The translations under genes were made by a program, and so were the position numbers. 36,352 nucleotides of DNA from Pseudomonadota bacterium (lineage in GTDB: Bacteria; Pseudomonadota; Gammaproteobacteria; Steroidobacterales; Steroidobacteraceae): the NCBI GenBank assembly GCA_026398785.1, contig JAPLSF010000275.1, forward strand, positions 1 to 36,352. Reading direction: 5' to 3'. The stretch's first letter is position 1, and the number at the start of each line of letters is the position of its first letter. The notes beneath the pieces were generated by a model. It made no database searches, had not been told where the DNA came from, and saw nothing but the letters and a program-made list of their open reading frames with translations. Below, piece by piece: positions 1 through 36,352 of the stretch.

Positions 1-1
1 C

Positions 2-415
2 TCGCTGCCGCTGCTCGGGGCCATTGCCGGTGACGCGAGCCCGCTGGGCTGGCTCGATTACGCGGGTGCCGCGCTCTGCCTGGTCGGCCTGTACTTCGAG
101 ACCGTCGGCGACTGGCAACTCACCCGCTTCAAGGCCAATCCGGCCAACGCGGGACAGGTCATGGACCAGGGGCTGTGGGGCCTCACGCGCCATCCCAATT
201 ACTTTGGCGATTTCTGTGTCTGGTGGGGCTTCGGCCTCATTGCACTCGCGGCGGGTGCCTGGTGGTCACTGATCGGTCCTGCGCTGATGAGCGTGCTGCT
301 GCTGCGAGTCTCGGGCGTTACGCTGCTCGAGCGGGACATCGGCAAGCGGCGGCCCGGCTACGCCGAATACATCCGACGCACCAATGCCTTCTTTCCGGGG
401 CCCCGCCGTCCCTGA
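2..415 (+). CDS. DUF1295 / steroid 5-alpha-reductase-like membrane protein, C-terminal part
   Basis: The reading frame enters from the left edge and ends at TGA 413-415, so 137 C-terminal residues are visible and the start is missing. The visible part has hydrophobic segments (LDYAGAALCLVGLYFE near the start; WWGFGLIALAAGAWWSLIGPAL later). It also has the family signature RHPNYFGDF, followed by a C-terminal RRPGYAEYIRRTNAFFP. This arrangement is typical of DUF1295 proteins, relatives of steroid 5-alpha reductases and isoprenylcysteine methyltransferases, which are integral inner-membrane proteins. The substrate of bacterial members is mostly unknown, and I infer none here. The gene converges on the kinase gene on the other strand, with about 56 bp between them. 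Confidence 0.85.
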   Translation, partial: SLPLLGAIAGDASPLGWLDYAGAALCLVGLYFETVGDWQLTRFKANPANAGQVMDQGLWGLTRHPNYFGDFCVWWGFGLIALAAGAWWSLIGPALMSVLLLRVSGVTLLERDIGKRRPGYAEYIRRTNAFFPGPRRP

Positions 416-439
416 GGGATGCCCACCTCGGCCAGTCTC

Positions 440-471
440 TAACTGAGTCACCCCGTAACTGAGTCACCCCG
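440..471. repeat. Tandem pair of 16-bp direct repeats between convergent genes
   Basis: The 16-base unit TAACTGAGTCACCCCG occurs at 440-455 and again, identical and head to tail, at 456-471. It fills most of the gap between the DUF1295 gene and the kinase gene, and a third partial copy of the GTCACC core runs into the kinase stop codon. It does not form a clear terminator hairpin. Short repeats with GAGTCACC cores are, from memory, found scattered in some proteobacterial genomes, but I cannot test copy number here. Confidence 0.75.
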
Positions 472-3400
472 TCACCTGTCGGCGGAGGCGAGGTGGCGAT
501 CGAACCAGTCCAGGGCCTCCTTCTCGACCTGGAACCTCGGCAGGTTGCCGTGGCCCGCCTCGAACAGCACGTGTTTTTTCTGGTCCGCGGGCGAGCCCAG
601 CAGCTCGAGCAGCCGCTGCTGCGCGGCGGGCGGGGAATCGATGTCCCAGCGGCCATTCAGCATCAGCACCGGCTGGGTCACGCGCGGCAGGTAGTTGTAC
701 GTCTGTTCGCTGGCGGGCAAGCCACTGCGCAGACCCGACCCGCCGCTATAGAGTACGGCCGCACCGATGCGCTTCTCGACGGCGAGGAGCGGCAGCATCG
801 TATCCGCACCCATGCTGATGCCGAACCAGCCGAGCTTGCCGGCATCGATGTCGTCGCGCGTGGCCAGGTAATCGATCGTCCGCCCCAGTTCCTCGCGCCA
901 ATGCCGCTGTTGCAAGCGAAAGCGCTCGGCGTAGTTCAGCGACTGCATGCGCTCGGCCGGCCACTGGCGCTCGTAGGCGCCGTCGAAAGCCACCACGGCC
1001 AGCGCCCACCCCGACTTTGGCAGGAAGTCGAGCGGGACGCCGCCTGCCGCCGGATCAAATTCTGCGGTCGTGACCGGCGCGGTGAATTCGCCCGAATGCG
1101 GCATGTAGAAGATGAGGCCGAACGGCGAGCGGCGGTCCTTCGGCAGGAAGAGCTGCACGGCAAACGACGTGTTGTCGTAGCCGGTCGGCAGCGTGACCCG
1201 CTCGACCGTCCACGCGGGATTCGACGAATCGGCTGTCCCGACGCGCGGCGTGAACGGTGCCGGCCTGTAGTCGAGTTGTTGCGCGAGAACCGCGTACGCG
1301 TCAGCGCCGACAGGCTTCATGGCCGCATAGTCGACGGCCTGCGCAAGGACGGGCCGACGCAGGTCTTCGTTCGCAGGTCCAGCCTGCGCCGGCTGCATGC
1401 AGCGGAATCCGTTGACGGCGGACCGCTCGGCCGGCGGCGCCTCTTCGGGCTGCAGGTACAGGTACCGCGGCTCGTCGAAGGCGCCGCCCGCGACCCACCG
1501 GCCCAGCGACCCCTGTGTCCACAGCCATTCACGCGCGTTGCCGGCCATGTCGTAGGTGCCGTACGGCCCGAGGCTGCCGAACCGGCCGACGGGCGCAAGT
1601 TCCCGACCAGCAAAATTGCTGCCGTGCACGATGGCCGATGAGACCGATTCCCAGTACTCGGCGATCGATCCGGCGGCGCGGTACCAGTGATACGCCGTCG
1701 GCAACTCCTTGCCGCGGAATCGACAGTACGCCGCCGCCTCGTACCAGCTGACTCCGGTCACGGGGTGGTCGGCCCTGCCGTCCGGATAGGTGCCCGCGCG
1801 CCACGTCGAGGGCCCTTGTCGGCCAGTCAGGTCGACGAACGCAGCGACAGCCGTCCGCAGGTCGCCGCCGCCGTCGAACGGCAGCTCCCGCCAATGCCTG
1901 GCCTCGGTGTATCCGCCGGCGTCGACGAACTCCTTGAAATCCCGGTTGCGGACCTCGAAGCGATCGATGAAGAACGCGGGCACCTTGACGGGATCGTCAC
2001 CGATGCCGGGGATCAGCGCCGGAACTGCCGGCACCAGCACCATGTCGTCCGGCGAAGCCGCCGCGTCGGCGAGCGGAATCGTGAGGTCGACACCCTGCAC
2101 GAGCTGCCGAATGTCGGCATCCGGGGCGTTGCCCAGCTGCAGCCCGGGATTGCGCAGCGCCAGCAGCGCGGTGTCGTGGCCTTCCTTCTCGATGCGCCAG
2201 AGCCCGACACCGATCGGCACGGCGACGTCCTGCAGCGGCGTCGCGCCGATGAACCGCCAGTCCTGCTCCCCGCTGGCGTATGGCCGGTAGAAAACCCGCG
2301 CCCCGTCCGGCGCGGTGTCGAGTGTGACCTTCGCGGAGAATGACGGTTCGAGCTGGCGCAGCACCGGATCGCGTGGCGTGACGCGCTCGATCTCGCGGGC
2401 AACATCGAATGCTGCTGCATAGTCGTCCGCGGCGATCAGCGCCTGCAGTCGCGGCAGCGCGTCCTCGCGCGCCCAGCGCTCCTGGTTGCGCTGCTGCAGG
2501 GTCCAGGTGAGCAGCGCCGCCATTACGATCAGCGCCGCGAGACCGGCGACCCACAACTGGCGGGTCTTCAGCCTCCCCGGTATGAATCGCGCTCTTCCCT
2601 CGGCAAACGACCGCAACGCAGCGGCGAAGCTGGCTGCGTCCGGATAGCGCTGGCCCGGATCGGGCTGCAGCGCCTTTGTCACAGCGTCATGCAATGCACC
2701 CAGCAAGGGTGTGGTTTCACTGGTCGACGGTCGCATGGGCTGTGCGGGCCGAACACCGGTCAGCAGCTCGTGCAGCACGACCCCGAGCGAGTAGATGTCG
2801 CTGCGGGCGTCGATGGCTTCGCCGTGCAGCAATTCCGGGCTCGCGTACTCCGGTGTGAGGGCGAGGCCGTAGGCCCGCGTCAGCAGCGCCGAGTCCGTCT
2901 CCGGCTGCAGCAGCCGGGCGACGCCGAAATCCAGCAGTCGCACCTCGCCTTGCGCAGTCACCAGGATGTTCGAGGGCTTGAGGTCGCGGTGGATCACCTT
3001 CCGCCCGTGCGCATAGGCCACCACATCCAGCACCTGCAGGAACAATCGGATGCGCGCCGTCCTGTCGAGCCCGCGCGCGTCGCACCACGCCACCAGGGGC
3101 TCGCCCTGCACGTACTCCATCGCTATGTACGGAACGCCGCCGGTGTCCACGCCGGCGTCATACAGGCGAGCAATCCGTGGATACTCCAGCGTTGCGAGGA
3201 TGTTGCGTTCGAGCGCGAAGCGCGCCGTCATCTCCACCGGACGACCTTGCAGGTGCGGGATCTTGAGTGCCACCTGGCGCTCGAACGCGCCGTCGGTGCG
3301 GCATGCGAGCCAGACGTCCGCCATGCCGCCGGACCCCAGCAGCCGCAACAGTTCGTAGGCGCCGAGTCGCTCGCCCGCATGGCGGCCGGCCGCTCCTACT

Positions 3401-3615
3401 TTCCCGGCGTCGCCTGCCTCGAGGCGCGGCGGGCGATCCAGCGGCCCGCCGGCTCCGTCGTCCTCGTCGAGCAACGCATCACGCAGCGTCCGCAGCAGCG
3501 GCTGGTCCCCGTCCGACAAGGTGTCGAGCCAGGTCCGCCGCTGCTCCGGCGTCAACGCCAGGGCCTCGTCCAGCAACTCCCCGAGGCGCGCCATCTCCCG
3601 GTTCGTCAGGCTCAC
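472..3615 (-). CDS. Ser/Thr protein kinase - FGE-sulfatase - alpha/beta hydrolase multidomain membrane protein
   Basis: This 1047-aa protein has several modules. Residues 1-80 form an alpha-helical leader. The kinase domain spans about 86-340, with glycine-rich loop GSGGMADV (94-101), catalytic Lys in VALK (118), HRDLKPSN (209-216) and DFG (229-231). The set of key residues suggests an active Hanks-type kinase. One membrane segment follows at about 354-372. A PEGA-like stretch lies near 428-485 and a formylglycine-generating-enzyme (SUMF1-like) fold from about 523 to 735 (DMAGNAREW, NGFRC). A C-terminal alpha/beta hydrolase has nucleophile motif GISMG, an acid in WDIDSP and a His in AGHGNLP. 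The topology predicts a cytoplasmic kinase and a periplasmic FGE/hydrolase. The start is GTG at 3615, 12 bp after the sigma gene stop; ATG at 3594 is an alternative. Cotranscription with the sigma factor gene implies a signalling pair. Substrates are unknown. Confidence 0.9.
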   Translation of the reverse strand: MSLTNREMARLGELLDEALALTPEQRRTWLDTLSDGDQPLLRTLRDALLDEDDGAGGPLDRPPRLEAGDAGKVGAAGRHAGERLGAYELLRLLGSGGMADVWLACRTDGAFERQVALKIPHLQGRPVEMTARFALERNILATLEYPRIARLYDAGVDTGGVPYIAMEYVQGEPLVAWCDARGLDRTARIRLFLQVLDVVAYAHGRKVIHRDLKPSNILVTAQGEVRLLDFGVARLLQPETDSALLTRAYGLALTPEYASPELLHGEAIDARSDIYSLGVVLHELLTGVRPAQPMRPSTSETTPLLGALHDAVTKALQPDPGQRYPDAASFAAALRSFAEGRARFIPGRLKTRQLWVAGLAALIVMAALLTWTLQQRNQERWAREDALPRLQALIAADDYAAAFDVAREIERVTPRDPVLRQLEPSFSAKVTLDTAPDGARVFYRPYASGEQDWRFIGATPLQDVAVPIGVGLWRIEKEGHDTALLALRNPGLQLGNAPDADIRQLVQGVDLTIPLADAAASPDDMVLVPAVPALIPGIGDDPVKVPAFFIDRFEVRNRDFKEFVDAGGYTEARHWRELPFDGGGDLRTAVAAFVDLTGRQGPSTWRAGTYPDGRADHPVTGVSWYEAAAYCRFRGKELPTAYHWYRAAGSIAEYWESVSSAIVHGSNFAGRELAPVGRFGSLGPYGTYDMAGNAREWLWTQGSLGRWVAGGAFDEPRYLYLQPEEAPPAERSAVNGFRCMQPAQAGPANEDLRRPVLAQAVDYAAMKPVGADAYAVLAQQLDYRPAPFTPRVGTADSSNPAWTVERVTLPTGYDNTSFAVQLFLPKDRRSPFGLIFYMPHSGEFTAPVTTAEFDPAAGGVPLDFLPKSGWALAVVAFDGAYERQWPAERMQSLNYAERFRLQQRHWREELGRTIDYLATRDDIDAGKLGWFGISMGADTMLPLLAVEKRIGAAVLYSGGSGLRSGLPASEQTYNYLPRVTQPVLMLNGRWDIDSPPAAQQRLLELLGSPADQKKHVLFEAGHGNLPRFQVEKEALDWFDRHLASADR

Positions 3616-3627
3616 GCGACGAGGGCC

Positions 3628-4179
3628 TTATTCCATCGCCGCCCGCAGCATCAGCCTGGCCTTCAGCCACAGCCGCTGCACGGTGCGTTCGGCGACATCG
3701 AGCGTCTCGGCGATTTCCTGCTCGGTGTAGCCGCCGAAGTAGCGCATCTGAACCACCTCGGCGAGGCGCGGATCGACCTGTGCCAGCGACTCGAGCGCTT
3801 CGTGCACGCGCAGGATGTCGTCCTCGCCCGCCGGTAGCCGTTCCGCCACGTCCGTCGACAGGGTCAGGGGTCGCCGTCCGGCACCGCGCTTGTCCGCGGC
3901 GCGTTCGCGGGCGCTGGAAACGATCACCGAGCGCATCACCTGGGACGCAAACGCGAAAAACGCGCGCCGGTCTTCTGCGCGCAATTCGCCTCCACGCACG
4001 TAGCAGAGGTACGACTCGTGCACCAGGCCGCGCGTGTCCAGCAGGGTGCTCCGCCCGCCGTCGCGCAGCCGCGCCCGGGCCAGTTTCTCCAGGAACGGAT
4101 AGGCGGCGGCAAACAGCGCTTCGCGGGCGCCCGCGTCGCCGGCCTGGACCTTGTGGAGCAACTGGGTGATCTCCGTCAT
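3628..4179 (-). CDS. ECF-type RNA polymerase sigma factor (TIGR02999-like)
   Basis: This 183-aa protein has a sigma region 2 (about 45-85, with a helix around EDRRAFFAFASQVMRSVI) and a sigma region 4 helix-turn-helix near the C terminus (YTEQEIAETLDVAERTVQR). It belongs to the extracytoplasmic-function sigma factors that commonly sit beside Ser/Thr kinase genes, without an obvious anti-sigma factor. The kinase gene starts 12 bp downstream on the same strand, which fits control of the sigma factor by phosphorylation (inference). I chose ATG 4179 because similarity starts at MTEITQLLHKVQAGD; the frame stays open upstream to 4284, but that part does not look like the family. The upstream region contains the 14-bp direct repeats at 4271-4303. 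Confidence 0.9.
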   Translation of the reverse strand: MTEITQLLHKVQAGDAGAREALFAAAYPFLEKLARARLRDGGRSTLLDTRGLVHESYLCYVRGGELRAEDRRAFFAFASQVMRSVIVSSARERAADKRGAGRRPLTLSTDVAERLPAGEDDILRVHEALESLAQVDPRLAEVVQMRYFGGYTEQEIAETLDVAERTVQRLWLKARLMLRAAME

Positions 4180-4270
4180 CAGCGCCTCTGCGTGCTTCCT
4201 GCGCGCGTGCGCGAATTCTAACCCAGTCGAATGTCGGGTTTTGCCCCCGGATTGCGTCCATTCAGGTAAC

Positions 4271-4303
4271 AGAAACCGACTCAAGCAAGAGAAACCGACT
4301 CAA
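4271..4303. repeat. Pair of 14-bp direct repeats in a divergent promoter region
   Basis: AGAAACCGACTCAA occurs at 4271-4284 and 4290-4303, with copy starts 19 bp apart, close to two helical turns. The pair lies between the sigma factor gene (start 4179, minus) and the secreted beta-propeller gene (start 4346, plus). The position would suit an operator or activator site acting on either gene. A dispersed repeat is equally possible. Confidence 0.65.
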
Positions 4304-4345
4304 CTCGCCGCGTCAGTGGCGAACAAACTTAGGAGCTGCGCCACC

Positions 4346-5479
4346 ATGTTCCGCATCGCACTAAAGTCTACAGCCGTGCTCACAGGGTTCGTGCTCGCGA
4401 GCTCCGGCGTTCTCCACGCGGATTCCTTCGGGCCATCGAGCGTCACCAAACACACGTGCACCAGACCATCCGTGACCACCTACGCCACGGGCCTGACGAA
4501 CCCGCGCGGCCTCGCGTTCGGTCCGGACGGCAACCTGTATGTGGCCGAGGCCGGCACCGGCGGCCGGAAGACGCCGGCAGACATCGATCCCCGTTGCCCG
4601 GTCAACGTCAACATCTACAGCCCCTACACGGCCGGCTACAGCGGTCGTGTCACCCGTGTGCGTGCCAATGGCACGACGCAGACTGTCGCCGCCAACCTGC
4701 CGAGTATGACCGACGCCTTTGGCGGCAGCTACGGCCCCACCGACGTCGCGTTCATCGGGGACAAGCTGTACGTCCTGATCGAGATGGGCGGCTGCTCGCA
4801 CGCGTTGCCCGACGACCTGCCCGCAATTCTGCGGGTCAACCGCGACGGGTCGACGACCAAGGTCGCCAACCTCAACGCCTGGCACGCGGCGAACCCGCCC
4901 CACTTCATCAAGGACACCGATCCGACGACCACCGACCAGGAACCGGGTGGCGTGTTCCATTCGATGATCGCGGTCGGCAAGTACCTCTACGTGGTCGAGA
5001 CCAACCGCGGCTTCCTGCTGCGTGTCGATCCGTCGAGCGGCACGATCGAGCAGCTGTACGACATGTCGTTCGACAACCAGGAACACAACCCGATCGTGAT
5101 GACCCGACGCGGCAACGAATTCCAGGTCGGCACGTTCGGCGAGGATGGGGGGAAGGCCGAACTCGCCGTGTTCGACAAGTACTTCTCAGGTTATTCCCTG
5201 CCATTCCGGTCGCGCAACCCGATCGTCGGCCTGGCGTGGCACGGCAACCGTCTGTACGGCGTCGAGATCTTCCCCTACGACAATCAGTGGACGACCGATA
5301 ACGCCAACCTCGTCAGGTTCGATCCCAGGACCGGCGAGCGCAAGGTGGTGCTGGCCGGATTCGCCAGCCTCCCGAACGGGCTCGTGACGGGTCCCGACGG
5401 TGCGTTGTACACGTCGAACTGGGGGATTTCGTATAAGAAGGGCGGCGGCGACGGCGGAATTCTGCGAATCGTTCCTTGA
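4346..5479 (+). CDS. Secreted ScyD/ScyE-family beta-propeller protein
   Basis: This 377-aa protein has an N-terminal signal peptide (MFRIALKSTAVLTGFVLASS, likely cleaved after LHA) and then a six-bladed-propeller-like domain. Repeats of the NHL/SMP-30 kind are visible: GLTNPRGLAFGPDGNLYVAE, GPTDVAFIGDKLYVL and LPNGLVTGPDGALYTSNWG. This matches the ScyD/ScyE family, named after a cyanobacterial scytonemin cluster but widespread in proteins of unknown function; no scytonemin genes are present here. The start at 4346 is supported by AGGAG at 4331-4335 with a 10-base spacer and by the signal peptide. The gene is divergent from the sigma factor gene and could be one of its targets (inference). Confidence 0.85.
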   Translation: MFRIALKSTAVLTGFVLASSGVLHADSFGPSSVTKHTCTRPSVTTYATGLTNPRGLAFGPDGNLYVAEAGTGGRKTPADIDPRCPVNVNIYSPYTAGYSGRVTRVRANGTTQTVAANLPSMTDAFGGSYGPTDVAFIGDKLYVLIEMGGCSHALPDDLPAILRVNRDGSTTKVANLNAWHAANPPHFIKDTDPTTTDQEPGGVFHSMIAVGKYLYVVETNRGFLLRVDPSSGTIEQLYDMSFDNQEHNPIVMTRRGNEFQVGTFGEDGGKAELAVFDKYFSGYSLPFRSRNPIVGLAWHGNRLYGVEIFPYDNQWTTDNANLVRFDPRTGERKVVLAGFASLPNGLVTGPDGALYTSNWGISYKKGGGDGGILRIVP

Positions 5480-5515
5480 AAGAGACTGGCGCCGAGCGGC
5501 GCGGGGCACCTGCCT

Positions 5516-5530
5516 CGCGCCGCAGGCGCG
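5516..5530. other. GC-rich hairpin downstream of the beta-propeller gene
   Basis: CGCGCC GCA GGCGCG forms a perfect 6-bp stem with a 3-base loop, 37 bp past the stop codon at 5479. No run of T follows, so intrinsic terminator activity is uncertain. Confidence 0.3.
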
Positions 5531-5594
5531 AACCCTCCGCGCGAATGAAAGTGAGTGCGCCCTCGTCGCCCTGGACTCGTCCAAGCGCGGTCTC

Positions 5595-5759
5595 AAAATC
5601 GTCACCCGCTGTGGTCGCATCTGCTTCGGCAATCACAAAATCAACTTGAGCACCGTGTTCGCCGGGCAAACCGTCCGGGTCAAGCAGATCGCCGACCAGG
5701 CCTGGCTGGTCGGCTTCATGCACTACGATCTTGGCTTTTTCGACAACGAATGTTGCCGG
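5595..5759 (+). pseudogene. IS481-type (DDE integrase core) transposase, C-terminal remnant
   Basis: About 55 codons read KIVTRCGRICFGNHKINLS, then TVFAGQ, WLVGFMHYDLGFFD and NECCR. This is the pattern of the extreme C-terminal region of integrase-core transposases of the IS481 type, recalled as CGRI..-KIN.STVFAGQ-..WLVSFM.YDLG. There is no DDE catalytic core upstream: the similarity starts abruptly near 5595 and stops at about 5759, before the usual C-terminal NPFG-like tail. The fragment has no start codon or ribosome site of its own and is dead. It abuts the tRNA-Phe fragment starting at 5761, so the two mark one recombination junction. Confidence 0.7.
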
Positions 5760-5760
5760 G

Positions 5761-5810
5761 TGGTGGCCGGGGACGGAATCGAACCGTCGACACGCGGATT
5801 TTCAGTCCCC
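5761..5810 (-). pseudogene. tRNA-Phe 3' half (anticodon arm to CCA end)
   Basis: Read on the minus strand, the segment gives an anticodon arm with loop CTGAAAA (anticodon GAA, Phe) at 5799-5805. The anticodon stem has one G-G mismatch. A perfect 5-bp T arm (GACGG/CCGTC, loop TTCGATT) lies at 5772-5788, followed by an acceptor strand CCCGGCC (5765-5771), discriminator A and an encoded CCA (5761-5763). The 5' half is not a tRNA: although GGCCGGG occurs at 5837-5843, 26 bases separate it from the anticodon stem and no D arm folds. The sequence upstream is the coding end of the monooxygenase gene. This is therefore a displaced or truncated tRNA end, typical of att sites and integration scars. Confidence 0.8.
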
Positions 5811-7334
5811 GTGCTTGGCAACCGCGCTTTCCTGCGCCCGGCCGAACCGATACTGGGCAGCATCGACCTTGCGTGTCTGCAGCCAGTACCGCCAGGTCGA
5901 GTACGGCCAGATCGTGAAGTTGCGGCCGTCGGCCTGCTGGTACCAGCTGCGGCACCCCGAACTCCAGACGGTGTTCTTCAAGGCGTGCTGGATGCGCTCG
6001 TTGAACTGCGCCTGCGCAGCCGGTTGCACATCGAGGTAATCCGCGCCGTGTGCGCGCAGCGTGCGCAGGCAATCGATGACGTACCGCACCTGTGCCTCGA
6101 TCATGAAGATGATCGAGTTGTGCCCGAGCGCGGTGTTCGGGCCAACGAGCTGATGCAGGTTCGGGTAACCCGTGACCGAAATCCCGTAGTACGCCTCGGC
6201 CCCCGCTTGCCAGTCACGGGCAAGCTCATGACCGGGCATGCCCGTGACGGGGAAGCCCTGCATGTAGATGCGCGGATCGACGACGAATCCAGTGCCGAGA
6301 ATGATGCAGTCGACCGGACGTTCGACACCGTCCGCAGTCACGATCGAGTGCTCGCGGATTTCGCGGATGTCCTCGGTCACGAGTTCGACGTTCGGCCGGC
6401 GGAACATCGGGTACCACTCGTTCGAGATCAGCACCCGCTTGCAGCCGATCGTGTAGTCGGGGGTCAGCTTGCGTGCGAGCGTCTCGTCACCCACGGCGCG
6501 ACGGATGTTCCACCGCGCGAGTCGCTGCAGCCCGCGTGCCAGGGCGGGATGAAAGATCGGCCAGACCCGCGACTCGTTGGACCAGTACAGGCGTGCGCGG
6601 TGCAGGCGCCGCACAAGGTCAAACCGTCCGAAGCGCTTCTTCGCGGACTCACTGTAGGTGCGGACATCGCGCGGGATCACCCACGCGGGCGTGCGCTGAA
6701 AGACGTGCAGCTGGGTCGCTGCCGGCGCGATGCGCGGGCAATACTGGATCGCGCTGCCACCGGTGCCGATCGAAGCGACGCGTTTACCGTCGAGGCTGTA
6801 ACCGTGGTCCCACTGCGCCGAATGGAACACCTTGCCGGCGAAGCGCTCCAGCCCTGGCAGCAGCGGCAGGTTCGGCACGTGGAGCGGACCGGTCGCCAGT
6901 ACGACGTGCCGTGCACGCAATTCGAGGCCTGACGCCATGATCACGCGCCAGCGAGCCGTCCCCAGGTCGAAGTGGAGTCCGGTCACGTGCTGGCTGAACC
7001 GGATGTACGGACGCACGCCGAAGCGCTCCGTGATGTCCAGTATGTACTGCTGGATTTCCCGCCAGCCCGCGTAGCGCTGGCTCCAGTCGGGCTTGCCCGC
7101 GAACGAGTACGAATAGAGGTGCGACTGCACGTCGCACTCGGCGCCGGGATAGGAGTTGTCGCGCCACGTGCCGCCGACTTCGGCGCCCTTCTCGAGGATC
7201 GCGAAGCGCCGCTCACCTTGTGCCAGCAGCCGGATGGCCATGCACAGGCCACCGAAACCGGCGCCGACGATTGCGACTTCCACTTCTTCCGGTGCAGCCG
7301 ACCGGAGGGCGGGGGACTGCGGCAGTGCGTTCAT
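5802..7334 (-). CDS. Flavin-containing / Baeyer-Villiger-type monooxygenase
   Basis: This 510-aa protein carries an FAD-binding motif GAGFGG near residue 25, a second dinucleotide (NADPH) motif IGTGGSAIQ, and between them the Baeyer-Villiger signature FAGKVFHSAQWDH. These enzymes use NADPH and O2 to oxygenate ketones or heteroatoms in the cytoplasm; the substrate cannot be deduced. I chose ATG 7334 because the family-like sequence begins a few residues later. The frame stays open to 7808, but that extension lies antisense to the neighbouring gene. The C terminus ends at TGA 5802-5804, which lies inside the anticodon loop of the tRNA-Phe fragment. The last residues (about 14) overlap tRNA-like or scar sequence and may be non-native. 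Confidence 0.92.
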   Translation of the reverse strand: MNALPQSPALRSAAPEEVEVAIVGAGFGGLCMAIRLLAQGERRFAILEKGAEVGGTWRDNSYPGAECDVQSHLYSYSFAGKPDWSQRYAGWREIQQYILDITERFGVRPYIRFSQHVTGLHFDLGTARWRVIMASGLELRARHVVLATGPLHVPNLPLLPGLERFAGKVFHSAQWDHGYSLDGKRVASIGTGGSAIQYCPRIAPAATQLHVFQRTPAWVIPRDVRTYSESAKKRFGRFDLVRRLHRARLYWSNESRVWPIFHPALARGLQRLARWNIRRAVGDETLARKLTPDYTIGCKRVLISNEWYPMFRRPNVELVTEDIREIREHSIVTADGVERPVDCIILGTGFVVDPRIYMQGFPVTGMPGHELARDWQAGAEAYYGISVTGYPNLHQLVGPNTALGHNSIIFMIEAQVRYVIDCLRTLRAHGADYLDVQPAAQAQFNERIQHALKNTVWSSGCRSWYQQADGRNFTIWPYSTWRYWLQTRKVDAAQYRFGRAQESAVAKHGD

Positions 7335-7497
7335 GGCGTCGCGCACTGTGCTGCGTTTCGATTCGCGCCGCAACCGGAAAGACCGCTGACGTCGTTGGAT
7401 TGCAGACGGCCGGGTGTCCGGTTGACAGCGCCGCCCCCCTCCCGTATTTGCTGTCTGGACCACTTCCAAACCAGACCAACCAGGAGTTCGTCGCATC

Positions 7498-7953
7498 ATG
7501 AATTTGCGTACCCTCGGCATGCTAGGCTTGGCCGCCGGCCTCGCTCTGATCTCGGTCGCCGCGTTGGCGCAGGAACCCGCCGCTGCAGCTCCGGCGGCCA
7601 CAGAGGCGACTGCAGCTGCAGCCACTCCGGCCGCCCCGCTCAAGCTCTCGAACAAGTGGCGCATCAAAGTCAGCGAGGGCGCGAACAACACCGGCACGCT
7701 GTTGTTCCGCGTGACGCCGGACAAGGGCACCGCGACCGACATCGTCGTCAACATCAAGAAGGGTCGCAGCGAAAACGGTGTGGCCACCGACATCAAGGAC
7801 ACGTTCAAGAAGGCGCTGGACCCGAAGGTCTATCACGTCGAGACGGACGACGGCGAAGACGTGCTGGTGAAAAAGCGCAAGGGTCCGGATTTCGAAGTGA
7901 AGTTCGTCGAGTCGACGCTCAAGGGCACCCGCATCAACATCGACAAGGAATGA
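7498..7953 (+). CDS. Small secreted protein of unknown function
   Basis: This 151-aa protein starts with a clear signal peptide (MNLRTLGMLGLAAGLALISV, probable cleavage after ALA at about residue 24). An Ala/Pro/Thr-rich linker runs to about residue 48, and a lysine-rich globular domain of about 100 residues follows, with DKGTATDIVVNIKKG and DDGEDVLVKKRKGPDF. I do not recognise the domain. AGGAG lies about 12 bases before the ATG. The gene stands alone between a divergent monooxygenase gene and the MATE gene 65 bp downstream. A periplasmic location is likely. Confidence 0.75.
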   Translation: MNLRTLGMLGLAAGLALISVAALAQEPAAAAPAATEATAAAATPAAPLKLSNKWRIKVSEGANNTGTLLFRVTPDKGTATDIVVNIKKGRSENGVATDIKDTFKKALDPKVYHVETDDGEDVLVKKRKGPDFEVKFVESTLKGTRINIDKE

Positions 7954-8018
7954 TTCGTCGGCAGCTCAGTGCGCGGGCACCCGCACGGTCCCGCGCGTGA
8001 GCTGCGCGAAGAACGACG

Positions 8019-9398
8019 ATGCAAGACCTGACGCAAGGCCACGTTTCGCGCCAGGTGCTCACCATGGCCGCGCCGATAGCGATCGGCATGGTCTTCCAGA
8101 CCCTGTATTTCCTGATCGACCTGTATTTCGTCGGCCGGATCGGGGACGACGCGATCGCAGGAGTCAGCACCGCGGGCAACATCACGTTCGTAGTGATGGC
8201 GCTCACGCAGGTGCTTGCCGTCGGCACGGTCGCCCTCGTGTCCCACGCCGTGGGTCGTCGCGACCTCGCGGACGCCAACCTGGTCTTCAACCAGAGCCTC
8301 TCGCTGGCAGCGATCGTGGGCGTGACGGCGCTCGTGGCAGGCTATGCACTGACGCCGGTCTACATGCATTACATGGCGGCGGACGCAGCTACAGCCGCCG
8401 CAGGCAAGACTTACCTGGCCTGGTACCTGCCCGGACTCGCGCTGCAGTTCGCAATCGTCGGCATGGCGTCGGCGCTGCGCGGCACGGGCATCGTCAAGCC
8501 AACGATGCTGGTGCAGGTGCTCACAGTCGTGATCAACGCCGCGCTCGCGCCGATCCTGATCGGCGGCTGGGGCACGGGCCGGCCGCTCGGCGTCGCAGGC
8601 GCCGGTCTCGCGAGCACGCTCGCGATCGTCATTGGCGTGATCGTGCTGATGTTCTACTTCCACCGGCTCGAACACACGGTGGCGGTCAACCGCGCCCTGC
8701 TGCCCATGCAGTTCACGCAGGTGCGTCGCATCCTCAAGGTCGGCCTGCCCTCGGGCGCCGAGTTCCTGTTGATGTTCGTCAACATGGCGGTGATCTATGC
8801 AGTGATCGCCCGCTTCGGCTCCGAAGCGCAGGCCGGTTTCGGCATCGGCCAGCGCGTCATGCAATCGATGTTCCTGCCGGTGATGGCAGTCGCGTTCGCG
8901 GCCGCGCCGATTGCGGGCCAGAACTTCGGCGCGGGCAACCACGACCGGGTCCGTGCGACGTTCAAGTTCGCCGCACTCTTCGGCGGCAGCCTGATGCTGG
9001 TCATGAGCATCGCCTGCCACATCGCGCCGGCGAAACTGATCGCCGGCTTCACCAGCGAAGCATCCGTGATCGGCATCGGCGCGGAATTCCTCAAGTTCAT
9101 CTCGTGGAATTTTGTCGCGAGCGCACTGATCTTCACCTGCTCAGGCATGTTTCAGGCGCTGGGCAACACCGTGCCGGCCCTGCTGAGCGGCGCATCGCGG
9201 CTGTTGACGTTCGTCCTGCCGCTGCTCCTGATCTCACGCCTGCCGGGCTTCGAGCTGCATCACGTGTGGTGGCTGTCCGTGGGCACGACGACGCTACAGG
9301 CGCTGTTCAGCCTCTGGCTGCTGCGCCGCGAGTTCCGCCTGAGGCTGCACGCGGCGGGCGCTCAGCCAGACGTGATGCTCAGCACCGTCACGAAGTGA
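8019..9398 (+). CDS. MATE-family multidrug efflux transporter
   Basis: This 459-aa polytopic protein has about 12 membrane segments in two similar halves, the usual MATE length and layout. The N-terminal LTMAAPIAIGMVFQTLYFLI, then DLYFVGRIGDDAIAGVS, and the second-half counterpart LKVGLPSGAEFLLMFVN are typical of the family, which exports cationic drugs and metabolites using H+ or Na+ gradients. The substrate here is unknown. The start at 8019 follows a weak GAAGAA ribosome site. The 3' end overlaps the convergent trhA gene by 37 bp. Confidence 0.92.
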   Translation: MQDLTQGHVSRQVLTMAAPIAIGMVFQTLYFLIDLYFVGRIGDDAIAGVSTAGNITFVVMALTQVLAVGTVALVSHAVGRRDLADANLVFNQSLSLAAIVGVTALVAGYALTPVYMHYMAADAATAAAGKTYLAWYLPGLALQFAIVGMASALRGTGIVKPTMLVQVLTVVINAALAPILIGGWGTGRPLGVAGAGLASTLAIVIGVIVLMFYFHRLEHTVAVNRALLPMQFTQVRRILKVGLPSGAEFLLMFVNMAVIYAVIARFGSEAQAGFGIGQRVMQSMFLPVMAVAFAAAPIAGQNFGAGNHDRVRATFKFAALFGGSLMLVMSIACHIAPAKLIAGFTSEASVIGIGAEFLKFISWNFVASALIFTCSGMFQALGNTVPALLSGASRLLTFVLPLLLISRLPGFELHHVWWLSVGTTTLQALFSLWLLRREFRLRLHAAGAQPDVMLSTVTK

Positions 9399-10003
9399 CA
9401 GGTGACGCCCGCCAGCACGAAGACGTGCCAGATGGCGTGCGTGTAGGGACGGCTCTTCCAGAGGTAGAACGCGACCCCGCCTGTGTAGCACAGACCGCCA
9501 GCCACGAGCCAGCCGAGCTCGAACGTCGACAAGTGCTGCATCAGCGGTTTCGCGGCCACGACCGCAAGCCAGCCCATGAGGACATACAGCACGACCGACG
9601 TGTGGTGGAAGCGGAAGCCGAGCGACGTCGTCTTGAAGACGACGCCGAGCAGCGCGAGCGTCCAGATGACGGCGGCAAGTGACCATCCCCAGTTGCCGCG
9701 CAGTGCGCCGAGCGTGAACGGCGTGTAGGTCCCGGCGATCAGCAGGTAGATGGCGGCGTGATCGACCCGCCGCAGACGCAGCCGCGTCACCGGATTCTTC
9801 GACGCATGGTAGAGCGCCGACGTGGAGAACATCAGCAGCGCGCTCAAACCGAAAGTCAGGCCGCCCACGAGCAGCCAGGGATCTCCCGTACGGCGCGCCG
9901 TCAGCACCAGCACCGGGAGGGCGGCCAGGCTCGCGCAGATGCCGACGACGTGCACCGCGCAGTTCAGCCATTCTTCCCGGGCCGAATAGATACTGGAGGT
10001 CAT
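9362..10003 (-). CDS. trhA: Hemolysin III / PAQR-family membrane homeostasis protein
   Basis: This 213-aa protein has seven membrane segments. It carries the PAQR-type conserved metal-site pattern: the N-terminal EEWLNCAVHVVG, SALYHASK with DHAAIYLLIAGTYTPF, and a C-terminal THAIWHVFVLAG with CHFVTV. Members maintain membrane fluidity in bacteria (TrhA/YqfA); the 'hemolysin' name is historical. I chose ATG 10003 because a strong AGGAGG lies 7 bases upstream. The frame also has an ATG at 10039, with no such site. The gene converges on and overlaps the MATE gene and is divergent from hemG. Confidence 0.88.
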   Translation of the reverse strand: MTSSIYSAREEWLNCAVHVVGICASLAALPVLVLTARRTGDPWLLVGGLTFGLSALLMFSTSALYHASKNPVTRLRLRRVDHAAIYLLIAGTYTPFTLGALRGNWGWSLAAVIWTLALLGVVFKTTSLGFRFHHTSVVLYVLMGWLAVVAAKPLMQHLSTFELGWLVAGGLCYTGGVAFYLWKSRPYTHAIWHVFVLAGVTCHFVTVLSITSG

Positions 10004-10010
10004 GCCCTTA

Positions 10011-10016
10011 CCTCCT
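10011..10016 (-). promoter_or_regulatory. Consensus Shine-Dalgarno deciding the trhA start
   Basis: AGGAGG on the minus strand lies 7 bases before ATG 10003. It selects this start over the in-frame ATG at 10039. Confidence 0.8.
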
Positions 10017-10106
10017 GGCAGAGAACCTTCGAATGCCATTCTCGCATTCTTCGGATCCCCGGCGCTGTATTAAGATGCCCGTTCCAACGACGCTGCCAAG
10101 GCTGCC

Positions 10107-10643
10107 ATGACCTCCGTCCTGATCCTGTACATGAGCCGCGGCGGACACACAGCCCGCATCGCACGCCGGCTGTGCGAACACATCGGCGCCACCGGCGGCC
10201 GCGCCGAGATGATGAACCTGGTCGAAGCCGAGCACGAAGGCGTGGACTGGGGCCGCTACGACATCGTCGTCATGGGTGCGCCCGTGCTCTACGGCAAGTA
10301 CGACAGGAGCGTGATCGAGTTCGTGACCCGGCATCGCACCCAGCTCGAGGCGAAGCCCAACAGCTTCTTCAACGTCTCGGTGGTGGCGCGTGTGCCGGAG
10401 AAGTCGACCGTCGCGGGCAACCGTTACATGCAGAAGTTCCTGCAACTCTCGCCTTGGCGACCACGCGACTTGAAAGTGATCGCCGGCAAAGTCGACTACC
10501 CCGCGTGGCCGTGGCTGGACCGATTCATGATCCGGCTCATCATGCAGATGACGAACGGCCCGACGGACACTACGGCAGTCATCGACTACACCAATTGGGA
10601 CGATGTGCGCGCCTATGGCACGCACCTGCTGACACTGCGCTGA
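10107..10643 (+). CDS. hemG: Protoporphyrinogen IX dehydrogenase (quinone), flavodoxin-type
   Basis: This 178-aa flavodoxin-fold protein begins with the FMN phosphate loop region SRGGHTARIARRL (about residues 10-22). It ends with the HemG-type C-terminal block KVDYPAWPWLDRFMIRLIMQ, then MTNGPTDTTAVIDYTNW. HemG oxidises protoporphyrinogen IX to protoporphyrin IX in haem synthesis, passing electrons to the quinone pool at the inner membrane. The length matches the E. coli-type enzyme, a gammaproteobacterial trait. A DUF937 gene follows 27 bp downstream on the same strand and may be cotranscribed, with no known functional link. Confidence 0.9.
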   Translation: MTSVLILYMSRGGHTARIARRLCEHIGATGGRAEMMNLVEAEHEGVDWGRYDIVVMGAPVLYGKYDRSVIEFVTRHRTQLEAKPNSFFNVSVVARVPEKSTVAGNRYMQKFLQLSPWRPRDLKVIAGKVDYPAWPWLDRFMIRLIMQMTNGPTDTTAVIDYTNWDDVRAYGTHLLTLR

Positions 10644-10670
10644 CAACTCACATCAAACAGGAAGAAGATA

Positions 10671-11261
10671 ATGCAGATCACGGAAATCCTGAATCAGCTC
10701 GGCGGACTGCAGTCCGTCGCGAAGGAACTGGGCGTCGATGAAGCGCAAGTCACCGCTGGCGCCGCTGCGCTCATGCCTGCCCTGCGGGGCGGGTTCAAGA
10801 AGCAGGCGCAGGCGCAACCGTCCGGCCTCGACGGCCTCGTCGGCATGCTCGGCAATCTCGGCGGCGGCGGCCTGCTCGATGAAGTTCTGAGCCCGCAACC
10901 GACCAACGTCGGTCGCGGTAATGACGTGCTTGGACAGATTTTCGGTTCGGCCGACGTGAGCCGCACGGTGGCGCACAACGCAGCTACGACGTCGGGAATC
11001 GATCCCGCCCTGCTCAAGAAGATGCTGCCGATGCTTGCCATGCTCGTCGCCGGCTTCATGGCAAAGCAGAACATGGGCCAGCCTGCTGCGCCGGCCGGTG
11101 CGGGTGCCGATGGCCTGGGCGGCCTGGGTGGCTTGCTCGGCGGATTGCTGGGACAGGGCGGCGCCGCAAAGGCCCCGGGCCTCGCCGGCATGCTCGACTT
11201 GAACGGCGACGGTAATCCGCTCGACGACATCATGGGGATGGCGAGCAAGTTCCTGCGCTGA
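10671..11261 (+). CDS. DUF937 domain protein (YidB-like)
   Basis: This 196-aa protein has an N-terminal helical domain (MQITEILNQLGGLQSVAKEL, then GVDEAQVTAGAAALMPAL) typical of DUF937. Glycine-rich stretches follow (GGLGGLLGGLLGQGG) and then a C-terminal segment LDLNGDGNPLDDIMGMASKFL. LDLNGDGNPLDD resembles a calcium-loop (dockerin/EF-like) sequence, often seen in this family. The function is not established. A good ribosome site, AGGAAGAAG, precedes the ATG. The SDR gene starts 8 bp after the stop, so the pair is probably cotranscribed. Confidence 0.85.
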   Translation: MQITEILNQLGGLQSVAKELGVDEAQVTAGAAALMPALRGGFKKQAQAQPSGLDGLVGMLGNLGGGGLLDEVLSPQPTNVGRGNDVLGQIFGSADVSRTVAHNAATTSGIDPALLKKMLPMLAMLVAGFMAKQNMGQPAAPAGAGADGLGGLGGLLGGLLGQGGAAKAPGLAGMLDLNGDGNPLDDIMGMASKFLR

Positions 11262-11269
11262 GGCGGTCG

Positions 11270-12007
11270 ATGAACCCGCCGCCGCGAAAACCGGTTGCGC
11301 TGGTGATCGGCGCGGGTGACGCAACCGGCGGCGCGATTGCGCGCCGGTTTGCCCGCGAAGGTTTTGCCGCTTGCGTGACGCGCCGTTCGGCTGACAAGCT
11401 GCAACCGCTGGTTGATGCTATCCACGCTGAGGGCGGCGAGGCGTACGGCTTCGGCTCCGACGCGCGGAAGGAAGACGAAGTTGCCGCGCTAGTCGAGGAC
11501 ATCGAGAGCCGCATCGGCGACATCGACGTGTTCGTCTTCAACATCGGCGCCAACGCCCCGTGCAGCGTGCTGGACGAATCCGCACGCAAGTACTTCAAGA
11601 TCTGGGAAATGGCCTGCTACTCCGGCTTCCTGACCGGGCAGGCCGTGGCTAGGCGCATGGTGGCGCGCCGACACGGCACGATGATCTTCACGGGCGCTAC
11701 GGCGAGCCTGCGCGGCGCGGCCAATTTCGCCGCGTTTGCCGGCGCCAAGCACGCGTTGCGCGCCCTGGCCCAGAGCCTGTCGCGCGAACTCGGGCCGTCG
11801 AACGTGCACGTGGCGCACGTGATCATCGACGGCGCGATCGACACCGCGTTCATCCGTGACAACTTTCCTGAGCGCTATGCACTCAAGAGCGAGGACGGAA
11901 TCCTCGCGCCGGAACACATCGCCGACACGTACTGGTTCCTGCACCAGCAACCGCGCGATGCCTGGACGTTCGAACTGGACCTGCGCCCCTGGTCGGAGCG
12001 CTGGTAG
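11270..12007 (+). CDS. SDR-family protein with substituted catalytic residues
   Basis: This 245-aa Rossmann-fold short-chain dehydrogenase/reductase has nucleotide-binding loop GAGDATGGAIARRF (about 14-27) and a conserved NIGANAP block. At the active site, where classical SDRs have Ser and Tyr-x-x-x-Lys, this protein reads GATASLRG and FAGAK. The aligned Ser is Ala and the Tyr is Phe, while the Lys is kept. The C-terminal motif LDLRPWSERW resembles a recognisable SDR subgroup (from memory). It may use another mechanism or be a non-classical or binding protein. It is probably cotranscribed with the DUF937 gene and converges on the acyltransferase gene. Confidence 0.85.
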   Translation: MNPPPRKPVALVIGAGDATGGAIARRFAREGFAACVTRRSADKLQPLVDAIHAEGGEAYGFGSDARKEDEVAALVEDIESRIGDIDVFVFNIGANAPCSVLDESARKYFKIWEMACYSGFLTGQAVARRMVARRHGTMIFTGATASLRGAANFAAFAGAKHALRALAQSLSRELGPSNVHVAHVIIDGAIDTAFIRDNFPERYALKSEDGILAPEHIADTYWFLHQQPRDAWTFELDLRPWSERW

Positions 12008-12019
12008 CGAAAAGCTGGC

Positions 12020-12121
12020 TCAGGCCTTCCTGCCCTTCCCGGCCTTCCTGCCCTTCCCCGCCTTCCTGCCCTTCCTGCCCTTCCTGCCCTTCCCGGCCTT
12101 CCCCGCCTTCCTCACCTTCTT
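12020..12121 (-). repeat. 9/18-bp tandem repeat tract encoding the Lys/Gly/Arg tail
   Basis: This pyrimidine-rich tract on the plus strand is built from variants of CCTTCCTGC and CCTTCCCGG/CCTTCCCCG. Read on the minus strand, it encodes the last 33 residues of the acyltransferase, with Lys at every third position from residue 2 to 32 of the tail. The near-perfect 9-bp period suggests growth by replication slippage. Confidence 0.85.
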
Positions 12122-13519
12122 GTCGCCGCCGCCGAGGAAAACCCGTTCGAGCTCGTCGATCGCCTCTCCCGTGTACACGGCGAGACGCTGCAGGTGGGGC
12201 ACCTTGTCGGCGCACCCGGTGAAGCCGAAATACAGGCCGCCCGCATAGCTCAGCACCGTGATGTTGAGCGCCTGGCCATGGAACAGCGCCGAGATCGGGT
12301 AGTACGCCTCCATCTCCGAGCCCAGGAAGTACAGCTTGCCGCGCGGACCGGGCACGTTCGAGATGATGACGTTGTAGGTCGGCGGCACGCGCGAACCGAT
12401 GCCAGGCAGGCGCGTGAGGATCTGCGGCGAGCTGATCAGCACCGTGTAATCCATCAGCGCCCTGGTGCTCATCTGCTTGAGGAAGTCGCGTCCGGCGGTG
12501 CTGCTGCGACGGATGACGTCGAATCGTTCGCGCACGTCCTCGATGTCGGTGCCGAGGCGCACGTTGGCGAAGCTGATCGCATTGCCGCCGGCCTGGCTCG
12601 AGTCGCGCGGCAACGCCACCGGAATCGACGTCACCAGTGACTTGCGCGGCAACTCGCCGAGTTCGAGCAGGAAGCGCCGCATCGCTCCGCTGCTGGCTGC
12701 GAGCACCACGTCATTGATGCTGCCGCCCGCCGCTGCGCCGATCGCCTGCAGGCGTTCGAGGCTGCTCGCCTGCGTGGCAACACGCCGTTGCGGGGTGACG
12801 TTGACGTTGAAGATCGTGCGGGGCGCTTCCGCCAGCGACGTGAAATCGGGACTCGGTTTCACGCCGAACAAGGCCTTGGCCGTGCCCGCGAGGCCCTGCA
12901 CGAGGCTCGGCAATTCCTTGGCCTGGCTCGCGAAGGCCGCCTGCAGCAAGCTGAAGGCGCCGAACCTTCCCGGAATCGTCGGCGTGCGCACCTTGCGCGG
13001 CCGGTCCGCCGCCCAGATCGGCGGTGTCTCGCTGGCATGGGGATCGGTCGAGAAGTTGAGCAAGCCGACGCCCGAAACGCCGTCCGCCAGCGAATGATGG
13101 AGCTTGCAGTACAGGGCGAAGCGTCCGCCCTGCAGGCCTTCGATCAGGTGAATCTCCCACAGCGGGCGATCGAGGTCCATCGGGTTCGAATGCAGGCGCG
13201 AAACGAGGATGCCCAGCTCCCGCTCGCCGCCGGGATACGGCAGCGCCGAATGCCGCAGGTGATAATCGAGGTCGATTTTCTCGGCGACCTCGAACGTGGG
13301 ACGCAAGCGGCCCGACCCCACGCCCCGCAGCCGGTAATTGAACGGCGCAGCCGTGACCGGAAAGCTGCGCAGGTATTCGTAGACCTTGCGCGGGTAGTCG
13401 CGCGGCGCGCCCGCCGGCAGCACGAAAGTCTGCAGACCCGCGACATGCATCGGGGTCTGACGCGTTTCCATGAGCACGAAGCTCAGGTCGAGCAGGTTGA
13501 GCAGCTTGCTGTCGGCCAT
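12020..13519 (-). CDS. Wax ester synthase / diacylglycerol acyltransferase (WS/DGAT family)
   Basis: This 499-aa protein carries the WS/DGAT catalytic motif HHSLADG (141-147) and other family blocks: PMDLDRPLWEIHLIEGL (113-129), and later a PLD-like segment and NVIISNVPGP. It transfers acyl groups from acyl-CoA to fatty alcohols or diacylglycerol, forming storage wax esters or triacylglycerol at the membrane. The start at 13519 is chosen from GGAGG at 13525-13529 and the family N terminus. The last 33 residues form an unusual basic tail, 18 of 33 being Lys or Arg, encoded by a tandem repeat. The usual family length is about 450-480, so the tail accounts for the excess. The gene lies downstream of ppdK on the same strand, 116 bp away. 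Confidence 0.92.
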   Translation of the reverse strand: MADSKLLNLLDLSFVLMETRQTPMHVAGLQTFVLPAGAPRDYPRKVYEYLRSFPVTAAPFNYRLRGVGSGRLRPTFEVAEKIDLDYHLRHSALPYPGGERELGILVSRLHSNPMDLDRPLWEIHLIEGLQGGRFALYCKLHHSLADGVSGVGLLNFSTDPHASETPPIWAADRPRKVRTPTIPGRFGAFSLLQAAFASQAKELPSLVQGLAGTAKALFGVKPSPDFTSLAEAPRTIFNVNVTPQRRVATQASSLERLQAIGAAAGGSINDVVLAASSGAMRRFLLELGELPRKSLVTSIPVALPRDSSQAGGNAISFANVRLGTDIEDVRERFDVIRRSSTAGRDFLKQMSTRALMDYTVLISSPQILTRLPGIGSRVPPTYNVIISNVPGPRGKLYFLGSEMEAYYPISALFHGQALNITVLSYAGGLYFGFTGCADKVPHLQRLAVYTGEAIDELERVFLGGGDKKVRKAGKAGKGRKGRKGRKAGKGRKAGKGRKA

Positions 13520-13635
13520 GGGATCCTCCGTTCCCCGGCAATATAGGCGACTGCCAGACACCGGGCCAGAAAATGACGCCGAACGCCGTCCTGGTCTTTC
13601 GCCTGACCTGAAACCGTCCCTGCGGACCAGGAACC

Positions 13636-16413
13636 CTACGCCGCCTTGTCCGTGACGCCGGCACTGCTGATCGCCGCCTGCGCGGCGGCGAGCCTCGCGA
13701 TCGGCACCCGCGGCGCCGAGCACGAGACGTAGTCCAGTGCGATCGAGTCACAGAACATGATCGAGGCCGGATGACCGCCGTGCTCGCCGCAGATGCCGAC
13801 CTTGAGCCCGGGCCGGCTGCGTCGCCCCCATTCGACGGCGAGCGCCATCAATCGCCCCACGCCTTTCACGTCGAGCACCTCGAACGGGTTGTCCTGCAGG
13901 ATCCCCCGCTCGTTGTACATTGGCAGGAACTTGTTCTCGGCGTCCTCGCGCGAGAACGAGAACGTCGCCTGCGTGAGGTCGTTGGTACCGAAGGAGAAGA
14001 ACTCCGCCACTTCCGCGAGATTCTCGGCGCGCATGCAGGCGCGCACGACCTCCACCATGGTGCCGAACTTGCACGGGACCTGCACGCCGTAGGTCAGCTC
14101 CACCTGCTTCTGCACGGCGGACATGTAGTCGCGCACGAGGTTCAGCTCCTGGGCCGTGCAGACCTGCGGCACCATGATTTCTGGATGCACCTCGACGCCG
14201 GCGCGCACGCAGTCGGCCGTCGCCTCGAGCACGGCGCGGATCTGCATCGTGTAGATCTCCGGATACGTGATACCGAGCCGCACGCCGCGGTGGCCCAGCA
14301 TGGGATTCACCTCGCGCAGTGCCCGGGCCTTGCGCAGAATCGCTTCCTTGCGCGCGATGATCGAGTCGATCAGCCGCGTCTCGCCGAAATCACGCAGCGT
14401 GGCAGGGATCTGCGTGTCAGCCGCGAACCGCGTGGCTTCCGTCAGCACTTCCATACCGCGTGCGGCACTGCGCAGGTCGTGCAGCCGCGCAATGTCGTCC
14501 TCGAGCTGCCGCTCCGTCGGCAGGAACTCGTGGATCGGCGGGTCGAGCAGCCGGATCGTCACCGGGTGCGGCGCCATGCCGCGGAAGATGCCGACGAAGT
14601 CCGCCCGCTGGATCGGCAACAGGCGATCGAGTGCCGCGCGCCTGTCTTCGGGCGTCTCGGCCACAATCATGTCCACGACGATGGGCAGTCGATCGGCCGC
14701 GTTGAACATGCGCTCCGTACGGCAGAGGCCGATACCCTTCGCCCCATAGCGCAATGCACGCGCGGCGTCCTGCGGAGTATCGGCGTTGGCGCGCACGCCG
14801 AGCCGGGCGTACTGGTCGGCCCAGCCGAGCAGCTTCACCAGTGCCGCCGAGAAATCGGCCTCGACCGTCGGCACCTCGCCGCGGAACACGCGGCCTGTGC
14901 TGCCGTCGATGGTGACGACGTCCCCTTCCTTGATCACCTGGTCGCCGACGAACGCCACGCGCATCGCCACGTCGACGTGGATGCCCTCAGCGCCGGCCAC
15001 GCACGGCTTGCCCATGCCGCGCGCGACTACCGCCGCGTGCGAGGTCTTGCCGCCGCGACTGGTCAGGATGCCCTGCGAGGCGAAGAAGCCGTGGATGTCC
15101 TCGGGCTTGGTTTCCTCGCGCACCAGGATGACTTTCGTACCCTGCTTGCCGAGCGTCTCCGCGCGGTCGGCATCGAATACCGCATGGCCGCTTGCCGCTC
15201 CGGGCGATGCAGGCAACCCCGTCGCCAGCGGCTGGCTCTTGTGCTGCGGATCGAGGCGCGGGAACAGCATCTGCTCCAGGTGCGCAGGGTCGACGCGCAT
15301 GATGGCTTCTTCGCGGCTCAACAGCCCCTCCTCGTGCATTTCGACGGAGGTGCGTACCCTCGCAGCGGCGTTCATCTTGCCGTTGCGGGTCTGCAGGCAG
15401 TAGAGCGTGCCGCGCTCGATCGTGAACTCGAAGTCCTGCACTTCGCGGTAGTGCCGCTCCAGCCGGTTGCGCAACTCCACGAGTTGCACGTACAGGCCCG
15501 GCATCTCCGTGGCGAGATCCGCGATCGGCTTGGGCGTGCGGATGCCCGCCACCACGTCCTCGCCCTGCGCATTCGTCAGGTACTCGCCGTACAGCTGGTT
15601 TTCGCCCGTGGCCGGGTTGCGCGTGAAGCCGACCCCGGTCGCGCTGTCGTTGCCCATGTTGCCGTAGACCATGGCGACGACGTTGACGGCCGTGCCGTTC
15701 GCCATCGCCGGCGTGATCTTGAATTCCCGCCGGTAGTCGATGGCCCGCTTGCCCATCCACGAGTTGAAGACGGCCTTGATGGCAATCTCGAGCTGCTCGT
15801 ACGGATCGGACGGGAAAGGCTGCCCGGTGTGCCGCTGCACCACCTGCAGGAAGCGCTCGCCGATTTCGCGCAGCTCGTCCGCGCCGAGCATCACGTCCTG
15901 CTTGACGCCGACGCGGGCCTTAACGACATCGAACTGCTCGTCGAACAGCGCGTCCGGGACGCCGAGCGCGACCTTGCCGAACAGCTGGATGAAGCGGCGC
16001 CACGCGTCGTAACCGAAGCGCTCGTTGCCGGTATGGCGGATGAGCGCCGCGAGCGTCGTCGCGTTGAGGCCCAGGTTGAGGATCGTATCCATCATCCCCG
16101 GCATGGACATGGCGGAGCCGGAGCGCACCGAGACCAGCAGCGGATCGTCGCTGCCGCCGAAGCGCTTGCCGGTCTGGCGCTCGAGCGACGCCATCTCAGT
16201 GCGCGCCGTGTCAAGCATTCCCGCGGGCAGGTTGCGCTGCGCATCGCCGAGGTATGCGAGACAGGCTTCGGTCGTGATGACGAATCCGGGCGGAACATTC
16301 AGTCCGATCCGCGTCATCTCGCAGAGGTTGGCGCCCTTGCCGCCGAGCAACATCTTGTTGTGGCCGTCGCCTTCGGCAAACGCATATACCCATTGGGGCG
16401 CTTTGGTGGACAT
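13636..16413 (-). CDS. ppdK: Pyruvate, phosphate dikinase
   Basis: This 925-aa protein of typical PPDK length has an N-terminal ATP-grasp region (GGKGANLCEM at 24-33). The central swivelling phospho-His domain has GGKTSHAAVVARGMG (His459), and the C-terminal PEP/pyruvate barrel has the catalytic Cys in GICGEHGGHP (Cys875). All expected catalytic residues are present. The enzyme interconverts pyruvate + ATP + Pi and PEP + AMP + PPi in the cytoplasm, and usually serves gluconeogenesis in aerobes. The start at 16413 follows GGAGAGGAA. It lies between the AtoE transporter gene upstream and the WS/DGAT gene downstream, all on the minus strand, which fits growth on short acids with lipid storage (inference). 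Confidence 0.97.
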   Translation of the reverse strand: MSTKAPQWVYAFAEGDGHNKMLLGGKGANLCEMTRIGLNVPPGFVITTEACLAYLGDAQRNLPAGMLDTARTEMASLERQTGKRFGGSDDPLLVSVRSGSAMSMPGMMDTILNLGLNATTLAALIRHTGNERFGYDAWRRFIQLFGKVALGVPDALFDEQFDVVKARVGVKQDVMLGADELREIGERFLQVVQRHTGQPFPSDPYEQLEIAIKAVFNSWMGKRAIDYRREFKITPAMANGTAVNVVAMVYGNMGNDSATGVGFTRNPATGENQLYGEYLTNAQGEDVVAGIRTPKPIADLATEMPGLYVQLVELRNRLERHYREVQDFEFTIERGTLYCLQTRNGKMNAAARVRTSVEMHEEGLLSREEAIMRVDPAHLEQMLFPRLDPQHKSQPLATGLPASPGAASGHAVFDADRAETLGKQGTKVILVREETKPEDIHGFFASQGILTSRGGKTSHAAVVARGMGKPCVAGAEGIHVDVAMRVAFVGDQVIKEGDVVTIDGSTGRVFRGEVPTVEADFSAALVKLLGWADQYARLGVRANADTPQDAARALRYGAKGIGLCRTERMFNAADRLPIVVDMIVAETPEDRRAALDRLLPIQRADFVGIFRGMAPHPVTIRLLDPPIHEFLPTERQLEDDIARLHDLRSAARGMEVLTEATRFAADTQIPATLRDFGETRLIDSIIARKEAILRKARALREVNPMLGHRGVRLGITYPEIYTMQIRAVLEATADCVRAGVEVHPEIMVPQVCTAQELNLVRDYMSAVQKQVELTYGVQVPCKFGTMVEVVRACMRAENLAEVAEFFSFGTNDLTQATFSFSREDAENKFLPMYNERGILQDNPFEVLDVKGVGRLMALAVEWGRRSRPGLKVGICGEHGGHPASIMFCDSIALDYVSCSAPRVPIARLAAAQAAISSAGVTDKAA

Positions 16414-16539
16414 CGCGATTCCTCTCCGCCCCGCTTGCTGGGGCTATTGACCGCCAGAGATACCGCCCTGCGGGCCCGCGAAAAATACGTAAAAGTGAGT
16501 GTAGATCTGCGTCATCGCGCAAGTGGTGCGTCCGGCACC

Positions 16540-17883
16540 TCACTTCACGAAGGTGAAAATGCTCACTCCGACGACGAACCAGAGCACCGCGAACACGACC
16601 AGGTGACCGAAGATCTCACGGAAGTCGATCCGCGCAATGCCCGCGGCCACTACGACCCAGAAAGGTGCCAGCAGGTTGCCCATCTGGTCGCCGACCCCGA
16701 GCGCGAGCAGACCCTGCTGCGGCGTCGCACCGACCGCGTTCGCGGCGCTCACGGTCACGAAACCCTGGATGATCCACTGGCCGCCGCTCGACGGCACGAA
16801 GATCGCGATGATCGAAGCGCCGATCGCCGTCAGCAGCGGAAAAGTGAGCGGTGTCGCAACATCGCTGAACACCTGCGCGAACCACGTGCCGACCCGGGTG
16901 AACTGCAGCACTCCCGCCACGCCGCCGTAGAGCTGGTACAGCACGATGACTGGCCAGCACGACACAACCGCCTTGGCCATTGCCCGTGAAAACGCGCCGA
17001 AGTTGCGCTGCATGAGCAGCGCCAGCAGCAGCAGCATGGTGATCATCGAGTTGAGCTCGAGCCCGAGATTCTTGTTGACGAAATGGTGATAGAGCCAGGT
17101 CGCAAGTGCGATGCAGAGCAGGAACGGGAGCAGGGACGTGCGCTCGGTCCAGCCGGAAAAGCCGGGTGCGGCCGGCGTCGGCTCCAGGCCCGACTCGCGA
17201 GCGGGCTGCGCCAGAGCGGCCGCGTTCGGAAATGCCGAAATCGGCTTCGCCTGCTGCGGCATGAGAAATCGCGCGAGCAGGATCAGCGCGAGCGGAAACA
17301 CGGCAATCACCAGCAGCGCGGGCAGCGACCCGATCGTGGTGCCGAGCGCCATGATGCCGGTCTGCTTCTCGAGGAAGTGTCCCGGCGTCGCCATCAGCAG
17401 CGCTGCCGTCGACGACAGCCCGTACTGCCAGACGGACCCGGCCGCGAACACCGTCGCGAGCAGGAACGGAAAATCGACACGCAGGCCCTTGCGCTCCGCC
17501 GCCTCGGCGAAGTACACGGCGATCAGCGGGCCCATTGCCAGGCTAAGACCCCAGTACAGGTAACTCAGGACGGAGTTCACCAGCACAGCCAGCGCGATCA
17601 CTTGCGTGACTGTCCGCGGCAGTTCCGCTACGTGGCGTACCGCACGCCGGAAGGCGTCGGTCATGCTGAGCACCGAACTCAACACCAGGATCAGCGTCAT
17701 CTGCATGCTGAACGGCAGCAGCATCCACAGCCCGCGGTAATAGGCTTCGACGTTGGTCACGACACTGTCGCCGAGCGCGAGTGAAATGCCGACCAGCAGG
17801 AACAGCATGATGACCGACGACGCCGCGGCATCGGGCACGTAGTCGCCGGCCCTGCGGGCAAAATTTGCAATCCAATCACGCAT
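16540..17883 (-). CDS. atoE: Short-chain fatty acid transporter, AtoE/TIGR00366 family
   Basis: This 447-aa integral membrane protein has roughly 11-12 hydrophobic segments. Family blocks include LAMGPLIAVYFAEAAERKGL, then SSTAALLMATPGHFLEKQTG, and FVPSSGGQWIIQGFV. AtoE-type carriers import short-chain fatty acids such as butyrate or acetoacetate. I chose ATG 17883 because AGGGAAGGGG lies about 8 bases upstream; an upstream in-frame ATG at 17907 adds eight residues (MRREGASS) without such a site. ppdK follows 126 bp downstream on the same strand. The gene is divergent from the amidohydrolase pair. Confidence 0.88.
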   Translation of the reverse strand: MRDWIANFARRAGDYVPDAAASSVIMLFLLVGISLALGDSVVTNVEAYYRGLWMLLPFSMQMTLILVLSSVLSMTDAFRRAVRHVAELPRTVTQVIALAVLVNSVLSYLYWGLSLAMGPLIAVYFAEAAERKGLRVDFPFLLATVFAAGSVWQYGLSSTAALLMATPGHFLEKQTGIMALGTTIGSLPALLVIAVFPLALILLARFLMPQQAKPISAFPNAAALAQPARESGLEPTPAAPGFSGWTERTSLLPFLLCIALATWLYHHFVNKNLGLELNSMITMLLLLALLMQRNFGAFSRAMAKAVVSCWPVIVLYQLYGGVAGVLQFTRVGTWFAQVFSDVATPLTFPLLTAIGASIIAIFVPSSGGQWIIQGFVTVSAANAVGATPQQGLLALGVGDQMGNLLAPFWVVVAAGIARIDFREIFGHLVVFAVLWFVVGVSIFTFVK

Positions 17884-18042
17884 GCTTGATGCCCCTTCCC
17901 TGCGCAATCTTTGCCCGATGGTAAACGGTTGCGGAACGCCCGGTACGTTCCGTTATGCTTCGCTGCAGTGAGCGTCGCGGCCCTGCCGCGATGCAAAAAA
18001 GCGCTGCAACGCTTGAGTGATGAATGCTGGGGGATGAGCTTG

Positions 18043-19434
18043 ATGTCATGGAAATCGCCGGGCGGAGCAGTGCTCGCCCTCGTCGCCTGTTCCGCCATTG
18101 CCGCGACCGAACCCTATCCCTCCACCTACCGGGCGAAACCGGGCGCGCCGGTGCTCATACGCAATGCCACGGTGCTCGATGGGACAGGTCGCCGGCTGGA
18201 CGGTGCTGACGTCCTGATCCGCGACGGCAGGATCGTCGGCATCGGTCCGGGCCTCGAGCGCGGTGACGCAACGGAGATCGACGCGCAGGGCCGTTGGGTC
18301 ACCCCCGGCCTCATCGACGTGCATTCGCACCTTGGCGTGTATGCGAGCCCCGGCGTGGACGCGACACAGGATGGCAATGAGGCGACGGACCCCGTCACGG
18401 CGGGCGTGTGGGCCGAACACTCCGTATGGCCGCAGGATCCTGGCTTCGCCACTGCGCTGGCGGGCGGCGTCACTACGCTGCAGATCCTGCCGGGTTCGGC
18501 CAACCTGATCGGCGGGCGCGGCGTGACGCTGCGCAATGTACCCGCGACCACCTACCAGGCAATGAAGTTTCCCGAAGCGCCGCAGGGACTCAAGATGGCC
18601 TGCGGCGAGAACCCGAAGCGGGTGTACGGCGAGCGCGATCGGGCACCGTCGACACGCATGGGCAACGTCGCCGGGTACCGGCAGGCCTTCGCCGACGCGC
18701 AGGATTACGCGCAGCAGTGGGACAAGTACCAGGCGGAACTCACCGCGTACGAAAAGAAGAAAGGCAAGGACAAGGATCCGGCTGAGCGCCCATCGCCACC
18801 GAAGCGTGACCTGCGGCTCGATACGCTAGTCGCCGCGATGCAGGGCAAGGTCCAGGTGCACATTCACTGCTACCGCGCGGACGAGATGGCCGTGATGCTC
18901 GACCTGGCCAAGGAATACGGCTTCAAGGTCGCGGCGTTCCACCACGGGGTCGAGGCCTACAAGATCGCCGACCGTCTCGCGCAGGAAGGAGTTTGCGGCG
19001 CGCTGTGGGCTGACTGGTGGGGTTTCAAGCTGGAGGCCTACGACGGCATCTGGGAGAACCTGGCGTTTGTCGACGCGCCGCCGAACGGTTGCGCAATCGT
19101 TCATTCGGACTCGGAGGAAGGCATCCAGCGACTGAACCAGGAAGCGGCGAAAGCCATGTCGCGCGGACAGCGTGCGGGCCTCGACATTCCGCCAGAGCGT
19201 GCGATCCGCTGGATCACTTCGAATGCCGCAAAGTCGCTCGGCATCGCCGACCGGGTCGGCACGCTCGAACCGGGCAAAATCGCCGACATCGTGGTCTGGA
19301 ACCGCGATCCCTTCAGCGTGTATGCGCTGCCCGACCTCGTCTACATCGACGGCGCACTGGCATTCGACCGGAACCATCCGCCTGCCACGCCCCGGTCCGA
19401 CTTCCTGCTCGGCCAGCCTGGAGCCGCACGATGA
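18043..19434 (+). CDS. Exported amidohydrolase (imidazolonepropionase-like), metal-binding
   Basis: This 463-aa protein begins with a hydrophobic export signal, GGAVLALVACSAIAAT. LVAC (13-16) fits a lipobox, so it may be a lipoprotein, or it may be cleaved after AIAA. The amidohydrolase barrel has the first metal ligands in DVHSHLG (HSH 94-96) and further candidate ligands in VHIHCY, FHHGVEAY and HSDSEEG. The C-terminal GTLEPGKIADIVVWNRDPF is typical. It probably hydrolyses a C-N bond in the periplasm; the substrate is unknown. ATG 18043 has GGGGG nine bases upstream; ATG 18034 is possible. The stop overlaps the next start (ATGA at 19431-19434), so the two are translationally coupled. Confidence 0.85.
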   Translation: MSWKSPGGAVLALVACSAIAATEPYPSTYRAKPGAPVLIRNATVLDGTGRRLDGADVLIRDGRIVGIGPGLERGDATEIDAQGRWVTPGLIDVHSHLGVYASPGVDATQDGNEATDPVTAGVWAEHSVWPQDPGFATALAGGVTTLQILPGSANLIGGRGVTLRNVPATTYQAMKFPEAPQGLKMACGENPKRVYGERDRAPSTRMGNVAGYRQAFADAQDYAQQWDKYQAELTAYEKKKGKDKDPAERPSPPKRDLRLDTLVAAMQGKVQVHIHCYRADEMAVMLDLAKEYGFKVAAFHHGVEAYKIADRLAQEGVCGALWADWWGFKLEAYDGIWENLAFVDAPPNGCAIVHSDSEEGIQRLNQEAAKAMSRGQRAGLDIPPERAIRWITSNAAKSLGIADRVGTLEPGKIADIVVWNRDPFSVYALPDLVYIDGALAFDRNHPPATPRSDFLLGQPGAAR

Positions 19435-20723
19435 ACCGCGGTGGCACGCTTGCGCTCGTCGCGCTGCTCGCCTGCTGCCTGGGCAGCAGCGGAATCGCGC
19501 ATTCCCAGGACATCCTCATCCGCGGCGCGAAGGTGCATACGCTGACGGCGAAGGGCACGCTCGAACGGGCCGACGTACTCGTGCGCGGCGGACGCGTCGT
19601 CGAAGTGGGCAGTGGTCTCGCGACCGCGGCTGGCGCGACGGTCGTCGAAGCCAATGGCCGTCCGTTGACTCCTGGCCTTTTCGGCGGGATCACCGGGCTC
19701 GGCATTGTCGAGATCGAACTGGAGTCGTCGACGGTCGACCGCTCCGCACTGGTCGGCGACGGTGCAAGCGGCCCGGCCTTCGTGCCGCGGCCGGAGTTCG
19801 ACGTGGCTCCGGCTTTTAATCCGGACTCCGTGTCGATCGGCGTCAACCGCATCGAAGGCATCACGTTCGCGATGATCGCCCCGAATGCATCCGGCACGCT
19901 GTTCGCTGGCCAGGGGGCCGTGGCGCGTCTCGACGGCAGCGCCGATCCCTTCGTGGCCGCAAGCCGTACGCAGTTCCTCGACCTGGGATCCTCTGCCACA
20001 GCCGGTGTCGGCTACAGCCGGGCCGCGCAATTCATGTTGCTGGAGCAGGCCGCACGCGAGGCGCTGCCAGGCAAGCCGCTGCAGGCTGGCGACGTGCGGC
20101 TGCTCACGCCCACCGGGCGCGAAGTGCTGGCCCGCTACCTTGCCGGTGGGCGCATTGCGTTCGCCGTCGACCGTGCGGTCGACATCCGGCAGGTGCTCGA
20201 CTTCGCAGCAAAGCACGGCGTGCGTCCCGTGATCATCGGCGGTGCACAGGCCTCGCAGGTGGCAGCCTTGCTCGCCAGTTCGAAGGTGCCCGTGGTACTG
20301 GAACCGCTGCTCAACCTGCCCGGCACGTTCGACCAGCTCGGCGCGTCGATGGAGAACGCGTCGAAGCTGCAGCGCGCGGGCGTGCCGATCATGTTCTCGC
20401 ACTTCTCATCCGGCACCAACACCGCGCACAAAGTGCGGCAAGGCGCGGGCGTGGCCGTCGCGCACGGGCTGCCGTGGGATGCTGCGCTGGCCGCCCTGAC
20501 GTCCACGCCGGCCGACGTGTTCGGCCTGGGCGCCGCAGCGGGCCGCATCATGCCTGGATCGCCTGCGGACCTCGTGCTGTGGTCCGGAGACCCGCTCGAG
20601 GTGACCACCGTCGCCGAACAGGTCTGGATCGGCGGCCGGCCGCAGTCCATGCGCTCGCGCCAGACCGAGCTGCGGGATCGCTATCGCCCGACCGGCGTCG
20701 CCGCGCGCCCCCGGAGTCCCTGA
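19431..20723 (+). CDS. Exported amidohydrolase-like protein lacking the HxH metal motif
   Basis: This 430-aa protein has a signal peptide (GTLALVALLACCLGSSGIAHS). Amidohydrolase features are present at both ends, with ILIRGAKVHTLTAKGTLERA (28-47) and the C-terminal GRIMPGSPADLVLWSGDP. Where metal-dependent members read PGLID.H.H, it reads PGLFGGITGLG (81-91), with no histidines. A later FSHFSSGTN is retained. It may be catalytically inactive or use different chemistry, perhaps as a partner of the preceding enzyme, with which it overlaps by four bases. Tandem pairs of this kind are, from memory, seen in other proteobacteria. Confidence 0.8.
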   Translation: MNRGGTLALVALLACCLGSSGIAHSQDILIRGAKVHTLTAKGTLERADVLVRGGRVVEVGSGLATAAGATVVEANGRPLTPGLFGGITGLGIVEIELESSTVDRSALVGDGASGPAFVPRPEFDVAPAFNPDSVSIGVNRIEGITFAMIAPNASGTLFAGQGAVARLDGSADPFVAASRTQFLDLGSSATAGVGYSRAAQFMLLEQAAREALPGKPLQAGDVRLLTPTGREVLARYLAGGRIAFAVDRAVDIRQVLDFAAKHGVRPVIIGGAQASQVAALLASSKVPVVLEPLLNLPGTFDQLGASMENASKLQRAGVPIMFSHFSSGTNTAHKVRQGAGVAVAHGLPWDAALAALTSTPADVFGLGAAAGRIMPGSPADLVLWSGDPLEVTTVAEQVWIGGRPQSMRSRQTELRDRYRPTGVAARPRSP

Positions 20724-20747
20724 CGGGGCCACGCCGCAGGACCACCC

Positions 20748-21125
20748 ATGCGATACCTGGTGTCAGCGAGCCTGATCCTTGCCGGAATCATCCACCTGCT
20801 GCCATTGTCCGGACTGCTGGGCGCGGAACGGCTGGCAGCGCTATATGGGCTCGAATTCAGCGAGCCCAGCCTGTCGATCCTCATGCGTCACCGGGCGGTG
20901 CTGTTCGGGTTGCTCGGCGCTTTCCTGGTTGTCGCGGCTTTCAGGCCGGCCCTGCAACCGCTCGCCTTCATCGCCGCTTTCGTCAGCGTAGTTTTGTTCC
21001 TGCTGCTCGCATGGTCCAGCGGCGGCTATAACGCACAGATCGGTCGCGTGGTGGCCGCGGATCTCGTCGCGCTGGTGGCGCTCGTCATCGGTACGGCGGC
21101 GTACGTCATGAACACGAACCATTAG
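20748..21125 (+). CDS. Small four-helix inner membrane protein
   Basis: This 125-aa protein has four hydrophobic segments: about 4-24, 50-62, 66-86 and 101-118. The loop between the first two carries GAERLAALYGLEF, and RHRAVLFGLLGAFLV follows. This pattern is common in small uncharacterised proteobacterial membrane proteins, sometimes mislabelled as phosphopantetheine adenylyltransferase. I assign no function. It starts 24 bp after the amidohydrolase gene and may belong to the same transcript. Confidence 0.7.
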   Translation: MRYLVSASLILAGIIHLLPLSGLLGAERLAALYGLEFSEPSLSILMRHRAVLFGLLGAFLVVAAFRPALQPLAFIAAFVSVVLFLLLAWSSGGYNAQIGRVVAADLVALVALVIGTAAYVMNTNH

Positions 21126-21177
21126 CAAAGCAGGCGTTGGTACCGCTCGTTGGTTGTGCCTCAGTGACTGCTCTTAT

Positions 21178-21194
21178 TGCCGCCCTGGGCGGCA
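21178..21194. terminator. Hairpin between the membrane protein and ABC genes
   Basis: TGCCGCC CTG GGCGGCA is a perfect 7-bp stem. A short T run (TTTTCT) follows about 14 bases later, not directly after the stem, so this is a weak candidate for an intrinsic terminator separating the two transcription units. Confidence 0.35.
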
Positions 21195-21245
21195 GCGAGC
21201 AAGATTTTCTGCGGATTCCTGTTCGAAGGTGAGGCCCTTACGGTC

Positions 21246-21968
21246 ATGGCGGCCCCGGGCACGCAAAGGCCAGTACTCCGCGCGCGCGACCTCGGCAAGG
21301 TCTACCGCACGGGCGAAGTCGAAGTGCATGCGCTGCGCGGCGTGGACCTGGAACTGTGGCCCGGTGAAATGGTCGTGCTGCTCGGCCCGTCGGGCAGCGG
21401 AAAATCCACGCTCCTCAACATCCTGGGCGGTCTCGATTCGGCCACCAGCGGTGAAGCATGGTTCGAAGACCACGACCTCACCCGCCAGGACGATCGCGAC
21501 CTCACGCGGTACCGGCGCGAGCACGTCGGTTTCGTCTTCCAGTTCTACAACCTGATCTCGAGCCTGACCGCGCTCGAGAACGTCGCCCTAGTCACCGAAA
21601 TCGCCACGCGTCCGATGGAGCCCGAGGCCGCACTGCGGCTCGTCGGCCTCGGCGAGCGACTGCATCATTTTCCGGCACAGCTGTCGGGCGGCGAACAACA
21701 GCGCGTTGCGATAGCACGCGCCATCGCCAAGCAGCCCGATGTCCTGCTCTGCGACGAACCCACCGGCGCGCTCGACAGCCAGACGGGAGTGCTCGTGCTC
21801 GAGGCGATCGAGCGCATTCACCGCGAACTCGGCACGACCACGGTGCTGATCACGCACAACGCCGTCATCGCCGACATGGCTGATCGCGTGCTGGTGCTCG
21901 GCGACGGACGCATCCAGCAGGAACGACGCAACCCGCAACGCCGCCCGGCGCGCGAGCTGGCGTGGTGA
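21246..21968 (+). CDS. ABC exporter ATP-binding protein (LolD/MacB-type)
   Basis: This 240-aa ATPase has Walker [10 protein letters not shown] (47-55), a Q-loop in FVFQFYNLI, signature [14 protein letters not shown] (146-159) and Walker [13 protein letters not shown] (166-177). Those blocks, together with the following FtsX-type permease and HlyD-type adaptor genes, place it in the mechanotransmission/MacB-LolCDE superfamily. It powers export or extraction from the inner membrane. I chose ATG 21246 because the family N terminus begins just after it. The permease gene starts 4 bp after the stop. Confidence 0.93.
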
Positions 21969-21972
21969 CGCC

Positions 21973-24342
21973 ATGAAGCTGCATCCGCTCGATCGCAAGC
22001 TGCTGCGCGACCTCTGGCGCCTGCGCGGCCAGGTGCTGGCGATCGGGCTCGTGATTGCGTCGGGCGTCGGACTGCTCGTGATGTCACTCACCTCGCTCGA
22101 GGCACTGCGCGATACCTCGGCCGCTTATTACGAACGCTACCGGTTCGCCGACGTGTTCGCGCAGGTGAAGCGCGCACCGGAGAGCCTCGCATCCAGGATC
22201 GCCGCGATTGACGGCGTGCAGACCGTCGAGACCCGCGTCGTTCGCAGCGCGGTGCTCGACGTGGGAGGGTTCGACGAACCCGTCATGGGCCAGCTGGTGT
22301 CCGTGCCGGAGAACGGCGAACCGCTCCTGAACCGGCTGGCGCTACGCGCCGGGCGCTACCCGGAGTCCGGCAAGCCAGACGAAGTCGTGCTGTCGGAGCC
22401 GTTTGCGCTTGCGCACAAGCTCGGCCCCGGCGATCACCTGCGCGCGGTCATGAGCGGGCGCTGGCGCAATCTCGTGGTGGTCGGCGTTGCGTTGTCCCCG
22501 GAGTACGTCTACACGATGGGTCCGGGCGCGCTGATGCCAGATGATCTTCGCTACGGCGTGCTGTGGATGGGCCGCGAGACGCTGCAGGCCGCTTACGACC
22601 TGGACGGCGCGTTCAACGATGTCTCTGCCAGCCTGCTGCGCGGTGCGAAGCCTGAGCAGGTCGTCGACGAGATGGACCGCCTGCTCGATCGCTACGGCAG
22701 CCACGGCGCCTACGTGCGCGCCGACCAGGCGTCGAACTGGTTCCTGTCCAACGAGATCGACCAGCTCGAGACGATGGCACGCTTCCTCCCTTCGGTCTTC
22801 CTCGCCGTGGCGGCATTCCTGACGAACATGGTCGTCGCCCGCCTGGTGGCGGTCGAGCGTCCGGAGATCGGGCTACTGAAGGCTTTCGGCTACGGCAACG
22901 CTGCGATCGCCTGGCACTACGTGAAGCTCGTCCTGGTGATCGGCGCCGTGGGCACGTTGCTCGGCTGGTTCTTCGGCTACTGGCTCGGGCTCTACAGCAC
23001 GACGATGTACGCCGATTTCTATCGCTTCCCGTTCCTGCTGTTCCGGCCGAACGTCGGTCCATTCCTGCTGGCGGCCGGGGCAAGCGTGGGTGCCGCGCTG
23101 CTGGGCGCGATCGGGGCCGTGCGTCGAGCCGCAGCACTGTCGCCTGCCGCCGCGATGCAACCACCCGCCCCACCCCTGTTCCGGCGCAACCGGCTGTTCC
23201 TGCCGCGATTCTTCGAGCGGCTCGACCAGCCGACACGCATCGTGCTGCGCCAGACCTCGCGCTGGCCCCTGCGTTCGATTGTCACAAGCTTAGGGATCGC
23301 GATGTCGGTCGCCGTGCTGATCGTGTCGATGCAGTGGCTCGATGCCATTCACCGCATCGTGGATGTCTACTTCCTGCAGGCGCAGGGACAGGACGTCACC
23401 GTGGGATTGGTCGAAGCGCGTTCCAGCGCGGCCGTGCGCGAACTGGCGCGCATGCCTGGCGTGCTCGCGGTCGAGCCGATGCGCACGGTGGCTGCGAAAC
23501 TGCGTTCTGGTCCGCGCGTGGTGCGGGATGCCGTCCAGGGCGTTCCTGCCCACCAGACCCTCTATCGTGTGTATGACGCGCAGGGCACGGCGTTGGACCT
23601 GCCTCCGGAAGGCCTGGTGATCTCCACGGTGCTCGCGGATCGGCTCGCGGTACGGCCGGGAGACACCATCACCGTCGAGGTCCTCGAGGGTCGGCGGCCC
23701 GTGCTCGAGCTGCCGGTGGCCGCGACGTTCGAAACCTACATCGGCCGGCCTGCCTACATCGACATCGACGCGTTGAACCGCGCGATGCACGAGCCGCCGA
23801 GCGTCACGGCGGTGCACCTGCGCGTGGATCCGAAGTTCGAGACCCGCCTGTATCGTGAGTTGAAACAGATGCCGCAGGTGAGTGCCGTGAACCTGCGGAG
23901 CGCGGCGGTGACGACCTTCAACGAGACAATGGCGAAGACCATGCTGATCTACGTCGGGTTCTTCATCGTCTTTGCGGCGACGCTGGCGTGCGGGGTGACT
24001 TACAACGCCGCCCGCATCGCGCTGGCCGAACGCGCGCGCGAACTGGCGACGATGCGGGTGCTCGGGTTCTCGCGGCGCGAAGTCGAATACATCCTCATCG
24101 GCGAAATCGGCCTGTTGACCTTCGCCGCGCTGCCGCTTGGCGCAGGCATCGGCTGGCTGCTCGCGCGTTGGCTCGTGCGGGCTTTCCAGACCGAACTCTA
24201 CCGCGTGCCGTTCGTCCTCGAGCCGTCGACGTTCGGCTGGGCCATCCTCGGCGGGTTCCTTGCAACCCTCGCCTCGGTGCTGCTGGTCCGCCGACGGCTG
24301 GACCGGCTCGATCTGATCGCCGTGCTCAAGACCCGGGAATGA
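21973..24342 (+). CDS. FtsX-type ABC transporter permease, two-domain
   Basis: This 789-aa membrane protein has an N-terminal helix (LAIGLVIASGVGLLVMSL) followed by a large periplasmic domain. One FtsX block of three helices lies around residues 270-390, and a second periplasmic region follows. A second FtsX block sits at the C terminus (ARELATMRVLGFSRREVEYI, then LLTFAALPLGAGIGWLLA). This is the long duplicated permease form, so one chain may replace a LolC/LolE-like pair. The gene starts 4 bp after the ATPase gene and is followed 4 bp later by the adaptor gene, so the three form one operon. The substrate is unknown. Confidence 0.92.
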   Translation: MKLHPLDRKLLRDLWRLRGQVLAIGLVIASGVGLLVMSLTSLEALRDTSAAYYERYRFADVFAQVKRAPESLASRIAAIDGVQTVETRVVRSAVLDVGGFDEPVMGQLVSVPENGEPLLNRLALRAGRYPESGKPDEVVLSEPFALAHKLGPGDHLRAVMSGRWRNLVVVGVALSPEYVYTMGPGALMPDDLRYGVLWMGRETLQAAYDLDGAFNDVSASLLRGAKPEQVVDEMDRLLDRYGSHGAYVRADQASNWFLSNEIDQLETMARFLPSVFLAVAAFLTNMVVARLVAVERPEIGLLKAFGYGNAAIAWHYVKLVLVIGAVGTLLGWFFGYWLGLYSTTMYADFYRFPFLLFRPNVGPFLLAAGASVGAALLGAIGAVRRAAALSPAAAMQPPAPPLFRRNRLFLPRFFERLDQPTRIVLRQTSRWPLRSIVTSLGIAMSVAVLIVSMQWLDAIHRIVDVYFLQAQGQDVTVGLVEARSSAAVRELARMPGVLAVEPMRTVAAKLRSGPRVVRDAVQGVPAHQTLYRVYDAQGTALDLPPEGLVISTVLADRLAVRPGDTITVEVLEGRRPVLELPVAATFETYIGRPAYIDIDALNRAMHEPPSVTAVHLRVDPKFETRLYRELKQMPQVSAVNLRSAAVTTFNETMAKTMLIYVGFFIVFAATLACGVTYNAARIALAERARELATMRVLGFSRREVEYILIGEIGLLTFAALPLGAGIGWLLARWLVRAFQTELYRVPFVLEPSTFGWAILGGFLATLASVLLVRRRLDRLDLIAVLKTRE

Positions 24343-24346
24343 AGTT

Positions 24347-25555
24347 ATGACACAGGCAAGCTGGCGCAGGCTCTGGTTCTGGCTCCCCGCCTTCATCGCA
24401 CTCGCGGGTGTGCTGGCGTGGCTCTTCCGCCCGCAACCGGTGGCCGTGGACCTGGCGACGGTCGCGCGCGGCCCGCTGCAGGTCAGCGTGAGCGACGACG
24501 GCGAGACACGGGTGCGCGACATGTTCGTCGTCTCGGCGCCCCTGGCCGGACACATGCGACGCATCGAGCTGGAAGCCGGCGACAACGTCGTTGCGGGCGA
24601 GACCATCGTCGCGCGCATCGAGCCATCGGATCCGTCATTACTCGACCGCCGCAGCGAAGCGGAAGTGCGAGCCGGCATCCGTGCCAGTGAAGCCGCCCGC
24701 GTGCATGCGGCCGCCGAGCTGCGTCGTGCCCAGGCGGAACGCGATTTCGCGATCACGGAACTGAAGCGTTACGAGGGCCTCGCCGCAAGCCGCACGATTT
24801 CGCAGAACGACCTTGAATCGGCCCGCCGCCGCGCGCGCACGGCCGAGGCCGCGGTCGACGAGGCCGTGGCGGGACTGCGCGTGAGTGAGTCCGAACTCGA
24901 ACAGGCGAAAGCCCGTTTGATGGCGCCCGGCAAGAGCGCGGATCGTCGCGCCGACTGTGACTGCGTCGTCGTCAGGTCGCCCGTCAGTGGCAACGTCCTG
25001 CAGGTACTCGCGGAAAGCGAAGGCATCGTGGCGTCCGGCACGCCGCTGCTCGAGATCGGCGATCCCGGCAAGCTCGAGGTCGTCACGGACCTGCTCTCCA
25101 CGGAGGCCGTGAAGGTGCGGACGGGGCAGCGTGCGCTCATCGAGCGCTGGGGCGGCGACAATGCGCTCGAAGGCGTCGTGCGGCGGGTGGAGCCTTATGG
25201 CTTCACGAAAGTCTCTGCACTCGGCGTGGAGGAGCAGCGCGTGAAGGTCGTCATCGACATCACCGAGCCTGCGGCACACTGGCGCACGCTCGGTCACGGT
25301 TACCGTGTCGAGCCGCGAATCGTGCTGTGGGAGTCGCGAGACGTACTGAAGCTGCCACTGTCGGCACTTTTCCGTAACGGCGCGGAATGGGCCGTGTTCG
25401 TGAATCGTGATGGACGGGCTCGACTCCAGGCCGTGACGATCGGGCACATGAACGGGATCGACGCGGAAGTGCTCAAAGGCGTCGCAGCGGGCGACGTGGT
25501 GGTCGTTCACCCGAGCGATCGTGTCAGCCACGGCGCGCGTATCGAACCGCGTTGA
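24347..25555 (+). CDS. HlyD/MacA-type periplasmic adaptor subunit
   Basis: This 402-aa protein has one N-terminal membrane anchor (about 10-28, LWFWLPAFIALAGVLAWLF). A biotinyl-lipoyl-like half follows (GHMRRIELEAGDNVVAGETI). A helical hairpin comes next, with many Ala/Glu/Arg at about 100-195, and then the second lipoyl half (RSPVSGNVLQVLAESEGIV) and beta-barrel segments. It is the membrane-fusion partner of the ABC pair just upstream and would link the exporter to the outer membrane; no outer-membrane factor gene is present here. It converges on fhs, with a hairpin between them. Confidence 0.92.
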   Translation: MTQASWRRLWFWLPAFIALAGVLAWLFRPQPVAVDLATVARGPLQVSVSDDGETRVRDMFVVSAPLAGHMRRIELEAGDNVVAGETIVARIEPSDPSLLDRRSEAEVRAGIRASEAARVHAAAELRRAQAERDFAITELKRYEGLAASRTISQNDLESARRRARTAEAAVDEAVAGLRVSESELEQAKARLMAPGKSADRRADCDCVVVRSPVSGNVLQVLAESEGIVASGTPLLEIGDPGKLEVVTDLLSTEAVKVRTGQRALIERWGGDNALEGVVRRVEPYGFTKVSALGVEEQRVKVVIDITEPAAHWRTLGHGYRVEPRIVLWESRDVLKLPLSALFRNGAEWAVFVNRDGRARLQAVTIGHMNGIDAEVLKGVAAGDVVVVHPSDRVSHGARIEPR

Positions 25556-25560
25556 CGAAC

Positions 25561-25577
25561 GCCGGCCTGTGGCCGGT
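25561..25577. terminator. Possible bidirectional terminator hairpin
   Basis: CCGGCC TGT GGCCGG (25562-25576) is a perfect 6-bp stem, extended by one wobble pair. It sits in the 35-bp gap between the convergent adaptor and fhs genes. It lacks a T run on either strand. Confidence 0.4.
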
Positions 25578-25590
25578 CAGCGGACTCCTC

Positions 25591-27222
25591 TCAGGGCTTC
25601 AAGAACAGCACCTCACCCTCGTCCGACAGGTCGAACCTGCTCGACATCGGCACTTTGGGCAAACCTGGCATGCGCAGGATCTCGCCCGTGATCGGGATGA
25701 TGAACCCCGCCCCCGCTGCCAGCTGGATTTCACGGACGGTGACCAGGAAGTCCTTCGGTCTGCCGAGCAATGCCGGGTTATCGGACAGCGATTGCTGGGT
25801 CTTCGCGATGCAGATCGGCAGCTTGTCGAAACCCGCCTTCTTCAACTGCTCGAGATCGCGCTTCGCCCGCGCCGTGTAGTCGACCGCCTGCGCGCCATAC
25901 ATTTCGCGGGCGACGGTCGCGATCTTGTGCTCGATCGTGTCGCTCCACTCGTAGAGCGGCTTGAAGCCGGGTTCCGTGCGGGCAACAAGGTCACGCACGA
26001 CCTCTGCAAGTTCGACGCAGCCGCTGCCGCCGGCGCTGAATGGCTGCGCGGGCACGGCCTGCACGCCGAGGCTGGCGCAATGCTTCTGCAGCGCGGCCAC
26101 TTCCTCCTGCGTGTCGGTCGGAAAGCCATTGATTGCGACGACGCAGGACTGGCCGAACTTGCGGATGCTCTCGATGTGCTTCTCCATGTTGGAGAAACCG
26201 CGAGTCATCGCCTCGACGTCCGGCTTGCTGACCTCGGCGAGCGGCTTGCCACCGTGCATCTTGAGCGCGCGGATCGTGGTCACCAGCACCGTGCAGGCTG
26301 GCGCAAAGCCGCCGTAACGGCAGTTGATGTCGAAGAACTTCTCGGCGCCGAGTTCGAACGCGAAGCCCGCCTCGGTGACGACGATATCCGCATACGACAA
26401 TGCGGCGCGCGTGGCGGTGATGCTGTTGGTGCCGTGCGCGATGTTGGCGAAAGGCCCCCCGTGGACGAACGCAGGCGCTCCTTCCGTGGTCTGCACCAGG
26501 TTCGGCTTGATCGCCTGGCTCATGAGAGCGGCCATTGCGCCGACGGCGCCAAGTTCACCCGCCGTGACCGCAGTGCCCTCCGAGGTATAGCCCACGACGA
26601 TGCGGCCCAGCCGCGCCTTGAGGTCCGGGATGTCGCTGGCGAGGCAGAGGATCGCCATCACTTCGCTCGCGGCCGTGATGTCGAAGCCGCTCTCGCGCGG
26701 GATGCCTTCCGAGCGGCCGCCAAGGCCGATGATGATGTCGCGCAGCGCGCGATCGTTCATGTCGACGACGCGCTTCCACGTGACGCGCCGTGGATCGAGC
26801 CGCGAGGGGTTGCTGTTGTGCAGCGTATTGTCCACGAGCGCTGCGAGCAGGTTGTGCGCGCTCGAGACGGCGTGGAAATCGCCGTTGAAGTGCAGGTTGA
26901 TGTCCATCATTGGCAGCATTTCGGAAGCGCCGCCACCCGCGCCGCCGCCTTTCATGCCGAAGACCGGGCCGAGGCTCGGCTCACGCAAAGCTGCCGCGCT
27001 GCGCACACCGATCTTCGCCAGACCCTGCACCAGGCCGATGGTCGTGGTCGTCTTGCCCTCGCCCGCCGGCGTCGGCGTGATGGCCGAGACCAGCACGAGC
27101 TTGCCTTGGTTCGGGCGGCCCTTGAAGGCGGACAGCGGCAGCTTGGCCTTATAGTGGCCGTAAGGTTCGAGCACCGCGGGATCAATGCCGATTGCGCGCG
27201 CGACTTCACCGATCGGTTTCAT
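25591..27222 (-). CDS. fhs: Formate-tetrahydrofolate ligase
   Basis: This 543-aa protein begins MKPIGEVARAIGIDPAVLEP and has the nucleotide loop TPTPAGEGKTTTTIGL (50-65). The family blocks KGGGAGGG and RYGGFAPACTVLVTTIRALK also match Fhs. It makes 10-formyl-THF from formate, THF and ATP in the cytoplasm, feeding purine synthesis or one-carbon flux. The length is slightly below the usual 555-560. I chose ATG 27222, which has GGGGGAAAG just upstream; the frame runs on to 27312, but that part is not family-like. It is a single-gene unit. Confidence 0.96.
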   Translation of the reverse strand: MKPIGEVARAIGIDPAVLEPYGHYKAKLPLSAFKGRPNQGKLVLVSAITPTPAGEGKTTTTIGLVQGLAKIGVRSAAALREPSLGPVFGMKGGGAGGGASEMLPMMDINLHFNGDFHAVSSAHNLLAALVDNTLHNSNPSRLDPRRVTWKRVVDMNDRALRDIIIGLGGRSEGIPRESGFDITAASEVMAILCLASDIPDLKARLGRIVVGYTSEGTAVTAGELGAVGAMAALMSQAIKPNLVQTTEGAPAFVHGGPFANIAHGTNSITATRAALSYADIVVTEAGFAFELGAEKFFDINCRYGGFAPACTVLVTTIRALKMHGGKPLAEVSKPDVEAMTRGFSNMEKHIESIRKFGQSCVVAINGFPTDTQEEVAALQKHCASLGVQAVPAQPFSAGGSGCVELAEVVRDLVARTEPGFKPLYEWSDTIEHKIATVAREMYGAQAVDYTARAKRDLEQLKKAGFDKLPICIAKTQQSLSDNPALLGRPKDFLVTVREIQLAAGAGFIIPITGEILRMPGLPKVPMSSRFDLSDEGEVLFLKP

Positions 27223-27465
27223 CAATCTTTCCCCCTGGTTCGGGCCAGTCGTCGTCCCTGAATTCCGGCCGATGTTGTCTGTGTCTGTGGCACGGAGTCT
27301 TGCACAGTGCACCGACGGAGTGGACTGCGGCCCTTACGGATATGCGCCCCCAAGCCCAGGCCGCGGTGCACGAGGGGCTGGAACGTCCGTGATTTTTTGC
27401 AGTGCAACGCGAGTACAGTGATGCGCAGGATTCACGCCAGGTGTCCGTCGCCTGTGGAGACCGCC

Positions 27466-27840
27466 GTGACCGCCCGTCCCGAACCTTGCCCCCGCACCGG
27501 GCATCTGCGACTGCTCATCGCGTTGCTGGGACTGTCGCTGGTCTCCGGCTGCGTCTCACCCACCCTTGCTCCCGCTCCGTCAGTGCCCGAACTGCAATTG
27601 CTGGGTGCCGCAGAACTCGCCATCCCGCGCGGGTGCGAGGCGACGTCGGGAGCGGTGTACCGCACGCACTTCAACGTCCAGCCGGATGGACGGGTCAGCG
27701 ACGCCGCTGCGGAGTCCGGTGACGGCTGCGTGCAACAGGCCCTGCGTACCTGGGTGACGACTTTCAACTACGCCCCGCTGCATGAGGCGACTCCCGTGGC
27801 GTTCGACTGGATGATCGTGACCGCAACCCGGAACGATTGA
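27466..27840 (+). CDS. Small lipoprotein with TonB-C-like domain
   Basis: The preferred start is GTG 27466, preceded by GGAGA with a 5-base spacer; ATG 27421 in the same frame is an alternative. This gives 124 aa with a signal sequence (LRLLIALLGLSLVSGC) and a lipobox VSGC (Cys about 29). The mature part has FNVQPDGRVSDAAAESGDGC and QQALRTWVTTFNYAP. This matches the TonB C-terminal pattern (v.pdG.v....s.g......al.av..w.f.P) in a short form. It is probably an envelope lipoprotein; its role is unknown. It lies alone between fhs and the XdhC gene. Confidence 0.7.
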   Translation: MTARPEPCPRTGHLRLLIALLGLSLVSGCVSPTLAPAPSVPELQLLGAAELAIPRGCEATSGAVYRTHFNVQPDGRVSDAAAESGDGCVQQALRTWVTTFNYAPLHEATPVAFDWMIVTATRND

Positions 27841-27859
27841 CGCGTGGCTAGCGCGCGGA

Positions 27860-29536
27860 TCAGGACGGAGCGCTGACCGCGAGGTCGTCCGGCGTGTCGA
27901 TGTCCTGCGCCGCGGACGGCATGGGCACAGCGATTACTCGCTCTGGATAGCGCAACAGCACGGCGCGCGCGCCGCGATCGCCCTGCAACTCCGCGAGCTC
28001 CCGGAACAGGTCGGCGGGGAAGATGGCGGGAACGCCGATCGTGCCGGCGTACTGCGCGGCGACGATGCGGTCGGGTTGCTGCTCCCAGCGTGACACGAGC
28101 TGCCGCAGGTCGTCGGCCGTCACGGCTACCTGGTCCGCCAGCGCAATCAACGCGCCGCGGGCATCGAACGGCGCCTGTGCCAGGCCCACCCGAATGGAAC
28201 TGGCTAAGCCCAGCGCGTGATCCGGATTGAAGGCGACGTTCGCCGCTGCATCGTGCACCAGTGGCTCGAGACGCTCGGCGTTCGCGCCGAGCACCACGGT
28301 CACGGCGTGCCGTCGCTCGAGTTGCAACACCGTATCCAGGGTGCGCGCAAGCATGGGTCGTCCCGCGATATCGGCCAGTTGCTTCGGCGAGCTGAAACGC
28401 GACGACCTGCCGGCAGCCAGCAGCATTACGTGCAGGCTCGACGCCGCGGTGTTGCGATCGAGAGTCTGCCCATGCCCCTTGCCATGCAGATGCGCCTGGA
28501 TCTCCGCGGTGATCGCGAGCGCGATGCTCGCCGGATCGCGCCCGCCGAGCTCGAGACCGACCGGTGCATGCAGCCGAGCCCCGAACTTCGCTGCAGTCGC
28601 CGTACCGAGATCCGCCAGCAGCCGTTTGCGACGCGATGCAGGACCGAGCAATCCCACGTAAGGAATCGGCGTGGCGGCCAGTGTCTCGAGCGCCGCAAGG
28701 TCGGTCGCGATGTGATGGCTCATGACCACCGCGGCATCGAACCGCGCGAGCTCGACGTGCTGCGCCAGTTCCACCGGGGTCGTCAGTAGCACGCGGCGTG
28801 CCCGCGGAAATCGCGCCGGATCCGCGTAAGCCGGCCGATGATCCGCCACGGTCACGCGCCAACCCAGGGTGGCGCCGAACTCCACCACCGGCAGTGCATC
28901 CGGACCGCCGCCGATCAGCAGTAATTCGCGCGAGACGGCCGCGGAGGCAACGAACAATCGCATTCGCGGACTGCCGAACTCGACGATCCCGGTTGTCGTC
29001 GCACGCCTGTTGTCCCCGGTTTGTGCTGCCAGCCAGGCGGTCAGCTGGTCCGGTAGTCCGGCCGGCGGCGCCGGGCCGCCCGCAACCCAGAGCGTCGTGC
29101 CGACGGGCAGGGCCGCCGCCTCTGAATCGAGTACGAAGGCATACCTGACACGTTCACACTGCTCGAAACACCGCGACAGGGTTGCGAAGGGCTCCCAGTC
29201 CGCCGCGGGATCGAGCCTGACGAGCCAGACGTCCATGCCGCCTTCGCATCCGGCGCCCAGTCCCCACAGCAGATCGTCATCGCCGCGATTGTCGTACCGG
29301 ACCATCTTTGGAGTGCCAGTCTCGAGCACCGACGCAGCATGTGCGGCGAGGTCGCCCTCGAGACAGCCGCCCGAGAGAATTCCCTCGTACTGACCACCGG
29401 GCCCGATCAACATCTGCGCTCCCGCCTTGCGGTAGGTCGAGCCGCGCGTAGCGACGACGGTTGCGAGCACGAGCGGCGCCTTCTCAGCGCGAGCCCGTTC
29501 GTACATCGGCACCAATTGATGCAATGATCCATCCAT
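27860..29536 (-). CDS. XdhC/CoxI-family maturation factor fused to MobA-like nucleotidyltransferase
   Basis: This 558-aa fusion has an N-terminal XdhC/CoxI domain (1-110; VLATVVATRGSTYRKAGAQM, SGGCLEGD, WGLGAGCEGG). An XdhC Rossmann domain follows at about 205-345 (LLLIGGGPDALPVVEFGATL), and a MobA/MocA-like nucleotidyltransferase occupies about 368-558 (VMLLAAGRSSRFSSPKQLAD, then GRPMLARTLDTVLQ). XdhC proteins bind Moco, help sulfurate it and insert it into xanthine-oxidase-type enzymes; MocA makes the cytosine dinucleotide form (MCD). One chain would couple cofactor finishing and delivery. It is divergent from the molybdenum hydroxylase genes, 69 bp away, its likely client. No strong ribosome site precedes ATG 29536. 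Confidence 0.9.
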   Translation of the reverse strand: MDGSLHQLVPMYERARAEKAPLVLATVVATRGSTYRKAGAQMLIGPGGQYEGILSGGCLEGDLAAHAASVLETGTPKMVRYDNRGDDDLLWGLGAGCEGGMDVWLVRLDPAADWEPFATLSRCFEQCERVRYAFVLDSEAAALPVGTTLWVAGGPAPPAGLPDQLTAWLAAQTGDNRRATTTGIVEFGSPRMRLFVASAAVSRELLLIGGGPDALPVVEFGATLGWRVTVADHRPAYADPARFPRARRVLLTTPVELAQHVELARFDAAVVMSHHIATDLAALETLAATPIPYVGLLGPASRRKRLLADLGTATAAKFGARLHAPVGLELGGRDPASIALAITAEIQAHLHGKGHGQTLDRNTAASSLHVMLLAAGRSSRFSSPKQLADIAGRPMLARTLDTVLQLERRHAVTVVLGANAERLEPLVHDAAANVAFNPDHALGLASSIRVGLAQAPFDARGALIALADQVAVTADDLRQLVSRWEQQPDRIVAAQYAGTIGVPAIFPADLFRELAELQGDRGARAVLLRYPERVIAVPMPSAAQDIDTPDDLAVSAPS

Positions 29537-29544
29537 AAGAAGGC

Positions 29545-29560
29545 TTTATACTAAATTCCG
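29545..29560. promoter_or_regulatory. AT-rich core of the divergent XdhC / molybdoenzyme promoter
   Basis: In a GC-rich setting, CTTTATACTAAATTCC stands out in the 69-bp divergent gap. TATACT (29547-29552, plus) would serve the molybdoenzyme genes, and the overlapping TAGTAT on the minus strand (29548-29553) the XdhC gene. No good -35 element is seen at 16-18 bp, so an activator may be needed. Confidence 0.3.
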
Positions 29561-29605
29561 CTGGCCGGCCTACCGGCACCTGTATTTCTGCGCTGGGGAA
29601 AATCC

Positions 29606-30067
29606 ATGATTTCGCTTTCGCTCAACGGCAAGACCGTGCAGTTGTCCGCGACACCCGATACGCCGCTGTTGTGGGCCTTGCGCGATGAACTCGGTTACAC
29701 GGGCACCAAGTTCGGCTGTGGCATCGCCGCGTGCGGTTCGTGCACCGTGCACGTCGACGGCAAGCCGACACGCGCCTGCGTCACCACGATCGAAGCGGTT
29801 GCCGGCAAGCAGGTGACCACGATCGAGGCAATGGACTCGAACCATATCGGCCAGGCCCTGCAGGCCGCATGGATCCGCAACGACGTGCCGCAATGCGGCT
29901 ACTGCCAGAGCGGGCAGATCATGAGCGCGGCCGCATTGCTGGCGCGAAACCCCAAGCCCAACGACGCCGATATCGACGAAGCCATGCGCCGGAACCTCTG
30001 CCGCTGCGGTACGTACAACCGGATTCGCGCCGCCATCAAGGATGCGGCCGCGACGCTCAGCGCCTGA
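29606..30067 (+). CDS. Molybdenum hydroxylase small subunit, two [2Fe-2S] clusters (IorA-like)
   Basis: This 153-aa protein has a plant-ferredoxin-type domain with cluster ligands Cys38, 43, 46 and 58. A four-helix second domain follows, with ligands Cys97, 100, 132 and 134 (CGYCQSG, CRCGTY). Eight ligands are present as expected. It passes electrons from the Mo site of the partner subunit, encoded 15 bp downstream, to an external acceptor. There is no FAD-subunit gene in the cluster, which fits the isoquinoline 1-oxidoreductase (IorAB)/aldehyde oxidase type that reduces cytochromes or quinone. Confidence 0.95.
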
Positions 30068-30082
30068 GGCACGGAGACAGCC

Positions 30083-32212
30083 ATGAGCACCAATTCGTAC
30101 ACCACGCGCCGCGATTTCCTCAAGGGCTCCGCGGCCGCCACCGGCGCGCTCGTCATCGGGTTCACGCTGCCCATGACGTCCCGGTTCGCCCAAGCCGCGG
30201 CGGCAGCCACCCCAGGCGCAGGCTTTGCGCCGAACGCGTTCCTGCGCATCGCAGCGAGCGGACAGGTCACGGTCATCTGCGGCCTCTCCGAGATGGGCCA
30301 GGGCGTGCACATGGGCATTGCCTCGCTGGTTGCCGAGGAACTCGACGCTGACTGGAAGAGCGTCCAGCTCGAACAGGCACCCGTGGACAAGGCGTACAAC
30401 AATCCATTGTTCGGCATGCAGGCCACGGGCGGCTCGACCGCGATCCGCGGTCACTACGAGCCGATGCGCAAGGCCGGCGCGGCAGCGCGCGAAATGCTGG
30501 TCGCCGCGGCCGCTACGCAATGGGGCGTCGGCGCCGACAGGTGCCGCACACAGGATGGCCGCGTCATGGGGCCCGACGGCAAGTCGGCCGGTTACGGCGA
30601 GCTCGTCGCGGCCGCCTCGAAACTGCCGGTGCCGCAGAATCCCACTCTCAAGGATCCCGGGGACTTCCGCATCCTCGGCAAGGGCCTGACCCGCATCGAC
30701 ACGCCGTCCAAGGTCAACGGCAGCGCGGGTTTCGGCATCGACGTCAAGGTGCCTGGACTGCTCACGGCGGTGATGGTGCACGCACCAGTGCCTGGCGCGA
30801 AGATCGTGTCGGTCGACGATGCCGCTGCGAAGGCGATCCCGGGCGTGAAGCAGGTCGTGCAGATTCCGCAGGGCGTCGCCGTGCTGGCCGACGGTTACTG
30901 GACTGCGCTGAAGGGCCGCGACGCACTGGTCGTGAAATGGGACGACGGCCCGCTCGGTTCATTGTCGTCCGAAGGCATCTCGAAACTCCTGATCGACGCG
31001 ACGACCAAGCCGGGCGCTGTTGCGCGTAACGAGGGCGACGTGAGCGTTGCCGTCGCGAAGACGATCGAGGCCGTCTACGAAGCTCCCTACCTCGCGCATG
31101 CCTGCATGGAACCGATGAACTGCACGGCCTGGGTGCGCGCAGGAGAGGCCGAAGTCTGGGCGCCGACACAGGGGCCGGGCCCGCATCAGGGCATCGTCGC
31201 GCAATTGACGGGACTGCCGCCCGAGAAGGTGCAGGTGCACACGACCTACCTCGGCGGTGGCTTCGGCCGCCGCTTCGCGCCGGACTTCATCATCGCCTCG
31301 ACGTTGATCTCGAAAGCGGCCGGCGCACCGGTGAAGCTCGTCTACACGCGCGAGGACGACATGCGCGGGTGGTACTACCGGCCCGCGTCGGTCACGCGTT
31401 TCACCGCCGGCCTGGACAAGGACGGCAACCCGGTGTCGCTCACCGCACGCGTTGCGTCGCCGGCACTGTCCATAGCCGCCGGCTTCGCGACAGAGCTGCC
31501 GAAGGGCATCGACGAAGCCGCGGTCGAAGGCATCGGCGACATGCTCTACGCCTTCCCCAACCTGCGCGTGGAATACGCGCGGGTGGAGCCCGGCATCCCA
31601 CCCTGGTTCTGGCGCTCGGTCGGCCATTCGCAGAACGTGTATTTCATCGAAGCGTTCATCGACGAGGTTGCGGCCGCGGCCGGCAAGGATCCCGTCGAAT
31701 TCCGGCGTTCGCTGCTGTCCAAGCAGCCGCGCCTGCGCGGCGTGCTGGATCTGGCCGCGCAGAAAGTCGGCTGGGGCTCGCCCCTGCCACAAGGCGTCCA
31801 TCGCGGCGTGGCTATCACGACCTGCTTCGGTAGTTTCGTCGCACAGGTGGCAGAGGTCGCGATGGGTGCGAACGGCAAGCCGCGAGTGCAGCGCATCGTC
31901 GCGGCCGTGGATTGCGGACGCACGGTGAATCCTGACGTGATTCACCGCCAGGTCGAAGGCGCCATCGCCTACGGACTCAGCGCCGCGATGTACGAAAAGA
32001 TCACGTTCAAGAACGGCCGCGTCGAGCAGTCGAACTTCAACGACTACCCGATGCTGCGCATCGACGAGATGCCTAAGGTCGAAGTGCACATCGTGCCGAG
32101 CACGGAGGCGCCCGGTGGCATCGGTGAACCGGGTCTCCCGGCGGCCACACCTGCGGTCATCAATGCGATCTTCGCAGCGACCGGCAAGCGGGTCCGGACG
32201 TTGCCGATCTAG
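30083..32212 (+). CDS. Molybdenum hydroxylase large, Mo-binding subunit (IorB-like), Tat-exported
   Basis: This 709-aa protein starts with a twin-arginine signal ([22 protein letters not shown] at 9-10). It is thus likely exported folded, together with its Fe-S partner, to the periplasm. It has the xanthine-dehydrogenase-family Moco blocks [12 protein letters not shown] and the C-terminal [14 protein letters not shown], whose Glu is the expected catalytic base. The order and the lack of a flavin subunit match isoquinoline 1-oxidoreductase beta subunits; the actual substrate (N-heterocycle or aldehyde) is not deducible. GGAG precedes the ATG. Its stop shares the CTAG at 32209-32212 with the stop of the opposite HNH gene. 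Confidence 0.93.
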
Positions 32213-32583
32213 GATTTCTTCAGCAGCGAGGCCAGGTCCGCAAACGGCGAGTGAGTCGCGCCGGTCCGGTCGTCCTCACGCAACGACGTTCCCCCTTGGT
32301 CGACGTAGCGCTGGTGCTCGTTGTCGTGGCAGTACAGACAGAGCAGCTCCCAGTTGCTGCCATCGGGCGGGTTGTGATCGTGGTCGTGGTTCTTATGATG
32401 AACCGTCAGTTCATGGACGTTGGAATGCTCGAACTCCCGCGCACAGCGGCCACAGATCCACGGGAAGAGCTTCAAGGCCTGGGCGCGGTATCCCTGCTCG
32501 CGCTGGTCACGCGCACGGCGCGCGTCGGCGACGACACGATCGAGCCGGCCGAGGTCGGGAGTCACGCGCTTGCGGGTCGTCAT
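32209..32583 (-). CDS. yajD: YajD-family HNH nuclease-like protein
   Basis: This 124-aa protein contains a zinc-ribbon/HNH fold: CGRCAREFE supplies two Cys, TVHHKNHDHDHNPPDGSNW the His-Asn core, and LLCLYCHDNEHQ the second Cys pair and final His. This matches the small YajD family of predicted HNH endonucleases, widespread in gammaproteobacteria, role unclear. ATG 32583 is chosen because the family begins there; the frame is open upstream to 33033 but antisense to the next gene. It converges with the molybdoenzyme gene, overlapping by four bases. Confidence 0.85.
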   Translation of the reverse strand: MTTRKRVTPDLGRLDRVVADARRARDQREQGYRAQALKLFPWICGRCAREFEHSNVHELTVHHKNHDHDHNPPDGSNWELLCLYCHDNEHQRYVDQGGTSLREDDRTGATHSPFADLASLLKKS

Positions 32584-32719
32584 GCGCCGATTGTGATCAC
32601 GCACGACCGGATAAGAAAGAGCCGCTTTCCGGCATCGCAGCCGACACTGCCGCGTCCCGTCCAGTAGACTGCACCGGCCGAACAGGCATCTTTTTCCAAC
32701 ATCGATCGGAGAATCCGCT

Positions 32720-33238
32720 GTGTCGAAGGCAACCATTGGCAGCCCGCTCGCCCTGACCTTCGCCCTGACTGTCGCACTGGCTCTCGCGGGTTGCAACAAG
32801 TCGCCGCCAGCTTCAGGCGCGGCGGCGCCCGGCACCCCTCCAGTGACCGGACCCGCCACGTCGCCGCACCCCATGCCCGCGACGAGCACTGCTCCCGTCG
32901 ACTTGTCCGGAATCGTCAAGGCTGAAGGCGGCAAGACCATTGCCGAAGTCTTTGCCGAAAAGGACCAGTTGACAGGCAAGCCGGTCGTGTTCCGTGGCAA
33001 GGTGGTCAAGAGCAACCCTGGCATCCTGGGCAAGAACTGGATTCACGTGCGTGACGGGTCGGGCGCGGAAGGCTCGAACGACATCACCGTGACGACCGTC
33101 AGTGCGCAGCCGAACGTCGGCGATACGGTGCTCGTGGCTGGCGCAGTGGTGCGGAACAAGGACTACGGCATGGGTTACCAGTACGACGTCATCATCGAGG
33201 ACGCCGACGTGAAGATCGAGACGCCCGCCACCCTGTGA
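32720..33238 (+). CDS. OB-fold-like lipoprotein
   Basis: This 172-aa protein uses a GTG start (32720), preceded by GGAGA. It has a signal peptide with lipobox LAGC (ALTVALALAGCNKSPP, Cys about 25). A Pro/Ala/Thr-rich linker runs to about residue 60, and a beta-rich domain follows: LTGKPVVFRGKVVKSNPGIL, then GKNWIHVRDGSG, VGDTVLVAGAVVRNKDYGMG and YQYDVIIEDA. That looks like the OB-fold domain found in NrfJ-like and nucleic-acid-binding-fold envelope proteins. A direct function cannot be assigned. It is probably outer-membrane or inner-membrane anchored in the periplasm, and a single gene. Confidence 0.75.
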   Translation: MSKATIGSPLALTFALTVALALAGCNKSPPASGAAAPGTPPVTGPATSPHPMPATSTAPVDLSGIVKAEGGKTIAEVFAEKDQLTGKPVVFRGKVVKSNPGILGKNWIHVRDGSGAEGSNDITVTTVSAQPNVGDTVLVAGAVVRNKDYGMGYQYDVIIEDADVKIETPATL

Positions 33239-33297
33239 TCGCCTGACAGGTTAAGCTACTGCGGCCGCACGGATTCGCGGCGACCTGGGTTCCTGGC

Positions 33298-35076
33298 ATG
33301 GCCGATATCTTCGTTTCCTACTCACGCACCGACAGGGCGCGTGTCGCGGCACTGGTGGCCGCGATCGAGGCGCAGGGCTGGACGGTCTGGTGGGATTCGG
33401 CGATCAACACGGGCCAGGAATTCGACAGCCAGATCGAGGGTGAGCTCGAGGCCGCCTGTGCTGCGATCGTCGTCTGGACGCAGACGTCGGTCGCTTCCCG
33501 CTGGGTGCGCGGTGAAGCACGCGAGGCCGCCGATCGCGGCATCCTGGTACCGGTGCGCTTCGAGGGGGCGAAGCTGCCGATGGACGTGCGCGCGATCCAC
33601 ACGACCGATCTCGATGACTGGAACGATGACCCGGCCAGCGTGCCATTCCAGGAATTGCTGCGCGCGCTCGGCTCGATGATCGCGCAGCAGCGCGCCGCCC
33701 GCAGCACATCGGTGGCGCCCGGGAATGCGGCCGCGACCCCAGTCGCCGCGGCGCCTACAGCGTCTCGCGTCGCGATCTGCGTGCTGCCATTCGTCAACAT
33801 GAGCGGCGACGCCGAGCAGGAATACTTCAGCGACGGCATCACCGAAGACGTGATCACGGACCTGAGCAAAGTCTCGGCGCTGTCGGTCGTCGCGCGCAAC
33901 ACCGTGTTCACGTTCAAGGGCAAGAACGTCGAGATCCCGCTGATCGCACGCCAACTGAAGGTCAGCCACGTGCTTGAAGGCAGCGTGCGCAAGGCGGGCC
34001 AGCGGGTCCGCATCAGCGCGCAGCTGATCGACGGCACGACCGGCAGCCACGTGTGGGCCGAGCGCTATGACCGCGACCTGAACGACATCTTCGCGCTGCA
34101 GGACGAAATTTCCGAAGCCATCGTCAACGCGCTCAAGCTCAGGTTGCTGCCAGAAGAGAAGAAGGCGATCGAGCAGCGCGGCACGACGAATCTCGAGGCC
34201 TACAACGTCTACCTGATGGCGCGGCAGTACAGCGTCACCGGCAATTACGGCAACGCACGCCGTTGCGAGGCAATCATCCGGCTGTGCCGCAGCGCCACCG
34301 AGATCGATCCCGATTACGCGGCAGCGTGGGCACTGATGGCCGTGTCACAGGCGGCCCTGCGATTTCACTTCAGCGAACCCGGGGATGGCGGACTCGCCGC
34401 GGCCGAACGAGCACTGTCGATCGATCCCAACCTGGCCGAGGCACACGCAGCCATCGCGCGCGTGCTGACGTCGAATTCGAAGTACGACGAAGCCCAGCGC
34501 GAAATTGCGACGGCCCTGCGACTCGACTCGGAGTCGTTCGAGGTCAATACGGCCGCCGCCCGCCTCAATTACGCGCAGGGCCGCTATGAAGACGCCACGC
34601 GCTATTACGAGAAGGCCGCGTCGCTCATGGAAAGCGACTTTTCCTCGGTGGCGATGTTGATCGCCTGCTACCGGTCACTCGGCAACCAGGAAGGATTGCG
34701 CCACGCCGCGCAGCGCACGCTGGCGCGGGCCGAGAAGATCGCGACACAGGAACCTGACAATGGCATGGCCATGGGGTACGTCGTGATGTCGCTGATCGCA
34801 CTCGGCCAGGGCGATCGCGCACGGGAACTCGCCAAGCGCGCGATGCTGCTCGATCCCGACAACCTCACCATGCGTTACAATTTCGCCTGCGGGTTCGTGG
34901 AACTGCAGGACACCGAAACCGCGCTGAACCTGCTCGGGGCAGTGCTCGAGAAGGACACGCTCGAGACCGTGAACTGGGCGAAGGTGGATCCCGACCTGGA
35001 TACCCTGCGCGATCATCCACGCTTCAAGGCGATGCTCGAGGGCGCGGATAAACGGCTGACGACGGCGGGCGGGTAG
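33298..35076 (+). CDS. TIR - TolB-like - TPR signalling protein
   Basis: This 592-aa protein has an N-terminal TIR domain (1-about 125; DIFVSYSRTDRARVAAL, GWTVWWDSAINTGQEF, SRWVRGEAREA with Glu73). Glu73 sits where TIR NADases carry the catalytic Glu. An Ala/Pro/Thr linker (135-157) leads to a TolB-like/FlgO-type domain (about 158-285; VLPFVNMSGDAEQEYFSDGI, SHVLEGSVRKAGQRVRISAQ), common in adenylate-cyclase-type TPR proteins. About seven TPR-like helical repeats fill 295-590. There is no signal peptide or clear membrane segment, so it appears cytoplasmic. The architecture suggests a sensor or scaffold whose TIR may hydrolyse NAD or make protein contacts. No effector gene is adjacent. Confidence 0.88.
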   Translation: MADIFVSYSRTDRARVAALVAAIEAQGWTVWWDSAINTGQEFDSQIEGELEAACAAIVVWTQTSVASRWVRGEAREAADRGILVPVRFEGAKLPMDVRAIHTTDLDDWNDDPASVPFQELLRALGSMIAQQRAARSTSVAPGNAAATPVAAAPTASRVAICVLPFVNMSGDAEQEYFSDGITEDVITDLSKVSALSVVARNTVFTFKGKNVEIPLIARQLKVSHVLEGSVRKAGQRVRISAQLIDGTTGSHVWAERYDRDLNDIFALQDEISEAIVNALKLRLLPEEKKAIEQRGTTNLEAYNVYLMARQYSVTGNYGNARRCEAIIRLCRSATEIDPDYAAAWALMAVSQAALRFHFSEPGDGGLAAAERALSIDPNLAEAHAAIARVLTSNSKYDEAQREIATALRLDSESFEVNTAAARLNYAQGRYEDATRYYEKAASLMESDFSSVAMLIACYRSLGNQEGLRHAAQRTLARAEKIATQEPDNGMAMGYVVMSLIALGQGDRARELAKRAMLLDPDNLTMRYNFACGFVELQDTETALNLLGAVLEKDTLETVNWAKVDPDLDTLRDHPRFKAMLEGADKRLTTAGG

Positions 35077-35182
35077 GCCCGGACGCCTGAGGTGAAGCCG
35101 AATTGTACGGATTTTTATGTCCCTGTCATCGGAGTACATTCAGCTCGAGGCGCGATCCAAACCGCGCATGTTAATCAATGCC

Positions 35183-35188
35183 AGGAGG
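35183..35188 (+). promoter_or_regulatory. Consensus Shine-Dalgarno of the yqjD-like gene
   Basis: AGGAGG with an 8-base spacer to ATG 35197 fixes that start over the in-frame ATG at 35092. Confidence 0.8.
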
Positions 35189-35196
35189 TAGGACTC

Positions 35197-35502
35197 ATGG
35201 ATGCCAGTACCAGTACTGAACGACTCATGGCGGACCTGCAGGCTGTCGTCCGCGATACCGAGAATCTGTTGAAGGCCACGGCTGGCGATGCCAGCGAGCG
35301 CGCGAGCAAGGCACGTGCGCATGCGGAAGAATCCCTGCATAAGGCTCGGGTCCGCATGAGCGAGCTGGAGCAAGATGTCGCGGCCCGTGCCCGGGAAGCC
35401 GCGCAGAAGACCAACGCCTACGTGCACGAGAACCCCTGGCCGTCGATCAGCGTGGCCGCGGGTGTCGGGTTCCTGGTCGGACTGCTGCTCGGCCGGCGCT
35501 GA
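35197..35502 (+). CDS. yqjD: DUF883 / YqjD-ElaB-family membrane-anchored ribosome-associated protein
   Basis: This 101-aa protein has a long amphipathic helix rich in Ala/Glu/Arg (about 10-75) and one C-terminal membrane anchor ending VGFLVGLLLGRR, the family hallmark. The E. coli relatives YqjD, ElaB and YgaM bind ribosomes at the inner membrane in stationary phase under RpoS control. yqjE- and yqjK-like genes follow directly, which favours YqjD among these paralogues. A preceding 120-bp gap contains the likely promoter; no clear -35/-10 pair is seen. Confidence 0.9.
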   Translation: MDASTSTERLMADLQAVVRDTENLLKATAGDASERASKARAHAEESLHKARVRMSELEQDVAARAREAAQKTNAYVHENPWPSISVAAGVGFLVGLLLGRR

Positions 35503-35530
35503 ACGCGTTAGGCTGCCAGCGAGCACGGCG

Positions 35531-35935
35531 ATGGACGATTCCGACGTACCCGGAAGATCGGCCGGCGGCCTGTTCGATTCCTTGCGCGCGCTGATTGCAA
35601 CGCTCGTTGCGATGGCGCGCACGCGGGTCGAGCTGTTCGGCACCGAACTCGAGGAAGAAGTACGTCGCGTCGTCGCGCTCTTGCTGGGGGGCGTGTTGGT
35701 GCTCGCGCTCGCGAGCCTGGCGCTGGTGTTCAGCGGCCTCGTGGTGATTGCGGCTTACTGGGACACGCACCGCGTGGCCGCCACTGTTGGCGTAGCCATC
35801 GGCTTCATCGTGCTCGCTGCCATGGCGTATCTGGCAGTGCGACAACGAACGCGGCGGCAGTCACGGTTGCTGTCGTCGACGCTCGACGAACTCGAACGGG
35901 ACCTGGCACTGCTGGACAAGCGGATTTCGCCATGA
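35531..35935 (+). CDS. yqjE: YqjE-like membrane protein (phage_holin_3_6 fold)
   Basis: This 134-aa protein has an N-terminal amphipathic helix (FDSLRALIATLVAMARTRVE), two adjacent membrane helices (about 49-74 and 81-100) and a charged C-terminal helix (TLDELERDLALLDKRI). It is called 'phage holin family' in databases, but with yqjD and yqjK neighbours it is a chromosomal envelope protein, not a lysis gene. It starts 28 bp after yqjD and overlaps yqjK by four bases (ATGA 35932-35935). Confidence 0.85.
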   Translation: MDDSDVPGRSAGGLFDSLRALIATLVAMARTRVELFGTELEEEVRRVVALLLGGVLVLALASLALVFSGLVVIAAYWDTHRVAATVGVAIGFIVLAAMAYLAVRQRTRRQSRLLSSTLDELERDLALLDKRISP

Positions 35936-36225
35936 GCCGGAGACAGGAACTGGCCGCAAAGCGAGCCATGCTCGTGGCACGCAGCGAGCTGCAACGACGG
36001 GAATTCGCGCGCAGCGCCGGCGACGTCGCCTATTCGCTCCGCAGAGTTGATGCGGCCGTGGGTGTCGCTCGACGGGCTGCATCGCATCCGCTGCTGCTGG
36101 CCGGTGCAGTGATCGTCGCGGTCGTCATTGTCCGTCCACGTCGATGGCTGCAAGGCCTCAGCTGGGGATTGTCGGCCGCCGTCGCGGCACGTCGTGCCGC
36201 CACGTATCTGCACACGGGCGCGTAG
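35932..36225 (+). CDS. yqjK: YqjK-like protein
   Basis: This 97-aa basic protein begins SRRQELAAKRAMLVARSELQ and has one hydrophobic segment (HPLLLAGAVIVAVVIV, about 52-67) followed by an Arg-rich end. Length, charge pattern and place after yqjD-yqjE match YqjK-like proteins, whose role is unknown. It is translationally coupled to yqjE by a four-base overlap. Confidence 0.75.
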   Translation: MSRRQELAAKRAMLVARSELQRREFARSAGDVAYSLRRVDAAVGVARRAASHPLLLAGAVIVAVVIVRPRRWLQGLSWGLSAAVAARRAATYLHTGA

Positions 36226-36226
36226 G

Positions 36227-36352
36227 TCACGATTGCTGGTCAAGGCGCTGGTGCAGCGTGCGCAATGCATAGAGGCTGAGCGCAGCGCCTGCGAGCCCGC
36301 CGACCATGAGCCAGACGATCTTGCGATTTACCACGCCTTCACCCAGCAGAAC
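36227..36352 (-). CDS. C-terminal end of an unidentified membrane protein
   Basis: A minus-strand frame enters from the right edge and ends at TGA (36227-36229), giving 41 residues. They include NRKIVWLMVGGLAGAALSLY (one membrane helix) and a short LRTLHQRLDQQS tail. No family can be named from this fragment. The one-base gap to the convergent yqjK stop and the absence of stops support a real gene, but a chance frame is possible. Confidence 0.4.
   Translation of the reverse strand, partial: VLLGEGVVNRKIVWLMVGGLAGAALSLYALRTLHQRLDQQS

Follow-up and report, generated by a model that had tools for sequence, protein, structure and literature searches.

A tRNA-Phe 3' half at the end of a monooxygenase gene, and a clade of IS481 elements predicted to home to tRNA T arms

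A standard genomic island at a tRNA gene is found 5' of the tRNA piece that it displaces. A flavin monooxygenase gene in a metagenome-assembled gammaproteobacterial genome ends within the 3' half of a tRNA-Phe, and by this rule the element would lie to the right of the tRNA half, on the side of the monooxygenase gene. Did the monooxygenase gene arrive with such an element and, if not, how did half of a tRNA come to stand at its end? The gene lies in the window, the whole stretch of 36,352 nucleotides analysed here, which is contig C287 of an assembly of 3.12 Mb in 409 contigs (85% complete, 3.3% contamination). The features of the locus are as follows.

1..415, plus strand: DUF1295 protein gene, 3' part (stop 413-415), a conserved neighbour across the interval
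416..5801, no strand: segment separating the DUF1295 gene from the monooxygenase gene in this genome, missing in G004, with other genes in G007 and G002
468..5526, no strand: block of the kinase/FGE-sulfatase and NHL genes, 89% identical and collinear in G003 (contig C74), in a different neighbourhood
472-3615, minus strand: kinase/FGE-sulfatase protein gene, within the 468..5526 block
4151-5479, plus strand: NHL/ScyD-ScyE-type protein gene, within the 468..5526 block
5601..5759, plus strand: C-terminal remnant of an IS481-family transposase, truncated at both ends and pointing at the tRNA 3' end, assigned by identity to the putative T-arm-homing clade
5761..5808, minus strand: tRNA-Phe 3' half (anticodon loop, anticodon-stem 3' strand, variable loop, T arm, acceptor 3' strand and CCA at 5761-5763)
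5802..5808, minus strand: GGACTGA, 7 bp, the place of the join, common to the native monooxygenase end (same in G007) and to tRNA-Phe (G001/G003)
5802..7478, minus strand: FMO-like flavin monooxygenase gene (Pfam PF00743), syntenic in G007 and G002 and in part in G004; genus backbone; the true start is not fixed (roughly 7380-7480)

The minus strand from 5808 to 5761 reads GGACTGAAAATCCGCGTGTCGACGGTTCGATTCCGTCCCCGGCCACCA and, with its encoded CCA, is 90-96% identical over 46-49 nt to the intact tRNA-Phe found in genomes of the same genus (BLAST, E down to 2e-15); it carries CCCGGCC, and same-genus tRNA-Phe carries CCTGGCC. The D arm and the rest of the 5' half are missing, which bears out the earlier note's description of a tRNA-Phe 3' half without a D arm. 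No complete tRNA was found at the fragment by ARAGORN or by Rfam at its gathering score, the best Rfam match falling below threshold. A complete or unusual tRNA, including tRNA-Sec, was rejected on these searches, and a GGCCGGG 40 nt upstream, considered as a mimic 5' acceptor strand, is coding sequence that is also found in G004, which has no tRNA piece. The monooxygenase stop codon, TGA at 5804-5802, does fall within the anticodon loop, as had been noted before. The same TGA ends the gene in G007 without any tRNA, and thus the stop belongs to the monooxygenase gene itself.

The T arm and acceptor strand are nearly intact and the predicted fold of this stretch reaches -42 kcal/mol over 95 nt, properties that would suit a working 3' element of the monooxygenase mRNA acting in stability, processing or termination. 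We consider such a role scarcely credible, given that the tRNA piece is absent from the monooxygenase orthologues of G007, G004, G002 and G006, that it has no D arm and that its best Rfam match is sub-threshold.

Comparison with relatives bears directly on the origin of the monooxygenase gene. G007 DNA is 89.7% identical from window position 5802 rightwards, through the monooxygenase and neighbouring genes; G002 is syntenic over the same genes at lower identity, and G008 shows synteny only for the more distal part of the right-hand genes. A MATE transporter gene at 8019-9398 (region 7958-9351 of the window) has no counterpart at this position in G007 or G002. On the left, the DUF1295 gene accompanies the monooxygenase gene across the site. 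The two lie directly beside one another in G004, where window position 5829 is joined to 416 and the monooxygenase lacks its last residues. They share one contig in G007, about 9 kb apart with no tRNA between, the interval being occupied by genes for a histidine kinase/response regulator protein, a DcaP-type porin, a beta-lactamase-fold protein and an amino acid permease. In G002 they are about 6.3 kb apart on the same contig, again with no tRNA between and with interval genes partly as in G007. The synteny of the monooxygenase and its linkage to DUF1295 in relatives indicate that both flanking genes are backbone.

An island in tRNA-Phe with its far end at 5809 would have the classic geometry, in which the element stands 5' of a displaced 3' fragment, as seen in G013 and others, and would make the monooxygenase cargo on the right. 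The synteny of the monooxygenase and right-hand genes in G007 and G002, together with the linkage of DUF1295 across the site in G004, G007 and G002, largely refutes this arrangement, which we regard as improbable. The earlier note had placed the element to the right and had it bring the monooxygenase; the genome-particular sequence proves to lie to the left (416-5801) and not to the right, and the sequence comparisons speak against import of the monooxygenase with an element. A displaced tRNA end need not imply an acquired gene on its 5' side, and tRNA fragments can mislead in this respect.

The position of the cut is shared with many other loci. A pattern search found tRNA-Phe or pieces of it in 49 of 60 relatives and, among the fetched loci, G001 (two), G007, G013, G039, G042, G044, G051, G056, G058 and others carry 3' pieces whose 5' flanks are unrelated. 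Going upstream from base 32, the similarity to tRNA-Phe ends after 0-4 bases at 14 other loci and after 3 in the window. Additionally, tyrosine recombinases adjoin tRNA-Phe in at least four relatives (G011, G012, G013 and G045), that of G013 being confirmed by Pfam. These repeated cuts and adjoining recombinases indicate that islands in this order use tRNA-Phe as a site and cut it in the anticodon loop, a subsite already known from the Islander survey (PMC4383910). The displaced end is of the kind left by tRNA-targeting elements, as proposed earlier, and the tRNA half is a recombination scar at a known type of site, not proof of a foreign monooxygenase. In G013 (L087, contig C255, 3157-19538), an intact tRNA-Phe with its adjoining tyrosine recombinase is followed by two further 3' pieces in tandem, 8-9 kb apart, as tandem small islands. 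In G042 (L189, contig C68, 686-1060), short tRNA-Phe 3' tails recur behind tRNA-Phe, and an IS481 copy lies 10 bp from one of these tails.

The window resembles the tRNA-embedded islands of the Islander survey (PMC4383910) in carrying the displaced 3' end of a tRNA that was cut in the anticodon loop. It differs from them in that its 5' side is a genus backbone gene, in that neither an integrase nor an intact tRNA-Phe was found and, if the locus is an insertion, in its reversed polarity. No intact tRNA-Phe is present among the 23 tRNAs listed in this 85%-complete, 409-contig assembly, and the half at 5761-5808 is the sole copy in the genome. Phage_integrase (Pfam) has no match among the window ORFs scanned, a scan that covered part of the ORFs, and a single weak match in the genome as a whole. 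The window also encodes, at 33298-35076, a TIR domain fused with TPR repeats.

Immediately past the CCA of the tRNA half lies the transposase remnant at 5601-5759, a feature that the earlier note does not mention. It is 55-69% identical to full-length members of one IS481 clade (tblastn), and matches to an outgroup of 43%-identical relatives are marginal (best 24%, E 0.009). One full-length relative scores 232.7 against the NF033577 cut-off of 224; in G001, a full-length relative of 402 aa lies beside tRNA-Arg. The remnant is too short for the clade tree and, by identity, is a member of this putative T-arm-homing clade. The transposase end and terminal inverted repeats that are present in relatives are missing here; the T-loop motif is present in the tRNA half, and with no right end on the remnant the window yields no spacing value.

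What, then, do the complete elements do? Close copies are present in 14 of 200 family genomes, one each. At nine of these 14 loci an intact tRNA (Arg, Lys, Pro, Phe or Asn) begins 68-78 bp past the end of the aligned transposase, its 3' end facing the element in every case. The same layout, at 68-78 bp, recurs in two of three close copies elsewhere in the class and in four more copies on Rhizobium/Sinorhizobium plasmids. When copies were aligned at the right end of the element, the T-loop motif GGTTCGANTCC, called at 8 or more of 10 informative bases, was present in 28 of the 33 with an intact end, these 33 not all being independent, since two Methylocystis records represent a single site and the pSymB tRNA-Arg is apparently common to four records of Sinorhizobium type. 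The motif usually lies about 32-36 bp before the end (44 bp in a single copy; for L259 the distance was measured by eye, the script having picked a false end). Among 8,271 control windows, 1.2% reach 8/10 and 0.02% reach 9/10. Four of the five motif-negative copies are nevertheless in or at tRNA sequence, namely an intact tRNA-Pro (7/10), a tRNA-Arg 5' half, and L257 and L258; the fifth, L241, matches the motif poorly. A copy in L250 (G266, contig C24) directly abuts a tRNA-Arg 5' half, with a T-loop motif on the element's other side, as if the element lay inside the tRNA. In L257 and L258, both IMG/VR viral contigs, displaced tRNA-Arg and tRNA-Asn-like 3' ends are attached to IS481 with other sequence upstream, a layout that is also the window's.

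The targets comprise many tRNAs, a Y-RNA cluster and plasmid sites without an RNA-family match. Eight plasmid sites of the last kind share gGTCG-N2-GGTTCGAaTCC and, behind it, tTcAAGGCG, a sequence for which no tRNA or Rfam family accounts and which is seen behind the T-loop motif in the plasmid targets L263, L265, L267, L268, L271 and L277. Because sites without an RNA-family match are also used, the motif alone appears to be enough. On a plasmid of Rhizobium sp. Pop5 (L270), the element lies at the tRNA-like T arm of a YrlA Y-RNA cluster flanked by RtcB and Ro60-type genes; Rfam recognises this cluster in element-free relatives (L283/L284). The Ti plasmids of Rhizobium tumorigenes provide a site with and without the element: pTi1078 has no element and keeps the motif, and pTi932 carries the 1.3-kb element. 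Comparison of L263 with pTi1078 gives an element of 1303 bp with one transposase gene, and a target duplication of 1-3 bp that is ambiguous. Relatives with transposases 42-45% identical have the T-loop motif in none of nine cases, and the C-terminal domain of the clade, about 65 aa long, can hardly be recognised in these non-homing relatives. The homing copies form one clade with support 100/100 for full-length copies, which also holds L241 and a few incomplete copies. Taken together, the position statistics, from which alone this target preference is drawn, make it very probable that this IS481 clade homes by the DNA of the variable loop and T arm, inserting about 34 bp beyond the first base of the T-loop motif, which is roughly 10 bp behind the CCA, and so oriented that the C-terminal end of the transposase faces the tRNA; that displaced tRNA halves, the tRNA-like part of YrlA and sites without an RNA-family match serve it as targets as well; and that the window holds a remnant of such an element.

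The clade resembles the IS481 family (NF033577) in its single gene with HTH and rve DDE transposase domains and its length of 1.3 kb, and its ends match in part the TGT/ACA ends noted for that family (PMC11406308); it differs in lying at a fixed spacing past a tRNA T-loop motif, in one orientation. Among bacterial DNA transposons, those known to use tRNA genes need several proteins or guide RNAs to do so: Tn7-like elements and CASTs reach tRNA attachment sites through TnsD/TniQ or a guide RNA (PMC11406308). The clade shares with them DDE transposition beside tRNA genes. It lacks TnsA, TnsC and TniQ, however, and would serve many tRNA types with one transposase gene and one T-arm motif; being a single gene with HTH and rve domains, the element is not Tn7-like. 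Insertion beside tRNA genes also recalls the eukaryotic retrotransposons, the Ty elements and TRE5-A, that target Pol III genes (PMC5911963, PMC5391098), and the logic of targeting is comparable, although here the element is a bacterial DNA transposon. We found no description of IS481 homing to tRNA T arms in the literature searched, most subscription papers lying outside its coverage. If the preference is true, a one-protein transposon reads a motif common to nearly all tRNAs, and an insertion sequence able to find the T arm with one gene would constitute a compact site-specific system that places DNA behind tRNA genes and leaves the tRNA unbroken. The transposon clade matters more than the scar that led to it; its target preference is the result worth following, and the target rule is simple enough for a direct test.

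The junction bears on how the tRNA half may have become joined to the monooxygenase gene. G007 has CACGGGGACTGA followed by CTGCCGCGTG, a gene end without a tRNA, and the window has CACGGGGACTGA followed by AAATCCGCGTG, the switch from monooxygenase to tRNA-Phe sequence occurring inside GGACTGA. A decayed tRNA piece at the G007 gene end was considered and rejected: the downstream similarity is background, 40% of random windows being as good. CCGCGTG recurs downstream of the G007 gene end, one base out of register. The piece 5527-5808 most likely derives from a tRNA-Phe locus carrying a T-arm-homing IS481 element, and would comprise the tRNA-Phe 3' half and the truncated transposon. In the sequence of events that we favour, at somewhat better than even chances, the transposon would have homed to the position just behind tRNA-Phe, and a break would then have split the locus within the anticodon loop, the place at which site-specific recombination cuts tRNA-Phe again and again in this order. 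Most likely, a tyrosine recombinase with a tRNA-Phe-type attachment site accepted the end of the monooxygenase gene as its secondary site and joined the severed piece to it through the common 7 bp, with the incoming DNA on the left. We infer that a recombinase made the join, which segment came with it, and that the transposon scrap was parked behind tRNA-Phe before the break. If the reading is right, the tRNA half does nothing for the monooxygenase gene today. Several observations weigh against it: no integrase among the window ORFs scanned, no clear attachment site at the far junction, a G004 locus that is no clean empty site, the loss of the remnant's right end, CCCGGCC in place of the CCTGGCC of same-genus tRNA-Phe, and no intact tRNA-Phe in the assembly.

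Use of a non-canonical site has precedent in SGI1, which integrates at a secondary site between sodB and purR when thdF is missing (PMC2297512). The proposed join is like it in employing a site that resembles the primary one and lies between or at gene ends; it differs in that the window's site is deduced from sequence and has one recognisable junction. Recombination at a secondary site would give exactly the junction found here, with incoming DNA on the left, and joining at a microhomology would appear identical. Random joins usually have overlaps shorter than 7 bp. Illegitimate end joining or rearrangement, in which a piece with the tRNA-Phe 3' half and the IS remnant was joined by 7-bp microhomology with no site-specific recombinase, is a possible though doubtful account. 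It fits a locus in which neither an integrase, among the window ORFs scanned, nor a second junction survives, in which the IS remnant is truncated on both sides, and in which the interval varies among relatives and contains a kinase-NHL block found elsewhere in G003, adjoining an IS481-type end. Against it stand the length of the overlap, unusual for a random join, and the position of the cut, no more than a few bases from where islands insert at tRNA-Phe; it is because of this coincidence with the recurrent cut site that we favour joining by a recombinase. An assembly chimera would be conceivable in a genome of 409 contigs and 3.3% contamination, with tRNA-Phe fragments that are repeats in relatives; we judge it very unlikely, as the 7 bp common at the join is below usual assembler k-mers and both flanks match the same genus.

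The left-hand segment, 416-5801, is made up of the kinase/FGE-sulfatase gene, the NHL-type gene, the IS remnant and the tRNA half, and the content of this interval differs among relatives, with G007, G002 and G008 carrying other genes there. We dropped G004 as a clean empty site in view of the other genes in G007 and G002; these genes, and the loss of the last monooxygenase codons from G004, make replacement as possible as simple insertion. At the far junction (about 416-470) there is no clear attachment site. Between the DUF1295 and kinase genes, at 440-470, ACGGGGTGACTCAGTT occurs twice as a direct repeat, like double-motif transposon ends; as a candidate for the other transposon end it was set aside, being seen solely in this window among the fetched loci. 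A composite IS481 transposon moving the kinase-NHL block was likewise rejected: the IS481-type end in G003 and the remnant here lie on opposite sides of the block, with no paired ends. In that G003 locus (L198, contig C74), an IS481-type terminal repeat at about 4840-4900 lies some 30 bp from the end of the kinase gene.
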